Shown here: positions 1 to 64,000 of the stretch, one piece after another | How positions within the stretch are numbered: position 1 is the stretch's first letter | Layout: each line of letters starts with the position of its first letter | Source of the DNA: Thioclava atlantica | GTDB lineage: Bacteria; Pseudomonadota; Alphaproteobacteria; Rhodobacterales; Rhodobacteraceae | Assembly (NCBI RefSeq): GCF_000737065.1 | Contig: NZ_AQRC01000004.1 | Location: forward strand, 186,001 to 250,000 | Reading direction: 5' to 3' | DNA length: 64,000 nucleotides | Program-made: the position numbers and the translations under genes | Notes under the pieces: generated by a model | The model's input: the letters and a program-made list of their open reading frames with translations, nothing else | Databases searched by the model: none | Told to the model about the DNA's origin: nothing

Positions 1-609
1 GTCACCGGCATCTGGCAAGGCGAGAATTTCCTGCCCGAGCAGATACCGGTTTACGCGGCGCATTGGGCCGGGTGGCTGCTGGGCGCGGCGATGATCTTCC
101 TCGTGCCCGTCACCATCGGCGACATCATCTGGAAGCGGTTCGAGTGGCGCCGGAAACTGCGCATGTCGCTCAAGGAGATCCGCGACGAGATGAAGGATTC
201 CGAGGGCGATCCGCAGATCAAGAGCCGCAGGGCCGAGATCGCGCGCCGTCGGGCGCGCCAGCGCATGGCGCAAGCGGTCCCGACCGCCAGCGTTGTCGTG
301 ACGAACCCGACGCATTTCGCCGTGGCGCTCAAATACGAACAGGGCAGCGACGCCGCGCCGGTCTGCGTCGCGAAAGGGGCCGATGCGGTGGCGGCGCGGA
401 TCCGCAAGATCGCGCGCGACAACGAGGTGCCCATCGTCGAGAACAAGCCGCTCGCCCGCACGCTTCACGCCACCATCGAGGTGGATGACATGGTGCCGAT
501 CGAGCACTGGCAGGCCGTCGCGGAAATCATCGGCTATGTCATGGACCTGCGCCGCAATATTCGCCGCGCGCCGCCGAAGGGCTCCGTGCTGCGGGTCGAT
601 GAGGAGTGA
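1..609 (+). CDS. flhB: Flagellar export apparatus protein FlhB, C-terminal part (5' truncated by window edge)
   Basis: Reading frame 1 is open from base 1 and encodes the last 202 residues of FlhB, the export-gate protein that switches substrate specificity from rod/hook to filament. The fragment starts near the last transmembrane helix (residues about 22-40) and continues into the basic cytoplasmic domain. The autocleavage motif NPTH is at fragment residues 102-105 and is intact, so self-cleavage between Asn and Pro is expected. The start codon and first transmembrane helices lie to the left of the window. The next gene is on the other strand, so FlhB probably ends a rightward unit that would begin with flhA/fliR upstream; that part is inference. 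Confidence 0.95.
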   Translation, partial: VTGIWQGENFLPEQIPVYAAHWAGWLLGAAMIFLVPVTIGDIIWKRFEWRRKLRMSLKEIRDEMKDSEGDPQIKSRRAEIARRRARQRMAQAVPTASVVVTNPTHFAVALKYEQGSDAAPVCVAKGADAVAARIRKIARDNEVPIVENKPLARTLHATIEVDDMVPIEHWQAVAEIIGYVMDLRRNIRRAPPKGSVLRVDEE

Positions 610-694
610 CGGGCCGGGGGTGACCGCGCGGTTCTCCCCCTCGCGACAAGAGAGAAGCTCCCGCGGCCGGGCGTGGCTCAGACGCCCGCGCGGT

Positions 695-1333
695 TCAGTT
701 CAGCTTCACGTTGACCAGCTTCTGGTCGCCGGGCAGCTTCGAGCGCTCGAGGATGATCTTTGAGACCGCGCGTGCGCGCACCGGGTTCATCTCGGCCATG
801 ATCGGCGCGACCTCGCGCTCCTTCATCGTCGCCAGCACCATGACCGTCACCTCGATGTCGAGATCGTTCATGATCGCCGCCGCCGCCGCCGGTTTCATGT
901 TCTTGTAGATGGACACCAGTCGATCCACGTCCTCGGTATGGGATTTCTCCACCTTGTCGAGAAGCGTGGTGACCTTGTCCTTCAGCTCGGTCAGATGCTT
1001 CGACTGGGTGTCGAGCCCCTGCTTGGCGAGTTCGATCTCGGCGCTGCGGGCGTCGAGTTTCTTCTTCTGATCCGCGAGGAGATCACGCTCCTGCCGCACC
1101 GACATCAACAGCTCTTCTGGTGTCGGGCTGCAGGCCCCCGGGGCGGTGGAAAGCTTGCCAGTCGATGCCAGCGCCGCGGTGGCGCTTTCCTTTTCGGCGC
1201 CGCTTGCGAGAGCGGCCGGCAGCAGCGAATCCGGAAACGGGATCATGCCCGACGGAAGGCTGGTCACGAGCTTGGCGCCCCCCGACAGCAGCAGCGCACC
1301 GACCAGAACTTGCAGACTGCGGCTCTTCACCAT
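695..1333 (-). CDS. MotE-like flagellar protein (exported, coiled coil plus MgtE-N-like C-terminus)
   Basis: The 212-residue protein has an N-terminal hydrophobic segment (about residues 6-26), a Ser/Ala-rich linker, a charged coiled coil (about 80-145) and a C-terminal helical region with the pattern KNMKPAAAAAIMNDLD followed by VMVLATMKEREVAPIMAEM. This arrangement is that of the MotE/MgtE-N-like proteins found in alphaproteobacterial flagellar clusters. In Sinorhizobium, MotE is a periplasmic chaperone for MotC. The gene is last in a leftward unit fliL-fliM-DUF6468-this gene, and its start overlaps the end of the DUF6468 gene by 7 bases. Family placement is by pattern only; the exact function in this organism is not shown. 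Confidence 0.7.
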   Translation of the reverse strand: MVKSRSLQVLVGALLLSGGAKLVTSLPSGMIPFPDSLLPAALASGAEKESATAALASTGKLSTAPGACSPTPEELLMSVRQERDLLADQKKKLDARSAEIELAKQGLDTQSKHLTELKDKVTTLLDKVEKSHTEDVDRLVSIYKNMKPAAAAAIMNDLDIEVTVMVLATMKEREVAPIMAEMNPVRARAVSKIILERSKLPGDQKLVNVKLN

Positions 1334-1707
1334 TGCCCCTGCGCCTCCCGCCGCACCCGCGTCTGATCGAAGAAGCTTTTCACCAGCTCGGCCTTGCCGG
1401 TGACCCGGGTCAGACCCATCGGCGATTTCGGCCCCGAGCGACGCGAATTGAAGGTCAGGGTCGGCGCCGCTCCTTGCGAGGGTGCCGGATCGGGCGAGGG
1501 CGCTTCGCGGCTTGCGGCCACCGCGTCCTTCATCCGGTCGACGGATTCCTGCGACTTGTCCACGGCGGCGGAAAAGGCGGTGACGAGCGGCTCCATCTCC
1601 TCGAGAACGAGCATGAGCTTCTTGACCCGCCGCGTGATCAGCACGCCATAGGCCATCAGCCCGCCAAGGGACACGAGAATAATCGCGTTAATCAGCATCG
1701 ACGTCAT
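1327..1707 (-). CDS. DUF6468-type flagellar small membrane protein
   Basis: The 126-residue protein has one N-terminal membrane helix (about residues 4-24), a short charged helix with repeated hydrophobic heptads (about 27-65), and a Pro/Ala-rich tail. Small proteins of this shape sit between fliM and the MotE-like gene in many alphaproteobacterial flagellar clusters and are annotated as DUF6468; I recognise it from this context and shape rather than from catalytic residues. It overlaps the 3' end of fliM by 20 bases and the next gene by 7, so the three are almost certainly translated together. A role at the motor or basal body membrane is inferred. Confidence 0.6.
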   Translation of the reverse strand: MTSMLINAIILVSLGGLMAYGVLITRRVKKLMLVLEEMEPLVTAFSAAVDKSQESVDRMKDAVAASREAPSPDPAPSQGAAPTLTFNSRRSGPKSPMGLTRVTGKAELVKSFFDQTRVRREAQGQW

Positions 1708-2632
1708 TGCTCCACTCGTCCTTTCCCATGAGGTTCGCCGTCACGCGCAGCGCCACCGATCCGTTTTGCTTCTTGCCCATCTCTCCCTCGAGAACCGGGC
1801 TCCCGGCACAGAGCACGAGCACGGGATGGGTATCGTCGATCCGGAGATCGAACGTATCCCCGACTTTCCATTCCAGGATCTCGCGCATCGGCAACACGAC
1901 CTCGTGCAGCTGTGCGGTGAGAACCACCGAAGAGCCCTCGATTTTCTGCGTCAGTTGCGCGCGCCAGGAATTGTCCGCACCGAGCCGCTCGCCAAAGAAG
2001 ATCTTCGTGAGAAGCGGCCGGACCGGCTCGAGCGTCGCATAGGGCAGGACCAGGAATACTTCGCCGTCATGACCGTCGAGATTGATCTTCAGGGGCACGC
2101 GCACCGTGGGACTGCTGGGCTGGGCGATATTGGCGAATTGCGGGTTGCTCTCCATCCGGTCGACCTGGAAGACGACCTCGCAGATCTGGCGGAATCCCAC
2201 CGCCATGTCGGCAAGGATGAGTTCGGCGAGTTTCTCGCCCATCCGGCGCTCGATCGTGGTGAAGCCGTGCTTCGCATCCTTCGCCCTGCCCGACGGCTGC
2301 CCGCCGAGCATCAGCTCGAGCGCCGAGAACAAGAAGACGGAGTCCAGCGACAGGACGAATTGGTCGTCCCAGGGATCGGCCTGTGCGACGGCGATCAGGC
2401 CATGTTTCGGAAGGCTCTTCATCGCCTCGGAGAACGGCAGGTATTCGACCTCGCCGAGCGACACGTCGAGCACCGATCCGGTGACCGACTTGAGCGAACT
2501 GGAAAAGGACAGGACGAAGCGCTCGAAGATCACGTCCAGCATCGGCAGACGCTCGTAATTGAGCATCGACATGCGAATGATCTCGTCTTCGATTTCCGCA
2601 GTCGTCGTCGCCATTTCCGCCTGCCCCGCCAT
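1688..2632 (-). CDS. fliM: Flagellar motor switch protein FliM
   Basis: This 314-residue protein is the C-ring component linking CheY-P binding to FliG. It shows a central CheC-like domain (about residues 30-220, including LDSVFLFSALELMLGG and FTTIERRMGEKLAELIL) and a C-terminal SpoA domain (about 225-300, with LPMREILEWKVGDTFDLRID). The open frame extends upstream through fliL, but the ATG at 2632 lies 2 bases after the fliL stop and begins a FliM-like sequence. A second ATG six codons in, and a GTG two codons upstream, are alternatives. A clear N-terminal LSQxEID-type CheY-binding peptide is not evident. Confidence 0.93.
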   Translation of the reverse strand: MAGQAEMATTTAEIEDEIIRMSMLNYERLPMLDVIFERFVLSFSSSLKSVTGSVLDVSLGEVEYLPFSEAMKSLPKHGLIAVAQADPWDDQFVLSLDSVFLFSALELMLGGQPSGRAKDAKHGFTTIERRMGEKLAELILADMAVGFRQICEVVFQVDRMESNPQFANIAQPSSPTVRVPLKINLDGHDGEVFLVLPYATLEPVRPLLTKIFFGERLGADNSWRAQLTQKIEGSSVVLTAQLHEVVLPMREILEWKVGDTFDLRIDDTHPVLVLCAGSPVLEGEMGKKQNGSVALRVTANLMGKDEWSNDVDAD

Positions 2633-2634
2633 CG

Positions 2635-3186
2635 TCACTGCACCACCAGATCGCTGATGAGAACTTCCTTGGGCGTGTCGTTGCCCACGACCGCGCGGGC
2701 GCGCTTGAGCAGTTCCGACTTGAGCTTGACCAGCCCGATGCTCCCGCGCAGGTCCTCTTCCGTCATCTGGCGCAGAAACCCGGTGAAGGTGTCGCGCATG
2801 AAGGGTTTCTTCGCGCTCATGACCGCTTCGGCGTCCTGGGATTCGGGATAGACCAGCGCCAGGTGGATCTTGAGGTAGCGCGCGGCCGGCGCGCCGGTCG
2901 CGGTCATCCCGGTGATGTTCACCACGATGTCGTCGAAATCCAGCAGCGCATCCGCACCGGCCGATGCCTCGGCGCCCGACGCGCCATGGCCCGCCGAATC
3001 CGCAGCTTTTCCTCCGGTGAGCGCTGAGACACCGCCGAACGCGACAAGCCCGCCGCAGAGCATGGCGACGAAAGCGAGGGCGCCGGCCGCGATCACGACA
3101 CGCTTGTGATCGCGCAAGAACCGCCACCGCGTTTCGGGCGTCTCTCCAACCTCTTCTCCCTCAACGGCCGCATCTGTCATCGGCAA
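2635..3186 (-). CDS. fliL: Flagellar basal-body-associated protein FliL
   Basis: The 183-residue protein has a cytoplasmic N-terminus, one membrane helix (about residues 30-52), a Ser/Gly/Ala linker and a periplasmic FliL domain (about 80-183) with YLKIHLALVYPE and an acidic/hydrophobic C-terminus ending ISDLVVQ. FliL stabilises the stator at the motor. It is the first gene of the leftward fliL-fliM-DUF6468-motE-like unit. The 129 bases between its start and fliF (3187-3315) must hold divergent promoters; the stretch is AT-rich but contains no full TTAA-N7-TTAA box. A second possible FliL-like protein is encoded at 22737-23180. Confidence 0.9.
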   Translation of the reverse strand: MPMTDAAVEGEEVGETPETRWRFLRDHKRVVIAAGALAFVAMLCGGLVAFGGVSALTGGKAADSAGHGASGAEASAGADALLDFDDIVVNITGMTATGAPAARYLKIHLALVYPESQDAEAVMSAKKPFMRDTFTGFLRQMTEEDLRGSIGLVKLKSELLKRARAVVGNDTPKEVLISDLVVQ

Positions 3187-3315
3187 TCGCGCCTCTTTTC
3201 GACGAATTTAAAGATAAAACCTGTTCTTCACTGGATGCCCCGAAGTATATACATCCGCACTTTACTTGCAATACAAAGATAGAATAGCTTCTAAGCCATG
3301 AAATAAGAATAACTG

Positions 3316-5049
3316 GTGTTCACCGTGCAGCAATTCTTGAGGAACCTTCAATCCCTGGGGCGGCGCAGGCTCCTCATGCTTGGAGCCGTCGGTGTCGTCA
3401 GCGTTCTCGCGCTTGTCTTCGGCCTCTCGGTCGTGACGGCCCCGAGCTACAAGTTGCTCTACAGCCAGCTTTCGCCCTCGAGCGCGGCCGGCATCGTGGA
3501 TGCCCTCGATCAGGCGGGCTTCAAGACGCGGATCTCGGAAGATGGCAGCGCCGTTTCGGTTCCCGAAGCGGATATCGCACGCGCGCGCATGGCGCTTGCC
3601 GAGAAGAACCTGCCGGTGGATGGCGAGCCGGGCTGGGAGCTCTTCGACAACACGAGCGGCTTCGGCATGAACACCTTCATGCAGCATGTGAACCGGCTGC
3701 GTGCGATGGAAGGCGAACTGGCGCGCTCGATCCAGACCATCGACGGAGTGCGAAGCGCCCGCGTCCACCTGGTTCTGCCGGAACGCGAGGCATTCTCGCG
3801 CACCAGTCCCGATCCGAGCGCCAGCGTCATCGTGCGCGCCGCCTCCACCCGCGGGATCAGCCGCAAGGAGGCGCTCGCGATTCGCAACCTGATCGCCGCG
3901 GCGGTGCCCAATCTCGACGGCAACCGCGTGACCGTCCTCTCGGCCAGCGGCGAGACGATTCTCGCGGAGAATTCGGATACTGCCGGCCAGGCTACACTTC
4001 AGTCCAACAAGGCCGCGACCGAGGACCGGATGGCGCGCTCGATCGAACAGATCCTGACGGCGCGCGTCGGCGCGGGGAATGCGCGCGTTCAGGTGAATGT
4101 CGATCTGTCCAACCAGCGCGAAGTCGTGGTCGAACAGAGCTTCGATCCCGACCAGCAGGTCATCCGCTCGACCCAGAACAACACCGAGCAGCAGCAGGGC
4201 ACCCAGAACGGCGATGCCGGCGTCAACACCGGCAACAACATTCCCGGCGCGCTCGGCGGGCCCGGGGCGGGAAACACCACCGACAGCCGCAGCAAGAACG
4301 GCGAGACGGTACGCTACGAGATCGGCAATACCCGGCGCGAGGTCACCACCGAGGCGGGGGCGGTCAAGCGTGTCTCAGTCGCCGTCTTGGTGAACGGCAT
4401 CTACAACGTGCAGAAGGATGGCTCCCTCAAATACGAACCGCGCTCCCCCGAGGAGATCGCGCGGCTCACCGCATTGGTGAAATCGGCAATCGGCTACGAC
4501 CAGAACCGCGGCGATACCGTCTCCGTCGACAGCCTGCGGTTCATCGACTACTCGATGGAGGTCGGCGGGCCGGCCGGCCCGACCCTGATGCAGCGCCTCT
4601 CGAACAATATCGTCTCGATCCTGCGCTGGCTATTTGCCCTCCTGATCGTGGTCGCTGTTCTTGTCTTCGGGCTCCGTCCGCTGCTGAACCGGGCCGATCG
4701 CGAACGCGCGCGGTTGGGCGAAGCGACTGGCGCAGGGGCGCTCGCGGCGCCCGAGGGCGGACCGGAGGCCGGCGCGCCGGAAGGCGGCAGCCTGCCCGCC
4801 CCGCCCACCACTGCCGTCGCCACCCGGGCACAGACCGCGCCGGCAGGAGACGCGCCCGAGACCGCAGCGCCGGTCCAGCGTCCGCAGCGCTACGACCCCG
4901 CCCGGGATGACGGCGACGAACTGGTCACCAACCTCGCGATCAATGGCGCGATCCTGAAACGCAAGGTCTCCGCGATCCAGCAGATCGTCGAGGAAGAACC
5001 GCATGAGGCGCTCAAGGTCCTGCGCGGCTGGCTCCTGAACGAGGCATGA
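3316..5049 (+). CDS. fliF: Flagellar MS-ring protein FliF
   Basis: At 577 residues this is normal FliF length. It has two membrane helices (about residues 19-40 and 432-455) bracketing the periplasmic ring-building region. That region contains the YscJ/FliF domain (YKLLYSQLSPSSAAGIVDAL at about 48-68) and the conserved RVHLVLPEREAF (about 153-164). The C-terminal tail ends in a helix that in other FliFs binds FliG. The start used is GTG at 3316; a second GTG at 3325 would give VQQFLRNL and is equally possible, and no strong Shine-Dalgarno sequence decides it. It heads the rightward unit fliF-fliH-fliN-fliP, overlapping fliH by 4 bases (ATGA). Confidence 0.94.
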   Translation: MFTVQQFLRNLQSLGRRRLLMLGAVGVVSVLALVFGLSVVTAPSYKLLYSQLSPSSAAGIVDALDQAGFKTRISEDGSAVSVPEADIARARMALAEKNLPVDGEPGWELFDNTSGFGMNTFMQHVNRLRAMEGELARSIQTIDGVRSARVHLVLPEREAFSRTSPDPSASVIVRAASTRGISRKEALAIRNLIAAAVPNLDGNRVTVLSASGETILAENSDTAGQATLQSNKAATEDRMARSIEQILTARVGAGNARVQVNVDLSNQREVVVEQSFDPDQQVIRSTQNNTEQQQGTQNGDAGVNTGNNIPGALGGPGAGNTTDSRSKNGETVRYEIGNTRREVTTEAGAVKRVSVAVLVNGIYNVQKDGSLKYEPRSPEEIARLTALVKSAIGYDQNRGDTVSVDSLRFIDYSMEVGGPAGPTLMQRLSNNIVSILRWLFALLIVVAVLVFGLRPLLNRADRERARLGEATGAGALAAPEGGPEAGAPEGGSLPAPPTTAVATRAQTAPAGDAPETAAPVQRPQRYDPARDDGDELVTNLAINGAILKRKVSAIQQIVEEEPHEALKVLRGWLLNEA

Positions 5050-5702
5050 GCATGACTGTGTTCCAGCGAGACTTCGACGAGGAGATGCAGGCGGAGGATG
5101 CCCGCATCGAGGCCGAGCGCCTGAAGAAATTCACCCAGGCCGATCTCGATGCGGCGACAGAGGCGGCCCGCGCCGCCGGCTTCGAAGGCGGACTGACCCG
5201 GGGGCGCGTCGAAGCCACGGCAGGGATGCAGGCCGCGCTCGAACAGCGGCAGACCGAGGCGTTCGAAAAACTCGTCCCCGCGATCACGGCGCTTCTGGAC
5301 AACCAGCTTGCGCATCAGGCTGCGCTCGAGCGGCATCTATGCGGCTTCACGCTCCGGGTCTGCGAGAGGGTGTTTCCCGAATTCATCGAGAAATGCTCGA
5401 CCGCGCGCGTCGAGACGCAGATCCGGCGCGCGATGGAAATCGCCCTTCGCAAACCGAGCCTGACGATCCGCCTGTCGCCCGCGAATTTCACCGGGCTGAA
5501 AGCGGTGATCGAGGCCAGCGCCGGTTCGAACAGCCCCTCCCTCGACATCGTCGCGGACCCGGCCCTCGCCGATGGCGACATCCATGCCGACTGGGAGGAT
5601 GGCGTGATGGATTACAGCTTCGAGACGGTCTGCAGGAGCATCCTCCTCGCCTTGCGCCAGACCCTTGCCCCCCAAGCCACACCAATCAGGAAAGCCGTGT
5701 AA
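5046..5702 (+). CDS. fliH: Flagellar export regulator FliH-like protein
   Basis: The 218-residue protein lies between fliF and fliN and begins at the ATGA overlap with fliF. Residues about 8-75 are strongly charged and Ala-rich, predicted helical/coiled coil (QAEDARIEAERLKKFTQADL), as in FliH, the regulator of the FliI ATPase. The C-terminal half (about 100-200) resembles the FliH/SctL globular domain, with paired hydrophobic helices and LAPQATPIRKAV at the end. fliI itself is not in this window. Sequence conservation in FliH is low, so position between fliF and fliN carries much of the assignment. Confidence 0.8.
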   Translation: MSMTVFQRDFDEEMQAEDARIEAERLKKFTQADLDAATEAARAAGFEGGLTRGRVEATAGMQAALEQRQTEAFEKLVPAITALLDNQLAHQAALERHLCGFTLRVCERVFPEFIEKCSTARVETQIRRAMEIALRKPSLTIRLSPANFTGLKAVIEASAGSNSPSLDIVADPALADGDIHADWEDGVMDYSFETVCRSILLALRQTLAPQATPIRKAV

Positions 5703-6104
5703 ATGTCCGACATCGAGCCGCCCCAGCCCCCGCAGACCCCTGACGTTTCCGACACCGACCCTCAGGAGCCGCAAACCGAAGCCCGTGCCGCTGCCGAAGA
5801 GACCCTGCTTCACAGCCTTGCTGGCAAGCACGCCGCGAGCGAGGGAGACGGTCAGAACGTGAACGCGATGCTCAATGTCGGGCTGTCCGTCCAGATCGTG
5901 CTCGGCCAGAGCCGCATCCCGATCGCCCAGCTTCTCAACCTGAGCCGCGGTTCTGTCATCGAACTGGAGAAGAAGATCGGCGAGCCGATCGACGTCGTGA
6001 TCAATGACCGCCTCGTCGCCCGCGGTGATCTCGTGAAGGTGGGCGACAACCGTCTCGGGGTCACCCTGACCGAGATCGTCAAAGACTACGTTCCCAAACG
6101 ATGA
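5703..6104 (+). CDS. fliN: Flagellar motor switch protein FliN
   Basis: The 133-residue protein has a Pro/Glu-rich, probably disordered N-terminus (1-50) and a C-terminal SpoA domain (about 53-130) with LNVGLSVQIVLGQSRIPI, the LNLSRGSVIELE turn and VNDRLVARGDLVKVGD-like end, all typical of FliN. FliN forms the lower C-ring together with FliM. It starts immediately after the fliH stop and overlaps fliP by 4 bases. The SpoA domain is complete, including the GDNRLGVTLTEIV strand. Confidence 0.95.
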   Translation: MSDIEPPQPPQTPDVSDTDPQEPQTEARAAAEETLLHSLAGKHAASEGDGQNVNAMLNVGLSVQIVLGQSRIPIAQLLNLSRGSVIELEKKIGEPIDVVINDRLVARGDLVKVGDNRLGVTLTEIVKDYVPKR

Positions 6105-6970
6105 CGGGTCTCGCGAAGCGATCTCCGGTGGCAAAACCCGGCCTTGCGCTCCTGATCGGCCTGACCCTCGCCGCTTCGCTCGCCCTGAGCGGCAGCGCCC
6201 AGGCACAGGAGGCCGGGGGCTTGCTGGGCGATCTCGCGCGCGGGCTGAACAACGCCGCCCCGGGCAGCGACGCCGCCGCAAGCCTGAGCGGGCGCATCAT
6301 TCAGCTTATCGCGCTGATGACCGTGCTCAGCATCGCGCCGGGCGTCCTCGTCGTCATGACGAGCTTCACCCGCTTCGTGATCGTCTTCTCGATGCTCCGA
6401 TCCGCTCTGGGGCTGAATCAGACGCCCCCGAACATGGTGCTGAGCGCCATGGCCCTGTTCATGACGTTCTTCGTGATGCAGCCGGTCTTCGACGATGCCT
6501 GGACCGGAGGGCTCAGGCCGCTGCTGAACAATACGGTGACCGAGGAGCAGGCGATTGTCGGGATCGGCGCGCCCTTCAAGGCGTTCATGTTCGCCAATAC
6601 CCGCCCCAAGGACCTGCAACTGTTCGCCGATATCGTGCGCTCCACGGGCAAGGACGGCGCAAGCGCCGATCCATCGCCCGCGCCCGCCCTGCCCGCCACG
6701 CCGGAGGAGGCGAGCTGGCGCACCCTCGTGCCCGCCTTCATGATCTCCGAGTTGCGGCGCGCCTTCACGATCGGCTTTCTGATCTACCTGCCCTTCATCG
6801 CGATCGACCTCATCGTGGCCTCGGTGCTGATGAGCGCGGGCATGATGATGCTGCCGCCGGTCATGATCTCCCTGCCCTTCAAGGTGATCTTCTTCGTCCT
6901 GATCGACGGCTGGTACATGCTGGCGGGCAGCATGATGCAATCCTATGTCGCCTATGGCGGGGGTGGCTGA
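6101..6970 (+). CDS. fliP: Flagellar export gate protein FliP
   Basis: The 289-residue protein has a cleavable signal peptide (about 1-35, ending SGSAQAQEA), then the hydrophobic FliP core with VLSIAPGVLVVMTSFTRFVI, the QTPPNMVLSAMALFMTFFVM segment, and a C-terminal pair of helices with LIVASVLMSAGMMMLPPVMI. FliP forms the core of the export channel with FliQ and FliR. The partners FliQ and FliR are not adjacent: the next gene is fliG after a 152-base gap, so this unit ends with fliP. Confidence 0.97.
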   Translation: MTGLAKRSPVAKPGLALLIGLTLAASLALSGSAQAQEAGGLLGDLARGLNNAAPGSDAAASLSGRIIQLIALMTVLSIAPGVLVVMTSFTRFVIVFSMLRSALGLNQTPPNMVLSAMALFMTFFVMQPVFDDAWTGGLRPLLNNTVTEEQAIVGIGAPFKAFMFANTRPKDLQLFADIVRSTGKDGASADPSPAPALPATPEEASWRTLVPAFMISELRRAFTIGFLIYLPFIAIDLIVASVLMSAGMMMLPPVMISLPFKVIFFVLIDGWYMLAGSMMQSYVAYGGGG

Positions 6971-7014
6971 GCGTCGCGCCGCCCGTTGCCTCCCAGCCCC
7001 GACATCTGCCGTTT

Positions 7015-7045
7015 ATTCTTTGAAATTTCGCCGCCGCCAAAGAAC
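7015..7045. promoter_or_regulatory. Inverted TTCTTTG / CAAAGAA pair upstream of fliG
   Basis: TTCTTTG (7016-7022) and CAAAGAA (7038-7044) form a 7-base inverted repeat with 15 bases between, in the AT-rich gap between fliP and fliG. CAAAGAA-type sequences recur in front of other flagellar units in this window (12993, 19643, 26835 and, reversed, 28816). A regulator or promoter role is inference from this recurrence. Confidence 0.35.
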
Positions 7046-7122
7046 AAGTGCGAAGTTCGATTGAGAACTAAAGGATAGACTGATATCCTCGGACAGAACT
7101 CTGAACAGATCGAGCGCCGACA

Positions 7123-8139
7123 ATGAAATCTTCCCGGGATTACAAGAAACTGCGGGGCCCCGAGAAGGCGGCGATCCTCTTTCTCTGCCTTGGCGAAAAA
7201 CATGGCGCCGGGCTGATGCAGAAGCTCGACGATTACGACATTCACTCGATCACCCACGCGATCTCGGCTTTAGGCACGATCCCCGCCGATCTCGTCGAGG
7301 AAGTGATGAGCGAATTCATGGAGACGGCCGGACAGGGCGGCGGCCTCGTCGGCTCGATGGAGATGGCGGAGAACATGCTCAAGGGGTTCCTGCCCGAAGA
7401 GCGGGTTTCCGACATCATGGGCGAGATCCAGGGCCCGCTGGTGGGGCGCAATGTCTGGGAAAACTTCTCTGCCCTGAACGAACAGGTCATCGCCAATTAC
7501 CTCAAGGAAGAGCATGACCAGACCGTTGCGGCGATCCTCAGCAAGGTGAAGCCGGAGGTGGCATCGAAAGTGCTGCCCCTTCTGGGCGAGGAGCGGATGA
7601 TGGAAGTGGTCGAGCGGATGATCGGCATCGAGACCGTTCCCCGCTACGTGTTCCAGAATATCGAGGAGACGCTGCAAAAGGAGTTCATGAGCTCTGCGAC
7701 ACGACATACCGGCCCCGATCCGCAGCAGCGCATGGCCGATCTCTTCAACAAGCTCGACAGCAAACTTTTCGACGAGATCACGCAGCGTCTCGAGCAGCGC
7801 ATCCCGGAAGCCTTCGGCGCCATCAAGGCGAAGATGTTCACCTTCGACGATCTGTGCAAGCTCGACCCGCAAAGCCTCGTCAAAGTCATGCGCGGGGTCG
7901 AGGGGCAAACGCTGCCGCTCGCGCTGCGCGGCGCGAAAAAGGAGGTGCGCGATTACTTCCTGGCCGCGCTGCCCGCTCGTTCGCGGGACATGCTGAACGA
8001 GGAAATGACCGCGATGGGTCCGGTGCGCGGGCGCGAGGTGCAGGACGCCCAATCGGCCCTCGTGGATTATGCGCTCGAACTGGCCCGCGACGACGAGATC
8101 CGCATCCCGCTCGACGATGACGACGTGATCATCGACTGA
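7123..8139 (+). CDS. fliG: Flagellar motor switch protein FliG
   Basis: The 338-residue protein has the FliG layout: N-terminal MS-ring-binding domain (GPEKAAILFLCLGEKHGAGL, residues about 12-31), middle domain with the EHDQTVAAILSKVKP motif (about 128-142), and the C-terminal torque-generating domain with MFTFDDLCKLDPQSLVKVMRG (about 238-258). The charged torque helix motif is followed by MTAMGPVRGREVQDAQ. The start ATG follows an AT-rich leader. It is probably its own transcription unit: 152 bases separate it from fliP and the next gene is convergent. Confidence 0.96.
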   Translation: MKSSRDYKKLRGPEKAAILFLCLGEKHGAGLMQKLDDYDIHSITHAISALGTIPADLVEEVMSEFMETAGQGGGLVGSMEMAENMLKGFLPEERVSDIMGEIQGPLVGRNVWENFSALNEQVIANYLKEEHDQTVAAILSKVKPEVASKVLPLLGEERMMEVVERMIGIETVPRYVFQNIEETLQKEFMSSATRHTGPDPQQRMADLFNKLDSKLFDEITQRLEQRIPEAFGAIKAKMFTFDDLCKLDPQSLVKVMRGVEGQTLPLALRGAKKEVRDYFLAALPARSRDMLNEEMTAMGPVRGREVQDAQSALVDYALELARDDEIRIPLDDDDVIID

Positions 8140-8152
8140 GGTCCATGCGAAA

Positions 8153-8167
8153 GCCGCGGTTCGCGGC
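8153..8167. terminator. Short GC hairpin between convergent fliG and DUF1217 gene
   Basis: GCCGCG-GTT-CGCGGC forms a six-base-pair stem 14 bases after the fliG stop, in the 51-base gap where fliG and the DUF1217 gene converge. There is no T run on either side, so intrinsic termination is only suggested. Confidence 0.25.
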
Positions 8168-8190
8168 CCAACCGCTGCCGGCGGGGCACC

Positions 8191-9021
8191 TTACCGGTAC
8201 CGCGAGGCCGAGAAGGTGGCGATCGCGGTCAGGTCGAAGGTCGCGGGGACGAACTGGCCGGAGCCTCCCTGAATGGCGCTCTGCATCAGCGTCACCGCCG
8301 CGCTGCCCGCCCCCCCGTTATTCGCGAAGTCCTTCGCATCGGACGCTGCGACGAAATGGGTGATCAGGTTGTCGACCGCCGCCGGATCCTTGAGCTTTCC
8401 GAGATCGAACTTGCCCTCGAAAATTTCCTTCTGCCGCTCGACATCCAGGCGGATCACGTCATCGGGGACTCCAAGGGCCGTGCGCATGAACTGCGCCATA
8501 TCCTTGTCCTTGAGGATCGAATACCACGACGACACCCCCCCGAGCTTCTGGCGGAATTCCAGGACCGAGCCGACGGTCGCATTCTGCTCGCGTTCGCCAT
8601 TGATGAACTGCTGGCTGACATATTGATCGACGATCGTGTCCTGCCACGCGGTCGAGGCGGTATTGGTGTTCTGCGTCCCGCCAGCGGTGAAGCCGAGCGC
8701 GTTGTAGAGCTTGCGAAACCGCGGATCGGTGAGCCTGTTGACGAGGGAAGACTTGTCGGCGGGGTCGCTCGAGAGGATCTCGCGCATCATCGCCTTGCCG
8801 AACATCTGGTCTTCCAGATCGAAGGCTTTCATCACGAAACTATAGGTATCGTAATCATTCACGAGGTCGGATGCGGTATGGATATCCGCGATCTTCTCGC
8901 GGAAGCGGGAAATCGCGCGGGCGTGCTGAGGCTCCTGCGCCAGTTGTTGCAGCTGCTTGGCCTGGGTCCGGTCGATCAGGCTCAACGCAAGGCGGCTGCT
9001 CATTCCCGAAATCGTCAGCAT
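8191..9021 (-). CDS. DUF1217 flagellar-cluster protein
   Basis: The 276-residue protein begins MLTISGMSSRLALSLIDRTQ and contains SRFREKIADIHTASDLVNDYDTY and the repeated helix-turn pattern typical of DUF1217 proteins of Rhodobacterales flagellar clusters. It has no signal peptide or membrane helix, and the molecular role of the family is not known to me. Its start overlaps the flbT stop by 7 bases, making it the last gene of flaF-flbT-DUF1217. Linkage to flagellin-regulating genes suggests work on flagellin or filament assembly; that is inference. Confidence 0.75.
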   Translation of the reverse strand: MLTISGMSSRLALSLIDRTQAKQLQQLAQEPQHARAISRFREKIADIHTASDLVNDYDTYSFVMKAFDLEDQMFGKAMMREILSSDPADKSSLVNRLTDPRFRKLYNALGFTAGGTQNTNTASTAWQDTIVDQYVSQQFINGEREQNATVGSVLEFRQKLGGVSSWYSILKDKDMAQFMRTALGVPDDVIRLDVERQKEIFEGKFDLGKLKDPAAVDNLITHFVAASDAKDFANNGGAGSAAVTLMQSAIQGGSGQFVPATFDLTAIATFSASRYR

Positions 9022-9449
9022 CCCTCATCCTCGAAAGCCGAAACGGGGGCCGCATGCCCGGAAAGACGCGCGAGGACCTCCTCCTCATGGCGCATGACAG
9101 GGCGAAGGGCGCTCAGCGCTTTGTAGTAATCGCCTTGGGAAATCCAGTTCGCCGCCTCGAACACGCCTCCGACCACGGCGGAACTGAAGATCGTGGCGAG
9201 ATCGGCCAGCTTCTCCTGGATGACCGGCACCAGCGTCTCGCGCGTATCGGCCCTGATCAGAGCCGTCTGGATCAGGAAATAGGCCTGCTTCACCGGCGTC
9301 GGCTCGCACTCCTCGTCGAGCAGATCCTCGGCCCGGATCACGTCGGCCGTGCTTTCGATCAGAAGCATCTGGCGGCGGTTGGCATTTCGGATCACGCATC
9401 CATTGACCACGATCCGCTCGTTCGGCTTCAGCGTCAGTCGCAATGCCAT
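9015..9449 (-). CDS. flbT: Flagellar biosynthesis repressor FlbT
   Basis: The 144-residue protein matches FlbT along its whole length: MALRLTLKPNERIVVNGCVI at the start, then LLIESTADVIRAEDLLDEE and the helix VLVPVIQEKLADLATIF-like region. In Caulobacter, FlbT destabilises flagellin mRNA and couples filament synthesis to basal-body completion; it works with FlaF. The ATG at 9449 is chosen because the upstream in-frame extension reads as a shadow of flaF. It lies 14 bases downstream of flaF and two genes from the flagellin gene, so the classic flagellin-control module is complete here. Confidence 0.95.
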   Translation of the reverse strand: MALRLTLKPNERIVVNGCVIRNANRRQMLLIESTADVIRAEDLLDEECEPTPVKQAYFLIQTALIRADTRETLVPVIQEKLADLATIFSSAVVGGVFEAANWISQGDYYKALSALRPVMRHEEEVLARLSGHAAPVSAFEDEGC

Positions 9450-9463
9450 GGCGCGCCCCCCCC

Positions 9464-9865
9464 TTATTCCGCGGCCAGCGGCCCGCCGGCGTCGCCGCTC
9501 AGGCCGCGGATGATGTTGCGGTTGACCTCGACGAGCGGCGTCACCTCGCCGCCGCCCCCCATGACCATCTGCGTCTGCCGCTCGACCCAGAGCGCCAGCG
9601 AAATCAGCGCCGCCTTCAGCGCGGGCGGGAACCGGTTCTCCGGCTCGGAAAGGTCGTCGCGAAGGGCGATCCAGATCCGCTCGTTCTCCCACAAGGCGTT
9701 GCGCAAGCCCTGCGCCAGAAGCCCCACCCGTTCATGGCTCGCCGCGCTGTCATATTCGGCCATATGCGCCTCGAGCTCTCCGGTGACACGGGACAGGATA
9801 CGGCGCTCGATCTGCCTCGGAGACTCGGTTTCGGAAATGGTTCGCTTATAGGCCGCGACACTCAT
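9464..9865 (-). CDS. flaF: Flagellar biosynthesis regulator FlaF
   Basis: The 133-residue protein is FlaF: it starts MSVAAYKRTISETESPRQIE and contains LWVERQTQMV and LVEVNRNIIRGL near the C-terminus, both family hallmarks. In Caulobacter, FlaF is needed for flagellin secretion/translation and opposes FlbT. It is the first gene of flaF-flbT-DUF1217, immediately downstream of the flagellin terminator. An imperfect CtrA-like site lies about 60-75 bases upstream (9923-9938). Confidence 0.95.
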   Translation of the reverse strand: MSVAAYKRTISETESPRQIERRILSRVTGELEAHMAEYDSAASHERVGLLAQGLRNALWENERIWIALRDDLSEPENRFPPALKAALISLALWVERQTQMVMGGGGEVTPLVEVNRNIIRGLSGDAGGPLAAE

Positions 9866-9922
9866 GCAAGCTCTCCTACCAATATTCTTTTCTTCTCTTG
9901 CGCCGAACTTACCATGCGCCGG

Positions 9923-9938
9923 TTAAAGGCGTTTTTAA
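9923..9938. promoter_or_regulatory. Imperfect CtrA-like box (TTAA-N8-TTAA) upstream of flaF
   Basis: Two TTAA half-sites at 9923-9926 and 9935-9938 are separated by 8 bases instead of the consensus 7. They stand between the flagellin terminator and flaF. CtrA binding is possible but the spacing is off by one. Confidence 0.3.
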
Positions 9939-9975
9939 ACTTCTCAGGCAAAGACAAGACACGCACGACAGAAGA

Positions 9976-10002
9976 AAAGGCCCCGCGTTGAACGGGGCCT
10001 TT
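9976..10002 (-). terminator. Intrinsic terminator of the flagellin gene
   Basis: A ten-base-pair stem (AAAGGCCCCG paired with CGGGGCCTTT, loop 7) lies 22 bases after the fliC stop. Read leftwards, it is followed by a TTTTCTTCT run, a normal Rho-independent terminator for a strongly expressed gene. Confidence 0.85.
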
Positions 10003-10024
10003 CCATTCATGTGATCGTCCCGGA

Positions 10025-10858
10025 TCAGCGGAACAGGCTCAGGAGGTTCTGAGGACCCTGGTTCGCGATCGAGAGCGACTGCGTCGCGAGCTGCTGCTGG
10101 ACCTGGTAGGACTGAAGCCGCGCGGCCTCTTTCTCCATGTCCGCGTCAACCATGTTGCCGACGCCGGTGTCGAGCTTGTCGGTCAGCTTGCCGAGGAAGT
10201 TCTGCTGGGTTTCCAGCGACTTCTCCGCCACGCCGAGCGAGGTCGCATTGTCGATCGCCGTCGAAAGCTGGTTTTCGGCGGTCGTCATCGCGTTCGACAG
10301 CGCGTTCGCGGAACCGGTGGCGTCGGAGATATCGATCGCACCCAGAGCCGACTTGATCGCCGTCAGGTCCACGGCGTTGAAGGTGATCGAGGTGGTCTGG
10401 AACGACCCGCTCGCGCGGCTGATACCGGTCACGACCGAGACCGAGCCGGTGGTGTTCACCATGTTGTCGCCGTTGAAGGTCGACTGCTGGATCGTGGTCC
10501 CGATCTGGGTCACGATGTTGTTGAGTTCCTTCTGGACCGCATCGTGATCCACGGCAGCGCCCTGGGCGAACGAGACGCGCTCGACGAACTGCTGAGCGAG
10601 ATCCTTCACCGACTCGGCACCAAGACGCGCGGTCGAAACCGAGTTCTTGGTCAGCGTCAGGCCCTCGTTGATCGACTTGTACATCCCGCTGTCGCTGTTC
10701 ATCGATTCCGAGATCGAGAAATAAGCGGCGTTGTCCTTGGCGGAATTGATCTTCTTGCCGGTCGAGATGCGGTTTTGCGTGTCCTCGAGCCCCTTGTTCA
10801 CCGAACGCAGGGTAGCGAGGGCATTCATCGCGGAGGTATTGGTAAGAATGGACGACAT
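10025..10858 (-). CDS. fliC: Flagellin FliC
   Basis: The 277-residue protein has the conserved flagellin D0/D1 ends: MSSILTNTSAMNALATLRSV at the N-terminus and QQLATQSLSIANQGPQNLLSLFR-type C-terminus (last 23 residues). The central region (about 130-190) is short, so this is a compact filament subunit of alphaproteobacterial type. It is monocistronic: a strong terminator follows at 9976-10002. Upstream are a GAGGAGTG Shine-Dalgarno sequence, a TATAGA-like -10 (about 10886-10892, minus strand) and a perfect CtrA box at 10950-10964. It is the only flagellin gene in the window. Confidence 0.97.
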   Translation of the reverse strand: MSSILTNTSAMNALATLRSVNKGLEDTQNRISTGKKINSAKDNAAYFSISESMNSDSGMYKSINEGLTLTKNSVSTARLGAESVKDLAQQFVERVSFAQGAAVDHDAVQKELNNIVTQIGTTIQQSTFNGDNMVNTTGSVSVVTGISRASGSFQTTSITFNAVDLTAIKSALGAIDISDATGSANALSNAMTTAENQLSTAIDNATSLGVAEKSLETQQNFLGKLTDKLDTGVGNMVDADMEKEAARLQSYQVQQQLATQSLSIANQGPQNLLSLFR

Positions 10859-10907
10859 TTCTGGTCACTCCTCATTCTGCAAAGATCTATATTTTCGTCT
10901 TCTGACA

Positions 10908-10926
10908 GAAAAACGGCCTGAGCCGT
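10908..10926 (-). terminator. Small hairpin with T run downstream of flgN-like gene
   Basis: On the minus strand ACGGC-TCAG-GCCGT is followed by five T residues. It lies about 55 bases after the flgN-like stop and upstream of the flagellin promoter, so it may end the flgI-flgJ-flgN unit. The stem is only 5 base pairs. Confidence 0.4.
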
Positions 10927-10949
10927 GAAGAGTGATCTTGGGCCGGAAA

Positions 10950-10964
10950 TTAACGGAAGGTTAA
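10950..10964. promoter_or_regulatory. CtrA box TTAA-N7-TTAA upstream of fliC
   Basis: TTAA at 10950-10953 and TTAA at 10961-10964 with exactly 7 bases between match the full CtrA consensus. It is 92-106 bases upstream of the flagellin ATG. Perfect copies should be rare by chance in such GC-rich DNA. Direct control of flagellin by CtrA is inferred. Confidence 0.6.
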
Positions 10965-10978
10965 CGTTTCCGGGAAAC

Positions 10979-11473
10979 CTACAATTCCTTGTCGATGCGC
11001 AGCTGCTGTCCGTCCTGGCCTGTGACGGGTTTGCCACTTTTGCCGTACAGACCATCCAGACTGTGCCGGTTTCTGATCTTTTCGATCTCGCGCACGATGT
11101 CGCGGGTCGCCTCGGACATCCGCGACAGAAGCACGCTGTTTTCCTGCACCGCCCCTTTCAGACGCCTGAGCTTTTCGCGAAGAGCGGGCGCGGCATCGAC
11201 CGCCGCCGCCAGGAACGGCTCGACGACGGGTATCTTCAGTTCGATCCGCTTGAGCAGATCCGCCTTGCGGTCGTAAAGCTCGGTGACCCGGTCTAGATGC
11301 CCCGCTTCGACCGCGGCGATCTCGTCATGCAACAGATCGAGCGTCGCATCGATATTCGCCTCGAAGGCGGCGAGGTTGGCGTCGTCCTCCTCGGTAAGAA
11401 CGGGGCCCGATGCGGACGTCTCGCGCCGGGCCTGCATGCGTTTGCGAAAACGCGATGTCGTGGCATCAGCCAT
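10979..11473 (-). CDS. FlgN-like flagellar chaperone
   Basis: The 164-residue protein is highly charged and helical: two long helices (about 35-95 and 100-145) with ATLDLLHDEIAAVEAGHLDR and LYDRKADLLKRIELKIP resemble FlgN, the chaperone for the hook-associated proteins FlgK and FlgL. No FlgN-specific motif is unambiguous, so the call rests on shape and position after flgI-flgJ. The ATG at 11473 is preferred over one at 11494 because a GGAGGTGAG Shine-Dalgarno sequence precedes it. It overlaps the flgJ-like gene by 8 bases. Confidence 0.6.
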   Translation of the reverse strand: MADATTSRFRKRMQARRETSASGPVLTEEDDANLAAFEANIDATLDLLHDEIAAVEAGHLDRVTELYDRKADLLKRIELKIPVVEPFLAAAVDAAPALREKLRRLKGAVQENSVLLSRMSEATRDIVREIEKIRNRHSLDGLYGKSGKPVTGQDGQQLRIDKEL

Positions 11474-11789
11474 GCTCACCTCCGTTCGAGCCATAGGCGC
11501 GGATCATCCGTTCGACGCTTTGCGCAATCCCGGTGCGGCCGGAAGCCGCGATCTCGTCCGCGATGCCGCGGGCGAGGAAGGATTTCCACATTTCCTCTCC
11601 ATGCCCGCCATCCAGCCCACCCATCTTGACGGTCTTCATCATCTCGCCCACGGCCTGCTGCAGGAACGTCGCCTCGAAATCCTTGGCGATCGCCTTCGCG
11701 TCCCCCTCTTTCGGGCCGGTCGCGGACTGCCCTGCCGAAGGGCCGGCAGAGAGGGGCGTCGAGGGCTTTGACGGATCGAGCGGGTGCAT
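11466..11789 (-). CDS. flgJ: Rod-binding protein (FlgJ N-terminal domain / CheL type)
   Basis: The 107-residue protein consists only of the rod-binding domain: KAIAKDFEATFLQQAVGEMM, then EEMWKSFLARGIADEIAASG and GIAQSVERMI. The muramidase domain of enterobacterial FlgJ is absent, as usual in alphaproteobacteria, so rod passage through peptidoglycan must use another enzyme (the lytic transglycosylase at 32391-34334 is one candidate, by inference). Its ATG shares one base with the flgI stop. Confidence 0.85.
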   Translation of the reverse strand: MHPLDPSKPSTPLSAGPSAGQSATGPKEGDAKAIAKDFEATFLQQAVGEMMKTVKMGGLDGGHGEEMWKSFLARGIADEIAASGRTGIAQSVERMIRAYGSNGGEHG

Positions 11790-12946
11790 CAGATGATTTC
11801 CAGATCGGCATGGAGCGCCCCGGCGGCCTTGATCGCCTGCAGGATCGAGATCGTTTGTCGGGCGCCGACGCCGATCGCGTTGAGGCCGTCCACAAGATCC
11901 TGAAGGCTCACATCACCGCCGTTGAGCAAGCTGAACTTGGTGCTCCTCTCTTCGACCTGAACACTGGTCTCGGGCACCACGACCGTTTGCCCGATCGAGA
12001 TCGGCTTCGGCTGACTGACGGCATAGCTTTCCTTGACCTTGACGGTCAGCCCGCCCTGGCTGATCGCGACCTGGTCGATGCGCACCTTGGAGCCGATCAC
12101 GATCGTTCCGGATTTCTCGTCGATCACCACCTTGGCGACCGTATCGGGCGTGACCGGGAGGTTCTCGATCATCGCGAGCATTTCCGGCACCCCATATTTG
12201 CCGTTCGCACGCACCTCGATGGTCGAGGGATCGAGCATCTCCGCTGTGTGATGCCCGAGCTTGTCATTGATCACACCGGCAACCCGCGAGGCGGTCGTGA
12301 AATCGGGCTCGCGCAAGGACAGTCGCACCGAGTTCAGCGAGTTCAGCTCGAAATTGATCTCCTTCTCGACGATCGCGCCATTCTCGATCCGCGCCACCGT
12401 CGGCACACCGTCCACGATGCTCGCGGCGTTGCCTTTCGCACTGTAGCCCGCAACCGAGATCGGGCCCTGCCCCACGGCATAGATATCGCCATCCGCGCCC
12501 ACCAGGGGCGTGACGATGAGCGTGCCGCCGCGCAGACTGCTCGCATTGCCGAGAGAGGACACCGTCACGTCGATCGTCGACCCGCGCCGGGCGAAGGGCG
12601 GCAGCTTGGCGGTCACCATCACCGCCGCGGTGTTCTTCGTCTTGATCGCATCGCCGGAGAGATTGCCGACCCCGAGCCGCTCGAGCATCCCCTCGATCGA
12701 CTTCTTCGTGAACGGGCTGCCATTGAGACTGTCGCCGCTCCCGTTCAGGCCGACCACGAGGCCATATCCGACGAGCTGGTTCTCTCGCACACCCTCGAAA
12801 CTGGCGATATCCTTGATGCGGACCTGAGCGGATGCCGGGACTGCGCAGAGCGCCCCCGCAACGATCGAGAGCGAAGCAAGCACCCCTCGAAATCCAGCGG
12901 ACCCAAACAACGCCCGGGGCCCCTTTCGGCGCAAAGCAGCAAGCAT
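11789..12946 (-). CDS. flgI: Flagellar P-ring protein FlgI
   Basis: The 385-residue protein has a signal peptide (ending AVPASA before QVRIKDIASFEG) and the full FlgI body: VRENQLVGYGLVVGLNGSGD, then NTAAVMVTAKLPPFARRGS and C-terminal LQDLVDGLNAIGVGARQTISILQAI. FlgI builds the periplasmic P ring. The ATG at 12946 with a GAGGG Shine-Dalgarno sequence is chosen over a TTG 14 codons upstream. It heads flgI-flgJ-flgN-like and is divergent from the FtcR-like regulator. Confidence 0.96.
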   Translation of the reverse strand: MLAALRRKGPRALFGSAGFRGVLASLSIVAGALCAVPASAQVRIKDIASFEGVRENQLVGYGLVVGLNGSGDSLNGSPFTKKSIEGMLERLGVGNLSGDAIKTKNTAAVMVTAKLPPFARRGSTIDVTVSSLGNASSLRGGTLIVTPLVGADGDIYAVGQGPISVAGYSAKGNAASIVDGVPTVARIENGAIVEKEINFELNSLNSVRLSLREPDFTTASRVAGVINDKLGHHTAEMLDPSTIEVRANGKYGVPEMLAMIENLPVTPDTVAKVVIDEKSGTIVIGSKVRIDQVAISQGGLTVKVKESYAVSQPKPISIGQTVVVPETSVQVEERSTKFSLLNGGDVSLQDLVDGLNAIGVGARQTISILQAIKAAGALHADLEII

Positions 12947-12992
12947 AGATCCCTCACCCCGTCCACATTCCTCGTTAAAATAAAGCAAACGT

Positions 12993-13028
12993 CAAAGAAT
13001 GTCCAATATCAATACCTACTATTCTTGA
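12993..13028. promoter_or_regulatory. CAAAGAAT ... ATTCTTGA inverted pair between flgI and ftcR-like gene
   Basis: CAAAGAAT (12993-13000) and ATTCTTGA (13021-13028) form an imperfect inverted repeat in the 152-base AT-rich divergent intergenic region. The CAAAGAA element is shared with other flagellar promoters here. Binding factor unknown. Confidence 0.3.
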
Positions 13029-13098
13029 CTAATCCTTTTGATCAACTTAGCGTGGCCTTGCCGCTTGTGCGAGAAACTTGCCCGGGATGGAGGCTTGC

Positions 13099-13851
13099 AT
13101 GCATATTTACGTCTTTGAGCCTCGCGATGGCCGCATTCGCGGCCTGCTCAGCGAGCTGGAGAGCGTGGGGCTGCAACCCGTCATCATCGGCGCGCATTTC
13201 TTCTATTCCGATCTCAGCACGCTGAACCAGAAAGGCGTCGACACGCGGGCAATCCTGATCGGGGACTGCCCAGAGGTTACCGAGCATATCCGCGCCATCC
13301 GCAGCTCAGGCTGTCGCAATCCGGTTCTGGTGATGCGCGACTTCAAGAACTCGCGCGACGCCTCGGAAGCGCTCGATGCCGGTGCCGACGATGTCATGGT
13401 CAGCCCGATCAAGGGGATCGAGGTGCTGTCGCGGATCAATTCGATCATCCGGCGCGCCTACGGCCACGCGGCGGAAAGCATCAGCGTGGGTGAGATCACC
13501 GCCTTCTTCGACGGGCGCGATCCGCTGGTCTCGGGGGCGCGGCTCAAGCTGTCCAACCGCGAACACGCGATCTTCCAGCACCTGGCGCTGAATGCGAACA
13601 AGGTGATCTCGAAGGGGGCGATCTACGACGCGGTCTACGGGATGAGCGACGACCAGCCCTTCGACAAGGTGATCGACGTCTATATCTGCAAGCTGCGCAA
13701 GAAGATCGCCGACGCCTCCCCCAGCGGCCACCAATATATCGAGACGGTCTACGGCCGGGGCTACAAGTTCAGCGAGCTGGAAACGTCCAGCAAGGTGAAA
13801 CTTGCGGCATATGGGAAGGCCGAACCCCTGGGCACGGTGGCCGCGAGATAA
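13099..13851 (+). CDS. FtcR-like atypical OmpR-family flagellar regulator
   Basis: The 250-residue protein has an N-terminal receiver-like domain (about 1-120) and a C-terminal OmpR/PhoB winged helix (about 135-232; LKLSNREHAIFQHLALNANK, IDVYICKLRKKI, ETVYGRGYKF). The receiver pocket is degenerate. The first strand reads YVFEP rather than VDD. The residue aligning with the phosphoacceptor Asp is probably Gly (AILIGDC). The switch Thr is Arg (VLVMRD), and the conserved Lys is Ser (DDVMVSPI). Phosphorylation-independent action is likely. FtcR is the known rhizobial/Brucella flagellar activator of this type. The ATG at 13099 has a GGAGG sequence upstream. It stands alone between flgI and the flgE-K-L unit. 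Confidence 0.75.
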   Translation: MHIYVFEPRDGRIRGLLSELESVGLQPVIIGAHFFYSDLSTLNQKGVDTRAILIGDCPEVTEHIRAIRSSGCRNPVLVMRDFKNSRDASEALDAGADDVMVSPIKGIEVLSRINSIIRRAYGHAAESISVGEITAFFDGRDPLVSGARLKLSNREHAIFQHLALNANKVISKGAIYDAVYGMSDDQPFDKVIDVYICKLRKKIADASPSGHQYIETVYGRGYKFSELETSSKVKLAAYGKAEPLGTVAAR

Positions 13852-13860
13852 GCCTCCGGC

Positions 13861-14931
13861 TCAGAGATAATTCAGGATCGAGAGCTTCGACATCTGCGCG
13901 GCCACGCTATAGCTCGCGTTGAGCTGGGTCTGGAGCGCAGTCATTCGGGTTGCTGCCTCGTAGGGATCCACGGACACGTAATCGGACAGCCGGCTATTGA
14001 GAACCGCGTCCATCGACTGCTGCTGGGTCAGCTTCACGTCGAGCCGCTTCTGCTTCGCGCCCAGTGCCGTCTCCGAATTGCGCAGACCCTCCACGCCGTC
14101 GCTGAGCGCGCCGACCCCCGCTGCCATCCAGCTCTTGTAGGCATTCTGATCCTGGATCTTCGAGACATCGACCGAAGCAAGCAGCGTGAGCCCCTTTATG
14201 ATGCTGCGGAACTCGGGATCGTCTGCCTGCATGCCGTATTGCAGTGTCTCGCCATCGCCGATCAGCGCGGTTTTCCGAGGCGCCGGCGTGCTCGGCGTAT
14301 CTCCCTGGAAGAAGGTCGTGCTGAAGCGCTTCGCCGGGTCGGCATTCGTCTCGTCGAAAACGCTGTCGATCTGGGCAAGCATCGACGTCGCCTGAGTGCC
14401 GTCGGCAGGGCCGCTGCCCACGATCCCCGAGATGACATCCTGCGGCGACAGGCCCGTCGCCGAATTGACGCTGTCATACCCCCTCAGCGCGGGCCGGTCG
14501 GAGGCCACGCCGGAGAACAGGTGATCCCCGTCGAGCGAGATGTTGAGGCTCGTCATGATCGTGTCCAGCGCGGCGCGTGCCTGCTGCTGCAAGGTCGAAG
14601 CGGTGCTGCTCGAATGTTCGAGATTGGCCAGAGCGAGCCCGAGCACATCCTGCGCCGCCCCTCGCGCCGAAGCCGCCCCGGAAGAGATCATCTCGAGCTT
14701 GCTCCCGAGAAGCTTGTTCGAGGTGATAAAATGCGAATTGGACGACGCCCGATCCTCCAGTGCGAGGACGAAGGCCGATTTCGACCCCATATCCGCATAG
14801 AGATCGGCCTTGCGCCCGGTCGAGACCTCTTGGCTCGTCCGCTGCAAATCGGCGGTGGTGCGTTCGACGGACCGTCGCGAGACCAGGCTCATCTGCAGGG
14901 TCGACAGCGAATTCCGGATAAGGGGGATCAT
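13861..14931 (-). CDS. flgL: Hook-filament junction protein FlgL
   Basis: The 356-residue protein shows flagellin-like ends: QMSLVSRRSVERTTADLQRT and EVSTGRKADLYADMG at the N-terminus and YEAATRMTALQTQLNASYSV at the C-terminus. This is FlgL (HAP3), joining hook to filament. It follows flgK with a 12-base gap in the leftward unit flgE-flgK-flgL. A FlgN-like chaperone candidate is encoded at 10979-11473. Confidence 0.9.
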   Translation of the reverse strand: MIPLIRNSLSTLQMSLVSRRSVERTTADLQRTSQEVSTGRKADLYADMGSKSAFVLALEDRASSNSHFITSNKLLGSKLEMISSGAASARGAAQDVLGLALANLEHSSSTASTLQQQARAALDTIMTSLNISLDGDHLFSGVASDRPALRGYDSVNSATGLSPQDVISGIVGSGPADGTQATSMLAQIDSVFDETNADPAKRFSTTFFQGDTPSTPAPRKTALIGDGETLQYGMQADDPEFRSIIKGLTLLASVDVSKIQDQNAYKSWMAAGVGALSDGVEGLRNSETALGAKQKRLDVKLTQQQSMDAVLNSRLSDYVSVDPYEAATRMTALQTQLNASYSVAAQMSKLSILNYL

Positions 14932-14943
14932 CGTTCAGCCTCC

Positions 14944-16356
14944 TCAGACCGCGGCAAGCAGCGTGTCCATCATCTTCATGACCGCGGTCATCATTTTCGA
15001 ATTGGCGGCGTAGCTTTGCTGGATGGTGATGAGCTTTTGCATCTCGTCATCGATGTTCACGCCCTGGATTCCCTGCCGGGTGCCGTTCACCGTTTCCGCG
15101 GCGGTTCGTGCCGCGGCAAAGCGCTCCTGCGCGCGGGTGCCCTCGAACTCCTGCGCCGAGATCATGCTGCTTCCGTAATCCCTGAGCGACAAGGATGCCT
15201 CGAGCCCTGTTCCCGAAGCGGCCGAAAGCGGTTGGTCGAAAACGGACACGAAGGCCTCGACCTGGGTCGAGTCCCCGGCCGCACCCGGCGTTGTCGCTCC
15301 GATGCCGTCGCGCAGACGCGAAAGCTGGCCGCCCTGCGACGGATCCACCGCGGCATTGATCGAGATCCGCCCCGCGAGCCCCTCCAGCTTGGCCGGATCG
15401 TAGGCGGCGCCCGCATCGGTGAAAAGCCCGGCCTGGCCCGGAGCGAGCGAGGCGTCAGCCCCCTCGAACCCCTGCACGAGACCGCGCGCCATCTCGTCGA
15501 GCTGAAGCTGGAAGCGCGGCAGGATATCCGTCTTCACCGCGAAGAGACCGGCAAGGCTGCCATTCTGGAAGCCGCGCGCATCCGTGGCCTCGGGGGTGAT
15601 ATCCGTCTTGCCCGCGAAAAGCCGTCCTGCGACCTGATCATAGGAAATGTAGCTGGCCTGATCCCCATCGACGAGCGGCGTCCCCCCGGCGGTGTAGAGA
15701 GTGGCGCGCCCGTCGACGGACCGGCGCACCTGCATGTCCATCAGCTTCGAGGCCCCTTCCACGAGCACATCCATCTGGTCGCTCAGATCGGCCGCTCCGA
15801 GCGAGCCGGGTTGCGCGCCCGAGATCTGCTTGTTGAGCGAGGTGATCTTGTGAAGGGTCTCGTTGAGATCGGAGACGTCGTACTTGATCTCCATGTCGAC
15901 CTCGCCCCCGATACGCGAGAGCATGTCGCTGCTTTGGTTCAGCGAGGTCGCCATCTCCTGCGCTGCGGAAGCCACCCCGTTGTGCGCGGCGTTGCTGCCG
16001 GGATTGTTGACGAGCGCAATCATCGAGGTGCGCAGATCGGTGAGCCGGTCCGCCGGCGACAACCCGTCCCCGGGCTGACCGAGAGTCGCGGTATATTCGC
16101 CCACCGCCTCGTAGATCGCCTGCTCGCGCGACATCACCGACGAATGCTGTCGGTACATGCGGTTGAGCGAGGCGTCGACTTCGCGCCGCGCCTCGCCGGT
16201 CTGCACGAGGCCGCCCGCCGCAGTGACTTGCGGCAGTTCCTTGCGCACATAGCCCTCGGTGCTCGCATTCGCGATATTTCGCGATGTCGCTTCCGATTGC
16301 ATCTGCGCCGCGCGCAGACCGCTGGTGCTCGCGAGGAGGGCGCCACTCAGGCTCAT
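14944..16356 (-). CDS. flgK: Hook-associated protein FlgK
   Basis: The 470-residue protein begins MSLSGALLASTSGLRAAQMQ and carries the flagellar rod/hook N-terminal motif SRNIANASTEGYVRKELP, then LGQPGDGLSPADRL, and the C-terminal INIDDEMQKLITIQQSYAANSK-like end (about residues 430-455). FlgK (HAP1) is the first hook-filament junction protein. Length is somewhat short for FlgK but both ends are complete. It is 33 bases downstream of flgE. Confidence 0.93.
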   Translation of the reverse strand: MSLSGALLASTSGLRAAQMQSEATSRNIANASTEGYVRKELPQVTAAGGLVQTGEARREVDASLNRMYRQHSSVMSREQAIYEAVGEYTATLGQPGDGLSPADRLTDLRTSMIALVNNPGSNAAHNGVASAAQEMATSLNQSSDMLSRIGGEVDMEIKYDVSDLNETLHKITSLNKQISGAQPGSLGAADLSDQMDVLVEGASKLMDMQVRRSVDGRATLYTAGGTPLVDGDQASYISYDQVAGRLFAGKTDITPEATDARGFQNGSLAGLFAVKTDILPRFQLQLDEMARGLVQGFEGADASLAPGQAGLFTDAGAAYDPAKLEGLAGRISINAAVDPSQGGQLSRLRDGIGATTPGAAGDSTQVEAFVSVFDQPLSAASGTGLEASLSLRDYGSSMISAQEFEGTRAQERFAAARTAAETVNGTRQGIQGVNIDDEMQKLITIQQSYAANSKMMTAVMKMMDTLLAAV

Positions 16357-16389
16357 CGGCTTGCTCCCTTGTTCTCAGCGCCGCGGCGA

Positions 16390-17688
16390 TCAGCGTTTGA
16401 GACGCGTGGTCTCGTCGAGCATCTCGTCCATGGTGGTGACGATCTTCGCATTCGTGGAATAGGCCCGCTGGGTGCGGATCAGATCGCTCAGCTCCTGCGC
16501 GATATCGACATTGGAGCCCTCGAGCGCGCCCGACGTGATATTGCCCACGGGGCCCTCGTTCGCCTTGTGAATCGTGTAGCTTCCGCTGTTGCGGGTGAGC
16601 CGATAGGCGTCGCCGTCGACTTCCTGCATCCCGTTCGGGTTCTCCACATGGGCGAGCGGGATCTTGTAGAGCGGCTGGCGCTGGCCATTGTCGAAGATTC
16701 CGAACATCGTGCCGCTATTGTCGATCTCGATGCGGGTGAGCGCCCCGGCCGAAGAGCCGTCCGCGCTGAATTTCTGCGGCGTGAAATCGCCCGCGAACTG
16801 GGTGATCCCGTCATAGCTGTTCGGGGCACCGAGCCCGACATCGATCTGTTGCGTGGTGCCGCCGTCATCCACGGTCAGGGTCATCACGCCGGTGGTCGTG
16901 TCCATCGAGAAGGCCGCGGGAGCGGTCGCGAGGCTGGTCACCCCGGAATAGCTCACGGGAGCGCCCGCATTCGCACCGCCGCCGGCGAAATCGACCGTGA
17001 CCGTGCCGTAAGGGGTCCCGTCGGGATCGGCGACGGTGATGTCCCAGCGGTTCGGGGTCGAGGTCGGCTGCCAGGAATATTCGAGGCGCTTCACCGCGCC
17101 CAGCGGGGTGTAATATTGCGACGAGGACTTGAAGGGCGCGCCGGGCGTCGCGTTGCCGGTTTCCTGCGAGGGCAGGTTGCCCTGCACGCCGATCGTGCTG
17201 GTCGCCTTCGCGCTCAGGGTCGCCTCGGTCACGTTCACCGTTTTCAACCCGTTGAAGCTGTTACCGTCGATCGAGCCGAGCTTGCCGTCGGTATAGGGAT
17301 AACCCGAAAGGAAATATCCTGCCGAGTTGACGAGATCGCCATTCTCGTTGGCTTGGAACGATCCGGCGCGCGTCATGACGTAATCGGACTGCACGCTCGT
17401 ATTGGGGGTGTTGGAGACCACGAAGAACCCGTCCCCGTTCACCGCAAGATCGGTCGGAGAGCTGGTGGGGATCACCGCGCCGCCATTCTTCAGATCGGAG
17501 GTGACGACGGCATTGACCCCGGAAGGGGCGTTGAGCCCGCCGCTCGGCGTCATGGTGACCATCTGGGCGAAGCTGCGCTTGTAGCCCGTGGTATTCGCGT
17601 TCGCGATATTCTCGGAAATCTCGCCAACTGCGACAGAATTCGCGTTAAGACCGCTCACGCCGGTCTGCATCGCGCTCGAAATACTCAT
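16390..17688 (-). CDS. flgE: Flagellar hook protein FlgE
   Basis: The 432-residue protein has the hook/rod N-terminus (SSAMQTGVSGLNANSVAVGE, then ENIANANTTGYKRSF), the FlgE central domains (LAVNGDGFFVVS; YPYTDGKLG) and the C-terminal ELSDLIRTQRAYSTNAKIVT. It makes the universal joint and heads flgE-flgK-flgL. An N6-spaced TTAA pair stands about 65 bases upstream. Confidence 0.95.
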   Translation of the reverse strand: MSISSAMQTGVSGLNANSVAVGEISENIANANTTGYKRSFAQMVTMTPSGGLNAPSGVNAVVTSDLKNGGAVIPTSSPTDLAVNGDGFFVVSNTPNTSVQSDYVMTRAGSFQANENGDLVNSAGYFLSGYPYTDGKLGSIDGNSFNGLKTVNVTEATLSAKATSTIGVQGNLPSQETGNATPGAPFKSSSQYYTPLGAVKRLEYSWQPTSTPNRWDITVADPDGTPYGTVTVDFAGGGANAGAPVSYSGVTSLATAPAAFSMDTTTGVMTLTVDDGGTTQQIDVGLGAPNSYDGITQFAGDFTPQKFSADGSSAGALTRIEIDNSGTMFGIFDNGQRQPLYKIPLAHVENPNGMQEVDGDAYRLTRNSGSYTIHKANEGPVGNITSGALEGSNVDIAQELSDLIRTQRAYSTNAKIVTTMDEMLDETTRLKR

Positions 17689-17749
17689 GGCTTTATCCTC
17701 TCATGCCCGAAGAGAAAGGGTTCTTATTTGAGAGATATGCGCCTGATGT

Positions 17750-17763
17750 TTAACTGACGTTAA
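17750..17763. promoter_or_regulatory. Near-palindromic TTAAC-N4-GTTAA upstream of flgE
   Basis: TTAA half-sites at 17750-17753 and 17760-17763 are separated by 6 bases (one fewer than the CtrA consensus) and lie 62-75 bases upstream of the flgE ATG. The element is palindromic over TTAAC/GTTAA. It may be a variant CtrA site; not proven. Confidence 0.35.
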
Positions 17764-17822
17764 AAATAGACAGGCTTTTTCTTGGGACGCGGGGGAAAAG
17801 CACCAATGCATAGCAAGGACAT

Positions 17823-19598
17823 CTAGCCCCCCGTCCCCTTGGCCTCCGTCCCCACCACCTCGAGCGCATCATCGGCATTGCGCAGCCGGTCACGCGCCGC
17901 GGCATCCTTCAGCGGGCTCAGCGCCGCGGGTTCCGCCAGAAGGTTCTCGACGAGCTTGTTCAGATCGTCCCGCCCCGCCAGACGGGGAAGAACCGCCGCG
18001 ACGCTGCGCGCCGTGGTCAGATCGCCCGAGCGATAGGCGGCAAGCAGCAGCTCGACCGCATCCGTCTCCGAGAAACCGTCCGAGGCGCGCTTCCACAATT
18101 CGCGATAGTAGCGGACCGCCTCCTTCCAATCGCCCTTCTTCCAATAGAGCCGGGCCAGAAGCCGCAGATATTCGACCGAGTGCGAGGTCACCTTGGTCAT
18201 CAGGGCCGCATCGGTATTCCCGGCCTCGGCCAGCACCCGCGCTTGCACCGCATTGAACTGATCGCGCCCCTGCGCATCGGTCGGCCTCTCGGACACCTCG
18301 AGAACCTTGGCCGCACGCTCGAACTGGCCTCCGCGGGCGAGGGCCTCCGCCTCCTTCAGCGCCAGATGCGCCACTCTGTCCTGCGACACCGCCTCGGGAT
18401 CGCTCTTGTCCAGAGCTTCGGAGGCTTCGCGGATTTTTCGGTACTCGGCGGCCGCCTGGGTCGTCGCCCCGAGATCGAGCAGCCGGTCGGCGAATTCCTC
18501 GGCATAGATCTGGAAATCCGGGCGGAACTCGAAATAGGGCTCCAACCGCTGATGCGCGTCGGCGAACTCGGCGAGCGGGATCTTCCCCTCTGCCCCCTGC
18601 GCATAAAAGGTCTTGAGCAGCCGGTCCGCCGCTTGGGCGGTGGCTTGCGCCTGCGGGCGATCGGAAAAGCGGGTGAGAATCTCGCCATAGGCCTCGAGCG
18701 CATCCGCCTCGCGGCCGGCCTTCTCTCCCAGCTCCGCGCGCCGTTCGAGAGCCTGCAGATCGAACCTGTCCCCCCGCCATGCGAGATTGGCCTCCGCGAG
18801 CTGGGACAAGGCCTGATCGGGCGTCAACCATCCTTGTTTCAGGCCCAGATCGACCGATGCGAGCCGCGCCCGCTGCGCATATCGGTCCTGTCCCTTGGCC
18901 GCCTCACGATAGGCCGCATAGGCCTTTTCGGGATGATGCGACCGCTCGGCCACCCGCCCCAGAAGAAAGCTGTAAACCGGCTCGGCCTTCAATTCGGGAT
19001 AGTCGTCGAACGCCTTGCTCAGCCGTTCCGCGAGCGGCCATTTCGCGACCGCGATCGCGCCCTCCAGAAGTGCGGGAAGGCAGGCCTCCACGAAAACGGG
19101 TGGATAGGCCTCGAGCCGATCGGTCGCCCCGGCAAGGTTCCCCTCGAGCTCCACCGCATCGCCCTGCGTGATCGCGTTCAGTGCCGCCCAGAGATGATAT
19201 TCGGGCCAGTTCGCCCATTCCGCGTTCGGCAGCAGCTCGCCCGGCGGAACCCCCGCTCCCTCCATGATCCGGAACCCCGCCGAAATCGCCCGCCACCGGG
19301 CGCGCTCGGCCGGGGGCAGCCCTTCCGGCATTTCGTCACCGAGGATCGACCGGCCCTCCGGCAACATGACATGCGCGAGATAGAACTCGGCGAGATCGAG
19401 CCGCGCGACCGCGCGCGCCGGTCCTGGCTCTGCGGCAGCGAAATCCGCGTTCAGCCTGTCACGGTCGGCAAGAAACCCGGCCTGGGTGTATTGCGCGAAA
19501 TCGAAAGCGGGGGGCGCGGGGACGGGCTCAGCCCGGGCGGCTCCGCACACAAGGCAAAGAACCCAAACACCGCTCATGAAGGGGAAACCGCGTCGCAT
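17823..19598 (-). CDS. Exported helical-repeat (TPR-like) protein of the flagellar cluster
   Basis: The 591-residue protein has an N-terminal signal peptide (about 1-23, ending AARAEP) and is otherwise alpha-helical, with TPR-like helix pairs such as LLGRVAERSHHPEKAYAAYR (about 204-223) and LLARLYWKKGDWKEAVRYYR (about 480-499). No catalytic motif is visible. It is monocistronic, divergent from flgF and downstream of flgE. Periplasmic localisation is likely. Together with the MotE-like protein it could play the role of the rhizobial MotE client MotC, but that is only a hypothesis from context. Start ATG 19598 is preceded by GAGGCGACGGGA; an in-frame ATG at 19577 is possible. Confidence 0.65.
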   Translation of the reverse strand: MRRGFPFMSGVWVLCLVCGAARAEPVPAPPAFDFAQYTQAGFLADRDRLNADFAAAEPGPARAVARLDLAEFYLAHVMLPEGRSILGDEMPEGLPPAERARWRAISAGFRIMEGAGVPPGELLPNAEWANWPEYHLWAALNAITQGDAVELEGNLAGATDRLEAYPPVFVEACLPALLEGAIAVAKWPLAERLSKAFDDYPELKAEPVYSFLLGRVAERSHHPEKAYAAYREAAKGQDRYAQRARLASVDLGLKQGWLTPDQALSQLAEANLAWRGDRFDLQALERRAELGEKAGREADALEAYGEILTRFSDRPQAQATAQAADRLLKTFYAQGAEGKIPLAEFADAHQRLEPYFEFRPDFQIYAEEFADRLLDLGATTQAAAEYRKIREASEALDKSDPEAVSQDRVAHLALKEAEALARGGQFERAAKVLEVSERPTDAQGRDQFNAVQARVLAEAGNTDAALMTKVTSHSVEYLRLLARLYWKKGDWKEAVRYYRELWKRASDGFSETDAVELLLAAYRSGDLTTARSVAAVLPRLAGRDDLNKLVENLLAEPAALSPLKDAAARDRLRNADDALEVVGTEAKGTGG

Positions 19599-19628
19599 TC
19601 CCGTCGCCTCTTGCCTGCATGGGATTGA

Positions 19629-19650
19629 ATTCTTTCCTCTACCAAAGAAT
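19629..19650. promoter_or_regulatory. ATTCTTT-N8-AAAGAAT palindrome upstream of flgF
   Basis: A perfect 7-base inverted repeat (19629-19635 and 19644-19650) lies in the 149-base AT-rich gap between the divergent TPR-protein gene and flgF. It shares the CAAAGAAT element with the fliG, ftcR and sigma-factor upstream regions. Confidence 0.4.
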
Positions 19651-19747
19651 AGTATTGATTATTTCAAGAAGAGCAAACATTATTGCCGTGAAATCGGCAG
19701 CAATCCAAACACAAAGCCACAAGCACAATTCGCGCGGACTGAAATTC

Positions 19748-20485
19748 ATGGATAGCTCAAACTACGTATCGCTGTCTCTCGCCTCGACGCTGTGGCGCAG
19801 CCTTGATATCTCGGCCAACAACATGGCCAATGCCAACACGGCCGGCTTCAAGGCCGAACGTTCGCTGACCGAGAGCTTCAATGCGAAGGGCGGCGGGGAT
19901 GCCGCGAATGACGTGAGCTACGTCCTCGACCGGGGCTCCTATCTCGACAATCGCCAGGGATCGCTGACCAGAACCTCGAACCCGCTCGACGTTGCCCTCA
20001 ACGGAGATGGCTGGCTCGCCTATACCACCCCCGCGGGCCAGACCGCATTCGGGCGCGATGGCCGACTGGCCGTCGACCCGCAGGGCAACCTCGTGACCCT
20101 TTCGGGCAACCGGGTGCTTGATCGCGCGGGCGCGCCGATCGCCATTCCTCCGGGCGAGGAGATCACCATCTCCCGCGACGGGACGATCTCGAGCGCTGAG
20201 AGCGGCACGATCGGAACTCTGGGCGTGTTCACCGTGCCCGATATCCAAAGCTTCAGCCGTCTGGGAGGCGGGCTCTTCGCCGCACCCGGGAATGCCGCCC
20301 CCGCCCTCACCCCGGCCGAGACCACGCAGGTCGCCCAGGGGTTCATCGAGGAAAGCAATGTCCAGCCGGTCGTCGAGATGACCCGGATGATGGACATCCA
20401 GCGCTCCTACGAGCGGGCCGTGAAATTGATGGATGAACAGGACAACCTTCGTCAGGAAACATTGCGCAGGCTTGGCCGATCCTGA
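19748..20485 (+). CDS. flgF: Flagellar proximal rod protein FlgF
   Basis: The 245-residue protein has the flagellar rod signature WRSLDISANNMANANTAGFK near the N-terminus, LDVALNGDGWLAY (about 85-97) and the C-terminal MTRMMDIQRSYERAVKLMDE. This fits FlgF, which precedes FlgG. The open frame reaches upstream to 19619, but the ATG at 19748 begins the conserved sequence. It starts a rightward unit flgF-flgG-flgA-flgH-FliL-like. Confidence 0.92.
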   Translation: MDSSNYVSLSLASTLWRSLDISANNMANANTAGFKAERSLTESFNAKGGGDAANDVSYVLDRGSYLDNRQGSLTRTSNPLDVALNGDGWLAYTTPAGQTAFGRDGRLAVDPQGNLVTLSGNRVLDRAGAPIAIPPGEEITISRDGTISSAESGTIGTLGVFTVPDIQSFSRLGGGLFAAPGNAAPALTPAETTQVAQGFIEESNVQPVVEMTRMMDIQRSYERAVKLMDEQDNLRQETLRRLGRS

Positions 20486-20507
20486 CCGGCACGAAAGGAG
20501 CTGAAAC

Positions 20508-21293
20508 ATGAGGGCACTTGGAATTGCCGCCACCGGGATGCTGGCACAGCAGACCAATGTGGACGTGATCTCGAACAACATCGCGAACGCGAACACCACC
20601 GGCTACAAGAGCACGCGCGCAGCCTTTCAGGATCTGGTCTACCAGTCGCTGCAGCGCGAGGGCTCCCTGACCTCCGCCGACGGAACCGCGCGCCCGGTCG
20701 GGGTCGATATCGGCCTCGGGGTGCAGAGCGCGGGCGTGGTCCGGCTCAACACGCAAGGCGGCCTCGTGCAAACCGAAAACCAGCTCGATCTCGCGATCGA
20801 CGGGAAAGGCTATTTCACCCTCAACCTGCCGGATGGCAGCCAGGCCTACACGCGGGCGGGCACCTTTCAGCTCAGCCCCGAGGGCCAGATCGTATCCCTC
20901 GACGGCTATGAAGTCGCCCCCGGGATCAACGTCCCCGCCAATACCACCAATGTCGAGATCAACCAGCAGGGGCTCGTGATGGCCTATGTCGGCAAGGACC
21001 CGACGCCGGTACAGATCGGCCAGCTCACGATGGCGACCTTCGTCAACGAGGCGGGGATGAAGCCGCTCGGCAACAACCTCCTGCAGGCGACGACCGCGTC
21101 GGGCGAACCCACCCAGGCGCTGCCCGGAGATCCGGGTGTCGGCATCCTCCGGCAAGGCTACCTCGAAAGCTCCAACGTCAATATCATCCAGCAGATCACC
21201 GACCTCATCTCGGCGCAGCGCGCCTATGAGATGAATTCGAAGGCGATCGAGACGGCCGACCAGATGATGTCCACCTCGAACCAGATCAAGTGA
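20508..21293 (+). CDS. flgG: Flagellar distal rod protein FlgG
   Basis: The 261-residue protein is typical FlgG: MRALGIAATGMLAQQTNVDV, ISNNIANANTTGYKSTRAAF, DLAIDGKGYFTLNLPDGSQA and ITDLISAQRAYEMNSKAIET at the end. It forms the distal rod inside the P and L rings. A GGAG Shine-Dalgarno sequence (AAAGGAGCTGAAAC) precedes the ATG and 22 bases separate it from flgF. Confidence 0.97.
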   Translation: MRALGIAATGMLAQQTNVDVISNNIANANTTGYKSTRAAFQDLVYQSLQREGSLTSADGTARPVGVDIGLGVQSAGVVRLNTQGGLVQTENQLDLAIDGKGYFTLNLPDGSQAYTRAGTFQLSPEGQIVSLDGYEVAPGINVPANTTNVEINQQGLVMAYVGKDPTPVQIGQLTMATFVNEAGMKPLGNNLLQATTASGEPTQALPGDPGVGILRQGYLESSNVNIIQQITDLISAQRAYEMNSKAIETADQMMSTSNQIK

Positions 21294-21297
21294 TGTC

Positions 21298-21975
21298 ATG
21301 ACCTCGAAAATCGCCTCAGCGACAGCCCTTCTCGCCACGCTCGTCACCGCGATCTTCGCCGCATCCGCGAGCGCCGAATCCGTGCGGGTTCTGGTGGCCG
21401 AGAAAGCGGAACAGTCCTGGGGGCTCGAAATGCCGCCGAACGGGCATTTCGAGATCACGCTGCAAGAGAGCGACCCCGGCGAGGCGGAAATGATCAGCGA
21501 TTTCTGGATGGACCGCTCCACCGGCCAGTTTCTCGCGAATGCCGTCGAGAAATCCGGCGACGTGCGCCGGGTCGCCGGGCTCGCGCTGCTCAACGTGCCC
21601 GTACCGGTGCCCACTGAGCAGCTACTTCCCGGCACGATCCTTTCCGGCGATGACTTCCAGGTGGTCGACCTCCCCTATGGCCAGGTCGGGGCCTATGCCG
21701 TGACCAGCCTCGACCATCTGGCGGGCATGCAGGTCCGCCGCGTGCTCGCCCGGGGGCGTCCGGTGATGAGCCAATCCATCACCGAGCCGGTGATCATCGC
21801 ACGCGGCGACCCGGTCTCGATCGAATATTCGAAAGGCGCGATGTCGCTGACCGCGCCCGGCAAGGCGATCTCTGACGCTCATGCGGATCAGCCCGTGCGC
21901 GTGGTCAATCTCGTGAGCAACAAGATCGTCACGGGGATCGCCAAGCCCGACGGCAAAGTGGAGATTCAGAATTGA
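21298..21975 (+). CDS. flgA: P-ring assembly chaperone FlgA
   Basis: The 225-residue protein has a signal peptide (about 1-26, ending SASAES) and a C-terminal SAF/ChapFlgA domain (about 100-225): PTEQLLPGTILSGDDFQVVD, LAGMQVRRVLARGRPVMSQS and VRVVNLVSNKIVTGIAKPDG. FlgA assists FlgI polymerisation into the P ring. It lies 4 bases after flgG and overlaps flgH by 4 bases. Confidence 0.94.
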   Translation: MTSKIASATALLATLVTAIFAASASAESVRVLVAEKAEQSWGLEMPPNGHFEITLQESDPGEAEMISDFWMDRSTGQFLANAVEKSGDVRRVAGLALLNVPVPVPTEQLLPGTILSGDDFQVVDLPYGQVGAYAVTSLDHLAGMQVRRVLARGRPVMSQSITEPVIIARGDPVSIEYSKGAMSLTAPGKAISDAHADQPVRVVNLVSNKIVTGIAKPDGKVEIQN

Positions 21976-22727
21976 AACATTCACTCTATTTCCTGCCGAT
22001 GCTCGCGCTGGCCGCCTGCGGCCCCGGCACGGCCTTCGACCGCGACCCGCATGTGAGCAACATGGTCGTCGATGGCGACACCATTCCCGAGGTCAATCGC
22101 GTCAGCGTCCCGATGCCGCCGCTCGAACCCCCGCATGTTCCGCAACGGGCCGAGGCCGCATCGCTCTGGCGGACCGGGTCGGCGGGTTTCTTCGGCGATC
22201 AACGCGCCGACAAGGTGGGCGATCTGCTCACGGTCGATATCGATATCAACGACCAAGCACAGCTTCAGAACGCGTCCCAACGCAGCCGAGACGGCAGCGA
22301 GAATGTCGGCTTCCCCACATTTCTCGGCTACGGCGGCAAGATCGACAAGGTCCTGCCCGGCGTCAGCCAGAAGGACCTGCCTTCGGGAAGCAGCATCGTG
22401 GATCTGAACTCGAAATCGAGCGCCAATGGCAGCGGCTCGATCAAGCGCAACGAGACGATCAACCTCAAGGTCGCCGCCCTGATCATCCAGAAACTCCAGA
22501 ACGGGAATTTCGTGATCGCCGGGCGCCAGGAGGTGAAGGTCAATCACGAATTGCGCGAATTGCGCGTCGCCGGGATCATCCGCCCGCAAGACATCCGGAT
22601 GGACAACACCATTCCCTACGAGAAGATCGCCGAGGCGCGGATCTCCTATGGTGGCCGCGGGCAGATCAGCAAGGTGCAACAGCCTCGTTACGGGCAGGAC
22701 GCGCTTGACGTCGTGCTTCCCTACTGA
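21972..22727 (+). CDS. flgH: Flagellar L-ring lipoprotein FlgH
   Basis: The 251-residue protein has a lipoprotein signal with lipobox LALAAC (modified Cys16) and the FlgH body: SLWRTGSAGFFGDQRADKVG, GDLLTVDIDI, GSIKRNETINLKVAALI and FVIAGRQEVKVNHELRELRV. It forms the outer-membrane L ring. The start is a TTG at 21972 that overlaps the flgA TGA; no ATG gives a signal peptide, so the rare start codon is well supported. Confidence 0.94.
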   Translation: MKHSLYFLPMLALAACGPGTAFDRDPHVSNMVVDGDTIPEVNRVSVPMPPLEPPHVPQRAEAASLWRTGSAGFFGDQRADKVGDLLTVDIDINDQAQLQNASQRSRDGSENVGFPTFLGYGGKIDKVLPGVSQKDLPSGSSIVDLNSKSSANGSGSIKRNETINLKVAALIIQKLQNGNFVIAGRQEVKVNHELRELRVAGIIRPQDIRMDNTIPYEKIAEARISYGGRGQISKVQQPRYGQDALDVVLPY

Positions 22728-22736
22728 CCTCGCCCG

Positions 22737-23180
22737 ATGCCCCCTCTGAAGATCCTCGTGCTGCTCATCGTCGTGGTGCCGATCGTCGCCGCGGGCCTGG
22801 GATATCTCGGCGGCAGCCAGATCGCGCCGCGTCCCGATGCGCCCACAACGCCGGCGGAGCCCGCCCCGCGCGAGATCGCTCTGGGCAACATCACGGTTCC
22901 GATCTACAGGGCGCGCGATGTCAGCTATCTGACGGCCGATGTGACGCTGGTGCTCAAGGCCGACGGTCTTCCCGACGGCTCCGCGCTCGTGCCGAAATTG
23001 CGCGACGAGACGCTCGATCTTCTGACCACCCTGGCAGACAGCCGGTTGCTCGATCCCGGTTCGGATGCTCCCGACCAGATCGCCACCCTTCTCGAGCGTG
23101 GTCTGTCGGATCGGCTACCCGGCCTGCAGGCCGTGAAGGTGAACCGCGCCACGCCTTTCCGGCAAGGGCAGAACGGCTGA
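22737..23180 (+). CDS. Small membrane-anchored protein, possibly FliL-like
   Basis: The 147-residue protein has one N-terminal membrane helix (about 5-25), a Pro-rich linker (about 33-46) and a periplasmic domain with YLTADVTLVLKADGLPDG and LRDETLDLLTTLADSRLL. The strand-helix pattern recalls FliL (an 'x-v-t-l-v-l' strand followed by a Leu-rich helix), and fliL commonly follows flgH in alphaproteobacteria, but a clear fliL already exists at 2635-3186. It could be a FliL paralogue. It is 9 bases after flgH and ends this transcription unit. Confidence 0.55.
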   Translation: MPPLKILVLLIVVVPIVAAGLGYLGGSQIAPRPDAPTTPAEPAPREIALGNITVPIYRARDVSYLTADVTLVLKADGLPDGSALVPKLRDETLDLLTTLADSRLLDPGSDAPDQIATLLERGLSDRLPGLQAVKVNRATPFRQGQNG

Positions 23181-23216
23181 AATCGCCGCTGCGGCGCGCG
23201 GCGGCGTGACGCCGCC

Positions 23217-23891
23217 TCAGCCCGACACGGCGAGGACGAGCGAGCTCGGAATCTCCTCGCCGTTGCGCAGAACCAGCGACTGCCCCTGCCCCGTGAAGCG
23301 CACCTGATCGACCCGGGTGCTCGGATAGGTGTCGTAGGAAATCGGATTGCCGTCGGCATCCCTTGCGTCGATCTCGATGCGGAACGTGTCATCGGGCACC
23401 GGCAGCCCCGCAGAGTCGCGACCATCCCAGGTGAGCGCGATCTTCTCGCCCGAGCGCGTCGACAGACCGTTGATCCGGCGCAGTTCCGTCCCGTCGGCGG
23501 TCTTGATGATCGCGGTCACCTTGTCGGCAGGGGCGGCGAGTTCGTAGCTCGTGCTTGCCTCCCCGTTGCGCAACTCGAACCTGTCGGAGGCGAGCGTCAC
23601 CGTCTTGCCCATCAGCGCGACATCCGACATCCCCCCCAGCGCGCTCAACTTGGCGTCGATGGTCTTGAGATTGGTGTTGGTCTGGACGGACTGCTCGACC
23701 TGGCTGAGCTGCGCCAATTGCGACACGAACTGCGTCGAGTCCATCGGCTGAAGCGGATCCTGATTTCGGATCTGCGCCGTCAGAAGCTGCAGGAAACTGT
23801 TGTAATCCGCCGAGAGCTTCGATTGCGCGGTATTCGCCGTGTTGTCGGTCGCAGCCGAAGCTGCATTCGTGCTTGTCGGAGAGATGCTCAT
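23217..23891 (-). CDS. flgD: Flagellar hook-cap protein FlgD
   Basis: The 224-residue protein has the FlgD N-terminal motif (DYNSFLQLLTAQIRNQDPLQ, about 28-47, followed by PMDSTQFVSQLAQLSQVEQS) and a C-terminal Ig/FlgD-tudor region with LTWDGRDSAGLPVPDDTFRI. FlgD caps the growing hook and is discarded after completion. The ATG at 23891 with GGAG upstream is chosen over the longer frame. It lies 10 bases downstream of fliK, making it the last gene of sigma factor-sulfotransferase-fliK-flgD. Confidence 0.94.
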   Translation of the reverse strand: MSISPTSTNAASAATDNTANTAQSKLSADYNSFLQLLTAQIRNQDPLQPMDSTQFVSQLAQLSQVEQSVQTNTNLKTIDAKLSALGGMSDVALMGKTVTLASDRFELRNGEASTSYELAAPADKVTAIIKTADGTELRRINGLSTRSGEKIALTWDGRDSAGLPVPDDTFRIEIDARDADGNPISYDTYPSTRVDQVRFTGQGQSLVLRNGEEIPSSLVLAVSG

Positions 23892-23901
23892 TGGTGGCTC
23901 C

Positions 23902-25272
23902 TCAGGTCCTGATATCCACTTGTCCGTCGAGGATGGTCGGCTGCCAGTCGGCGCCAAGCACGGGGACGTCATCCTCGAAATTCGCTCCCGTGCCGGCAGA
24001 GCGCTCTTCCCCCTGCCCGCCATGACCGCCGAACTGCTCGAAATCGAGCGTGCCGCTATCCATCTGGATACCCTGCCCCGCCAGGATATTCGCCAGGGTA
24101 TCGCGATCGCCGCGCAGAGCGCTCAACACCGCCGGGCTCTCGGCGCGCACGACCACGTTGATCTGACCGCGCTTGTCGCGCTCCACGTCGATCTCGATAT
24201 CGCCAAGCCCGCGCGGGGTCAGAGCAACGCGGGTGCGTCCCTCATGCAGGTCGGCGCGCCGCAATTGCGTCGCGAGAAAGGCCGCGAACCGGGGCGAGGG
24301 CTGGGCCGCAGGCTGCCCCGACTGGGCTACTGCTTCGCTGCGCTGCGTGGCGCCTCCGTCATGCTGCGTGAGCCGAGCCACGGCCGTATCGGGCAGCGCC
24401 CCGGCGCGTGCGGCCTCGGCGAACAGGCTGCCGGGTTTGGGATCGCCCTTGCCCGGCTCCACGGGCAGGCCAGCCGCCTGAGCGTCAGACTTGCCGGTTT
24501 TCCCGGCGCCCTTCGTGGCGGCTTCCAGAACCGCGCGCACCCGCGGATCCATGCCATTTTCTCGCAGCTCCGCGGCAGGAAGATTAGGCGCCGGGTCCGC
24601 AGGACCCTGCGGGAGCGGGGTCGCGGCGGGTGCCTGCGCCGCTTCAGGCTTGGGGTGGACAGCAAGAGGAGGCGTTTCCCCGGTCGATCTCGCAGGCAGA
24701 AGCGCCGCAGCCGATTGCACCTCCGCGCCCCCCTTTTGGAGCGGCACGCGTTCAGGCGCCATCCCCGGCAGGCCGAGCGACATCAGAAGGCTCGCAAAGA
24801 CCTCGTCTATGCTTTCGCTTGCCCCGCCGGGCTTGCCCGAAGCCGGTTTTTCCACCGTGCTTCCGGCCTGCGGGCTGATCCCATTCAGCGAACGGACCAG
24901 AACCTCCCGAAGCTTCGTGCCATGTGCGGCATCGAACCCGGCGAGCACCTTCGCGAGCGACGCGCCCAGCTCGCTCAACACGGCCCCTACGGGCTTGCCA
25001 TTTGCCAACTCCGCAAGCGCTCCGTCCCGAACCTTCTGAAGCTTTCCGACCAGCTCGGTCTGAAGCGCGGGAATGTCCGCAAGGAGCGTGGCCCCTGCCG
25101 CACCGCCCGCCGAAACCGCCAGCACGGCGCCCCCTTTTCCCTGCGCAAGCGAACTCGTTTGCGCCCCCTGCAGGAGCGTCCCGAACCCGGTCTGCTCCGA
25201 TCCCGCAGGCTTTCGCCCCGCTCCCGAGATCGGCGTCGTCGTATTCAGCAATGTCGCAGCTTTCGCGTCCAT
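23902..25272 (-). CDS. fliK: Hook-length control protein FliK
   Basis: The 456-residue protein is low-complexity, Ala/Gly/Pro-rich over most of its length (the molecular ruler region) and ends with a Flg_hook C-terminal domain (about 345-420): TRVALTPRGLGDIEIDVERD, then INVVVRAESPAVLSALRGDR and LAGQGIQMDSGTLDF. FliK is secreted and triggers the FlhB specificity switch; FlhB is encoded at the left edge. The ATG at 25272 is 13 bases after the sulfotransferase stop. The upstream in-frame extension reads as a shadow of the sulfotransferase gene. Confidence 0.9.
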   Translation of the reverse strand: MDAKAATLLNTTTPISGAGRKPAGSEQTGFGTLLQGAQTSSLAQGKGGAVLAVSAGGAAGATLLADIPALQTELVGKLQKVRDGALAELANGKPVGAVLSELGASLAKVLAGFDAAHGTKLREVLVRSLNGISPQAGSTVEKPASGKPGGASESIDEVFASLLMSLGLPGMAPERVPLQKGGAEVQSAAALLPARSTGETPPLAVHPKPEAAQAPAATPLPQGPADPAPNLPAAELRENGMDPRVRAVLEAATKGAGKTGKSDAQAAGLPVEPGKGDPKPGSLFAEAARAGALPDTAVARLTQHDGGATQRSEAVAQSGQPAAQPSPRFAAFLATQLRRADLHEGRTRVALTPRGLGDIEIDVERDKRGQINVVVRAESPAVLSALRGDRDTLANILAGQGIQMDSGTLDFEQFGGHGGQGEERSAGTGANFEDDVPVLGADWQPTILDGQVDIRT

Positions 25273-25285
25273 GTATTTGACCTCG

Positions 25286-26065
25286 TCACCCAAACCGCAC
25301 CCTAACGCCCCGGCGGTCCGAGAAGGCCGCCTGCCACTCCATGAACGGAGCATACCACTCCCGGTCCTTTTCATACCCAAGCTGCACGAGCAGATCGAAC
25401 AGCACCGGAAAGCGCGAGAACTGATCGAAAATGCGCGCCCGGTGCTCTTCGCCGCGCCATTTCGCGCGCGCCTTCTCGACCGGCCGCACGCCGTTGAGAG
25501 GCCCCTGCAAGGCGCTCGGAACTTTCGTCGAGCCATAGTCGGAGAAGCTCCCCTCGAATTGCAGATCGAACGCATCACCCAGCTTCGTCTGAATTCTGTC
25601 GGGGTCATTGACCAGATCTTCGTATTTGAGAAGGAAGACCCCCTGGGGGAAGATGCCGGAATTCAGCACGGTCCCGATTGCCTCATGGATCTGCAACAGT
25701 CCCGGCATGATCGGCGCGGGCGCGTCGTCGCCGTCAATGAAATACATCCGATCCGCCGAAATGAAGTAGTCATCCGGCACCGCGGAGTGACGGCTCACGA
25801 GGATGTCGCGCGGGTCGCGCAGCGGCACGATCAGATCGAGCCGCTTCTCGCGACGGTTCGCGCGCGCAACATTCGGAACCTGGAAGATATCGAGCGGGCG
25901 CTTGCTCACCCAATTTCCCGGTCGCGCAATCGTCGCTAGTGCGCTCGTCTCACGGGGCGGTATTTCAAACCCTTTCAGGGTCTCGCGCAGCATATTGTAG
26001 AAAAGCGTCGTTCCCGCGCGCCCGTATCCTGCGATCATGAGGTGACGTGACATGGTCCCGCTCAT
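25286..26065 (-). CDS. Sulfotransferase-family protein in the fliK-flgD operon
   Basis: The 259-residue protein has a PAPS-binding 5'-PSB loop near the N-terminus (GYGRAGTTLFYNMLRETL, about 13-30) and a 3'-PB element RDPRDILVSRHSAV (about 84-97), the two hallmarks of PAPS-dependent sulfotransferases. There is no signal peptide, so it acts in the cytoplasm. Its ATG shares one base with the sigma-factor stop and fliK follows after 13 bases, so it is co-expressed with hook-assembly genes. The acceptor is unknown; flagellin, its glycan or a surface polysaccharide are candidates by inference. A TTG at 26068 is an alternative start. Confidence 0.8.
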   Translation of the reverse strand: MSGTMSRHLMIAGYGRAGTTLFYNMLRETLKGFEIPPRETSALATIARPGNWVSKRPLDIFQVPNVARANRREKRLDLIVPLRDPRDILVSRHSAVPDDYFISADRMYFIDGDDAPAPIMPGLLQIHEAIGTVLNSGIFPQGVFLLKYEDLVNDPDRIQTKLGDAFDLQFEGSFSDYGSTKVPSALQGPLNGVRPVEKARAKWRGEEHRARIFDQFSRFPVLFDLLVQLGYEKDREWYAPFMEWQAAFSDRRGVRVRFG

Positions 26066-26808
26066 CAATTCAGCATCGCGGGGCTGAATCCGCGCTTTTC
26101 GAGATGGCGCTTGAGCCGGGTGAGCGCGCGTTTTTCGACCTGGCGGGCACGCTCCCGGCTCATCTCGAGATCGCGGGCGAGATCGTCGATTGAATCGGGG
26201 GGCGTCTGCAACTTGCGCCGCAGAACGATCTCGCGATCCGGTTCTTCGAGATCGTCCAGCGCATCCCCGAGAACCTCACGCGCCATCCGCGCGGCAGAGG
26301 CGGCGAGGGTCTGCTCCTCGGGCGTGAGATCCGGGCTGCGCATCATCTCCATCATCTCGGCATCGCTGTCGTCGAAAGCCCGGGCATCAAGGGCGACCAC
26401 TCCGGTGAGGACCTGACCGGCCTCGGGATTGTCGAGCCGCCCCATGCGGGCATCGAGATAGACACGGGTCGGCACGTCGATCACCGTCTTGATCCGGGCG
26501 AGCGCGTTGAGCACGCAGGTCATCACCCACCAATGCGAATAGGTCGAAAACCGGACATCCTGCGTGAGATCGAATTTCTCGGCGGCGCGCATCAGGCCGA
26601 TGATCCCCTCGGCCACCAGATCCTCGAGCTCGACCGGGTTGGTCGCCCAGCGACGGGCCTGGGCATATGCCTGACGGACGTGAGAGCGGAGAAGAATCTC
26701 GAGCGAGTCCCGGTCTCCATGTTCCTGCCACCGCGAGATGGCTTGCCGTTCTTCCTCGACATCAAGAAATGGCGCATCAAGTGCAGCACGGAAACTCAAT
26801 GCAAACAT
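26065..26808 (-). CDS. Sigma-70 family factor, RpoH-like, in the flagellar cluster
   Basis: The 247-residue protein has sigma regions 2 and 4: core-binding/-10 recognition with VELEDLVAEGIIGLMRAAEK and RFSTYSHWWVMTCV (about 60-100), and region 4.2 helix-turn-helix with SIDDLARDLEMSRERARQVE (about 210-229). Overall order and length fit the sigma-32 group, but the RpoH box (QRKLFFNLR-like) after region 2.4 is not recognisable. The chosen ATG at 26808 has a GAGGCGGG sequence upstream; a GTG at 26826 is possible. It heads the operon with the sulfotransferase, fliK and flgD, and two perfect CtrA boxes lie upstream. It may replace FliA as a flagellar sigma factor; that is inference. Confidence 0.8.
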   Translation of the reverse strand: MFALSFRAALDAPFLDVEEERQAISRWQEHGDRDSLEILLRSHVRQAYAQARRWATNPVELEDLVAEGIIGLMRAAEKFDLTQDVRFSTYSHWWVMTCVLNALARIKTVIDVPTRVYLDARMGRLDNPEAGQVLTGVVALDARAFDDSDAEMMEMMRSPDLTPEEQTLAASAARMAREVLGDALDDLEEPDREIVLRRKLQTPPDSIDDLARDLEMSRERARQVEKRALTRLKRHLEKRGFSPAMLN

Positions 26809-26882
26809 TAGCCCGCCTCTATCCACTCTTTTATCAAAGAACAGAAGATCATGGGCAAAGCTTTGGAGGAAGCTTTACTTGA

Positions 26883-26897
26883 TTAAAGGGACATTAA
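26883..26897. promoter_or_regulatory. CtrA box 1 upstream of the sigma-factor operon
   Basis: TTAA (26883-26886), 7 bases, TTAA (26894-26897): a perfect full CtrA consensus, 75-89 bases upstream of the sigma-factor ATG. It is the promoter-proximal member of a pair. Confidence 0.65.
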
Positions 26898-26913
26898 TCC
26901 GCAGGTTTTCTGG

Positions 26914-26928
26914 TTAATCTTGGGTTAA
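26914..26928. promoter_or_regulatory. CtrA box 2 upstream of the sigma-factor operon
   Basis: TTAA (26914-26917), 7 bases, TTAA (26925-26928): a second perfect CtrA consensus. It starts exactly 31 bases from box 1, close to three helical turns, so two CtrA dimers could bind on the same DNA face. Confidence 0.65.
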
Positions 26929-26939
26929 CGGGCCATGAG

Positions 26940-26966
26940 GCCGCGCCGCCTGGAGGGCGGCGCGGC
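26940..26966. terminator. Perfect 11-bp GC hairpin upstream of the CtrA boxes
   Basis: GCCGCGCCGCC (26940-26950), a five-base loop and GGCGGCGCGGC (26956-26966) form an uninterrupted 11-base-pair stem. It lies between the end of the orphan gene at 27053 and the CtrA boxes. Neither side has a T run, so it could be a weak terminator for the orphan gene or an insulating structure. Confidence 0.35.
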
Positions 26967-27052
26967 GAACTCATGCTTTTCGTCACCATTGTTTGGTCCG
27001 CCAACCAGACACGGAAGAACTCGTATCGGACCGCTTCCCGCAGCCCTCGTCT

Positions 27053-27466
27053 TCAGAGGCGACCGCTCACAGCGGCACCACCACGATCCCGGCCATCCTC
27101 ATGGACAGCAAAGCCATCGCGCCCACGCGACGCCATCGCCGGCAGCCGGAGGTCCATCGCACGGTCCCCGTTTCCGTGCTTCGCCTCCGCTCCATGTGCG
27201 GGCTCGATGACGATGAGGCTTCCATAGGGAACCTCGATCCCGAGCTCCTCCACGAGAACATCGCCGAGCGAAATCCCGGGCAGAAGCTCTTCCGCCTCGG
27301 GCAGCACCAGAAAGCGGGCATCTTCCCGCGTCGAGCAGAGCACCACCGTCTGCGCAGGCAGAAGCGCAGCCGCCAGCCAGCGCCCTTGGGAGCCCGAACC
27401 ACTTGACGTGCACGTCACGGAACCTTCCCAAATCTGCGCCAACAAATCGTTGTTTTTCATAGACAT
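27053..27466 (-). CDS. Hypothetical small protein next to the sigma-factor operon
   Basis: The open frame from ATG 27466 encodes 137 residues. The first 90 or so look like a genuine soluble protein (NNDLLAQIWEGSVTCTSSGS at the start; then RFLVLPEAEELLPGISLGDV and PYGSLIVIEPA). The last 40 residues are rich in Arg/Gly/Asp and read less convincingly, so the 3' end may be frameshifted or the gene may be shorter. I recognise no family. It is 244 bases upstream of the sigma-factor gene on the same strand and downstream of the degenerate response-regulator gene, so a role in flagellar regulation is possible but unsupported by motifs. Confidence 0.45.
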   Translation of the reverse strand: MSMKNNDLLAQIWEGSVTCTSSGSGSQGRWLAAALLPAQTVVLCSTREDARFLVLPEAEELLPGISLGDVLVEELGIEVPYGSLIVIEPAHGAEAKHGNGDRAMDLRLPAMASRGRDGFAVHEDGRDRGGAAVSGRL

Positions 27467-27811
27467 CCTAGACCCCTGAGTCCCCCTCATTTGCAGCAGC
27501 GACAGATTATCAGCGATTCACCGTCGGGTAAGGTTGAGGATTGTTAAACCGCAAGGCGAGTGAGTCCGGATCGCGCCGGGACGCGCCTTGCGACAGAACC
27601 GCCGGACCAGCGCCTCATCGGCGGCGATCGATGCTCCGAGACACCTATTTTTCAGCGCTTGGCGCCCTAATGGTTGTGTGCACGCCTCTGGCTTCCCACA
27701 GCTTATTGACGCAACGTCCACAATTTGTGGTCTCAAGATCAATCAAGGTGTTGTTAACAATTCGATGCTTGACAGCCGCACCCGCAAAACCTGTTACACA
27801 GACTCGGCGTA
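27467..27811. other. 345-base intergenic stretch between response-regulator gene and orphan gene
   Basis: No convincing gene is seen. The stretch contains a 10-base palindrome TTGTTAACAA (27751-27760), an imperfect dyad CCACAATTTGTGG (27718-27730), and a TTAA half-site near 27544. These AT-rich elements probably belong to the promoter of the orphan gene at 27053-27466, which is read leftwards. Confidence 0.4.
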
Positions 27812-28561
27812 TCAACCCTGGGTTGCAAGCGCCTGTCGTTTTCCCGCGGGAATCTCGTAGAAGGAATACCCGGCGGCGCGCACCGTTTCGACCACGTACC
27901 TCTCGCCGAAGGCATCGCGCAGTTTCTTGCGGATCTTCGTGATATGAACGTCGAATTTCCGGTCCCCATAGACCCACAGGCATTTGTCGATCCGGCGGGA
28001 AAGCGCGTCGCGTGTGACGATGCGTCCACCGCTCCGGATGAGTTCGCGCATGATCTCCGCTTCCATCGGCGTGAGCTGCACAGCCTCCGCCGCATCGGGC
28101 ACGGTGAGCCGATTATCCTTGTCGATCCTGAGGCGGGCGACGCGTTTCTCCTCGCCCGGCAGGTTCAGGGGCAGACCATCCCCCGCCCGGAGCCAGAGCC
28201 GCGCCGCCAGCTCCCTCTCGGTATAGGGCTCTCGGATCACGTCATCGGCGCCCGCCAGGATCATCTCGGCGGCAAGATCCCCGCCCGGAGAGGGCTCGAT
28301 GAAAATGACAAGGCTCTCCATCGGGCCGACGCGTGCGGTGCGTATCAGATCCGCCGCACCGTCCGGCTGCGCAAGGCTGATCAGCACGACCCGTGGATTG
28401 CCGCCCGACAGGAGGTGTTGTTCGGCCTCTCGCGCGCACGCGAAGGGCAAGGCCTCCCAGCCGCAATACTCGAGAAAGAAGCGGGCCAACTGCTGTTGCT
28501 TCGCCTCTTCTTCCGCGACGATGATGACGTTCTGTCTCCGCGTGGCATCCATGCCGGACAA
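27812..28561 (-). CDS. OmpR-family regulator with degenerate receiver domain
   Basis: The 249-residue protein has a receiver-like domain (about 8-125) and a normal OmpR/PhoB winged helix (about 155-240: LTPMEAEIMRELIRSGGRIV, FDVHITKIRKKLRD, VETVRAAGYSFYEI). The phosphoacceptor Asp is replaced by Ser (RVVLISLAQP), the switch Ser/Thr by Glu (LVIFIEPS) and the conserved Lys by Glu (DDVIREPY), so phosphorylation is very unlikely. The TTG at 28561 is favoured because GGGAG stands 7 bases upstream; an ATG at 28552 lacks a Shine-Dalgarno sequence. The gene is divergent from the mucR-like pair and convergent with none; no histidine kinase is nearby. CtrA-, FtcR- or other regulator family membership cannot be fixed without alignment. 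Confidence 0.8.
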   Translation of the reverse strand: MSGMDATRRQNVIIVAEEEAKQQQLARFFLEYCGWEALPFACAREAEQHLLSGGNPRVVLISLAQPDGAADLIRTARVGPMESLVIFIEPSPGGDLAAEMILAGADDVIREPYTERELAARLWLRAGDGLPLNLPGEEKRVARLRIDKDNRLTVPDAAEAVQLTPMEAEIMRELIRSGGRIVTRDALSRRIDKCLWVYGDRKFDVHITKIRKKLRDAFGERYVVETVRAAGYSFYEIPAGKRQALATQG

Positions 28562-28881
28562 GAGGCAACTCCCGAATCCCTCGGCGCTTGCGGGCGAGCA
28601 TTCATTCTCTCGCCTTATCCCTGCAGCGCTCTTTTATTTCGAATAGCGCGAGATGCCGGGCACGGTGACGGAGCGTAAATCCGCCTAGCCTGAATTGTTC
28701 GCGTTTTCGAATTTCCCTACCTGCTATATGCGATAATTCACGTTTTTATGCCTGACAAGCCGAGCGCGGGCCCCAGATCGCGGCTTGGCCGCGGCATTTT
28801 GTCGAAAAGCCCGAATTCTTTGACCTAACTTTAAGAATTTCTTCAATCTTTCCCTAGAGACAAAAGAGTGTGAGGGCAAAC
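28562..28881. other. 320-base divergent promoter region between degenerate regulator and mucR-like genes
   Basis: No gene is seen. The right part is AT-rich and holds an inverted repeat ATTCTT (28815-28820) / AAGAAT (28833-28838), related to the CAAAGAA elements of other flagellar upstream regions. It is a plausible target for MucR, which prefers AT-rich DNA, or for one of the degenerate response regulators. Confidence 0.4.
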
Positions 28882-29151
28882 ATGACGCATCAACCCCCAC
28901 CCCGGGCCGGTGAGCCCGGGGCTTCCCGCATCCCTGCGGTGCCGGTTTCCGAAAGTGTGCTTCCGGATCGCCTGATCTGTCTGGAGACCGGCCGGTCCAT
29001 CAAGATGCTGAAGCGTCATCTGAAAAACCTGCTCGGAATGACGGTCGAGGAATACCGTGCAAAATGGGGCCTTCCGGCGGATTACCCGACCAGCGCACCC
29101 GAATATCAACTCGCCAAACAGCGCTGGCTGACGCGGGGCAAATTGCACTGA
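28882..29151 (+). CDS. MucR/Ros-family small protein lacking part of the zinc site
   Basis: The 89-residue protein has the MucR core: VPVSESVLPDRLICLETGRS, then KMLKRHLKNLLGMTVEEYRA and KWGLPADYPTSAPEYQLAKQ. Compared with canonical Ros/MucR (Cys-x2-Cys ... His-x3/4-His), only the first Cys and the first His remain; the second Cys is Thr and the second His is absent. Zinc-independent MucR relatives are known in Mesorhizobium, so the protein may still fold. The ATG at 28882 has GAGGG upstream; a GTG at 28870 is possible. A complete MucR follows at 29321. Confidence 0.8.
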   Translation: MTHQPPPRAGEPGASRIPAVPVSESVLPDRLICLETGRSIKMLKRHLKNLLGMTVEEYRAKWGLPADYPTSAPEYQLAKQRWLTRGKLH

Positions 29152-29320
29152 GGCCCAGCCGCGCGCCCGAAGCGCCATCCGGACCAATTCTGCGCAGAAC
29201 ATACGTCTCGTCAGGAAAACCAAGAACAGAGATGCACGTTCATTGACAGAAAAACGGGTTAACCCTACCTTTCCCTATTCATCCGGGGTGAGTGCAAATT
29301 TTAAGCAGCGGAGAGACAAG

Positions 29321-29785
29321 ATGCCCAAGGAACGGCCCACGGATGCAGCAAGCATTATCGCGACAGTCGCTGCAGCCTATGCCTCCCGTCAGGACGTGAC
29401 GGCGGATCAGGTGGTCGACCTCGTGGCCAAGCTTTCCGCGCAGTTCGGCGATGATCTTCACGACGCCACGGCCTCGCTTGCCGCGGATGCGACTGCACCA
29501 GGCCCGAGCCCGGCGAGGCCGCAACCCGCGATCCCGGTGAAAGAGGCCGTCACCGAAGACAAGGTCTACTGCCTGTGCTGCGGGCGCGGCTTCAAGATGC
29601 TCAAACGCCATCTCGGCTCGGAACACGGGCTGAGCGAAGACGAGTATCGCGCCCTCTTCAACCTGCCCGCGGACATGCCGCTTGTCGCCCCCAGCTATTC
29701 GGCGCGAAAGGCGGCCTATGCGAAGAAGGTCGGGCTGGGAAAACACAGCCGCGAGGACGGCGACAAGTCCCCTCACGACGCCTGA
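29321..29785 (+). CDS. mucR: MucR/Ros-family zinc-finger transcriptional regulator
   Basis: The 154-residue protein has an N-terminal helical oligomerisation region (about 1-60: DAASIIATVAAAYASRQDVT), a linker, and a C-terminal zinc-finger domain with intact ligands (VYCLCCGRGFKMLKRHLGSE: Cys-x2-Cys, His-x4-His) followed by LPADMPLVAPSYSARKAAYA. MucR proteins repress or activate motility, exopolysaccharide and cell-cycle genes in alphaproteobacteria and bind AT-rich DNA. The ATG at 29321 is preceded by CGGAGAGA. It lies between the zinc-deficient paralogue and motB. Confidence 0.9.
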   Translation: MPKERPTDAASIIATVAAAYASRQDVTADQVVDLVAKLSAQFGDDLHDATASLAADATAPGPSPARPQPAIPVKEAVTEDKVYCLCCGRGFKMLKRHLGSEHGLSEDEYRALFNLPADMPLVAPSYSARKAAYAKKVGLGKHSREDGDKSPHDA

Positions 29786-29992
29786 TCCCCGTATCAGCGA
29801 CCGGCAAGAACGCGGCACGGAAAGGCATCCGAAGCCGCTGTTTCGCGGTTTTGTTTCCAGATCATGAACGAATATCGCCCTTTTTTGGCCACCATTTGAG
29901 CCGACAACCCTCAACGTAGGGAGTGCCGCAGAAGCATTTCCCGCGAGCAGACAGCTGGTCCGGAGAACCAGCGGGTTGGGAAAGGGCAAGGC

Positions 29993-31132
29993 ATGGCACG
30001 GTCGAATCAGGCACCGATTGTACTGAAGCGGACAGATGAAGATCACGAGTCCGAGCATCACGGCGGAGCTTGGAAAGTCGCCTATGCCGACTTCATGACC
30101 GCGATGATGGCCTTCTTCATGCTGATGTGGATCCTGTCCATTTCCGATGAGAACCAGCTCACGGGAATCGCGGATTACTTCGCACCCGCGAAGGTCGAGA
30201 TGCAGGCCCCCGGCGGCACCGGTCCGCTCGCGGGCGAAACCATCGGCCCGAAAGGGGTCATGAACGCCTCGCGCGCGAATGATGCGATTCCCGCCAATCC
30301 CGGCGTCGGAGCTACGACCGATCCGTCGACCGCGATGGCGAACGCCTCGGCCAGCTCCAATGCAAACGCGCCCGAGGCGAAGATCGAGAAAGTCGCGGCA
30401 ACGGCGCAGGGTCAGGCCACGACCCAGGACAACGCGGAGAACGGCGCGAAATCCGCCGCCGCCACGCCGCGCGCTCTCGATGATGCTCGCTTCGACGCGC
30501 TGCAGGCCCGCATCACGCAGGCGATCCAGCGTGTCCCGGATCTGCGCCCGCTCCAGCAGAACGTCATCTTCCGGCGCACGCCCGACGGGCTGAATATCGA
30601 GGTCGTCGATCAGGCCGGAAAAGCCATGTTCGCCTCGGGCAGCGCGAAGATCGACGGCCCCACGCTGGCCCTGATGGACCAACTCGGGCGCGCGCTTTCC
30701 GATCTTCCCAATGACGTGCTGATCGCAGGCCATACCGACTCGGTGCCCTATCAGAACGCGAACGGCACCTATGGAAACTGGGAATTGTCTTCCGATCGCG
30801 CCAATGCGACGCGCCGGGCGCTTGTCGCCGCCGGTGTCGCCTCGCAGCGCATCACCCGGATCTCGGGCCTGTCGGATACGGACCCGCTCAAGCCCCAGGA
30901 TCCCCGCGATCCCTCGAACCGGCGGATCACGGTCACCCTCGCCTATCTCCAGCCGGAGAATGGCGCACCCGCGACGCAGCTTCAGGCGAACGCTTCGATC
31001 CCCTCCCCGCAGAGCGCCGCGGTCGAGCAGAAAGCCCCCGACGCCGGCGCGCCTGCAACGCAAGCAACCGCCGATGAGCCGCAGAAGTTCAGCTCCATCG
31101 CCCTCGACGATCTGCGTAGCGCCTTGCAGTAA
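29993..31132 (+). CDS. motB: Flagellar stator protein MotB
   Basis: The 379-residue protein has the MotB N-terminus with one membrane helix and the proton-path Asp (KVAYADFMTAMMAFFMLMWI, about 28-47), a long Ala-rich periplasmic linker, and an OmpA-like peptidoglycan-binding domain (about 210-325) with FASGSAKIDGPTLALMDQLG, AGHTDSVPYQN and ANATRRALVAAGVASQRITR. MotA is not adjacent, unusual because motA and motB are normally paired; its gene must be elsewhere. A GC hairpin follows the stop. Confidence 0.95.
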   Translation: MARSNQAPIVLKRTDEDHESEHHGGAWKVAYADFMTAMMAFFMLMWILSISDENQLTGIADYFAPAKVEMQAPGGTGPLAGETIGPKGVMNASRANDAIPANPGVGATTDPSTAMANASASSNANAPEAKIEKVAATAQGQATTQDNAENGAKSAAATPRALDDARFDALQARITQAIQRVPDLRPLQQNVIFRRTPDGLNIEVVDQAGKAMFASGSAKIDGPTLALMDQLGRALSDLPNDVLIAGHTDSVPYQNANGTYGNWELSSDRANATRRALVAAGVASQRITRISGLSDTDPLKPQDPRDPSNRRITVTLAYLQPENGAPATQLQANASIPSPQSAAVEQKAPDAGAPATQATADEPQKFSSIALDDLRSALQ

Positions 31133-31153
31133 CCCCGACCGCCAAGATTTCTT

Positions 31154-31181
31154 AGCCGGCGCAGCCCTGAGCGCGCCGGCT
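31154..31181 (+). terminator. Hairpin downstream of motB
   Basis: AGCCGGCGC and GCGCCGGCT form a perfect nine-base-pair stem with a ten-base loop, 21 bases after the motB stop, followed by CGCTTGTCTT. The T-tract is weak, but position and stability fit the end of the flagellar cluster. Confidence 0.5.
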
Positions 31182-31348
31182 CGCTTGTCTTCAGGAGACA
31201 GGGATAGGCGCTCGGACCGTCCCGCCGAGCGCAGAAGGTCCAGCTCACATCACCGGCACATCACGGCGGGAGCGGGGCCGGATGCAAAGCGCCCTTGCGC
31301 GCACCCGCATCCGGGACGGGCGCACTCACGGCGCCCGCAGGTCCGGCT

Positions 31349-32221
31349 TCAGATCAGCCCGGCATGCTCCATCGCCGCTTCGATCGCCGCCTTGGTCTCC
31401 GGCAGCAACTCGGTCAGCGGCAGGCGCACTTCGGCCGAGCACAGGCCGAGCTTCGACATCGCGTATTTCGCACCTGCCACGCCCGGCTCGAGGAAGATCG
31501 CCATGTGCAGCGGCATCAGCTTGTCCTGGTAGCCGAGCGCCTTCGCGTAATCGCCCGCGAGCGTCGCCTCCTGGAACTCGGCGCAAAGCTTGGGCGCCAC
31601 GTTCGCGGTAACCGAGATGCAGCCCACCCCGCCATGCGCGTTGAAGCCGAGCGCGGTCGCGTCCTCGCCCGAGAGCTGGATGAAATCGGCACCGCAGGTC
31701 GCGCGCTGCATCGAGACCCGCTCGAGCTTGCCCGTCGCGTCCTTCACGCCGATGATCCGTTCCAGCTTCGCCAGCACGCCCATCGTCTCGGGGATCATGT
31801 CGATCACCGACCGGCCCGGGATGTTGTAGATGATGATCGGCAGCTCGCAGGCATCGTGCAGCGCGGTGTAATGCGCCACCAGACCGCGCTGCGTGGGCTT
31901 GTTGTAATAGGGCGTCACGACAAGCGCGGCATCGGCACCGGTCTTGGCGGCGTGCTGGATCAGCTCCACCCCCTCGGCGGTCGAGTTCGACCCGGCCCCG
32001 GCGATCACCGGGATGCGGCCCTTCGCGGCCTTCACCACCTCGGTGATGACGGTCATGTGCTCGTCATGGCTCAACGTGGGGCTTTCGCCCGTGGTGCCCA
32101 CCGGCACGAGGCCGTGGCTGCCCTGCTCGATGTGCCATTCGACGAGTTTCTTGAGCGTGTCCAGATCCAGCTCGCCGTTCTTGAACGGCGTGATGAGTGC
32201 AGGCAGGGACCCTTTGAACAT
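31349..32221 (-). CDS. dapA: 4-hydroxy-tetrahydrodipicolinate synthase DapA
   Basis: The 290-residue enzyme condenses pyruvate with aspartate semialdehyde in the lysine/diaminopimelate pathway. It shows the family motifs [19 protein letters not shown], the catalytic Tyr in [10 protein letters not shown] and the Schiff-base Lys in [14 protein letters not shown]. Length and order are normal. The ATG at 32221 starts [13 protein letters not shown]; the longer open frame upstream is a shadow. It is divergent from the lytic transglycosylase gene, with 169 bases between. Confidence 0.97.
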
Positions 32222-32390
32222 GACACGCTCCTTGGTGTTGTGGGCGCCGGGAACGGGATTCGTCTCGGCGGAAATCGGCCGGGTTATAGGCGCTCGCGCA
32301 GCCCTTGCCAACTTGTGAATCATCCACATCTGTGCGACCTCGTATCCCAAGAACACAGCGGCACGATCCCGCGCATAACGAAGAGCAGCG

Positions 32391-34334
32391 ATGATGATCC
32401 GACGCCAATTCCTCGCGGCGCTCGCCGCTTCGACCTTCGCGCTGTCCCCGACGGTTCTGCGCGCGGCGTCCGGGGCGCTGGCCGATGCGCTCGCCTCCGC
32501 CCGATCCGGCAACTGGGACACCGCCGAAAACCTCGCGCGGCGGGTCGGCCCGCTCGGTTTCGACATCATCGAGTGGCAGCGCCTGCGGTCCGGCGAAGGC
32601 ACCTTCGCCGATTACATGGATTTCGCCACCCGACGCGACAATTGGCCGGGCATGCCCTTCCTGCGCGAGAAGGGCGAGGCGACGCTCGACGGGATCGCCC
32701 CCGAACAGGTGCTCGCCTATTTCCGGCTCGGGCCGCCCCAGACCGGAACCGGGGCGCTGGCGCTGATCGGGGCGCATCTGGCGCTCGGGCAGAAGAGCGC
32801 CGCGGCGAAGGTCGCCGAGACCGCCTGGCGCCACCTCACGCTGAGCAGCAGCGAACAGGCGAAGTTCCTTTCCGACTATTCCGATCTGGTCGCGCCGCAT
32901 CACGGCGGGCGAATGCAGAACATGCTCGATCACGGCCATCTCACCGATGCCCGCCGGATGCTCGATCTGGTGACGCCCGGCACCCGGGCGGTCGCCGCGG
33001 CCCGCATCGCGCTGCAGGCACGCGAAAACGGCGTCGACGACCTGATCGCCGCGGTGCCCGAATACATGGTGCGCGCCTCTGCCGGTCTTGCGCGCGACCG
33101 CGCCTGGTGGCGCTGGCGCGAGGGGCTGGAGGACGGGGCGGCGGACCTGATCCTCGAACGCTCGAACAGCGCATCTGATCTCGAGTCGCCCGAGCTCTGG
33201 GCCGATCTGCGCGGCGCACAGGCCCGCTGGGACCTGCGCGACAACAACCCGCAACGCGCCTACAAGCTCGCCGCGCGCCACCATCTGCCGCCGGGCGGCG
33301 CGGATTACGCCGATCTCGAATGGGTCGCGGGCTACGCGGCGTTGAAGCTCGGCGATGCCGCCACCGCGCTGCGCCATTTCCGCGATCTCGAGAAATCCGT
33401 GGACGGTCCGATCTCGTCCTCGCGGGCATGGTACTGGCAGGGCCGCGCGCTCGAAGTGATGGGCAAGACCGCCGAGGCGAAGGCCGCCTGGTCCAAGGGC
33501 GCGCAGAATCAGGACGCGTATTACGGGCTCTTGTCGGCAGAGCGCCTCGGCCTGCCGCTGCCCGCGCAAATCGCCAAGGGCGTCGATCTGCCCGACTGGC
33601 ATGACTACAAATTCACCAACAGTTCGGTCTTCAAGGCGGCACAACTGCTCTACGAGGCAGGCGACAGCGATCTTGCGGCGCGCTTCGTGCTGCATCTCGA
33701 GGAAAGCCTCGGGCCGGGCAACTTCGGAGCGCTCGCGAAATATGCACTTGCGCAGCGCGACGACTATCTCGCGCTGATCGTGGGCAAGCGCGCCGCGATC
33801 AAGGGCGAATTGCTGCCCCAGGCGCTCTGGCCGATCCCGGGCCTGACCAATCACGATCTGGGCGTTCCCGAGGAACTCGTCCTCGCCGTCGCCCGGCGCG
33901 AGAGCCAGTTCGCGACCGGCGTCGCCAGCGGCGTGGGCGCGCAAGGCCTGATGCAGCTGATGCCCGGCACCGCGAAGATGATGGCCGAGAAGACCGGGCT
34001 GAGCTATTCGCACGACCGGCTGACCAGCGATGCGACCTACAACCTCAAGCTCGGCGGGGCGTACCTCTCGACGCTGCGTGACCGGTTCGGCCCCTCGGTC
34101 GTGCTGATCGCGACGGGCTACAATGCCGGCCCGGGCCGTCCGCGGCGCTGGATCGAGGAACAGGGCGACCCACGGATCGCGACGGTGGACGTGGTCGACT
34201 GGGTCGAGATGATCCCCTTCACCGAGACCCGGAACTACACGATGCGCGTGGCCGAGGCGATCCCGCCCTATCGCGCGCGCCTGGGCAAGCCCGAGGTCAA
34301 GTTCACCGACATCCTGCGCGGCAAGGCGGAGTGA
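32391..34334 (+). CDS. Soluble lytic murein transglycosylase (Slt-type)
   Basis: The 647-residue protein has a signal peptide (about 1-26), a long alpha-helical superhelix (about 30-460) and a C-terminal SLT domain (about 490-620) with catalytic Glu504 in [11 protein letters not shown], then [20 protein letters not shown] and [12 protein letters not shown]. It cleaves peptidoglycan glycan strands to 1,6-anhydro products in the periplasm. Because FlgJ here lacks a muramidase domain and the gene lies just after the flagellar cluster, it could help rod penetration, but dapA/cell-wall context is equally suggestive. Confidence 0.92.
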
Positions 34335-34352
34335 TCCGGCGGCCGGCGCGTC

Positions 34353-35225
34353 TCAGCCCTGCGCCGCCACCCGCGCCCGCCAGAGCGTGAACAGCCCCGC
34401 GCTCACCACCACCGCGGCGCCGATCATCACGTTGAGCTCCAGCTCTTCGCGGAAGACGAGCACCCCGAGCGCCGAGGCGAAGACGAGCTGGAGATAGGCG
34501 AAAGGCTGGATCGCCGAGGCCTCGGCCACCTCATAGGCCTTGATCAGCAGGAAGTGCCCGGTCGCGGCGGTTAGGCACAGCACCGCCATCCATCCCCAGT
34601 CGCCCGGCGTCATGTTCTGCCAGTGCCAGATCCCCACGACGGTGATCACCACCGCCCCGACGACACCGGTATAGAAGAACGACACCGAGGCGGGATCCAC
34701 CCGGCCCACATAGCGCGTCATCAGCGAGTAGAGCGCGAAAAGGAGCGCGGCCGCGAGCGGGATCAGCGCATAGGGCGTGAAGACCCCGATCCCGGGCTGC
34801 AGGATGATCAGAACCCCAACGAAGCCCACGCCGATCGCGACGAGCCGGCGCCAGCCCACCTTCTCGCCCAGAACCGGCCCCGAGAGCGCGGCGACCAGCA
34901 GCGGATAGCAGGCGAAGACCGCATGGGAATGGACGAGGCCGAGATAGACGAAGGCCTGCACCATCACGATCACCTCGGTGATCAGCACGACCGACCGGAT
35001 CAGCTGCGCGACCGGCATTTCCGAACGCGTCGCCCGCCGCAAGCCGCCCGGGCTGCGCGCCGCGACCGTCAGCACGAAGGCGGCGAAGAACCAGAACCGC
35101 ACCATCAGCGCCATGTAGACGTTGTAGGTCTCGGCCAGATGGCGCGAGATCCCGTCCTGCATCGCGAAGATGAAGGTCACCGCGACCATCAGCACGATGC
35201 CGCGGCGATTGCTCTGCTCAACCAT
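34353..35225 (-). CDS. EamA/DMT-family transporter
   Basis: The 290-residue protein has ten predicted membrane helices arranged as two EamA repeats (about 8-140 and 150-285), with VFACYPLLVAALSGPVLGEK at the end of the first and LQLVFASALGVLVFREELEL in the second. The family exports or imports small metabolites; the substrate cannot be read from sequence. It overlaps mnmD by 8 bases and is probably co-transcribed with it. Confidence 0.88.
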   Translation of the reverse strand: MVEQSNRRGIVLMVAVTFIFAMQDGISRHLAETYNVYMALMVRFWFFAAFVLTVAARSPGGLRRATRSEMPVAQLIRSVVLITEVIVMVQAFVYLGLVHSHAVFACYPLLVAALSGPVLGEKVGWRRLVAIGVGFVGVLIILQPGIGVFTPYALIPLAAALLFALYSLMTRYVGRVDPASVSFFYTGVVGAVVITVVGIWHWQNMTPGDWGWMAVLCLTAATGHFLLIKAYEVAEASAIQPFAYLQLVFASALGVLVFREELELNVMIGAAVVVSAGLFTLWRARVAAQG

Positions 35226-35892
35226 GTTTCACCCCGCGCGACATGTGGCGCTTGTGTCCGAAACCGGGGCTGCGCGTCACCTCGAAGCCCGCCGCTTCCA
35301 GACCCCGGCGCACGAAACCCGCGGCCGTATAGGTCGCGAATGTACCGCCCTCAGCGCTATGCGCCCCGACCTCGGCCATCAGATCCGCGCCCCAGAGTTC
35401 TGGGTTCTTCGCGGGCGAGAACCCGTCGAGAAACCACGCATCGGCGCGCCCCTCCCAACCCGGCAGCGTCTCGCGCGCGTCCCCCTCGATCACCTCGACC
35501 GAGACGGGGCCAAGCCGGAACGCCCGCTGCCCGGCCGCCCAGGCCTCGAGATAGGGCCCGGCCACGGCCTCGGCCTCGGGAAATGCGGCGAGCGCGCGCG
35601 AGATCTCCTGCGCGGTCATCGGGAAAGCCTCGAAGGAGGTGAAGCGGATCGGGCAGTCCGCCGGGCAGGCGAGGCGCAGCGCCAGCAGGTTCAACCCCGT
35701 GCCGAAGCCCAGTTCGGCCACCTGAAATCCCGGGCGCAGCCGCGCAGGCAGATCGTTTCCCGCCAGAAAGACATGACGCGTCTCGGCCAGCCCCCCGGCA
35801 AGGCTGAAATAGGGATCGTCGAAGCGGCGCGAGACCGGCACGCGGTCGTCACGCCAATCGAGATCGGCTTTGCTCTGGTCAGGCGCGGTCAT
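35218..35892 (-). CDS. mnmD: tRNA 5-methylaminomethyl-2-thiouridine methyltransferase MnmD
   Basis: The 224-residue protein matches the methyltransferase half of MnmC: the substrate/dimer region RFDDPYFSLAGGLAETRHVF (about 24-43), SAM-binding GFGTGLNLLA (about 65-74) and the DUF752 signature AWFLDGFSPAKNPELW (about 150-165). It completes wobble-uridine modification (nm5s2U to mnm5s2U). The ATG at 35892 is chosen since it begins the conserved part. In enterobacteria it is fused to the FAD domain; here the two are separate divergent genes (see 35942-36991). Confidence 0.9.
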   Translation of the reverse strand: MTAPDQSKADLDWRDDRVPVSRRFDDPYFSLAGGLAETRHVFLAGNDLPARLRPGFQVAELGFGTGLNLLALRLACPADCPIRFTSFEAFPMTAQEISRALAAFPEAEAVAGPYLEAWAAGQRAFRLGPVSVEVIEGDARETLPGWEGRADAWFLDGFSPAKNPELWGADLMAEVGAHSAEGGTFATYTAAGFVRRGLEAAGFEVTRSPGFGHKRHMSRGVKHG

Positions 35893-35941
35893 CGGAGGTA
35901 GTCCACAAGTTCCGGCCAAGCCTTGGAACAGGACGCGGCGA

Positions 35942-36991
35942 ATGACAAGTGGCAGACCCGATCTGACAGTGCGCGGCGGCGGCATCTTCGGCCTCGCGAT
36001 CGCCTATGAGGCGGCGCGGCGCGGCGCGAGGATCCGGCTGATCGAACGGATCCGCATCGGCGCGGGCAGCTCGGGCGGGCATGTCGGTGCGCTGGCTCCC
36101 CATGTGCCCGAGCAATGGAACCCGAAGAAGCAGTTCCAGTTCGAAAGCCTGCAGATGGCCGAAGGTTTCTGGGCGGGCGTGGCCGGGACCGGTGGTGGCG
36201 ATCCGGGCTATGCGCGGTTCGGCCGGATCCAGCCGCTCGCCGACGAGGCGCAGATCGCCCGCGCCAGGGACCGCGCGGAGGGCGCCGCCGCGCTCTGGCA
36301 GGGCTTCGCGCAATGGCGCATCGCGCCGGTCGCCGAATTCGGCCCCTTCGCGCCGCCCTCGCCCACCGGCCTGGTGATCCACGACACGCTCTCGGCCCGC
36401 GCCAATCCGCGCGCCGCCGACGCCGCGCTCGTCGCCGCGCTGGAAGCGATGGGCGCCGAGATCGTGATCGGCGAAGCGGAGGAAATCGGCCCGGTGATCC
36501 ACGCCACCGGCGCCCCCGGCCTCGCGGATCTCGCAGCCGCCCTCGGCAAACCCGTCGGCAATGGCGTGAAGGGGCAATCGGCGCTGCTGAAATTCGACGC
36601 GGGCGACGTCCCGCAGATCTATGCCGAGAGCCTGCATATCATTCCCCATTCCGACGGCACCGTCGCGATCGGTTCGACCTCGGAACGCGACTTCGACGCG
36701 CCCGACACCACCGATGCCCGGCTCGAGGCGCTGATCGACAAGGCCCGCAGCCTTTGTCCGCCCCTCGCTGCTGCCCCGGTGATCGACCGCTGGGCCGGCC
36801 TGCGCCCCCGTGCGAAATCCCGTGCGCCGATGCTGGGCCCCTGGCCCGGGCGGGAGGGCCATTTCATCGCCAATGGGGGCTTCAAGATCGGCTTCGGCAT
36901 GGCCCCGAAAGTCGCGCAGGTCATGGTCGATCTGGTACTGGAGCAGCGAGACGCGATCCCCGACGGCTTCCGCGTGACGGACAACCTCTGA
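35942..36991 (+). CDS. FAD-dependent oxidoreductase, MnmC C-terminal-like (tRNA cmnm5U oxidase candidate)
   Basis: The 349-residue protein has an N-terminal Rossmann FAD-binding motif, GGGIFGLAIAYEAARRGAR (about 12-30), and DAO-fold features VIHATGAPG, then GWAGLRPRAKSRAPMLGPWP-like sequence and a C-terminal GGFKIGFGMAPKVAQVMVDL. It is divergent from mnmD with 49 bases between the starts. This pairing implies it supplies the oxidase step (cmnm5s2U to nm5s2U) otherwise fused in MnmC. A more general D-amino-acid-dehydrogenase-like role cannot be excluded. Confidence 0.8.
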   Translation: MTSGRPDLTVRGGGIFGLAIAYEAARRGARIRLIERIRIGAGSSGGHVGALAPHVPEQWNPKKQFQFESLQMAEGFWAGVAGTGGGDPGYARFGRIQPLADEAQIARARDRAEGAAALWQGFAQWRIAPVAEFGPFAPPSPTGLVIHDTLSARANPRAADAALVAALEAMGAEIVIGEAEEIGPVIHATGAPGLADLAAALGKPVGNGVKGQSALLKFDAGDVPQIYAESLHIIPHSDGTVAIGSTSERDFDAPDTTDARLEALIDKARSLCPPLAAAPVIDRWAGLRPRAKSRAPMLGPWPGREGHFIANGGFKIGFGMAPKVAQVMVDLVLEQRDAIPDGFRVTDNL

Positions 36992-36993
36992 CA

Positions 36994-37131
36994 GGGGGCT
37001 CTGCCCCCTCGGGCTGGCGCCCTCTCCCCCGGGATATTTCACGCATTTGGAAGCAGGAGAGGGCGCGTCCCTTCCAGATGCCGGAAATATCCCGGGGGAC
37101 GCGCGTCAGCGCGCGGGGGCAGCGCCCCCTC
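36994..37131. repeat. Interspersed palindromic repeat, copy A
   Basis: Between mnmC2 and the desaturase gene, a 14-base inverted repeat (CCCCCGGGATATTT at 37026-37039, AAATATCCCGGGGG at 37085-37098) is flanked by GGGGGCTCTGCCCCCTC (36994-37010) and GGGGGCAGCGCCCCCTC (37115-37131), and contains GCATTTGGAAG (37043-37053). The same elements in the same order recur at 61754-61936. The right arm runs into the 3' end of the desaturase gene. Confidence 0.8.
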
Positions 37132-37849
37132 CGACGATCGCCGCGCGCGCGACCTCCTGATCGGTGATTCCGAAGCGGGGCGCGAATTTCTCGCGCGCCG
37201 CGATCAGGCGGGGGTCGTCGGGGCGCAGGCCCAGCGTGCGGATGAACTCGACCCGGCTCTGGCTCTTGAGTTGATCGCGCGAGATCGCGGTGCCCATCAT
37301 CCGGTCGATCACTTCGCCGCCCGCAGTGACGTGGAACCATTTCGAGAAATCCCGGAAATGGTGCTGGTTGTGGAGCGTCGACACCCGGCGCTCGACCCAG
37401 CCCTTCTTCACATTCACATGGGCGGTGGTGTGGAACCATTCATAGCCGAGGAAGGTCCCCGCGCCGCCGAGCGGGACGACCGCGACCGCGATGTCGAAGG
37501 CATGGGTCAGACCGAAGAACGACAGGATCGCCCAGAGCAGAAGCGTATTGCCGACCAGAACCGGCACGATCACCGAAAGCGGAGCGAAGAGCAGCGGCCA
37601 GCAGGTCGGGAATTCGTGATGCCCGTAATGGACCCGGTAGAGCCAGTTGAACGCCCATTGCCGCTTCGGCGGCGCCATGTGGAAGATGTAGCGGTGCAGC
37701 CCGTATTCGTTGAGCATCTGCGCCGGGATCCCCAGAAGCGCCACCGCCCAGAGCCAGACCGGCCCCTGCGCCGTATGGACCACAGCCGCCAGAACGACCG
37801 CGATCATCACCCAGATCGACAGATGAGACAGCATCAACCGCAACCGCAT
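37106..37849 (-). CDS. Fatty-acid hydroxylase / sterol desaturase family membrane protein
   Basis: The 247-residue protein has several membrane helices and the histidine clusters of the family: HRYIFH (about 52-57), HYGHHE (about 73-78), HTTAH (about 122-126) and HNQHHF (about 142-147), which ligate a di-iron centre. It likely hydroxylates or desaturates a lipid; the substrate is unknown. The ATG at 37849 is preceded by GGGGAGGAA. Its last eight codons lie inside interspersed repeat copy A, so the C-terminal Gly/Ala/Pro residues derive from the repeat. Confidence 0.85.
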   Translation of the reverse strand: MRLRLMLSHLSIWVMIAVVLAAVVHTAQGPVWLWAVALLGIPAQMLNEYGLHRYIFHMAPPKRQWAFNWLYRVHYGHHEFPTCWPLLFAPLSVIVPVLVGNTLLLWAILSFFGLTHAFDIAVAVVPLGGAGTFLGYEWFHTTAHVNVKKGWVERRVSTLHNQHHFRDFSKWFHVTAGGEVIDRMMGTAISRDQLKSQSRVEFIRTLGLRPDDPRLIAAREKFAPRFGITDQEVARAAIVGGGAAPAR

Positions 37850-37923
37850 CGCATTCCTCCCCGAAACGTCCTCCGGGAGAGAGCGTGCCACGGGTCCGCG
37901 CAGGCGCAAAGCGTTTCGCCGCG

Positions 37924-38340
37924 TCAGTCCTCTTCGCGCGCGGCCTCGGTTTCCTTCTTCACTGCCAATTCGCCCTCGGACGTATCCGCATCGGCCTGAT
38001 GGACCGCCCATTCGCCCTCGCCCGCGGGTTCGGGAAGCGTCTCGGCGGGCCAATCGCGAAAGATATTGGCCTTGGAGATGAAATGCGCGGTGATCGGCGC
38101 GGTGAGGAAGATGAAGACCGTCACCATCAGCTCGTGCAGGGTGATATGGCCCTGCTTGGTCGCGAACCACAGCATCGAGGCGATCAGGATGGCCCCCACC
38201 CCCAGCGTCGCCGATTTGGTCGGCGCATGCAGTCGCGTCATCGGATCGGGCAGTTTCACCAGCCCGAGGCTGCCGACGAAACCAAAGATCCCGCCGATTA
38301 CCAGCAGCGCGGAAATCACGATATCCCAGAGAAGTTCCAT
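37924..38340 (-). CDS. mrpG: Mrp cation/proton antiporter subunit MrpG
   Basis: The 138-residue protein has three membrane helices and the MrpG/PhaG motif GSLGLVKLPDPMTRLHAPTK (about 23-42), followed by a charged tail (100-138). It is the last gene of mrpA-C-D-E-F-G, 7 bases after mrpF. The Mrp complex exchanges Na+ or K+ for H+ at the inner membrane. Confidence 0.93.
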   Translation of the reverse strand: MELLWDIVISALLVIGGIFGFVGSLGLVKLPDPMTRLHAPTKSATLGVGAILIASMLWFATKQGHITLHELMVTVFIFLTAPITAHFISKANIFRDWPAETLPEPAGEGEWAVHQADADTSEGELAVKKETEAAREED

Positions 38341-38347
38341 GATCGCC

Positions 38348-38617
38348 TCACTCGATGATGTCGCCGCGCAGGATGAATTTGGCGAAGGCCACGGTCGCGA
38401 CGAACCCTGTCATCGCGTAGAGCACCGAGGCCTCGAAGAAGAGCGCCGTGCCCTCCCAGATGCCGAAGAGCACGATCATCGCGATCGCGTTCACCGCCAT
38501 CGTGTCGAGCGCAAGCACCCTGTCGGTCACGCCGGGCGACTTGATGACGCGGTAGAGGTTGAAGATCAGCGCCGCCGAATAGCAGGCGATGGCGAAGATC
38601 AGGGCATAGGTGATCAT
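38348..38617 (-). CDS. mrpF: Mrp cation/proton antiporter subunit MrpF
   Basis: The 89-residue protein has three membrane helices and the MrpF signature YRVIKSPGVTDRVLALDTMA (about 22-41). The ATG at 38617 overlaps the mrpE stop by 4 bases; the longer frame upstream is a shadow of mrpE. Translational coupling along the whole operon is evident. Confidence 0.93.
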   Translation of the reverse strand: MITYALIFAIACYSAALIFNLYRVIKSPGVTDRVLALDTMAVNAIAMIVLFGIWEGTALFFEASVLYAMTGFVATVAFAKFILRGDIIE

Positions 38618-39105
38618 TCGAAAATCTCCTTCAGGCGGGCTTCGTAACGGGTCTTGATCTCGTCGCGCACCGCATCGGCATCGGGGGCGTGCAGGCAGTG
38701 TACCAGCAGCGAATGCCCGTCGGCGGCCAGTTCGGCGGTCAGCGTTCCGGGCGTCATGGTGATCGTTCCGGCCAGCACGGTGATCGCCTCGGGCGTGACC
38801 AGATCGAGCGGCACGACGACCCAGGCCGGGTGCAGATCCCGGTTCGGCATGAACAGCACGATCCGGGCCACGGTGATATTGGCCACGATGATGTCCCAGA
38901 TCACCACGCCGACATATTCGATGATCTTCAGCGGGTTCGCGATCCGCGGGCGCGCGGGCCAGTAGGGTGCGGTGACCCAGGGGATCACCAGCCCCACCAG
39001 CACCGCGAAGACCAGCGAGTTGAGCGTGTAGGCATTGGCCAGCAGCAGCCAGACCAGGATCAGGGTCAGCGTGAGATAGGGGTGGGGCAGGAACTTGCGG
39101 ATCAT
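38614..39105 (-). CDS. mrpE: Mrp cation/proton antiporter subunit MrpE
   Basis: The 163-residue protein has N-terminal membrane helices (about 10-45), then IIEYVGVVIWDIIVANITVA (about 62-81) and LAGTITMTPGTLTAEL (about 111-126), all typical of MrpE. The ATG at 39105 has a GGAGG sequence upstream; an ATG six codons before is possible. It starts 15 bases after mrpD. Confidence 0.92.
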   Translation of the reverse strand: MIRKFLPHPYLTLTLILVWLLLANAYTLNSLVFAVLVGLVIPWVTAPYWPARPRIANPLKIIEYVGVVIWDIIVANITVARIVLFMPNRDLHPAWVVVPLDLVTPEAITVLAGTITMTPGTLTAELAADGHSLLVHCLHAPDADAVRDEIKTRYEARLKEIFE

Positions 39106-39119
39106 CTCTCGGCCTCCCC

Positions 39120-40757
39120 TCAATGCGCGGCCGGGGCGTCATGCCCGGTCGCCGCGCCCTCGTCGCGCATGTCTTCGATCACGTTCATATGGCCATGCTC
39201 CTGCGCACCGATCCGGGCGGCCTCCTGCGCACGCGCCTCGGCGCCCGCCAGCACGGCGTCGATATATTGCCGCGGCGTGAAGAGCTGCGCCGCGGTGCCT
39301 TGCACCCAGTTGCTCACCGGCCCGGCAAGGACCGTCAACCCGACGAGACCGGCGAGAAGCAGCCCCGTCGCGGTGAAGGCAAGCGCGGGGGCGGAGGCAT
39401 CCTTCGCCGGTTCCGGCCCCTCGCCCTCCTCGACCTCGACCGCATAGGCGCGCCAGAACACTTGGCTGCCGGCGCGGGCGAAGCCGATGATCGCGACGAG
39501 CGAGGTGATCAGCACCGCCCCCCAGAGCCACCATTGCCCCCGCGTCGCATCGAGGATCATCAGCTTGCCGAGGAAGCCCGAAAGCGGCGGCATCCCCGCC
39601 ATCGCGATCGCGCCCATGAAGAACATCGCGGCGATCAGCCCGTGATTGGCGATCTTCGGCGCATCGGTGAGCGACAGCCCCCAGCGGCCGCGCCGCTCGC
39701 GCACCAGATCGGCGATCAGGAACAGCACCGCCGCCACCAGCGTCGAATGGATCATGTAATAGAGCCCCGCCGAGGTGGCGCCCTGGGTGAATTGCGCGAA
39801 AGCCAGCATCATGGTCCCGACCGAACCGATCACCGAATAGGCGACGGCCCTCCCCATGTCGCGCGCGCCCAGGATCCCGACCATCCCGATCACCAGCGTC
39901 ACGCCGGCCGCCGGAAGCAGGATGTCATGGGCGAGCGTGCCCGTCGTCCCGGTGATCGGGAAGACCAGCGTATAGACCCGGACGATTGCATAGACGCCGA
40001 CCTTGGTCATGATCGCAAACAGCGCGGCCACCGGTCCGGGGGCGTTCGTGTAGGTCGCGGGCAGCCAGAACTGGAACGGCACCAGCGCCGCCTTGACCGC
40101 GAAGACCAGCATCAGGAGCGCCGCGCCGACCTTGATCAGCGCGGTCTGATCGGGCGGCATCTGGGCCACTTTCACCGCGAGATCGGCCATGTTGAGCGTG
40201 CCGGTCACCGAATAGATCGTGCCGAGCGCAAAAAGGAACAGCGTCGAGCCCGCGAGGTTGTAGACGACGTATTGCACCCCCGATTTCAGCCGCGCGCGCC
40301 CGCCGCTATGGATCATCAAGCCGTAAGAGGCGATCAGCAGCACCTCGAAGAAGACGAAGAGGTTGAACGCATCGCCCGTCAGGAAAGCCCCGTTGAGCCC
40401 CATCATCTGGAACTGCATCAGCGAATGGAAATGCCAGCCGCGCCGGTCCCAGCCCGACCCGATCCCGTAAAGGACGATCACCAGCCCGAGGAGCGCGTTG
40501 AGCACCAGCATCATCGCCGAGAGCCGGTCGAGCACGAGCACGATCCCGTAGGGCGGGTCCCAGTCGCCGAGGCGATAGACCTCGGGCGGGTGCATGGTGG
40601 CCGAGACCGCGAGCGCGATCGCGAGGATCAGCAGCGCGGACATGCCGATGATCGAGGCCACGCGTTGCGTCACCAGATCGTAGCGCATCCACAACACGAT
40701 CAGAGGCGCGAGCATCGCCGGCAGGACGACCGGCGCGATGATCCAGTGCTCCATCAT
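39120..40757 (-). CDS. mrpD: Mrp cation/proton antiporter subunit MrpD
   Basis: The 545-residue polytopic protein belongs to the ND2/4/5 proton-translocating family: MGLNGAFLTGDAFNLFVFFE (about 117-136), then KAALVPFQFWLPATYTNAPG with the antiporter Lys, and AMAGMPPLSGFLGKLMI. The start overlaps the mrpC stop by 4 bases. It is 545 residues, slightly longer than many MrpD, owing to an Ala/Glu-rich C-terminal tail. Confidence 0.95.
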   Translation of the reverse strand: MMEHWIIAPVVLPAMLAPLIVLWMRYDLVTQRVASIIGMSALLILAIALAVSATMHPPEVYRLGDWDPPYGIVLVLDRLSAMMLVLNALLGLVIVLYGIGSGWDRRGWHFHSLMQFQMMGLNGAFLTGDAFNLFVFFEVLLIASYGLMIHSGGRARLKSGVQYVVYNLAGSTLFLFALGTIYSVTGTLNMADLAVKVAQMPPDQTALIKVGAALLMLVFAVKAALVPFQFWLPATYTNAPGPVAALFAIMTKVGVYAIVRVYTLVFPITGTTGTLAHDILLPAAGVTLVIGMVGILGARDMGRAVAYSVIGSVGTMMLAFAQFTQGATSAGLYYMIHSTLVAAVLFLIADLVRERRGRWGLSLTDAPKIANHGLIAAMFFMGAIAMAGMPPLSGFLGKLMILDATRGQWWLWGAVLITSLVAIIGFARAGSQVFWRAYAVEVEEGEGPEPAKDASAPALAFTATGLLLAGLVGLTVLAGPVSNWVQGTAAQLFTPRQYIDAVLAGAEARAQEAARIGAQEHGHMNVIEDMRDEGAATGHDAPAAH

Positions 40758-41092
40758 CGTCCGTCCTCCTCGGTCTCGAGGTCGATCCGGTCATTGCTCG
40801 CCTCGATGAAGGCGCCGAGCGCGAGCATGACCACGACCGCCGTCATCCCGAAGGAGATCACGATCGCGGTCAGCACCAGGGCCTGCGGGATCGGATCGGT
40901 GTAGGAGGTGACGCCGTCGCGCAGGATCGGGGGCTGGTTCACCACCAGCCGCCCCGTCGCGAAGAGGAACACGTTCACCGCGTAGGACAGAAGCGACATC
41001 CCCACCACGACCGGGAAGGTGCGCAGGCGCAGGATCATGTAGATGCCGGCGGCGGTCAGCACGCCGATGGCCGATGCGACAAGCACTTCCAT
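40754..41092 (-). CDS. mrpC: Mrp cation/proton antiporter subunit MrpC
   Basis: The 112-residue protein is NuoK-like with three membrane helices: VLTAAGIYMILRLRTFPVVV (about 13-32), SYAVNVFLFATGRL and the DPIPQALVLTAIVISFGMTA motif (about 67-86) typical of MrpC. Its ATG shares one base with the mrpA stop. Confidence 0.95.
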   Translation of the reverse strand: MEVLVASAIGVLTAAGIYMILRLRTFPVVVGMSLLSYAVNVFLFATGRLVVNQPPILRDGVTSYTDPIPQALVLTAIVISFGMTAVVVMLALGAFIEASNDRIDLETEEDGR

Positions 41093-44088
41093 CAGTGATC
41101 GCCCCCGTGGTTCTTCTTGTTCTCATGGATCGCGGCAATCTCGGCCTGCGTGGCCTCCTTCGCGGCGCGCGCGGTCTTCCACCAGCGCCGGGGGACCTTG
41201 GCCTCGGGCGGGTAGGGCCCCGCCGCGAGCGGCGCAAGCACCCGCGCCTCGGGTTTCTCGGCGGCGATATGCGGGCCGTTCTCGCCCTCCTGCTCGCCCA
41301 TCGCGGCACGGCGGGCAAGGCGGCTCAACCCGCCCAGCGCCAGCATCACCGACCCGACCACGCCGAGGAACACGCCGAGATCGAAGCCCGCTGCGGTCGC
41401 CAGTTCGAACTTGTCGAGCCCCGGCAGCTTCACATAGCCGAAATCGGAGGTCAGGAAGGGCATGTCGTTGAAGAGAGCCCCTGCCCCGGTGATCCCCGCC
41501 ACCAGCACGCCCGCGGCGATCAGCACGTGGTAATAGACCTTCTGGCGCGCCTGGGTCCAGGCGAAGCCCGAGGCCATGTATTGCGTCACCAGCGCGATCG
41601 CGACCACGAGCCCGGCGATGAAGCCCCCGCCCGGCTGGTTGTGGCCGCGCAGGAAGATGTAAAGCCCCACGACCAGCGCGATCGGCATCATCACCCGCGT
41701 CACGACCAGCAGCATCAGCGGGTGCTTGTCCCCGCCGCGCGCGACGTCGGGCCGCCAGGCGATCAGCTTGCGCGACGAGGCGCCTTGCAGCAGCGCCTCG
41801 GTCAGCGCGAAGATCACCAGCGCGGCGATGCCCAGCACCGTGACCTCGCCATAGGTATCGTAGCCCCGGAAGTCGACGAGGATCACGTTCACCACATTGT
41901 CGCCGCCCGCGAGATTGTAGCTGTTGTCGAGCATGTAACCCGACATCGTCGGGAAGGCGAAATCGCGCGTCAGGAGCGCGTAAATCAGCCCCGTCACCGC
42001 CGCGCCCGCGAACACGGAGAGCGCCACGTCGAAACTGATCTTGAAGCGGCTCGACTCGATCTGCGTGACCTTGGGCAGGAAGTTCAGCGCGAGCAGCATC
42101 AGCACCGTCGTCACCACCTCGACCGAGATCTGCGTCAGCGCGAGATCGGGGGCCGAGAGGTAGATGAAGGAGATCGACACCGTCAGGCCCACGATCCCGA
42201 TCATCACCAGCGCGAGGATACGATTGTGATGGAAGGCCACGATGCACAGCGTCGCCGAAAGCACGAGGATCCAGGCGACGATCGCGGCGCCGTTGACCGG
42301 CGTGAGCTCGCGGGTCGGCGCGCCGATCATCCCGGTCGAGAAGGCATAGAGCCCCGCCCCGACCGAGGCCACGGTGAAGAGCATCAGATACCGCGCCATC
42401 GAGCCGTTATGCAGCCCCTGCGTGACCCAGTCCGAAAGCGCCTGCGCCCGCGCGATCACCCAGTCGAACATCACTTTCGCCTCGGGGCGCGGCATCGCAT
42501 CCCAGATCTTCTGGAAGGGCGCGTGGGCGGCGAGGAAGGCGAGACCTCCCACGACCGCGATGATCGACATGAAGAGCGCGGGCGTCACCCCGTGCCAGAT
42601 CTTGAGCTCGTGCATGTGATAGCCGCCGCCCACCACCGCATTCGTCGCCATCTGCACATAGGGACCGGCGATGACCATCGGGAAAAGCCCGATCGCGACC
42701 ACCAGCACTGCCAGAAAGGCCGGGCTCAGCCACATGCCGAATTTCGGATCATGCGGCGTCTTCGGCAGATCGGTGGAGACCGGGCCGAAGAAGGCGTGGC
42801 TGATGAAGCGGAACGCGTAGGTCGCCGAGAACAGCGCCGCCAGCGTGGCAAGGGCGGGCACCAACCACTCGTTGTGCAGCCAACTCGTATGGAACGCCGC
42901 CTCGAGCATCATCTCCTTCGAGAGGAACCCGTTGAACAGCGGAATGCCCGCCATCGAAAGCGCCGCGATCGTCGCGATCGCGAAGGTGATCGGCATCAGC
43001 TTGCGCAAGCCCGAGACGCGGGTGAGGTCGCGCGTCCCCGCCTCGTGATCGACGATGCCCGCCGACATGAAAAGCGCCGCCTTGAAGGTCGCGTGGTTGA
43101 TGATGTGGAACACCGCAGCCAGCGCGCCCGCCTCGGTCCCGAGCCCCAGCATGAAGGTGATCAGCCCCAGATGCGAGACGGTCGAGAAGGCCAGGAGCGC
43201 CTTCATGTCGTGCTTGAAGATCGCGATCAGCGCCGCGAGCAGCATCGTGATCAAGCCGACCGAGGCGACGATGTAGAACCATTCCGGCGTCCCCGAGAGC
43301 ACGGGCCACATCCGCGCCATCAAGAACAGGCCCGCCTTCACCATCGTCGCCGAATGCAGATAGGCCGAAACGGGCGTGGGCGCGGACATCGCGTGCGGCA
43401 GCCAGAAATGGAACGGGAATTGCGCGGATTTGGTGAAGGCGCCCCCCAGGATCAGCAAAAGCGCGGGCAGATAGAGCGGGCTCGCCTGAATCGCGTCCTT
43501 GTGCTTGAGGATCTCGGAGATGTCGTAGCTGCCCGCGATATGTCCGAGGATCAGCATCCCCGCGATCATCGAAAGCCCGCCCATCCCGGTCACGGTCAGC
43601 GCCATGCGCGCGCCCTGACGGCCTTCGGGCAGGTGCTTCCAGTAGCCGATGAGCAGGAAGGACGACAGAGAGGTCAGCTCCCAGAAGATCAGCAAGAGCA
43701 GGATGTTGTCCGACAGCACGATCCCGACCATCGCGCCCTGGAACAGCAACAGGTAGGTATAGAACTGGCCGACCGGATCCCGGTTCGACAGGTAGTAGCG
43801 CGCATAGAGAATGATCAGGAGCCCGATCCCGAGGATCAGCGTCGCGAACAGCATCCCCAGCCCGTCGATCCAGAAATTCACGTTCAGGCCCAGCCAGGGC
43901 AGCCAGTCGATCCTGGTCTCGACCACGCCGCCAGCCAGCACCGTGGGCAGGTTCAGCAGGAGCCCCAGCAGCGCGAGCCCCGTGATCAGCGCCGATACGG
44001 CGGCGGCATTGTTTCGGCCAGTGCGGATGAGGATTGACGGCAGGGCTGCGCCAAGGAAAGGCAAGGCGGCGATCAGGGCAGGCGACAT
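41092..44088 (-). CDS. mrpA: Fused Mrp antiporter subunit MrpAB
   Basis: The 998-residue protein combines MrpA (ND5-like, with GMLFATLILGIGLLIILYAR, SQFPFHFWLPHAMSAPTPVS-like proton-channel region and FNGFLSKEMMLEAAF) with a C-terminal MrpB domain (about 830-950; LYIFLRGHNQPGGGFIAGLV). No separate mrpB exists, matching the fused alphaproteobacterial (pha-type, group 2) arrangement. The ATG at 44088 with GGAGTGAAA upstream is chosen over an open frame reaching 44142. It leads the six-gene operon. Confidence 0.95.
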   Translation of the reverse strand: MSPALIAALPFLGAALPSILIRTGRNNAAAVSALITGLALLGLLLNLPTVLAGGVVETRIDWLPWLGLNVNFWIDGLGMLFATLILGIGLLIILYARYYLSNRDPVGQFYTYLLLFQGAMVGIVLSDNILLLLIFWELTSLSSFLLIGYWKHLPEGRQGARMALTVTGMGGLSMIAGMLILGHIAGSYDISEILKHKDAIQASPLYLPALLLILGGAFTKSAQFPFHFWLPHAMSAPTPVSAYLHSATMVKAGLFLMARMWPVLSGTPEWFYIVASVGLITMLLAALIAIFKHDMKALLAFSTVSHLGLITFMLGLGTEAGALAAVFHIINHATFKAALFMSAGIVDHEAGTRDLTRVSGLRKLMPITFAIATIAALSMAGIPLFNGFLSKEMMLEAAFHTSWLHNEWLVPALATLAALFSATYAFRFISHAFFGPVSTDLPKTPHDPKFGMWLSPAFLAVLVVAIGLFPMVIAGPYVQMATNAVVGGGYHMHELKIWHGVTPALFMSIIAVVGGLAFLAAHAPFQKIWDAMPRPEAKVMFDWVIARAQALSDWVTQGLHNGSMARYLMLFTVASVGAGLYAFSTGMIGAPTRELTPVNGAAIVAWILVLSATLCIVAFHHNRILALVMIGIVGLTVSISFIYLSAPDLALTQISVEVVTTVLMLLALNFLPKVTQIESSRFKISFDVALSVFAGAAVTGLIYALLTRDFAFPTMSGYMLDNSYNLAGGDNVVNVILVDFRGYDTYGEVTVLGIAALVIFALTEALLQGASSRKLIAWRPDVARGGDKHPLMLLVVTRVMMPIALVVGLYIFLRGHNQPGGGFIAGLVVAIALVTQYMASGFAWTQARQKVYYHVLIAAGVLVAGITGAGALFNDMPFLTSDFGYVKLPGLDKFELATAAGFDLGVFLGVVGSVMLALGGLSRLARRAAMGEQEGENGPHIAAEKPEARVLAPLAAGPYPPEAKVPRRWWKTARAAKEATQAEIAAIHENKKNHGGDH

Positions 44089-44506
44089 TTTCACTCCGGT
44101 CCGTTCTTGGGCGGGCCTTGGGGTGGAAATATGCGCGCGCATGCTCCCCCCCGCGCAAGCTGTTCTCTACCTGAGCAAGGGGACCCTGCCTGTCAAGTTC
44201 CGTGAGGTAGAATAATGGGCAGAATCGGTGTCCTTTCGTCAGGCTCGCGGGTCTCGCGGCGTGCCGCACCGCCATTCGCCGCCCTTCGCAACCGCAGCAT
44301 CCCGCGCCGCCCGGACCCTCGGATCGGCGGGTTTTCGCGCTTTTTTGTGCATGGATGGGCAAGGACATGCGAAATTCGCATAGCTCACCCCTCTCGCCCT
44401 GCCCCACATTGCGAGAAAGCTTGCAAGTTCCGAGACCCTGTGGCTATGCAAGTTCCGATCCGCGCCTATCTTGGGGCACGAAGCGACTGTTATCGCAGGA
44501 AAACAG
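44089..44506. other. 418-base divergent promoter region between mrpA and opgG
   Basis: No gene is supported. It must carry promoters for the leftward mrp operon and the rightward opg operon. CAAGTTCCG occurs three times: TGTCAAGTTCCG near 44191 and the 12-base repeat TGCAAGTTCCGA at 44422-44433 and 44447-44458. Both neighbouring operons serve salt/osmotic adaptation, so a shared regulator is conceivable. Confidence 0.5.
44422..44458. repeat. Direct repeat TGCAAGTTCCGA x2 upstream of opgG
   Basis: Two identical 12-base copies start 25 bases apart, the second ending 48 bases before the opgG ATG. A related copy, TGTCAAGTTCCG, lies near 44191. Tandem spacing suggests an operator for an unknown regulator. 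Confidence 0.5.
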
Positions 44507-46141
44507 ATGCACCAATCCCGACCGTCCTCGTCGTTCCGTCCGAACCGCCGCCAGCTTCTGCGCGCAGGCTCCGCCATGGGGTGCCTCGCTGCAGCCGGGC
44601 TCTGGTCCGGGGCGGGCTTCGCGCAGGAGACCCAGCCCGCAGCAGCCGCGTCGGATGCCGCACCGCAGCAAGCTCCTTTCTCCTTCGACCAGCTGGCCGA
44701 GGAAATGCGCGCCGTCGCCAAGGGCGAGCCGGTTGCGCCCGCGACGAGCGAGGCGAAATTTCTCGACGAACTGACCTACGACACCTATCGGCTGATCCGC
44801 TTCGATCCCGAAAAGTCCCGGTTCGCCGGCATCAAGAACACCCGTTTCGAACTCCAGGCCTTCCATCTCGGCTGGCTCTTCAAGGAGCCGGTGCAGCTTT
44901 TCACGCTCGCCGACGGGCAATCGAGCCCGATGGAGTTCTCGACCGACGATTTCATCTACGAACGCGAGGCGCGCGACATCGTGCCCGCGCATGTCCCCCT
45001 GCCGGGCGTCGCCGGTTTCCGGTTGCACAGCCCGATCAACCGCCCGGACGTCATGGACGAACTGATCGCCTTTCAGGGCGCGTCCTATTTCCGCGCGCTC
45101 GGGCGCGGCTCGGCCTATGGGCTTTCGGCACGCGGCCTCGCGGTGAATACCGGGCTGTCGGTGGCCGAGGAGTTCCCGCGCTTCACGCGGTTCTGGATCG
45201 AGGCCCCGAAACCCGGTGCGAACACCATCACCCTCTACGCGGCGATGAATTCGGCCTCGCTCACCGGCGCCTATCGTTTCGTCGTCACGCCGGGCGAGGC
45301 CACCTCGGTCGACGTCACCGCGCGGCTCTTCATCCGCAACGACATCCAGCAGCTCGGCGTCGCGCCGCTGACCTCGATGTTCCTTTACGGGCCGCGCAAC
45401 CGCGACCAGTTCGACGATTACCGCCCGCGCGTCCATGACAGCGACGGGCTCGCGATCGAGCAGGCCGATGGCGAACGGCTCTGGCGGCCGCTGCACAACC
45501 CGCGCCAGCTTGCCTCCTCCTATTTCGCGGAGAACGCACCCAAGAGCTTCGGCCTATATCAGCGCGACCGCGACTTCGACCATTATCAGGACGCCTCGGC
45601 CCGCTACGAGCGCCGCCCCTCGGTCCGCGTGACCCCGCGCGGCGACTGGGGCAAGGGCACGGTGCGGCTTGTCGAGATCCCCTCGAAGCTCGAGGTCAAC
45701 GACAACATCGTGGCCTTCTGGGTCCCCGAGGCTCCGGCCAAGGCGGGCGATGCGCTGGAATTCGCCTATCGCCTCGAATGGGGCGACCTGCCCCCCGATC
45801 CGACGGCCTCGCGGGCCTATGTCGCGGATACGCGGGCCGGGACCGGCGGCGTATCCGGCGTCGAGAACACCAAAGGCACCCGGAAATTCGTCATTGATTT
45901 CAAGGGTGGAGAGATTTCGCGCCTGCCCAACTCGGCCGTCGACGAGATCGAGGCGATCACCCATGCGACCAAGGGAAAGATCGTCACCCAGACGCTTTCG
46001 AAGGTCGAGCAGGACGGAGTCTGGCGGCTCGTGCTGGATGTTTCCGCCGATGGCGACGCGCCTGTGGAACTCACTGCGCATCTAGCGGGTTTTGGGCGGA
46101 AGCTTTCCGAAACCTGGCTCTATCAGTGGAACAAATCATGA
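44507..46141 (+). CDS. opgG: Periplasmic glucan biosynthesis protein OpgG
   Basis: The 544-residue protein has a Tat-type signal (NRRQLLRAGSAMGCLAAAGL, about 12-31) and the OpgG/OpgD body: FSFDQLAEEMRAVAKGEP, YDTYRLIRFDPEKSRFAG, FLYGPRNRDQFDDYRPRVHD (about 286-305) and DRDFDHYQDASARYERRPSV. OpgG acts in the periplasm on nascent glucan backbones. The ATG at 44507 follows CAGGAAAACAG. The Tat signal is more like E. coli OpgD than OpgG. First gene of opgG-opgI-opgH-opgC. Confidence 0.94.
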   Translation: MHQSRPSSSFRPNRRQLLRAGSAMGCLAAAGLWSGAGFAQETQPAAAASDAAPQQAPFSFDQLAEEMRAVAKGEPVAPATSEAKFLDELTYDTYRLIRFDPEKSRFAGIKNTRFELQAFHLGWLFKEPVQLFTLADGQSSPMEFSTDDFIYEREARDIVPAHVPLPGVAGFRLHSPINRPDVMDELIAFQGASYFRALGRGSAYGLSARGLAVNTGLSVAEEFPRFTRFWIEAPKPGANTITLYAAMNSASLTGAYRFVVTPGEATSVDVTARLFIRNDIQQLGVAPLTSMFLYGPRNRDQFDDYRPRVHDSDGLAIEQADGERLWRPLHNPRQLASSYFAENAPKSFGLYQRDRDFDHYQDASARYERRPSVRVTPRGDWGKGTVRLVEIPSKLEVNDNIVAFWVPEAPAKAGDALEFAYRLEWGDLPPDPTASRAYVADTRAGTGGVSGVENTKGTRKFVIDFKGGEISRLPNSAVDEIEAITHATKGKIVTQTLSKVEQDGVWRLVLDVSADGDAPVELTAHLAGFGRKLSETWLYQWNKS

Positions 46142-46359
46142 TGTCTCACTTCGACCTGCCCGCCGTCCCCGCGATGTCCGAGCAAGTCCGCCCCGCACGC
46201 GCCTCCTCTCCCGAGGCGCTGATCGCGGGTCCCTGCGCGCTGCCTTCCGCTCCGATGGCGATGCCGCGCCAGCAAATCGAACCCGACCTTTCAATGCTCG
46301 GGCGCCTCGTCCGGTTCCTGACCCGCCGTGCGGGCCCGGCGGCGCGCGAAGGCGCCTGA
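46138..46359 (+). CDS. opgI: Small OpgI-like protein between opgG and opgH
   Basis: The 73-residue protein starts in an ATGA overlap with opgG and stops 1 base before opgH. It has a Pro/Ala-rich N-terminus (SHFDLPAVPAMSEQVRPA) and a basic C-terminus (LGRLVRFLTRRAGPAAREGA). In Rhodobacter sphaeroides the operon opgGIHC has a small opgI at exactly this place, and this gene is its positional counterpart. Its FD-x-P start resembles the cytoplasmic N-terminal segment of enterobacterial OpgH, so it may be a detached part of OpgH. Function unproven. Confidence 0.75.
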   Translation: MMSHFDLPAVPAMSEQVRPARASSPEALIAGPCALPSAPMAMPRQQIEPDLSMLGRLVRFLTRRAGPAAREGA

Positions 46360-46360
46360 C

Positions 46361-48172
46361 ATGTCCGCGCTGTCGCGTCCCCGGGGCGCAATGCTGGTCG
46401 CCCTGCGCGCGCTCGCGTTGGGTCTCTCGGCGCTGGCCGGTATCGGGGCTTTCGTGCTGTTTCTCCAGTTCGGCCAGACCGACGGCCTGCAGGTCGTCGA
46501 TATCCTGCGTGCCGTCCTGATCCTAATCTCGACGCTCTGGCTCGCCTGGGGTGCGGCGCAGGCGCTGATCGGTCTGACCTCGCGACCCGAGCCTCCTCGC
46601 CTCGACCCTGAGGCACCGATCCGGGGCCGCACCGCCGTGCTCGTGCCGGTCTATAACGAGGACCCGGTCGCGACGTTCTCGCGCGTGGCCGCGATGGATG
46701 CCTCGCTTGCCGCCACCCGCGACCCGGCCGAGATCCATTTCGCGATCCTGTCCGACAGCCGCAACGAGGAAATCGCCGCACGGGAGACCCGCATTTTCGC
46801 CCATCTGGTCGAGGAGCGGAACGGTGTGGGGCGCTTCTTCTATCGTCGCCGCATCAACAACGTGGGCAAGAAGGCGGGCAATATCGAGGATTTCATCACC
46901 CGTTCGGGCGCGGCGTATGACTATGCGCTGATCCTCGATGCCGACAGCCTGATGGAAGGCGAGACGATCCTGCAGATGATCCGCCGGATCGAGGCCGAGC
47001 CGCGCCTCGGTCTGCTGCAGACGCTACCCAAGGTGATCCGCGCGCGCTCCCGCTTTGCCCGCGCGATGCAATTCTCCGCCTCGTTCTTCTCGCCGGTCTT
47101 CGCACGGGGTCTTGCGATGATGCAGGGCGAAACCGGGCCGTTCTGGGGCCACAACGCCATCGTGCGCACCCGCGCCTTCGCCGAGAGCTGCGGCCTGCCC
47201 GCCCTGCGCGGCGAGCCCCCCTTCGGCGGCCATGTCATGAGCCACGACTATGTCGAAGCGGCGCTCCTGGCCCGCAAGGGCTGGACCGTGCGGCTCGACG
47301 ACGATCTGGGCGGCTCCTTCGAGGAAGGCCCCGAGAACATGGTCGATCACGCCAAGCGCGACCGCCGCTGGTGCCAGGGCAACCTGCAACATGCCCGGAT
47401 CATCGGCGCACCGGGGCTCAAGGGCTGGTCGCGCTTCGTCTTCGCGCAGGGTATCATGGCCTATATCGCGCCGCTCTTCTGGCTTGGCTTCCTCGCCGCC
47501 TCGATCAGCGCGCCGCTTTTCGTGCCGCCGCCGGATTACTTCCCCGAGCCCTACTGGCCCTTCCCCTATTTCCCGCCTTCCGAGGCCTCGAAGGCGATCG
47601 GCCTCGCGATCGGCATCTTCGGCCTCCTTCTGGTGCCGAAACTCCTGATCGCGGCGCGCGCGGCCCTGCAGGGCGAGGCGCGCGGCTTCGGAGGGGCGGC
47701 GATGGGCTTCGCCTCGACGCTGGCCGAGCTCGCCTTCTCCTCGCTCACCGCGCCGGTGCTGCTCGCCTTCGCGACGCGCTCGGTGTTCCAGGTGCTGCTG
47801 GGGCGCGATGGCGGCTGGCCCACGAACAACCGCGGCGACGGCCGGATGAGCGCGAGCGAAGGCTTCGCCGCCTCGTGGTGGATCGTCGCGACCGGACTCT
47901 CCGGTCTCGCCCTGACCTATCTCTTCGCCCCGGGCCTGCTGCTCTGGCTGCTGCCGGTCGGCCTGCCGATGATCGCCGCGCCCTGGCTGATCTCGTGGTC
48001 CTCGCAGCCGTCCCGCTCGGACCTCATGCAGGTTCCGAGCGAGCTCGAGCGCCCCGCCGTCGTGGCGCTTCACGACCAGATCTTCACCCGCTGGGAAAAC
48101 GCCTTCCCCGCCATCGAGCCCCCGCAGCCCGCCCCCCCGGCCGCGATGGGCCGGAGCCCCGCCCATGCCTGA
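46361..48172 (+). CDS. opgH: Glucan glucosyltransferase OpgH
   Basis: The 603-residue membrane protein is a GT2 beta-glucosyltransferase: RTAVLVPVYNEDPVATFSRV (about 90-109), LILDADSLMEGE with the DAD motif, HNAIVRTRAF, and DRRWCQGNLQHARI (the RxxRW-type motif). N-terminal helices and a C-terminal helix bundle form the pore for glucan export. It lacks the long cytoplasmic N-terminal extension of enterobacterial OpgH, possibly supplied by OpgI. Starts 1 base after opgI. Confidence 0.95.
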   Translation: MSALSRPRGAMLVALRALALGLSALAGIGAFVLFLQFGQTDGLQVVDILRAVLILISTLWLAWGAAQALIGLTSRPEPPRLDPEAPIRGRTAVLVPVYNEDPVATFSRVAAMDASLAATRDPAEIHFAILSDSRNEEIAARETRIFAHLVEERNGVGRFFYRRRINNVGKKAGNIEDFITRSGAAYDYALILDADSLMEGETILQMIRRIEAEPRLGLLQTLPKVIRARSRFARAMQFSASFFSPVFARGLAMMQGETGPFWGHNAIVRTRAFAESCGLPALRGEPPFGGHVMSHDYVEAALLARKGWTVRLDDDLGGSFEEGPENMVDHAKRDRRWCQGNLQHARIIGAPGLKGWSRFVFAQGIMAYIAPLFWLGFLAASISAPLFVPPPDYFPEPYWPFPYFPPSEASKAIGLAIGIFGLLLVPKLLIAARAALQGEARGFGGAAMGFASTLAELAFSSLTAPVLLAFATRSVFQVLLGRDGGWPTNNRGDGRMSASEGFAASWWIVATGLSGLALTYLFAPGLLLWLLPVGLPMIAAPWLISWSSQPSRSDLMQVPSELERPAVVALHDQIFTRWENAFPAIEPPQPAPPAAMGRSPAHA

Positions 48173-49412
48173 TACCGCCCCCAAGACCGTTTCTCGCGAC
48201 CTGCGGATCGACCTGTTCCGCGGCCTTGCGCTGATCATGATCTTCGTCGATCATATCCCCGGAAACCTCTACGAGAACTTCACCTCGCGCAATCTCGGGT
48301 TCTCGGACGCGGCAGAGGGCTTCGTCTTCATGTCCGGCCTTGCGGCGGCGCTGGCCTACGGGCCGGGGCTTGCGCGCGGTCTGAACTGGGAGGGCATCTC
48401 GCGGCTCTGGGGCCGGGCCTGGCTGCTCTATCTCGTGCATATCCTGACCGCGGTCTGGGCGATCGCCATCGTCGCGACGGCGGTGCATTACTGGGACGCC
48501 TATGAGCTTCTCACGAAGAACGCCTTCAAGACGCTGCAGAGCGACCCGTTCGGCTTCCTGATCGGGATCGCGACGCTCGGGCATCAGCTCGGTTACGTGA
48601 ACATCCTGCCGATGTATATGGCGCTCCTGATCATGGCACCGGCGCTGATCCGGATCGGCCAGCGCAGTCCCGTGGCGCTGCTCGCCACCGCGCTTGGCCT
48701 TTGGGCGCTGACGGGGCTGATGCGCCTCAACCTGCCGAATTACCCGATGGAGGGCGGCTGGTTCTTCAACCCGCTCGCCTGGCAACTCGTCTTCAGCTTC
48801 GGCATCCTGACCGGGCTCGCGCTGCGCGAGCGCCGCCGCTTCGTCCCGGTCCGCGGCTGGATCACCGCGCTCGCGGCCGGATGGCTGATCCTGAGCTTCA
48901 TCTGGATCCATTCCGACTGGATGATGAAGACCTTCGGCCACGGCACCTGGCAGCTGCGCCAATGGGGCGTGCCCTTCTTCATCGCGGGTTTCGACAAGAC
49001 CTTCGTGTCCGCTCCCCGCCTGCTGCACCTTCTGGCGCTGGCCTACCTGCTGTCGCTTCCGGGCCTCGTTCCGGCCGTCGCCCGTCTGCGCGCGCTCGAG
49101 CCGATCCGGATGCTCGGCCGTCATTCACTGCCGGTCTTCGCGCTCGGCACGGTGCTCGCGATGGCGGGACAGGCGATCAAGGAGGTCCATCCGGGCGGCC
49201 TGATCCAGGACAGCGCGCTCATCGCGTTCGGGCTCGCGGCGCAGTTCCTGCTGGCGTGGTTGCGCGACCGCTTCGGGCCGAAGGCGCTCAACAAGGCGCG
49301 CCGGGTCAAGAGCGATCCGATGCCGGTCACGGTCTTCGGTCCGCCCGCGCCGCTTCTGGCCTCGAACAACCCGCGCCCCGCTCAGCGCTCCGCCCGGCCC
49401 GCGGCCCGTTAG
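48165..49412 (+). CDS. opgC: OPG succinyltransferase-type membrane protein OpgC
   Basis: The 415-residue protein has about ten membrane helices and the OpgC/acyltransferase-3 start DLRIDLFRGLALIMIFVDHI (about 12-31) and SDAAEGFVFMSGLAAALAYG. In R. sphaeroides OpgC succinylates periplasmic glucans. It overlaps opgH by 8 bases and ends the operon. The C-terminal tail (about 385-415) is basic and Pro-rich. Confidence 0.92.
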   Translation: MPDTAPKTVSRDLRIDLFRGLALIMIFVDHIPGNLYENFTSRNLGFSDAAEGFVFMSGLAAALAYGPGLARGLNWEGISRLWGRAWLLYLVHILTAVWAIAIVATAVHYWDAYELLTKNAFKTLQSDPFGFLIGIATLGHQLGYVNILPMYMALLIMAPALIRIGQRSPVALLATALGLWALTGLMRLNLPNYPMEGGWFFNPLAWQLVFSFGILTGLALRERRRFVPVRGWITALAAGWLILSFIWIHSDWMMKTFGHGTWQLRQWGVPFFIAGFDKTFVSAPRLLHLLALAYLLSLPGLVPAVARLRALEPIRMLGRHSLPVFALGTVLAMAGQAIKEVHPGGLIQDSALIAFGLAAQFLLAWLRDRFGPKALNKARRVKSDPMPVTVFGPPAPLLASNNPRPAQRSARPAAR

Positions 49413-50305
49413 GGCGCGACCAGCCCTTCCGAGCGGCGCACCTGCTCGCGGATCGCCTTCACCGCCGCCTGGACCTTCGGGGTGCGGTGAAGGTCCACAT
49501 GGGTGACGAGCCACAGGTTCGTGTCCCAGGTCTCGTAGGGTTTCACGACCTCCTCGAGCGTGGGATCGGCCCGCCCCATCGGCACGGCGAGGAAACCGAG
49601 ACCGAGCCCCGCCTTGATCGCATCGACGAGGGATTCATGCTCGTTGGCGCGGAACACGACCTGCTCGTCGGGCACGTTGTCGCGGATCCAGCGATAGAAG
49701 GGCGCGCGGCTGTCGCGGTTGTCGATCGAGACGAAGCGATGCTGGGTCAGCTCTTCCTTGCTGCGCGGGATGCCGAAGCGCTCGACATAGGCATGGCTCG
49801 CATAGATCGCGTTCTGCATCCGGCCGAGCGGCTGGACCACATTGTCGGGCTCGGTCGGGCGGTTGCCGGCGCGGATCGCGACATGGGCCTCGCCATATTC
49901 GAGGCGGAAGACGCGCTGATCCGTCAGGTAGCGCAGGCGCAGCCCGGGAAAATCGCCCAGAAGCTTCTCCATCGCGGGCAGCACGAGCACCGAGACCGCC
50001 GTCAGAGAGGTCAGGATCAGCTCCCCGGTGACCTCTTCGCCCGCGCCCGCGATCCGGGCGGCGAGCTGGCTGAATTGATCCTCCGTGGCCTGCCCCACCG
50101 AGAGGAGCTGCTGCCCGGCCTCGGTCGGCGTGTAACCGCGCGGATGTCGCTGGAAAAGCTTCGTTCCGAGCTTCTCCTCGAGCGCGTCCACATGCCGGAT
50201 CACCGTCGCATGGTGAACGCCGAGCACCTCCGCCGCGCCCGAAACCGTCCCGATCCGCGCCACGTGGTAAGCGGTGCGGATTTCATCCCAACTGTCAAAA
50301 CCCAT
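49409..50305 (-). CDS. LysR-family transcriptional regulator
   Basis: The 298-residue protein has a LysR helix-turn-helix at the N-terminus (RIGTVSGAAEVLGVHHATVI, about 17-36) and a substrate-binding domain (about 92-290) with GELILTSLTAVSVLVLPAME. It converges on opgC and is divergent from the azoreductase gene by 103 bases. By the usual LysR rule it probably regulates the divergent azoreductase gene, but its inducer is unknown. Confidence 0.92.
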   Translation of the reverse strand: MGFDSWDEIRTAYHVARIGTVSGAAEVLGVHHATVIRHVDALEEKLGTKLFQRHPRGYTPTEAGQQLLSVGQATEDQFSQLAARIAGAGEEVTGELILTSLTAVSVLVLPAMEKLLGDFPGLRLRYLTDQRVFRLEYGEAHVAIRAGNRPTEPDNVVQPLGRMQNAIYASHAYVERFGIPRSKEELTQHRFVSIDNRDSRAPFYRWIRDNVPDEQVVFRANEHESLVDAIKAGLGLGFLAVPMGRADPTLEEVVKPYETWDTNLWLVTHVDLHRTPKVQAAVKAIREQVRRSEGLVAP

Positions 50306-50408
50306 AATGTGCGCCCATGAACATGTTCTGCTCGATCATGCCGGTTGAGTTCCCGAATGCAATGACCATTCTCCCGGCCGAAGTTCAAAATATTCGGAGT
50401 CCTCCCCC

Positions 50409-50981
50409 ATGACCAAGATTCTCCGCATCGACAGCTCCATCAAAGGTGAAGCCTCGATCACCCGCCGCCTCTCCAACAAGATCGTCGACCAGCTCGGCGG
50501 CGAACTGGTGTCGCGCGACGCGACCCGGATCCCCGCCATCGACGGCGCGTGGATCGGTGCGGCCTATACCCCGGCCGACCAGCGCAGCGACGAGCAGAAG
50601 CAACTCCTGACCCTCTCGGACGAGCTCATCGCCGAACTCAAGGCCGCCGACACGATCGTCATCGGCTGCGGCGTCTACAATTTCGGCGTGACCGGCCCGC
50701 TCAAGGCCTGGATCGACCAGATCTGCCGCGTGGGCGAGACCTTCCGCTACTCGGAAGCCGGCCCTGAAGGCCTCGCCGGACCCAAGCGCGTGATCGTCGC
50801 CTATGCCTCGGGCGGCGTGCCCGCGGGCTCCGCCTTCGACTTCGCGACCCCCTATATCAAGCAGGTTCTGGGCTTCATCGGCATCACCGACGTGACCGTG
50901 GTCGCCGCCGAGGGCGTGAACCTCGACGAGGCCGCCGCGATCGCCAAGGCCGAAGAGCAGATCATCAAGCTCGCTGCCTGA
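50409..50981 (+). CDS. azoR: FMN-dependent NADH:quinone/azo reductase AzoR
   Basis: The 190-residue flavodoxin-fold enzyme begins MTKILRIDSSIKGEASITRR and has the FMN-binding motif CGVYNFGVTGPLKAWIDQIC (about 88-107) and VIVAYASGGVPAGSAFDFAT (about 126-145). It reduces quinones and azo compounds, mainly as a detoxification enzyme. It is divergent from a LysR gene and followed by an intrinsic terminator. Confidence 0.94.
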   Translation: MTKILRIDSSIKGEASITRRLSNKIVDQLGGELVSRDATRIPAIDGAWIGAAYTPADQRSDEQKQLLTLSDELIAELKAADTIVIGCGVYNFGVTGPLKAWIDQICRVGETFRYSEAGPEGLAGPKRVIVAYASGGVPAGSAFDFATPYIKQVLGFIGITDVTVVAAEGVNLDEAAAIAKAEEQIIKLAA

Positions 50982-51004
50982 TCTTCCTTCCCTTCCTCCC
51001 GACT

Positions 51005-51033
51005 GGCCCCGTGGTTGACTCCGCGGGGCCTTT
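51005..51033 (+). terminator. Terminator of azoR
   Basis: GGCCCCG (51005-51011) and CGGGGCC (51024-51030) form a seven-base-pair stem followed by TTT, starting 24 bases after the azoR stop. Confidence 0.65.
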
Positions 51034-51171
51034 GTCATACATCCCCACGGATTCCCCGGAGGACCAATCCCTCCGGTCCCGGCATTCGGTCGGGATCGCC
51101 ACCAGTCAGCGCGTTGCGCCCACTGGTGCGCTTGGTCTTTGTCACGGCCCCAACGAATAGGAGGGAGGCCC

Positions 51172-52671
51172 ATGTTCGAAAGTCTTTCCGAGCGCCTAGG
51201 CGGCGTCTTCGACCGGCTGACCAAACAAGGTGCGCTCTCCGCGGAGGACGTGAAGACCGCGCTGCGCGAAGTGCGCGTGGCCCTGCTCGAGGCCGACGTC
51301 TCGCTGCCGGTCGCGCGCCAGTTCATGAAAGCCGTCGAGGCCAAGGCGACCGGCGCCGCCGTCACCAAATCGGTGACGCCCGGCCAGCAGGTCGTGAAGA
51401 TCGTCCATGACGAGCTGATCGCGATGCTCTCGGGCGAGGGCCCGGCCGATGCGCTCAAGATCGACAACCCGCCCGCGCCGATCCTCATGGTCGGTCTGCA
51501 GGGCTCGGGCAAGACCACCACCACCGCGAAACTCGCCAAGCGTCTCAAGGACCGCGAGGGCAAGCGGGTGCTGATGGCCTCGCTCGACACCAACCGCCCC
51601 GCGGCGATGGAGCAGCTGGCGATCCTCGGCACCCAGATCGGCGTCGACACGCTGCCGATCGTGAAGGGCGAGAACGCGGTTCAGATCGCCAAGCGCGCCA
51701 AGCAGCAGGCGAGCTTCGGCGGCTATGACGTCTACATGCTCGACACCGCGGGCCGCCTGCATATCGACGAAGTGCTGATGGACGAGGTTCAGGCCGTCCG
51801 CGATGTCGCCAACCCGCGCGAGACGCTGCTGGTCGTCGATGGTCTGACCGGTCAGGACGCGGTCAACGTCGCGACCGAATTCGACGAGAAGGTCGGCGTC
51901 TCGGGTGTCGTGCTCACCCGGATGGATGGCGACGGCCGCGGCGGTGCGGCGCTCTCGATGCGCGCGGTCACCGGCAAGCCGATCCGCTTCGTTGGCCTCG
52001 GCGAGAAGATGGACGCGCTCGAGACCTTCGAGGCCGAGCGGATCGCCGGCCGCATCCTCGGCATGGGCGATATCGTTGCCCTCGTCGAGCGCGCGCAGGA
52101 GACGCTGGAGAAGGAACAGGCGGAGCGCATGGCCAAGCGCTTCCAGAAGGGCCTGTTCAACATGAACGACATGAAGGGCCAGCTCGAGCAGATGATCAAG
52201 ATGGGCGGCATGCAGGGCGTGATGGGCATGATGCCGGGCATGTCGAAATATGCCAAGCAGGCCGAGGATGCCGGTCTCAACGACAAGACCATTGCCCACC
52301 AGATCGCGCTCATCAACTCGATGACCAAGAAGGAGCGCGCCAATCCGCAGATCCTTCAGGCCAGCCGCAAGAAGCGGATCGCCGCGGGCGCGGGCCTCGA
52401 TGTGGCCGAGCTCAACCGCCTGCTCAAGATGCACCGCCAGATGGCCGACTCGATGAAGAAGCTGTCGAAGATGGGCAAGGGCGGCATGCTCAAACAGGCG
52501 ATGAAGATGATGGGCGGCAAGGGCGGCGGCATGCCGGACCTCGCCAACATGGACCCCGCCGAAGTGGAAGCCGCGGCAAAGGCGATGGGCGGCAAGCTGC
52601 CCCCGGGCGGCCTGGGTGGTCTGGGCGGCGCGCTGCCGCCGGGCCTTTCGGGGCTCGGGAAGAAGAAGTGA
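51172..52671 (+). CDS. ffh: Signal recognition particle protein Ffh
   Basis: The 499-residue GTPase has the N domain, P-loop GLQGSGKTTTTAKLAKRLKD (about 106-125), DTAGR and TRMDGDGRGGAALSM, and a Met-rich M domain with MIKMGGMQGVMGMMPGMSKY. It recognises signal sequences and hands them to FtsY. The ATG at 51172 follows AGGAGGGAGG. The C-terminal Gly/Leu/Pro-rich tail is typical. A 4.5S RNA gene was looked for upstream but not found. Confidence 0.97.
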   Translation: MFESLSERLGGVFDRLTKQGALSAEDVKTALREVRVALLEADVSLPVARQFMKAVEAKATGAAVTKSVTPGQQVVKIVHDELIAMLSGEGPADALKIDNPPAPILMVGLQGSGKTTTTAKLAKRLKDREGKRVLMASLDTNRPAAMEQLAILGTQIGVDTLPIVKGENAVQIAKRAKQQASFGGYDVYMLDTAGRLHIDEVLMDEVQAVRDVANPRETLLVVDGLTGQDAVNVATEFDEKVGVSGVVLTRMDGDGRGGAALSMRAVTGKPIRFVGLGEKMDALETFEAERIAGRILGMGDIVALVERAQETLEKEQAERMAKRFQKGLFNMNDMKGQLEQMIKMGGMQGVMGMMPGMSKYAKQAEDAGLNDKTIAHQIALINSMTKKERANPQILQASRKKRIAAGAGLDVAELNRLLKMHRQMADSMKKLSKMGKGGMLKQAMKMMGGKGGGMPDLANMDPAEVEAAAKAMGGKLPPGGLGGLGGALPPGLSGLGKKK

Positions 52672-53189
52672 CGGTTCTGAGCGTCGATATTCCGGTCCTG
52701 ACGACCGAACGGCTCGTCCTGCGTGAACCGCGTGAGACCGATTTCGAGCGGCATCTGGCCTTTCTCGAAACCGAGCGGACGCACAATGACGGGCCCGAGG
52801 TGTCGCGTGCCGCGGCATGGCGCAAGTTCTCAGGCCGGGTCGGCGAATGGCTGCTGCACGGGTTCGGCTATTGGACCCTCGAGATGCGCGATAGCGGCGC
52901 AATCGCGGGAACCGTGGGCTTCCTGACCCGGGGAGGGGACACGCCCGATCTCGGCTGGGTCGTCTATGAAGGCTACGAGGGGCGCGGCCTGGCCTATGAG
53001 GCCGCGATGGCCGCGCGCCGCCACGCGGCACAGGCGATGAACATGCACTCGGTCATTTCATTGGTCCCCCCGGGCAATATGCGCTCGCGCAAGCTGGCCG
53101 AACGGATGGGCGCCACGCCCGAACGCGAGATCGCGCTCGAGGGCCACCCCTGTGTGATCTACCGCCACCCGGAACGGTGTGTCCAATGA
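52668..53189 (+). CDS. GNAT-family N-acetyltransferase (RimJ/RimL type), copy 1
   Basis: The 173-residue protein starts PVLTTERLVLREPRETDFE-like (about 5-23) and has the acetyl-CoA motif GWVVYEGYEGRGLAYEAAMA (about 91-110). Substrate unknown. The GTG at 52668 overlaps the ffh stop by 4 bases. It is the first of two adjacent paralogues. Confidence 0.88.
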   Translation: MTVLSVDIPVLTTERLVLREPRETDFERHLAFLETERTHNDGPEVSRAAAWRKFSGRVGEWLLHGFGYWTLEMRDSGAIAGTVGFLTRGGDTPDLGWVVYEGYEGRGLAYEAAMAARRHAAQAMNMHSVISLVPPGNMRSRKLAERMGATPEREIALEGHPCVIYRHPERCVQ

Positions 53190-53725
53190 TCTCTCTTTCC
53201 CCCACGCCGATCCTCGAGACCGAGCGTCTCGTGCTCCGCGCCCCGCAGGCGCGGGATTGGGAGGCATGGCGCGACTTCTACATGTCTGAGCGCAGCCACT
53301 GGTTCCGACCGGTGAAGGAGCCTAGCGCGGAGAGCGCATGGCGCTCCTTCTCGGCGATCATCGGCCATTGGGTTCTGCGCGGCTGGGGCATGTTCGTGCT
53401 GACTGAGCGCGGTTCGGATCAGGGCTTCGGGGCGGTTGGCCCGTGGATGCCGGAAAGCTGGCCCGAGGCGGAGATCGCCTGGTCGGTCTGGTCGGAAGAG
53501 GCCGAGGGCAAGGGCTATGTGGCCGAGGCTGCCCGTGCCGCGATCGCCCATGCCTATCGCGATCTCGGCTGGTCCAGCGCCGTGAGCTACATCGACCCGA
53601 ACAACACCCGCTCGACCGCGCTGGCGGAGCGTCTGGGCGCCCGTCCCGACGCCGATGCGCCCTTCCCGGGCGAGCCGCCGATCGTCGTCTGGCGTCATCC
53701 CGCACCGAAGGAGGCCGCTGCATGA
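53186..53725 (+). CDS. GNAT-family N-acetyltransferase, copy 2
   Basis: The 179-residue protein has TPILETERLVLRAPQARDWE near its start and the GNAT loop WSEEAEGKGYVAEAARAAIA (about 104-123). It overlaps copy 1 by 4 bases (ATGA) and the chorismate mutase gene by 4. The two differ considerably, so the duplication is old. A role in ribosomal-protein or small-molecule acetylation is inferred only from the neighbours. Confidence 0.88.
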   Translation: MISLSPTPILETERLVLRAPQARDWEAWRDFYMSERSHWFRPVKEPSAESAWRSFSAIIGHWVLRGWGMFVLTERGSDQGFGAVGPWMPESWPEAEIAWSVWSEEAEGKGYVAEAARAAIAHAYRDLGWSSAVSYIDPNNTRSTALAERLGARPDADAPFPGEPPIVVWRHPAPKEAAA

Positions 53726-54018
53726 GCGACGCAACCACCCGTGCCGCCGCGCTCCTGAAGGAGCATCGCGACAGCATCGACCGGCTCGATGCCGTTCTGA
53801 TCTGGACGCTGGCCGAGCGCTTCGCCCAGACCAAGGCCGTGGGCAAGCTCAAGGCCGAACACGACCTGCCGCCGTCTGACCCCGCGCGGGAGGCACGGCA
53901 GATCGCCCGGCTCGAACGCCTCGCGGAGGATTCCGGTCTCGATCCGGAATTCGCCAAGAAATTCCTCAACTTCGTGATTTCGGAAGTGATCCGGCATCAC
54001 GAGCAATTCCAGAAATGA
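53722..54018 (+). CDS. Chorismate mutase (AroQ type)
   Basis: The 98-residue all-helical protein fits AroQ: RDSIDRLDAVLIWTLAERFA (about 16-35), a Lys in KAVGKLKAEHD and LDPEFAKKFLNFVISEVIRH (about 74-93). It converts chorismate to prephenate for Phe/Tyr synthesis. The ATG at 53722 overlaps the preceding gene. Its position between ffh and rpsP is common in Rhodobacterales. Confidence 0.88.
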   Translation: MSDATTRAAALLKEHRDSIDRLDAVLIWTLAERFAQTKAVGKLKAEHDLPPSDPAREARQIARLERLAEDSGLDPEFAKKFLNFVISEVIRHHEQFQK

Positions 54019-54063
54019 CGGGCCGCCAAGGCCCATCACCAGCCATCCAAAGGAGATACTGAC

Positions 54064-54444
54064 ATGGCTATGAAAATCCGCCTCGCCCGTGGGGGCTCCA
54101 AGAAGCGTCCCTTCTACTCGATCGTGGCTTCCGACTCGCGCATGCCGCGTGACGGCCGCTTCATCGAGAAGCTGGGCACCTACAACCCGCTGCTGCCGAA
54201 AGACAGCGAAGAGCGCGTGAAAATGAACATGGAGCGCGTGAAATACTGGCTCGAGCAGGGCGCCCAGCCGACCGACCGCATCCAGCGCTTCCTCGAAGCG
54301 AGCGGCGAAGTCGAAAAGAAGACCCGCGCGAACATGAAGAAAGCCGTCCCGGGCAAGAAAGCCCAGGAGCGCGCTGAAGAGAAGGCCGCGAAAGCTGCCG
54401 AAGCCGCTGAAGCCCCCGCCGAGGAGGCTGCGGCAGAGGAATAA
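54064..54444 (+). CDS. rpsP: 30S ribosomal protein S16
   Basis: The 126-residue protein has the S16 core: [20 protein letters not shown] (about 2-21), [19 protein letters not shown] (about 26-44) and [21 protein letters not shown] Lys/Ala/Glu-rich extension (about 80-126) is common in alphaproteobacteria. AAGGAG stands upstream of the ATG. First gene of the rpsP-rimM-trmD cluster. Confidence 0.97.
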
Positions 54445-54524
54445 TCCTCTCGCCGTTTCGGATGGCTGGCGGGCCGGGCGCGACATGCGTCCGGCCCCTG
54501 CCCCAGATCTGACAGGAGCGCATC

Positions 54525-55034
54525 ATGACCCAACCCGACCGTGTCTGCGTCGGTGCGATCGCCGGAGCCTTCGGCGTGCAGGGCGAGGTGCGCCTGAAAA
54601 GCTTCTGCGCCGAACCCGGGGATATCGCGGGCTATGCGCCGCTCTATACCGAGGACGGCTCGCGCGCCTTCGACGTCACGCTGACCCGCGCGACGAAAAA
54701 CGGCCTGGGCGCGCGCCTCTCGGGCGTGAACACCAAGGAAGAGGCCGATGCCCTGCGCGGCACCACCCTCTGGGCCGATCGCGACAAGCTGCCTTCGCTG
54801 CCCGATGACGAATTCTACTATGCCGACCTGATCGGGCTGACGGTGGTCGATACCGGCGGCGAGAAGCTCGGCACCGTGCGCGCGGTGCACAATCACGGCG
54901 CGGGCGACATTCTCGAGATCTTCGCCTCGGGCCGCAAGCAGGCGCTGCTTCTGCCCTTCACCAAGGCGATCGTGCCGACGGTGGACCTGACCGCGGGCCG
55001 CATCGTCGCCGATCCACCCGAGGAGATGCAATGA
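54525..55034 (+). CDS. rimM: 16S rRNA processing protein RimM
   Basis: The 169-residue protein has the N-terminal RimM domain ([20 protein letters not shown], about 6-25) and C-terminal PRC-barrel ([20 protein letters not shown], about 93-112; [11 protein letters not shown] at the end). It assists 30S head maturation with S19/S13. It is 80 bases after rpsP and overlaps the sulfotransferase-like gene by 4 bases. Confidence 0.96.
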
Positions 55035-55867
55035 CGCGGATCCTGCTGCATCTTGGCTTTCACAAATGCGCCACGAGCAGCGCGCAGGCTTTCCTGCACG
55101 AGAACCGCGAACGGATCTGGCCGACCTGTGCCCTCGCCCTGCCTTACCGGCTCCGCCCGATCGCCAACAAGGTGTTCTGGTATCGCTTCGAGCGCGACGA
55201 GGCGGCGCTGTCCGATCTGCACGCGAGCATGCGTGCCTTCATCAGGGATCTGAACCTCACGCCCAACCGCAATCTCATCCTGAGCAGCGAGAACCTGTTG
55301 GGACAGATGCCGCTGGGCACGCTCGACGAGCCCTACCCGATCGCGGTGCCGGTCGTGCGCGCATTGACCTCCGCTTTCGAGGCGATCGCCTGGCCCTGCG
55401 ATTTGACTGTCTATTTCTCGACCCGCGCGCACGATGACTGGGTACGCAGTGTCTGGGGGCATCAGGCACGCAAGCGGCGCAACGTGCGGATTACCGACGA
55501 TCTGGAGACCTTCCGCGCCCGGCTCTCGAAAGTCAGCTTGCACGATCAGCTCGCCCGGATCCGCGCCGCACTTCCGGATCTGCATATCGTGAGCGAAGAT
55601 ATCGACGCGCTCGCGGGCGCCCCTTTCGGAGTGGCCCAGCCGTTTGTCGATTTTCTGCGTCTGCCGCCTGCGAAGCTGGCCGAATTCACCCCGCCGCCCC
55701 GCGCCAATCAGGGGCCGGGGCTTGCGCTCGCCGAGCAGCTGATCGAGTTGAACCGAAGCGATCTGGATCCCGACGCGCTGCATGCGGCGAAGGACGCGCT
55801 GATCGCCGCGCATTTCGGCTCGGCTCAAGGGCTGGACGATGACGAGGAAGAGCAGGTTTCAAGATGA
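55031..55867 (+). CDS. Sulfotransferase-like P-loop protein inserted between rimM and trmD
   Basis: The 278-residue protein starts [20 protein letters not shown] (about 5-24), a variant of the HKTGTT PAPS-binding loop with Cys-Ala-Thr in place of Thr-Gly-Thr. A possible second element is [20 protein letters not shown] (about 131-150). The central part is helical, with no signal peptide. It overlaps rimM and trmD by 4 bases each, so it is integrated in the operon rather than a loose insertion. Acceptor and activity unknown. It is not close in sequence to the sulfotransferase at 25286. Confidence 0.65.
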
Positions 55868-56673
55868 GCGACGACAAACCCAATCTCGCGACGAAATCCC
55901 ACGCCCGGCTGAGCATTTCCGCCTCGCGCAAGCCGCGCTCGCTGATGGACGAGCCGCCGCGTCTCAAGGGCGCGTGGACGGTGAAGATCGTGACCCTGTT
56001 TCCCGAGGCCTTCCCGGGAACGCTCGGCCTCAGCCTACTGGGCCGCGCGCGCGATCTGGGGCTCTGGGCGCTCGAGACGATCGATCTGCGCCCCTTCGGC
56101 ATCGGCAAGCATCGCAACGTGGACGACACCCCCGCAGGCGGCGGCGCGGGCATGGTGCTGCGCGCCGATGTGGTGGGCGCCGCGCTGAGCGAGGCCGCGA
56201 TCGGCACCCCCGATGATCGCGCCCGGTGGCCGGTGGTGTATCTCTCGCCGCGCGGCAAGCCGCTGACGCAGGCGATGGCCCGCCGCTTTGCCGAGGCCGA
56301 CGGCATGACGCTACTTTGCGGGCGGTTCGAGGGCGTGGACGAGCGCGTGCTGGAGCATTTCGGCGTCGAGGAGGTCTCGATCGGCGATTTCGTCCTGACG
56401 GGGGGAGAAGTGGCCGCCCAGGTGCTGATCGACGCCACCGTGCGGCTGATCCCCGGCGTGCTTGGCAATGCCGAGAGCGCGGTCGAGGAAAGCCATTCCA
56501 GCGGCCTTCTGGAGCATCCCCAATACACCCGCCCCGCCGAATGGGAGGGCCGTTTGATCCCCGAAGTTCTGACCTCGGGCAACCACAAGAAGATCGAAGA
56601 CTGGCGCCGCGAGATGAGCGAGAAGCTGACGCAGGAACGGCGGCCGGATCTGTGGGAGAAACGGGGGGAGTAA
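55864..56673 (+). CDS. trmD: tRNA (guanine37-N1)-methyltransferase TrmD
   Basis: The 269-residue enzyme has the SPOUT/TrmD motifs: VTLFPEAFPGTLGLSLLGRA, DDTPAGGGAGMVLRADVV, CGRFEGVDERVLEHF and IGDFVLTGGEVAAQVLIDA with the knot. It methylates G37 of tRNAs. Residues 1-38 (rich in Ser, Arg and Lys) precede the usual start (VKIVTLFPE); an internal start is possible, but the ATG at 55864 overlaps the previous gene by 4 bases. An AT-richer gene separates it from rplS. Confidence 0.96.
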   Translation: MSDDKPNLATKSHARLSISASRKPRSLMDEPPRLKGAWTVKIVTLFPEAFPGTLGLSLLGRARDLGLWALETIDLRPFGIGKHRNVDDTPAGGGAGMVLRADVVGAALSEAAIGTPDDRARWPVVYLSPRGKPLTQAMARRFAEADGMTLLCGRFEGVDERVLEHFGVEEVSIGDFVLTGGEVAAQVLIDATVRLIPGVLGNAESAVEESHSSGLLEHPQYTRPAEWEGRLIPEVLTSGNHKKIEDWRREMSEKLTQERRPDLWEKRGE

Positions 56674-56797
56674 GGGCAGGTAGGAGCCCGGAATACTCAA
56701 CGCTGCAAGGCGTACCAATATACGATATGGTATGTGGAGAACCAGCCAAACGCCCGACAGTTTTTTGACCTAGGTATATCAAACACCGCGGGGAAGC

Positions 56798-57547
56798 ATG
56801 ATGTTTGTCGTGGAGCACGATGGCACTCATTCAGAATTTCGAGATGACGCACTTCTCGTTTTCGTCGATGAAACTGGTCACGAGGACTTGAGCGATCCAA
56901 ACGCACCGTTCTTCGGCTTGGCGGGCTGTGTTTGCGCCGCTGGCGACTACAACAAAGTTATCGATGCGCCGTGGCGAACGGTCGAGCGAACATTTCCCAC
57001 TCATATGCTTCCGCTTCATGCTGCTGAACTTCGGCCGGAGCAGATGCGCCCCGAACAGTTTGCGTCTCTGGAAGGTTTCTTTGCCAACGGCGCTTTCGGG
57101 CGTTTTGCGACTGTTGCAAAGAGGGGCATCGAGAACGAGCCAAAGGTCTCCTTGATAAATCTTCTCGTTCAACAGACGTTCAAGAGGGTCCTCAATCTGA
57201 TCAAGAAATCTAGTCGTGACTTTAGCCAGTTGATTATTGTGATTGAGCACTGCGAAAGGCTAGACAAGCAATACGCAACGTTTTTCCGTGGCTATCACCT
57301 AAGCCGCAAAGACGGTACGGTCATCCCTACATTTGTATGTACTCAAGCCAAGGCCTCTGGGAAGGACTTCATGCGAGGTCTGTGTGTCGCAGATTTTCTT
57401 GCTCATACAGCAGGGAGTATGTCCCGCACGACCCAAGGCGGAACACAACGCGCCAGACGACGGGACTTCGAAATCGCGTTTCAGAATTCCTGGGCGGACC
57501 ATTTGTTTTTGGATGCAATACGGGCGGAGAATGGTGATCCAAGTTGA
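56798..57547 (+). CDS. DUF3800 domain protein in an AT-richer islet
   Basis: The 249-residue protein begins with an acidic-hydrophobic motif VFVDETGHEDLSDPNAPFFG (about 21-40), the characteristic DE-S/T-G start of DUF3800, and contains LIIVIEHCERLD (about 145-156) and a C-terminal ADFLAHTAGSM helix. DUF3800 resembles an RNase H fold and often occurs in mobile or defence contexts. Third-position A/T is visibly higher than in neighbouring genes, with codons such as TTG, AAA and GTT common. It splits the usually continuous trmD-rplS pair, so recent acquisition is likely. Function unknown. Confidence 0.75.
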   Translation: MMFVVEHDGTHSEFRDDALLVFVDETGHEDLSDPNAPFFGLAGCVCAAGDYNKVIDAPWRTVERTFPTHMLPLHAAELRPEQMRPEQFASLEGFFANGAFGRFATVAKRGIENEPKVSLINLLVQQTFKRVLNLIKKSSRDFSQLIIVIEHCERLDKQYATFFRGYHLSRKDGTVIPTFVCTQAKASGKDFMRGLCVADFLAHTAGSMSRTTQGGTQRARRRDFEIAFQNSWADHLFLDAIRAENGDPS

Positions 57548-57871
57548 ACCGGATCATCGGCAACATCGGCATGTCGCGAATGTCGCCACCATCGCCCCAC
57601 CCCCACTTCCCCCTTGATCCACACCCCATTTCCCCTTAATACGCGCGGGTCCGGACCGGAATCGGCCTTCGGACTCTTTTTCCGTTGCCACGCGGCGCCT
57701 GCTTCGGCCCCTCGATCCCCGGCAATGGCGAAAGGCCCCAAAGCGAAAGACGACCTGAACCCTCCCGCGGGCGCGACCCTGACTCAGGCGACCGGACCCG
57801 GTGAAGACGCGGAGCTCTGAGGCGGCGAAACCTTCACGGGAAAAACCGTGAGCAGAAGAAAGGACGTTGCG
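57548..57871. other. 324-base gap between DUF3800 gene and rplS (L19 leader region)
   Basis: No gene is convincing; a 68-codon frame (57614-57820) lacks a Shine-Dalgarno sequence and family resemblance. The region holds the terminator-like structure at 57649-57682 and presumably an rplS promoter, since the DUF3800 gene breaks the original trmD-rplS operon. Confidence 0.5.
57649..57682 (+). terminator. Terminator-like structure upstream of rplS
   Basis: GTCCG (57649-57653) pairs with CGGAC (57670-57674), with an inner CCG/CGG pairing, followed by TCTTTTT. It may end DUF3800 transcription or act as an attenuator in the L19 leader. Confidence 0.4.
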
Positions 57872-58249
57872 ATGAACCTGATCGCACAGCTCGAGGCGGA
57901 ACAGATCGCCGATCTCAACAAAGACATTCCGGATTTCAAGGCCGGCGACACCATCCGCGTCGGCTACAAGGTGACCGAAGGCACCCGTTCGCGCGTGCAG
58001 ATGTATGAAGGCGTCTGCATCTCGCGCAAGGGCGGCGACACGCTCGCGGCCTCGTTCACCGTCCGCAAGATCTCCTTCGGCGAAGGCGTGGAGCGTGTGT
58101 TCCCGCTCTACTCGACCAACATCGACTCGATCGAAGTGGTCCGCCGTGGCCGCGTCCGTCGCGCGAAGCTCTACTACCTGCGCTCGCGCCGCGGCAAATC
58201 GGCTCGTATCGCCGAAGACACCACCTACAAACCCAAAGCCGAAGCGTAA
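57872..58249 (+). CDS. rplS: 50S ribosomal protein L19
   Basis: The 125-residue protein is L19: [40 protein letters not shown] and [20 protein letters not shown] followed by [26 protein letters not shown] lies upstream of the ATG at 57872; the longer frame to 57848 is not preferred. rpmE follows after 11 bases. Confidence 0.97.
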
Positions 58250-58260
58250 GGAGCGGGACG

Positions 58261-58482
58261 ATGAAAGCCGATACCCATCCCGACTACCACATGATCACCG
58301 TCAAGATGACCGACGGGACCGAATACCAGACCCGCTCGACCTGGGGCAAAGAGGGCGAAACCCTGACGCTCGACATCGACCCGACCTCGCACCCGGCGTG
58401 GAACGGCGGCAGCTCGCGCCTCATGGACACCGGCGGTCGCGTGTCGAAGTTCAAGAACAAATATGCCGGCCTCGGCTTCTGA
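58261..58482 (+). CDS. rpmE: 50S ribosomal protein L31
   Basis: The 73-residue protein has the L31 pattern [40 protein letters not shown] and [13 protein letters not shown]. It has no CxxC zinc motif, i.e. the zinc-free (C-) form. An intrinsic terminator follows, ending the rplS-rpmE unit. Confidence 0.96.
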
Positions 58483-58507
58483 GCCCGAACAGCATATCGG
58501 ATACGGG

Positions 58508-58535
58508 AAAGGGCGCCTCGCGGGGCGCCCTTTTT
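58508..58535 (+). terminator. Terminator of rplS-rpmE
   Basis: AAAGGGCGCC and GGCGCCC form the stem, with TCGCGG in the loop, followed by five T residues; it lies 26 bases after the rpmE stop. Confidence 0.85.
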
Positions 58536-58687
58536 CGTTGGATATCTGAGGATCGGGAGTGGATTGAGCCAACTTCGGGCGAGGTTGCTCAACGGTCGAA
58601 CGACCGCTTCCCCGAAGGCACGAGATTTATCAGGCATGTCCTGCCTGCTCGGTAGGGGTCGGCCGGTCCAGCATCGTGCATTCGAGA

Positions 58688-59056
58688 TCACTCGTCAGGG
58701 GTGCAAACTCGGATGCGGTGGCCGTCGGGATCGAGCGCCACGAATGTCAGCCCGAAAACGGCCTCATGCAGATCCTGCTCTATCGGGATCCCTTTCTCCC
58801 GCCATCTATCGTGCAGGGCCCGAACTTGATCGTCATCCTGCACCATGAAGGACATCTCCGAGCGATGGCCCGATCCTCCGGAGACGAAGTCCTTCGACTT
58901 TGTAGACCAAAGCCCGACGTTCAAGCCGTTCTCGAATGCAAAGGCGGCATAGGTCGGGAAGACATTTGCCGGAGCTTGGTCGAACAGCGTTTCGTAAAAG
59001 GTCGCGCTGACCTCGGGGTTGTCGACGTAAAGAAGAATCAGATTGGGGGCGGGCAT
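58688..59056 (-). CDS. VOC (glyoxalase/dioxygenase) superfamily protein
   Basis: The 122-residue protein shows the paired beta-alpha-beta-beta-beta fold: APNLILLYVDNPEVSATFYE (about 3-22) and LHDRWREKGIPIEQDLHEAV (about 81-100) before FVALDPDGHRIRVCTPDE. Metal ligands and substrate are uncertain. The ATG at 59056 is preceded by GAGGT; an ATG at 59068 is possible. It is divergent from the WYL regulator, which is a plausible controller (inference). Confidence 0.88.
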   Translation of the reverse strand: MPAPNLILLYVDNPEVSATFYETLFDQAPANVFPTYAAFAFENGLNVGLWSTKSKDFVSGGSGHRSEMSFMVQDDDQVRALHDRWREKGIPIEQDLHEAVFGLTFVALDPDGHRIRVCTPDE

Positions 59057-59127
59057 CACAGACCTCATTTGCTTGTTGCCTGAGCCTACCGCTACATATT
59101 GCCAGAAAATGGCAGTATGATTTCATT

Positions 59128-59844
59128 ATGCGCACGAAACGCCTCATGGACCTGCTGCAAGTTCTCCGTCGCCACAGGCGCCCGGTCAGCGGTCGGGAGT
59201 TGGCCGTGGAAATGGGAACCAGCCTCCGGACCCTCTACCGCGACATCGCAGCCTTGCAGGGAATGGGGGCCGACATCGAGGGCGAACCGGGCGTGGGCTA
59301 TGTGTTGCGGCCCGGCTTCTTCCTTCCACCGCTTATGCTGTCGCAGGCGGAGATCGAAGCGCTCATGCTCGGCATGAGATGGGTTTCCGCATTCGCCGAC
59401 CGGCCCCTTGCCGCCGCCTCGACAGATGCCCTGTCGAAGATCGAGGCCGTGCTGCCCAAAACCTCCCGGCACGGCGCGGGCGCCGTGCCGCTGCGTGTCG
59501 GGCCGCCGATCTCGAAAGCATCGGCAGACGAAGACCTGACCGATCTGCGCGACGCGATCCGCCATGAGCGCAAGCTGGCGATAACGTATCGCGATCGGGA
59601 CGGGCGAGAGAGCGAGCGAGTCATCTGGCCCTTCGCCATCGGCTACTTCACCGATGGCCGAATCCTCGTCGGATGGTGCGAAAACCGCGGCGCCTACAGG
59701 CATTTCCGCACAGACCGTCTCATCTAGGCGCGGGTCTTGAGCGAACTCTATCCCAGACGACGCCACGAGATGCTTCGCGATTGGAAGAAGGGGCAACTTG
59801 GAGCGGGCGCCGATCGGGACTGTCGCGATGCCGCTGAACCATGA
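59128..59844 (+). pseudogene. YafY-type HTH/WYL transcriptional regulator interrupted by an in-frame amber stop
   Basis: The frame encodes an N-terminal HTH_11 (RHRRPVSGRELAVEMGTSLR, about 15-34, then TLYRDIAALQGMG) and a WYL domain with ITYRDRDGRESERVIWPFAI and LVGWCENRGAYRHFRTDRLI. A TAG at 59725-59727 ends it at 199 residues. The same frame continues for 38 codons to TGA 59842-59844 with ARVLSELYPRRRHEMLRDWK, the normal C-terminal end of the family. So one nonsense mutation (or, less likely, readthrough) has truncated the protein. The 199-residue product keeps both domains and may still act. If the stop is a sequencing error, the gene is intact at 59128-59844. Confidence 0.8.
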
Positions 59845-60032
59845 CACCGGTCGGCTGCGACCGCGCAAAAGCGCCATACGCGCCGCGCCCGCCTAAAAAC
59901 GAACGCTCACCCCGAACAGGCGATCGGCAGAGCCCCCAAGCCGACCGCCACTCCGATACGCCACCACCTCTGGCCACCGGGCGCAAACCCCTGTAAACAC
60001 CCGCGCGAACCTAAACGATCAAGAGGGTCTTC

Positions 60033-61742
60033 ATGGCGCGTCATCTGATCACCTCGGCCATTCCCTATATCAACGGGATCAAGCATCTGGGCAACCTCGT
60101 GGGCTCGCAGCTGCCGGCCGATCTCTTCGCCCGCTACCAGCGCGCGCGGGGCAACGAGGTGATGTTCATCTGCGCCACCGACGAACACGGCACCCCCGCC
60201 GAGTTGGCCGCCGCCAAGGCCGGCAAACCGGTCGCGGAGTATTGCGCCGAGATGCACGAGGTGCAGGCGAAGATCGCGGAGGGCTTCCGCCTCAGCTTCG
60301 ATCATTTCGGCCGCTCCTCGAGCCCGCAGAACCACAAGCTGACCCAGCATTTCGCGGTGAAGCTGGCCGAGGCCGGGCTGATCCGCGAAGTCACCGAGAA
60401 ACAGATGTATTCCAAGGCCGATGGCCGCTTCCTGCCCGACCGCTATATCGAGGGCACCTGCCCCAATTGCGGCTTCGAGAGCGCGCGCGGCGATCAGTGC
60501 GACAATTGCACCAAGCAGCTCGACCCGGTGGACCTGATCAACCCGCATTCGGTGATCTCGGGCTCGACCGACCTGGAGATGCGCGAGACCAAGCACCTCT
60601 TCCTGCGCCAGTCGGCGATGAAGGACCGGCTCGATGCCTGGATCGACAGCCAAACCGACTGGCCGGTTCTGACCACATCGATCGCGAAGAAATGGCTCCA
60701 TGACGGCGAAGGACTGCAGGATCGCGGCATCACCCGCGATCTGAGCTGGGGCGTGCCCGCGCAATTCGAGGGCGCGCCGTGGGAGGGCATGGAAGGCAAG
60801 GTCTTCTATGTCTGGTTCGACGCACCGATCGAATATATCGCCGCGACCGAGGAATGGTCCGACAAGACCGGCGGCGACTGGGAGCGCTGGTGGCGCACCG
60901 ACAGGGGCGCCGAGGACGTCACCTATACCCAGTTCATGGGCAAGGATAACGTGCCCTTCCACACGCTCAGCTTCCCCGCGACCATCCTCGGCTCGGGCGA
61001 GCCGTGGAAGCTCGTCGATTTCATCAAGTCCTTCAACTACCTGAACTACGATGGCGGCCAGTTCTCGACCTCGCGCGGGCGCGGCGTGTTCATGGATCAG
61101 GCGCTCGAGATCCTGCCCGCCGATTACTGGCGCTGGTGGCTGCTGAGCCACGCCCCGGAGTCGGCCGATGCGGAATTCACCTGGGAGAACTTCCAGGTCT
61201 CGGTGAACAAGGATCTCGCCGATGTGCTGGGCAACTTCGTCTCCCGGATCACCAAGTTCACCCGCTCGAAATTCGGAGAGGCTTTGCCCGAAGGCGGCAC
61301 CTGGGGCGAGCGCGAAGAGGCCCTGATCGAGGAGCTCACAACCCGTATCCGCGCCTATGAGGCGCATATGGAAGAGAAGGACATCCGCAAGGCGGCGGGC
61401 GAGCTGCGCGCGATCTGGGTGGCGGGGAACGAATACCTGCAGGCCGCGGCCCCCTGGTCGGTCTTCAAGACCGATCCCGAGCAGGCGGCGGCGATCGCCC
61501 GGCTCGCGCTCAACCTGATCCCAATCTACGCGGTACTCTCCGCGCCTTTCATCCCGGACGCCGCCGAGACGATGCTCGACGCGATGCGGACCGAAGACCG
61601 CAGCTGGCCCGAAGACATCCGCGCGGCGCTGACCGCGCTCCCCGCGGGCCACGCCTTCACCACCCCCGAGGTTCTGTTCCGCAAGATCGCGGATGAAGAG
61701 CGCGAGGAGTGGCACAAGCGCTTCGCCGGCAAGCGCCACTGA
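60033..61742 (+). CDS. metG: Methionyl-tRNA synthetase
   Basis: The 569-residue enzyme has the HIGH-equivalent [20 protein letters not shown] (about 10-29), a Cys4 zinc knuckle ([18 protein letters not shown], about 145-162) and the anticodon-binding helical domain. The KMSKS loop reads FSTSRG (about 347-352), a variant; most class Ia enzymes have Lys at the first position. AAGAGGGTC precedes the ATG. It is monocistronic; interspersed repeat copy B follows directly. Between 59845 and 60032 only promoter sequence is expected. Confidence 0.96.
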
Positions 61743-61753
61743 GCGGGAGATCG

Positions 61754-61936
61754 GGGGGCGCCGCCCCCTCTGGCCTGCGGCCATTCACCCCCGGGATATT
61801 TGGGGCATTTGGAAGTGGCCGCCTACCCTCTTCCTCTTGATCCAAATATCCCGGGGGAGTCGCCGCAGGCGATGGGGGCAGCGCCCCCTCTTGCACCGAT
61901 GATTGTCGCCATCCGGCGACGGGGGCAGCGCCCCTC
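61754..61936. repeat. Interspersed palindromic repeat, copy B
   Basis: Directly after metG, CCCCCGGGATATTT (61788-61801) and AAATATCCCGGGGG (61844-61857) repeat copy A (36994-37131) exactly, with the same GCATTTGGAAG (61805-61815) and flanking GC palindromes (GGGGGCAGCGCCCCCTC at 61874-61890, and a shorter one at 61921-61936). The right end overlaps the holin stop codon. Such elements are typical of Rhodobacterales intergenic DNA. Confidence 0.8.
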
Positions 61937-62429
61937 AACCGGCGGGTTTCTCCCCAACGCGCCAAGCCGTGAGCGCCGCATTCTCCTCCGGCGCCTCGGG
62001 CGTTTTCAGCGCGGCAGGGGGCGCGGGGCGCGTGCGCATCCGGAAATGGAAGGCCTCGCGCGCGCCGAAGTAGAAACTCACCACCGCCCCCAACAGCCAC
62101 CAGAGCGGTTCGGGCACGTAGCCGAGCCCCACCATGCGCTGCGCGAAACCGACCGGATCCACCATCGCATAGACGAAGAGCCCGACGATCCCGAAGGCGA
62201 GCGTCGGGCGCGGCAGCCGGTTGAGGCCGTTCACGAAACGGTCGAAAAGCCCGGGACGGATATATTCGAACTCCGCCCCGTGTTCCGCCAACGCCGCGAG
62301 ATAGGCCGCCTGCGCCGCTTCGAGCTTCTTCGTCGCATTGGGCACGAAGACCTCGGCGACCGAGCTCGCCGCCTCGCCCGCGGCCTTCACCGCGCCCGCG
62401 CCCCCGATCAGCCGCTCGATCACACCCAT
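61935..62429 (-). CDS. GTA-type 3-TM holin
   Basis: The 164-residue protein starts MGVIERLIGGAGAVKAAGEA, has a helical linker (ATKKLEAAQAAYLAALAEHG) and two or three membrane helices (LAFGIVGLFVYAMVDPVGFA; PLWWLLGAVVSFYFGAREAF). This fits the GTA_holin_3TM family. It overlaps the endolysin gene by 10 bases, the arrangement of the gene transfer agent lysis module of Rhodobacter capsulatus. Its stop codon lies inside repeat copy B. Confidence 0.8.
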   Translation of the reverse strand: MGVIERLIGGAGAVKAAGEAASSVAEVFVPNATKKLEAAQAAYLAALAEHGAEFEYIRPGLFDRFVNGLNRLPRPTLAFGIVGLFVYAMVDPVGFAQRMVGLGYVPEPLWWLLGAVVSFYFGAREAFHFRMRTRPAPPAALKTPEAPEENAALTAWRVGEKPAG

Positions 62430-63031
62430 TTCGCGACCCGCTTGCGATGCTCGGCCGGGCTCAGATGGAAACGCGGCGAGATGAATTCCTCCGAACGCCG
62501 GATCCAGCCCCCCTTCGTCCCGGCCCGCGTGTTGGCGTATTTCCGGCTCGAGGGGCGGGCATCGGCGATGCGGTAGTAATAATTGCGCCGCGCGATCCCG
62601 TAGGCATCGGCGAAATGTCCCGGCGCCGATGCCTCCGCCAGTTCCGCCGCCGCGATCGTCTGCGGGCCGATGATCCCGTCGACCACGACGCGCTGCCCCA
62701 TGTCGCCCAGGAGCCGCTGAAGGATCACCACCGCATTGCCGCCGGCATTCACATACATGTCGAAGACCGAGGCCTGGATCGAGGCCGGGAGCCGATCGAT
62801 GCCGGGCCCGTCGTAATAGTGCCGGAGGAATATCTGCGCCGCCTGTTCGGGGCCGAGCGCACGCAGATCCATCTCGTCGACCTCGCCATCCCCGGTCAGA
62901 TCCTGTCCGAGCCGCTGCATCGTGCCGAGCGTCACGCCGTGTTTCGTCGGGCCGCCCGGATCGTCGGGATCCCTGACATACCCGCCCTCGCGCGCGACGA
63001 TCTCCGCCGCGATCTCGGTGATCGACTTCAT
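62420..63031 (-). CDS. GTA-type endolysin (GH108 N-acetylmuramidase)
   Basis: The 203-residue protein has the GH108 start with catalytic Glu15 (VAREGGYVRDPDDPGGPTKH), DMYVNAGGNAVVILQRLLGD and a C-terminal peptidoglycan-binding-3 region (VVDGIIGPQTIAAAELAEAS). No signal peptide is present, as expected for a holin-dependent enzyme. Residues 44-55 (DLTGDGEVDEMD) form an EF-hand/dockerin-like calcium loop. A single TTAA half-site lies upstream (63078-63081). In R. capsulatus the pair lyses cells to release gene transfer agent particles; the structural GTA cluster is not in this window. Confidence 0.88.
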   Translation of the reverse strand: MKSITEIAAEIVAREGGYVRDPDDPGGPTKHGVTLGTMQRLGQDLTGDGEVDEMDLRALGPEQAAQIFLRHYYDGPGIDRLPASIQASVFDMYVNAGGNAVVILQRLLGDMGQRVVVDGIIGPQTIAAAELAEASAPGHFADAYGIARRNYYYRIADARPSSRKYANTRAGTKGGWIRRSEEFISPRFHLSPAEHRKRVAKWV

Positions 63032-63115
63032 GGCCTGCCTCCGTGGATGACAACGGCGACAGGCTCATGCGATCGGGTTAAGGGTCGGGGAATGCGGCGC
63101 GCGCCGCGAAAGGCT

Positions 63116-63559
63116 TCAGGAGTTCGGCGCTTCGTAGACGCCCTGTTTCTTGAGCGCGTCCACGACTTCCTTGGGCATGTAATTCTCGTCGTGCTTGGCG
63201 AGGATCTCGTCGGCGACGAAGACGCCGTCTTCCATCTTGCCGGTGCCGATCATCCCCTGGCCTTCCTTGAAGAGATCCGGCAGGACGCCCGCGAATTTCA
63301 CCGGGACGGTCGCGCCGCCATCGGTGACGCTGAAGGTGATCGTCTCGCCCTCGCCGCGCTTGAGCGTCCCCTTCTCGACCAAGCCGCCGAGACGGAAGGT
63401 CTCGCCGGGCTTCGGCGGTTCGGTCGCGAGCTGCGAGGGGGCGCGGAAGAAGTTGATCCCGTCACGCATCGCATAGCCGATCATCCCGGTCGAGATCACC
63501 AGCGCAACGGCCGCCACGGCCAGCACCTGAATGCGGCGCTTTTTCTTCAGGCTCTTCAT
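63116..63559 (-). CDS. ccmE: Cytochrome c maturation heme chaperone CcmE
   Basis: The 147-residue protein has an N-terminal membrane anchor (about 10-30) and the periplasmic OB-fold with FRLGGLVEKGTLKRGEGETI (about 57-76), VKFAGVLPDLFKEGQGMIG and the covalent heme-binding His123 in LAKHDENYMP. It hands heme to CcmF. The ATG at 63559 follows GGAG. It is adjacent to argC, a common order in Rhodobacterales. Confidence 0.96.
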   Translation of the reverse strand: MKSLKKKRRIQVLAVAAVALVISTGMIGYAMRDGINFFRAPSQLATEPPKPGETFRLGGLVEKGTLKRGEGETITFSVTDGGATVPVKFAGVLPDLFKEGQGMIGTGKMEDGVFVADEILAKHDENYMPKEVVDALKKQGVYEAPNS

Positions 63560-63583
63560 CTTCACTCCTCCTCGCACCCGATC

Positions 63584-64000
63584 TTACGGGAAAACGGGCG
63601 CCAGCATAAGCCCTTCGCTCTCATCCATCCCCAGCATCAGGTTGGCGTTCTGCAGCGCCTGTCCCGACGAGCCCTTGCACAGGTTGTCGAGGGCGACGAC
63701 GACCAGAGCCCGACCGGGGATCCGATCCCCTGATACACCAATATGCACGAAATTGGAGCCGGCAACCGACCGGGTGGAGGGCATTGCGGCGAAAGGCAGC
63801 ACCTCGAGGAAGGTCTCCGACGCGTAGCGGTCCGCCAGCGCCTTGTAGACCGCCTCGGGATCGCCCTTGACATAGGCGCTCGCGAGGATGCCACGGTTGA
63901 AGGGCGCCAGGTGGGGGGTGAACTGCACCATCACGGGACGCCCGGCCAAGGCGCTGAATTCCTGATCGAATTCTCCCAGGTGGCGATGCTTTCCGCCGGC
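63584..64000 (-). CDS. argC: N-acetyl-gamma-glutamyl-phosphate reductase ArgC, C-terminal part (5' end outside window)
   Basis: The fragment (139 codons with stop) continues in frame to the window edge and contains [20 protein letters not shown] and [20 protein letters not shown] followed by [20 protein letters not shown], the typical ArgC C-terminus. The enzyme makes N-acetyl-glutamate semialdehyde in arginine synthesis. The active-site Cys region and NADP-binding domain lie outside the window, to the right. Confidence 0.95.

What the first reader, a model, noticed from the sequence alone, without database searches (positions are those of the whole stretch)
26883..26928. Two perfect CtrA boxes spaced about three helical turns upstream of a sigma-factor/sulfotransferase/fliK/flgD operon
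TTAA-N7-TTAA occurs at 26883-26897 and again at 26914-26928; the starts are 31 bases apart. TTAA is rare in GC-rich DNA, so two exact full sites next to each other point to a real CtrA-controlled promoter. It would place a sigma-32-like factor, a sulfotransferase and two hook-assembly genes under CtrA.
Basis: partly seen in the sequence, partly recalled or inferred. Interest (0 to 1): 0.7.

Follow-up and report, generated by a model that had tools for sequence, protein, structure and literature searches.

The report
Conserved CtrA-type switch on fla2 flagella
The two boxes are real: one of them is part of a control switch kept in all 21 related gene sets examined, which encode a mobile second flagellum, so this borrowed flagellum is probably run through the host's CtrA regulator or through a look-alike regulator that the gene set carries itself.

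Summary
Both TTAA-N7-TTAA boxes are present as stated. The motif alone proves little: 8 copies in the 3.93-Mb genome, about 3.8 expected from base composition, 20 for the reversed control. But 3 of the 8 lie in this window, which holds a fla2-type second flagellar cluster of a Thioclava genome, present in 6 of 16 genomes of the genus. All 6 keep both boxes 31 bp apart. The proximal box (26883-26897) is ancestral: all 21 orthologous sigma genes examined (14 to 19 genera) have the site with at most one mismatch 77-94 bp before the start codon; shuffles gave a mean of 1.35. It sits in a collinear promoter block; a composite pattern hit 11 places in 394 genomes, 10 of them this promoter. The distal box was seen only in Thioclava. 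A like box with published CtrA geometry precedes fla2 flagellin (13 of 18). I read it as CtrA-type activation of a sigma-fliK-flgD operon. Whether host CtrA or a fla2-encoded CtrA look-alike with a degenerate receiver reads it is undecided; there are no binding or expression data.

The parts
26883..26897 (-). Proximal CtrA-type box (sense strand TTAATGTCCCTTTAA), 89 bp upstream of the sigma ATG; the ancestral fla2 site
   Evidence: at most 1 mismatch in 21 of 21 ortholog upstream regions; aligned
26914..26928 (-). Distal CtrA-type box (sense TTAACCCAAGATTAA), 31 bp further upstream; seen only in Thioclava
   Evidence: exact in own genome and 5 of 5 Thioclava relatives with the cluster; no site at the corresponding distance in the other 20 upstream regions (L090 and L094 have a second 1-mismatch site, but overlapping the first)
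26843..26882 (-). Conserved core-promoter block: CA at +2/+3, A/T tract, CTT at +11 to +13, TG at +32/+33, T at +35 and +40 (counted from the end of the proximal box). Inferred -35-like 26871-26866 and extended -10-like 26848-26843
   Evidence: column counts over 22 promoters; the -35/-10 assignment is inference
26065..26808 (-). fla2-linked sigma-70 family factor (regions 2 and 4), first gene of the operon
   Evidence: full-length orthologs in 14 of 394 family genomes, own included
25286..26053 (-). Sulfotransferase-like gene between sigma and fliK; seen only in Thioclava, reduced to a short match in G015
   Evidence: (below the Pfam cut-off)
23902..25272 (-). fliK, hook-length control
   Evidence: Pfam Flg_hook 9.3e-11; start chosen after relatives
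23217..23891 (-). flgD, hook cap
   Evidence: Pfam FlgD 4.7e-22; start chosen after relatives
10950..10964 (-). CtrA-type box before the fla2 flagellin gene, with A at +12 as in C. sphaeroides CtrA promoters
   Evidence: exact in 13 of 18 fla2 flagellin upstream regions
10025..10858 (-). fla2 flagellin
   Evidence: Pfam Flagellin_N/C
17750..17763 (-). CtrA-like box with a 6-bp spacer before flgE (16390-17688)
   Evidence: a site of this kind (1 mismatch with 7-bp spacer, or exact with 6-bp spacer) in 14 of 20 flgE upstream regions
13099..13851 (+). RR1: CtrA-like response regulator with a degenerate receiver; rival or partner reader of the boxes
   Evidence: found in 19 of the 20 fla2 stretches, the 20th being cut short
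27812..28561 (-). RR2: OmpR/PhoB-type regulator upstream of the operon; Pfam finds only its DNA-binding domain

Best explanation
The proximal box is an activator site for a CtrA-family regulator, most likely the host's own CtrA~P, at the promoter of the sigma-fliK-flgD operon of a fla2-type (second, horizontally spread) flagellar cluster. CtrA would bind just upstream of a weak -35-like element (CTT, starting 11 bp after the box) and help RNA polymerase at an extended -10-like element (TG-n-TTAnnT), with the start some 45-50 bp downstream of the box, so that the box centre lies near -54. This places hook-length control, hook cap and a private sigma factor under the regulator that also controls the chromosomal flagellum in Rhodobacterales; the same kind of box would control fla2 flagellin and flgE directly. 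In Thioclava a second box three helical turns upstream would strengthen binding on the same DNA face. Shown here: boxes, conservation, position, the conserved block, presence of canonical CtrA in the window's genome.
For: Both sites and the 31-bp spacing in 6 of 6 Thioclava clusters. Site with at most 1 mismatch in 21 of 21 ortholog upstream regions, exact in 9; dinucleotide shuffles mean 1.35, max 5; random 200-bp windows of 19 fla2 loci 245 of 9500. Position 77-94 bp before the start and collinear block. Composite pattern: 11 hits in 394 genomes, 10 at this promoter, reversed control 1 hit. One of the 10 (G177) was not among the promoters from which the pattern was made; it lacks a detectable sigma gene but keeps the block directly before fliK-flgD. 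Canonical CtrA in the genome: 436 bits, cut-off 350. fla2 flagellin: 13 of 18 exact boxes, all 13 with A at +12 or +13, as in CtrA promoters of C. sphaeroides (PMC6180460 Results). Comparison genes: flgF 0 of 20, flgI 3 of 19.
Against: No binding, start-site or expression data. The sigma promoter lacks the A at +12/+13 that goes with the 23-24 nt distance reported for CtrA promoters. AT-rich 200-bp windows of these loci carry a 1-mismatch site in 559 of 1936 cases (overlapping windows, which include these promoters themselves). Half (11 of 22) of the promoters have TAAA, not TTAA, in the second half. The composite pattern misses 5 of the 14 family genomes with the sigma gene (G176, G349, G351, G359, G419) and fits 16 of the 23 aligned promoters. 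With other spacers than 7 bp, 1-mismatch sites are also common in these AT-rich regions: 17 of 21 for 6 bp (much of it the same TTTAA...TTAA letters), 7-8 of 21 for 4, 5 and 8 bp. 5 of 18 flagellin and 6 of 20 flgE upstream regions lack the site. The sequences share ancestry, so the counts are not independent.
Confidence: 0.5

Rival explanations
1. The boxes are read mainly by RR1, the fla2-encoded CtrA look-alike with a degenerate receiver. The mobile cluster would bring its own phosphorylation-independent activator, working like CtrA but outside the CckA-ChpT relay, or competing with CtrA for the same boxes.
For: RR1 is in 17 of 394 family genomes, including all 14 that have the sigma ortholog. 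In 8 of 8 aligned RR1 proteins the residue under the CtrA phospho-acceptor D51 is L, I or M, the acidic pair is changed, and the receiver lysine (KP) is replaced, while the recognition helix reads IDVYICKLRKKI or close to it against IDVFICKLRKKL in CtrA. The NCBIfam CtrA model matches all 8 and is the best model for the window's RR1, though far below its cut-off (121.6 of 350 bits).
Against: The box fits host CtrA, present in the window genome, so nothing requires RR1. In the window's own RR1 and in Roseivivax an Asp stands close to the phospho-site column, so loss of phosphorylation is an inference. Three genomes have RR1 without a detected sigma gene, and two of the 17 RR1 matches contain a stop codon in the matched stretch (G359, G419).
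Confidence: 0.32
2. The proximal box is an operator for repression: it overlaps a -35-like TTTAAC and its spacer, with a TATTCT-like -10 at +7 to +12, so CtrA or RR1 would shut the operon off.
For: T at +12 in 22 of 22 and C at +11 in 21 of 22 could be the end of such a -10; the sigma promoters lack the A at +12/+13 seen at CtrA-activated promoters.
Against: The separately conserved TG (+32/+33: 20 and 18 of 22) and T (+40: 20 of 22) would have no role; the ctrA mutants of P. inhibens show CtrA mainly as an activator (PMC12363192 passages).
Confidence: 0.12
3. Another OmpR-type regulator, such as RR2 near the operon, reads the boxes.
For: RR2 lies upstream of the operon in Thioclava, and a winged-helix, helix-turn-helix or response-regulator gene is annotated nearby in four plasmid clusters.
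Against: RR2 fits PhoB better than CtrA (67 against 37 bits); no such OmpR-type gene is annotated beside the operon in the Roseivivax and two Sulfitobacter loci, which have the box (that annotation is incomplete).
Confidence: 0.04
4. Chance: the boxes are AT-rich coincidences.
For: Genome-wide the motif is not enriched.
Against: Conservation in 21 of 21 orthologs at a near-fixed position, 3 of 8 genomic sites in this cluster, rarity of the composite block.
Confidence: 0.02

Closest known systems
CtrA-dependent flagellar promoters of Cereibacter (Rhodobacter) sphaeroides (PMC6180460: abstract and Results read)
   Same: CtrA-type site upstream of flagellar operons; fla2-type flagellin promoters and part of the flgE promoters here show the A at the place that would be -11
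   Different: The sigma-operon promoter has CTT and TG/TTA elements at other distances and no A at +12/+13. The C. sphaeroides set named fla2 in that paper seems to be of the fla1 type in the naming of PMC12363192, whose passage on this is worded ambiguously
fla2-type flagellar gene cluster of Marinovum algicola pMaD5 and relatives (PMC12363192: abstract and passages; PMC12843797: passages; PMC13386836: passages and one section)
   Same: Gene order, a sigma factor before fliK, RR1 (L091 is pMaD5 itself)
   Different: In what I read no promoter or CtrA-type site is described for it; PMC12843797 names an rpoD and a cheY gene in it, PMC13386836 a sigma-28 on flagellar plasmids
RpoH (sigma-32) and FliA (sigma-28)
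   Same: sigma-70 family with regions 2 and 4
   Different: 133.9 of 315 and 49.4 of 189.6 bits for the window's protein: below both cut-offs

Membership tests
CtrA-activated flagellar promoter | TTAA-N7-TTAA site upstream of a flagellar operon | tested here: met
CtrA-activated flagellar promoter | Site end to start 23-24 nt with A at -11 (C. sphaeroides rule) | tested here: not met
   Sigma-operon promoter: T at +12 in 22 of 22 and T at +13 in 21 of 22; start sites not mapped. The A is present at fla2 flagellin, 13 of 13 exact sites
CtrA-activated flagellar promoter | Conserved in relatives | tested here: met
CtrA-activated flagellar promoter | Canonical CtrA encoded in the genome | tested here: met
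   436 bits, cut-off 350; own genome only
CtrA-activated flagellar promoter | CtrA binding in vivo and loss of expression without ctrA | not testable with these tools
   needs ChIP and a deletion mutant
fla2-type flagellar gene cluster | Kinship and gene order with the Marinovum pMaD5 cluster, distinct from the resident flagellar set | tested here: met
   by gene order and protein matches, no tree built
RpoH (sigma-32) | Score over the curated cut-off | tested here: not met
   (window's protein)
FliA (sigma-28) | Score over the curated cut-off | tested here: not met
   (window's protein)
CtrA (for RR1) | Score over the curated cut-off, phospho-acceptor aspartate in the aligned column | tested here: not met
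   121.6 of 350 bits; column under D51 holds L, I or M in 8 of 8. It may still work like CtrA on DNA

The most novel reading that the evidence does not exclude
fla2 clusters are mobile flagella that carry a private, phosphorylation-independent copy of CtrA's DNA-reading head (RR1) plus a private sigma factor, wired to CtrA-type boxes on their late genes. They would plug into, or bypass, the host's CtrA cell-cycle and quorum circuit on arrival in a new genus, and this would decide which of two flagella is built.
Probability: 0.3. Interest if true: 0.75.

Novelty: new variant of a known kind. Interest (0 to 1): 0.55.

Why it matters
How cells with two flagellar gene clusters coordinate them is called an open question in Tomasch et al. 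2025 (PMC12363192, passage). The fixed promoter found here gives a direct handle: three small promoters (sigma-fliK-flgD, flgE, flagellin), one kind of box, two candidate readers. It also shows that a horizontally spread flagellar cluster kept this promoter across genera, on named plasmids and in Thioclava alike, which implies that its regulator was either waiting in each host (CtrA) or travelled with it (RR1).

Tried and rejected
Chance: rejected on comparative evidence. Motif count alone as proof: rejected, the genome-wide count is unremarkable. Sigma as RpoH or FliA: not supported by the curated cut-offs. A C. sphaeroides-type start at 23-24 nt for the sigma promoter: the A at +12/+13 is absent. 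The idea that the block is recognised by the private sigma itself: weakened by G177, which keeps the block without a detectable sigma gene. The other two genomes with RR1 but no detected sigma gene say nothing here: the G178 contig ends inside fliK, and in G339 the fliK frame runs to the contig end. A search of 60 kb around the other flgI (the resident flagellar region) gave one exact site, before a sensor kinase gene, and a few 1-mismatch sites; only part of its flagellar genes were located there, not followed further. The Methyloligella and Methylorubrum sigma relatives: in the stretches listed I recognised no flagellar genes by eye; L011, L012 and L014 were not examined. A PDB search with CtrA did not help to choose between readers. 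Structure prediction was not used.

Weak points of the counts: the aligner rewarded CA and CTT, so those columns and the box columns are partly fixed by construction; the TG and T columns, the narrow distance and the counts are not. The composite pattern was made from these promoters, so its hits there are no independent proof; its rarity elsewhere is the point. The one hit elsewhere (G159) was not looked at. L109 reads better with a 6-bp spacer. Of the 23 rows printed, 22 were used (L016 dropped) and 21 (L016 and L020 dropped, so that Thioclava counts once). The 14 family genomes are 14 genera; the 7 plasmid records add 5 named genera that may overlap with them, hence 14 to 19.

Full report
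Observation. They lie on the 5' side of four minus-strand genes: a sigma-70 family factor (ATG 26808), a sulfotransferase-like gene, fliK and flgD. A third exact copy (10950-10964) precedes a flagellin gene. In the whole genome there are 8 copies; the reversed control has 20; the window's base composition predicts about 3.8. The motif count by itself is therefore no evidence. The clustering is: 3 of 8 in this window, P about 2e-4.

What the region is. The best named relatives of the sigma gene are in Thioclava sediminum and Thioclava sp. JE_KL1, 91-92% identical. A search with the window's FlgI shows that all 16 genomes of the genus have a distant flgI (51-55%), while only 6 have the window's type; the same 6 have the sigma gene. 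Related clusters lie on plasmids of Salipiger, Alloyangia, Marinovum (pMaD5), Roseivivax and Sulfitobacter. Marinovum algicola DG898 supplied the reference for the fla2 type, which spreads horizontally and is on plasmids in almost half of the cases (PMC12363192, passages; pMaD5 named in PMC12843797). So the window holds a fla2-type cluster next to another flagellar set elsewhere in the genome.

Conservation. All five Thioclava relatives with the cluster keep both boxes at 31 bp; in the four for which I fetched 40 kb of the region (G006, G007, G010, G015) the only exact copies are the same three. A profile of nine sigma proteins found full-length orthologs in 14 of 394 family genomes, with a wide gap to the next hits (2.6e-74 to 2.0e-36). 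With the seven annotated plasmid loci this gives 21 upstream regions. All 21 have the site with at most one mismatch, 9 exactly; shuffles gave a mean of 1.35 and a maximum of 5. The distance is 77-94 bp before the start codon, and in Thioclava the box at this distance is the proximal one. Downstream of it the sequence is collinear: CA at +2/+3 (20 and 19 of 22), an A/T tract, CTT at +11 to +13 (21, 22 and 21), TG at +32/+33 (20 and 18), T at +35 and +40 (18 and 20). A pattern made of box, CA, CTT and TG hit 11 places in 394 whole genomes; 9 are the sigma-gene promoter, one is the fliK promoter of G177, one (G159) is elsewhere; the reversed pattern hit once; 5 of the 14 genomes with the sigma gene do not fit it exactly. 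G177 has no detectable sigma gene but keeps the block directly in front of fliK and flgD. The distal box has no counterpart in the 20 other upstream regions.

Other promoters of the cluster. Of 18 fla2 flagellin upstream regions 13 have the exact box, and all 13 have an A at +12 or +13; of 20 flgE regions 14 have a site (1 exact with 7-bp spacer) and 11 the A; flgI has 3 of 19, RR1 7 of 19 and flgF 0 of 20. In C. sphaeroides, CtrA-dependent promoters start 23 or 24 nt after the box and have an invariant A at -11, which is this position; without ctrA, or with box or -10 changed, activity is strongly reduced (PMC6180460, Results). The sigma-operon promoter does not follow this rule: +12 and +13 are T. 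I read the CTT as part of a weak -35 and TG-n-TTAnnT as an extended -10, 17 bp apart, which puts the box just upstream of the polymerase site. This is inference.

Which protein reads it. The genome encodes a canonical CtrA (436 bits, cut-off 350). The cluster encodes RR1, which matches the CtrA model best but far below its cut-off (121.6 bits). In 8 of 8 aligned RR1 proteins the column of the CtrA phospho-aspartate holds L, I or M, and the acidic pair and the receiver lysine are changed too; in the window's RR1 and in Roseivivax an Asp stands close by; the recognition helix is nearly that of CtrA. RR1 occurs in 17 of 394 family genomes, among them all 14 with the sigma gene; two of the 17 matches contain a stop codon. 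Sequence alone cannot choose. I prefer host CtrA (0.5) because CtrA is a proven reader of such boxes and the controller of flagella in Rhodobacterales (PMC6180460; PMC12363192), with RR1 second (0.32).

The sigma factor. It has regions 2 and 4. Its best model is sigma-32 at 133.9 of 315 bits; FliA gives 49.4 of 189.6. Papers name a sigma-28 on Sulfitobacter flagellar plasmids (PMC13386836, section read) and an rpoD in the Marinovum fla2 cluster (PMC12843797, passages); whether these are exactly these genes was not checked, and sigma-28 does not fit the curated model for the window's protein.

Literature. Searches (listings) and the abstracts, passages and sections read gave no description of a CtrA-type promoter of fla2-type clusters; the library holds open papers only, and the paper on pMaD5 cited there (Environ. 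Microbiol. 2015) was not looked up.

Verdict. Observation confirmed; interpretation partly supported. A conserved CtrA-type switch of fla2 flagella, with a geometry not described for CtrA in what I read, and two candidate readers.

Noticed in passing
window 13099-13851: CtrA-like regulator with a degenerate receiver, found in 17 of 394 family genomes, including all 14 with the fla2 sigma gene
   Followed up: partly
L141/L142 (G177), about 22.5 kb in the joined stretch: fla2 cluster without a detectable sigma gene; the promoter block stands directly before fliK-flgD
   Followed up: yes
window 25286-26053: Sulfotransferase-like gene between sigma and fliK in the own genome and 4 of 5 Thioclava relatives; only a 51-residue match in G015; no match in 19 stretches of other genera
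   Followed up: yes
L008, 490-1413 and 1501-1515: Another exact TTAA-N7-TTAA lies 88 bp before an RpoH-like gene in the same genome
   Followed up: no
L006, 1501-1515: Exact box about 50 bp before a PAS-type sensor kinase gene next to a RegB-like kinase; possibly divL (names recalled, not tested)
   Followed up: no
L007, 1501-1515: TTAAGTCAGTCTTAA just before another response regulator gene; the same 15 bases occur in G015 and G002; may be an autoregulatory box of that regulator rather than a CtrA site
   Followed up: no
window 10859-10949 and the flagellin leaders printed: Several fla2 flagellin leaders share small hairpin-like repeats around CAGAA before the start codon; possible FlbT target (recalled)
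   Followed up: no
L088-L091, about 15-35 bp before the sigma start: Hairpin-like repeat (TTCTTG...CAAGAA or similar) in the sigma leader of the Salipiger, Alloyangia and Marinovum clusters
   Followed up: no
window 27053-27490: Small protein without a Pfam or NCBIfam match upstream of the operon; a 37% relative stands upstream of the operon in G177
   Followed up: no
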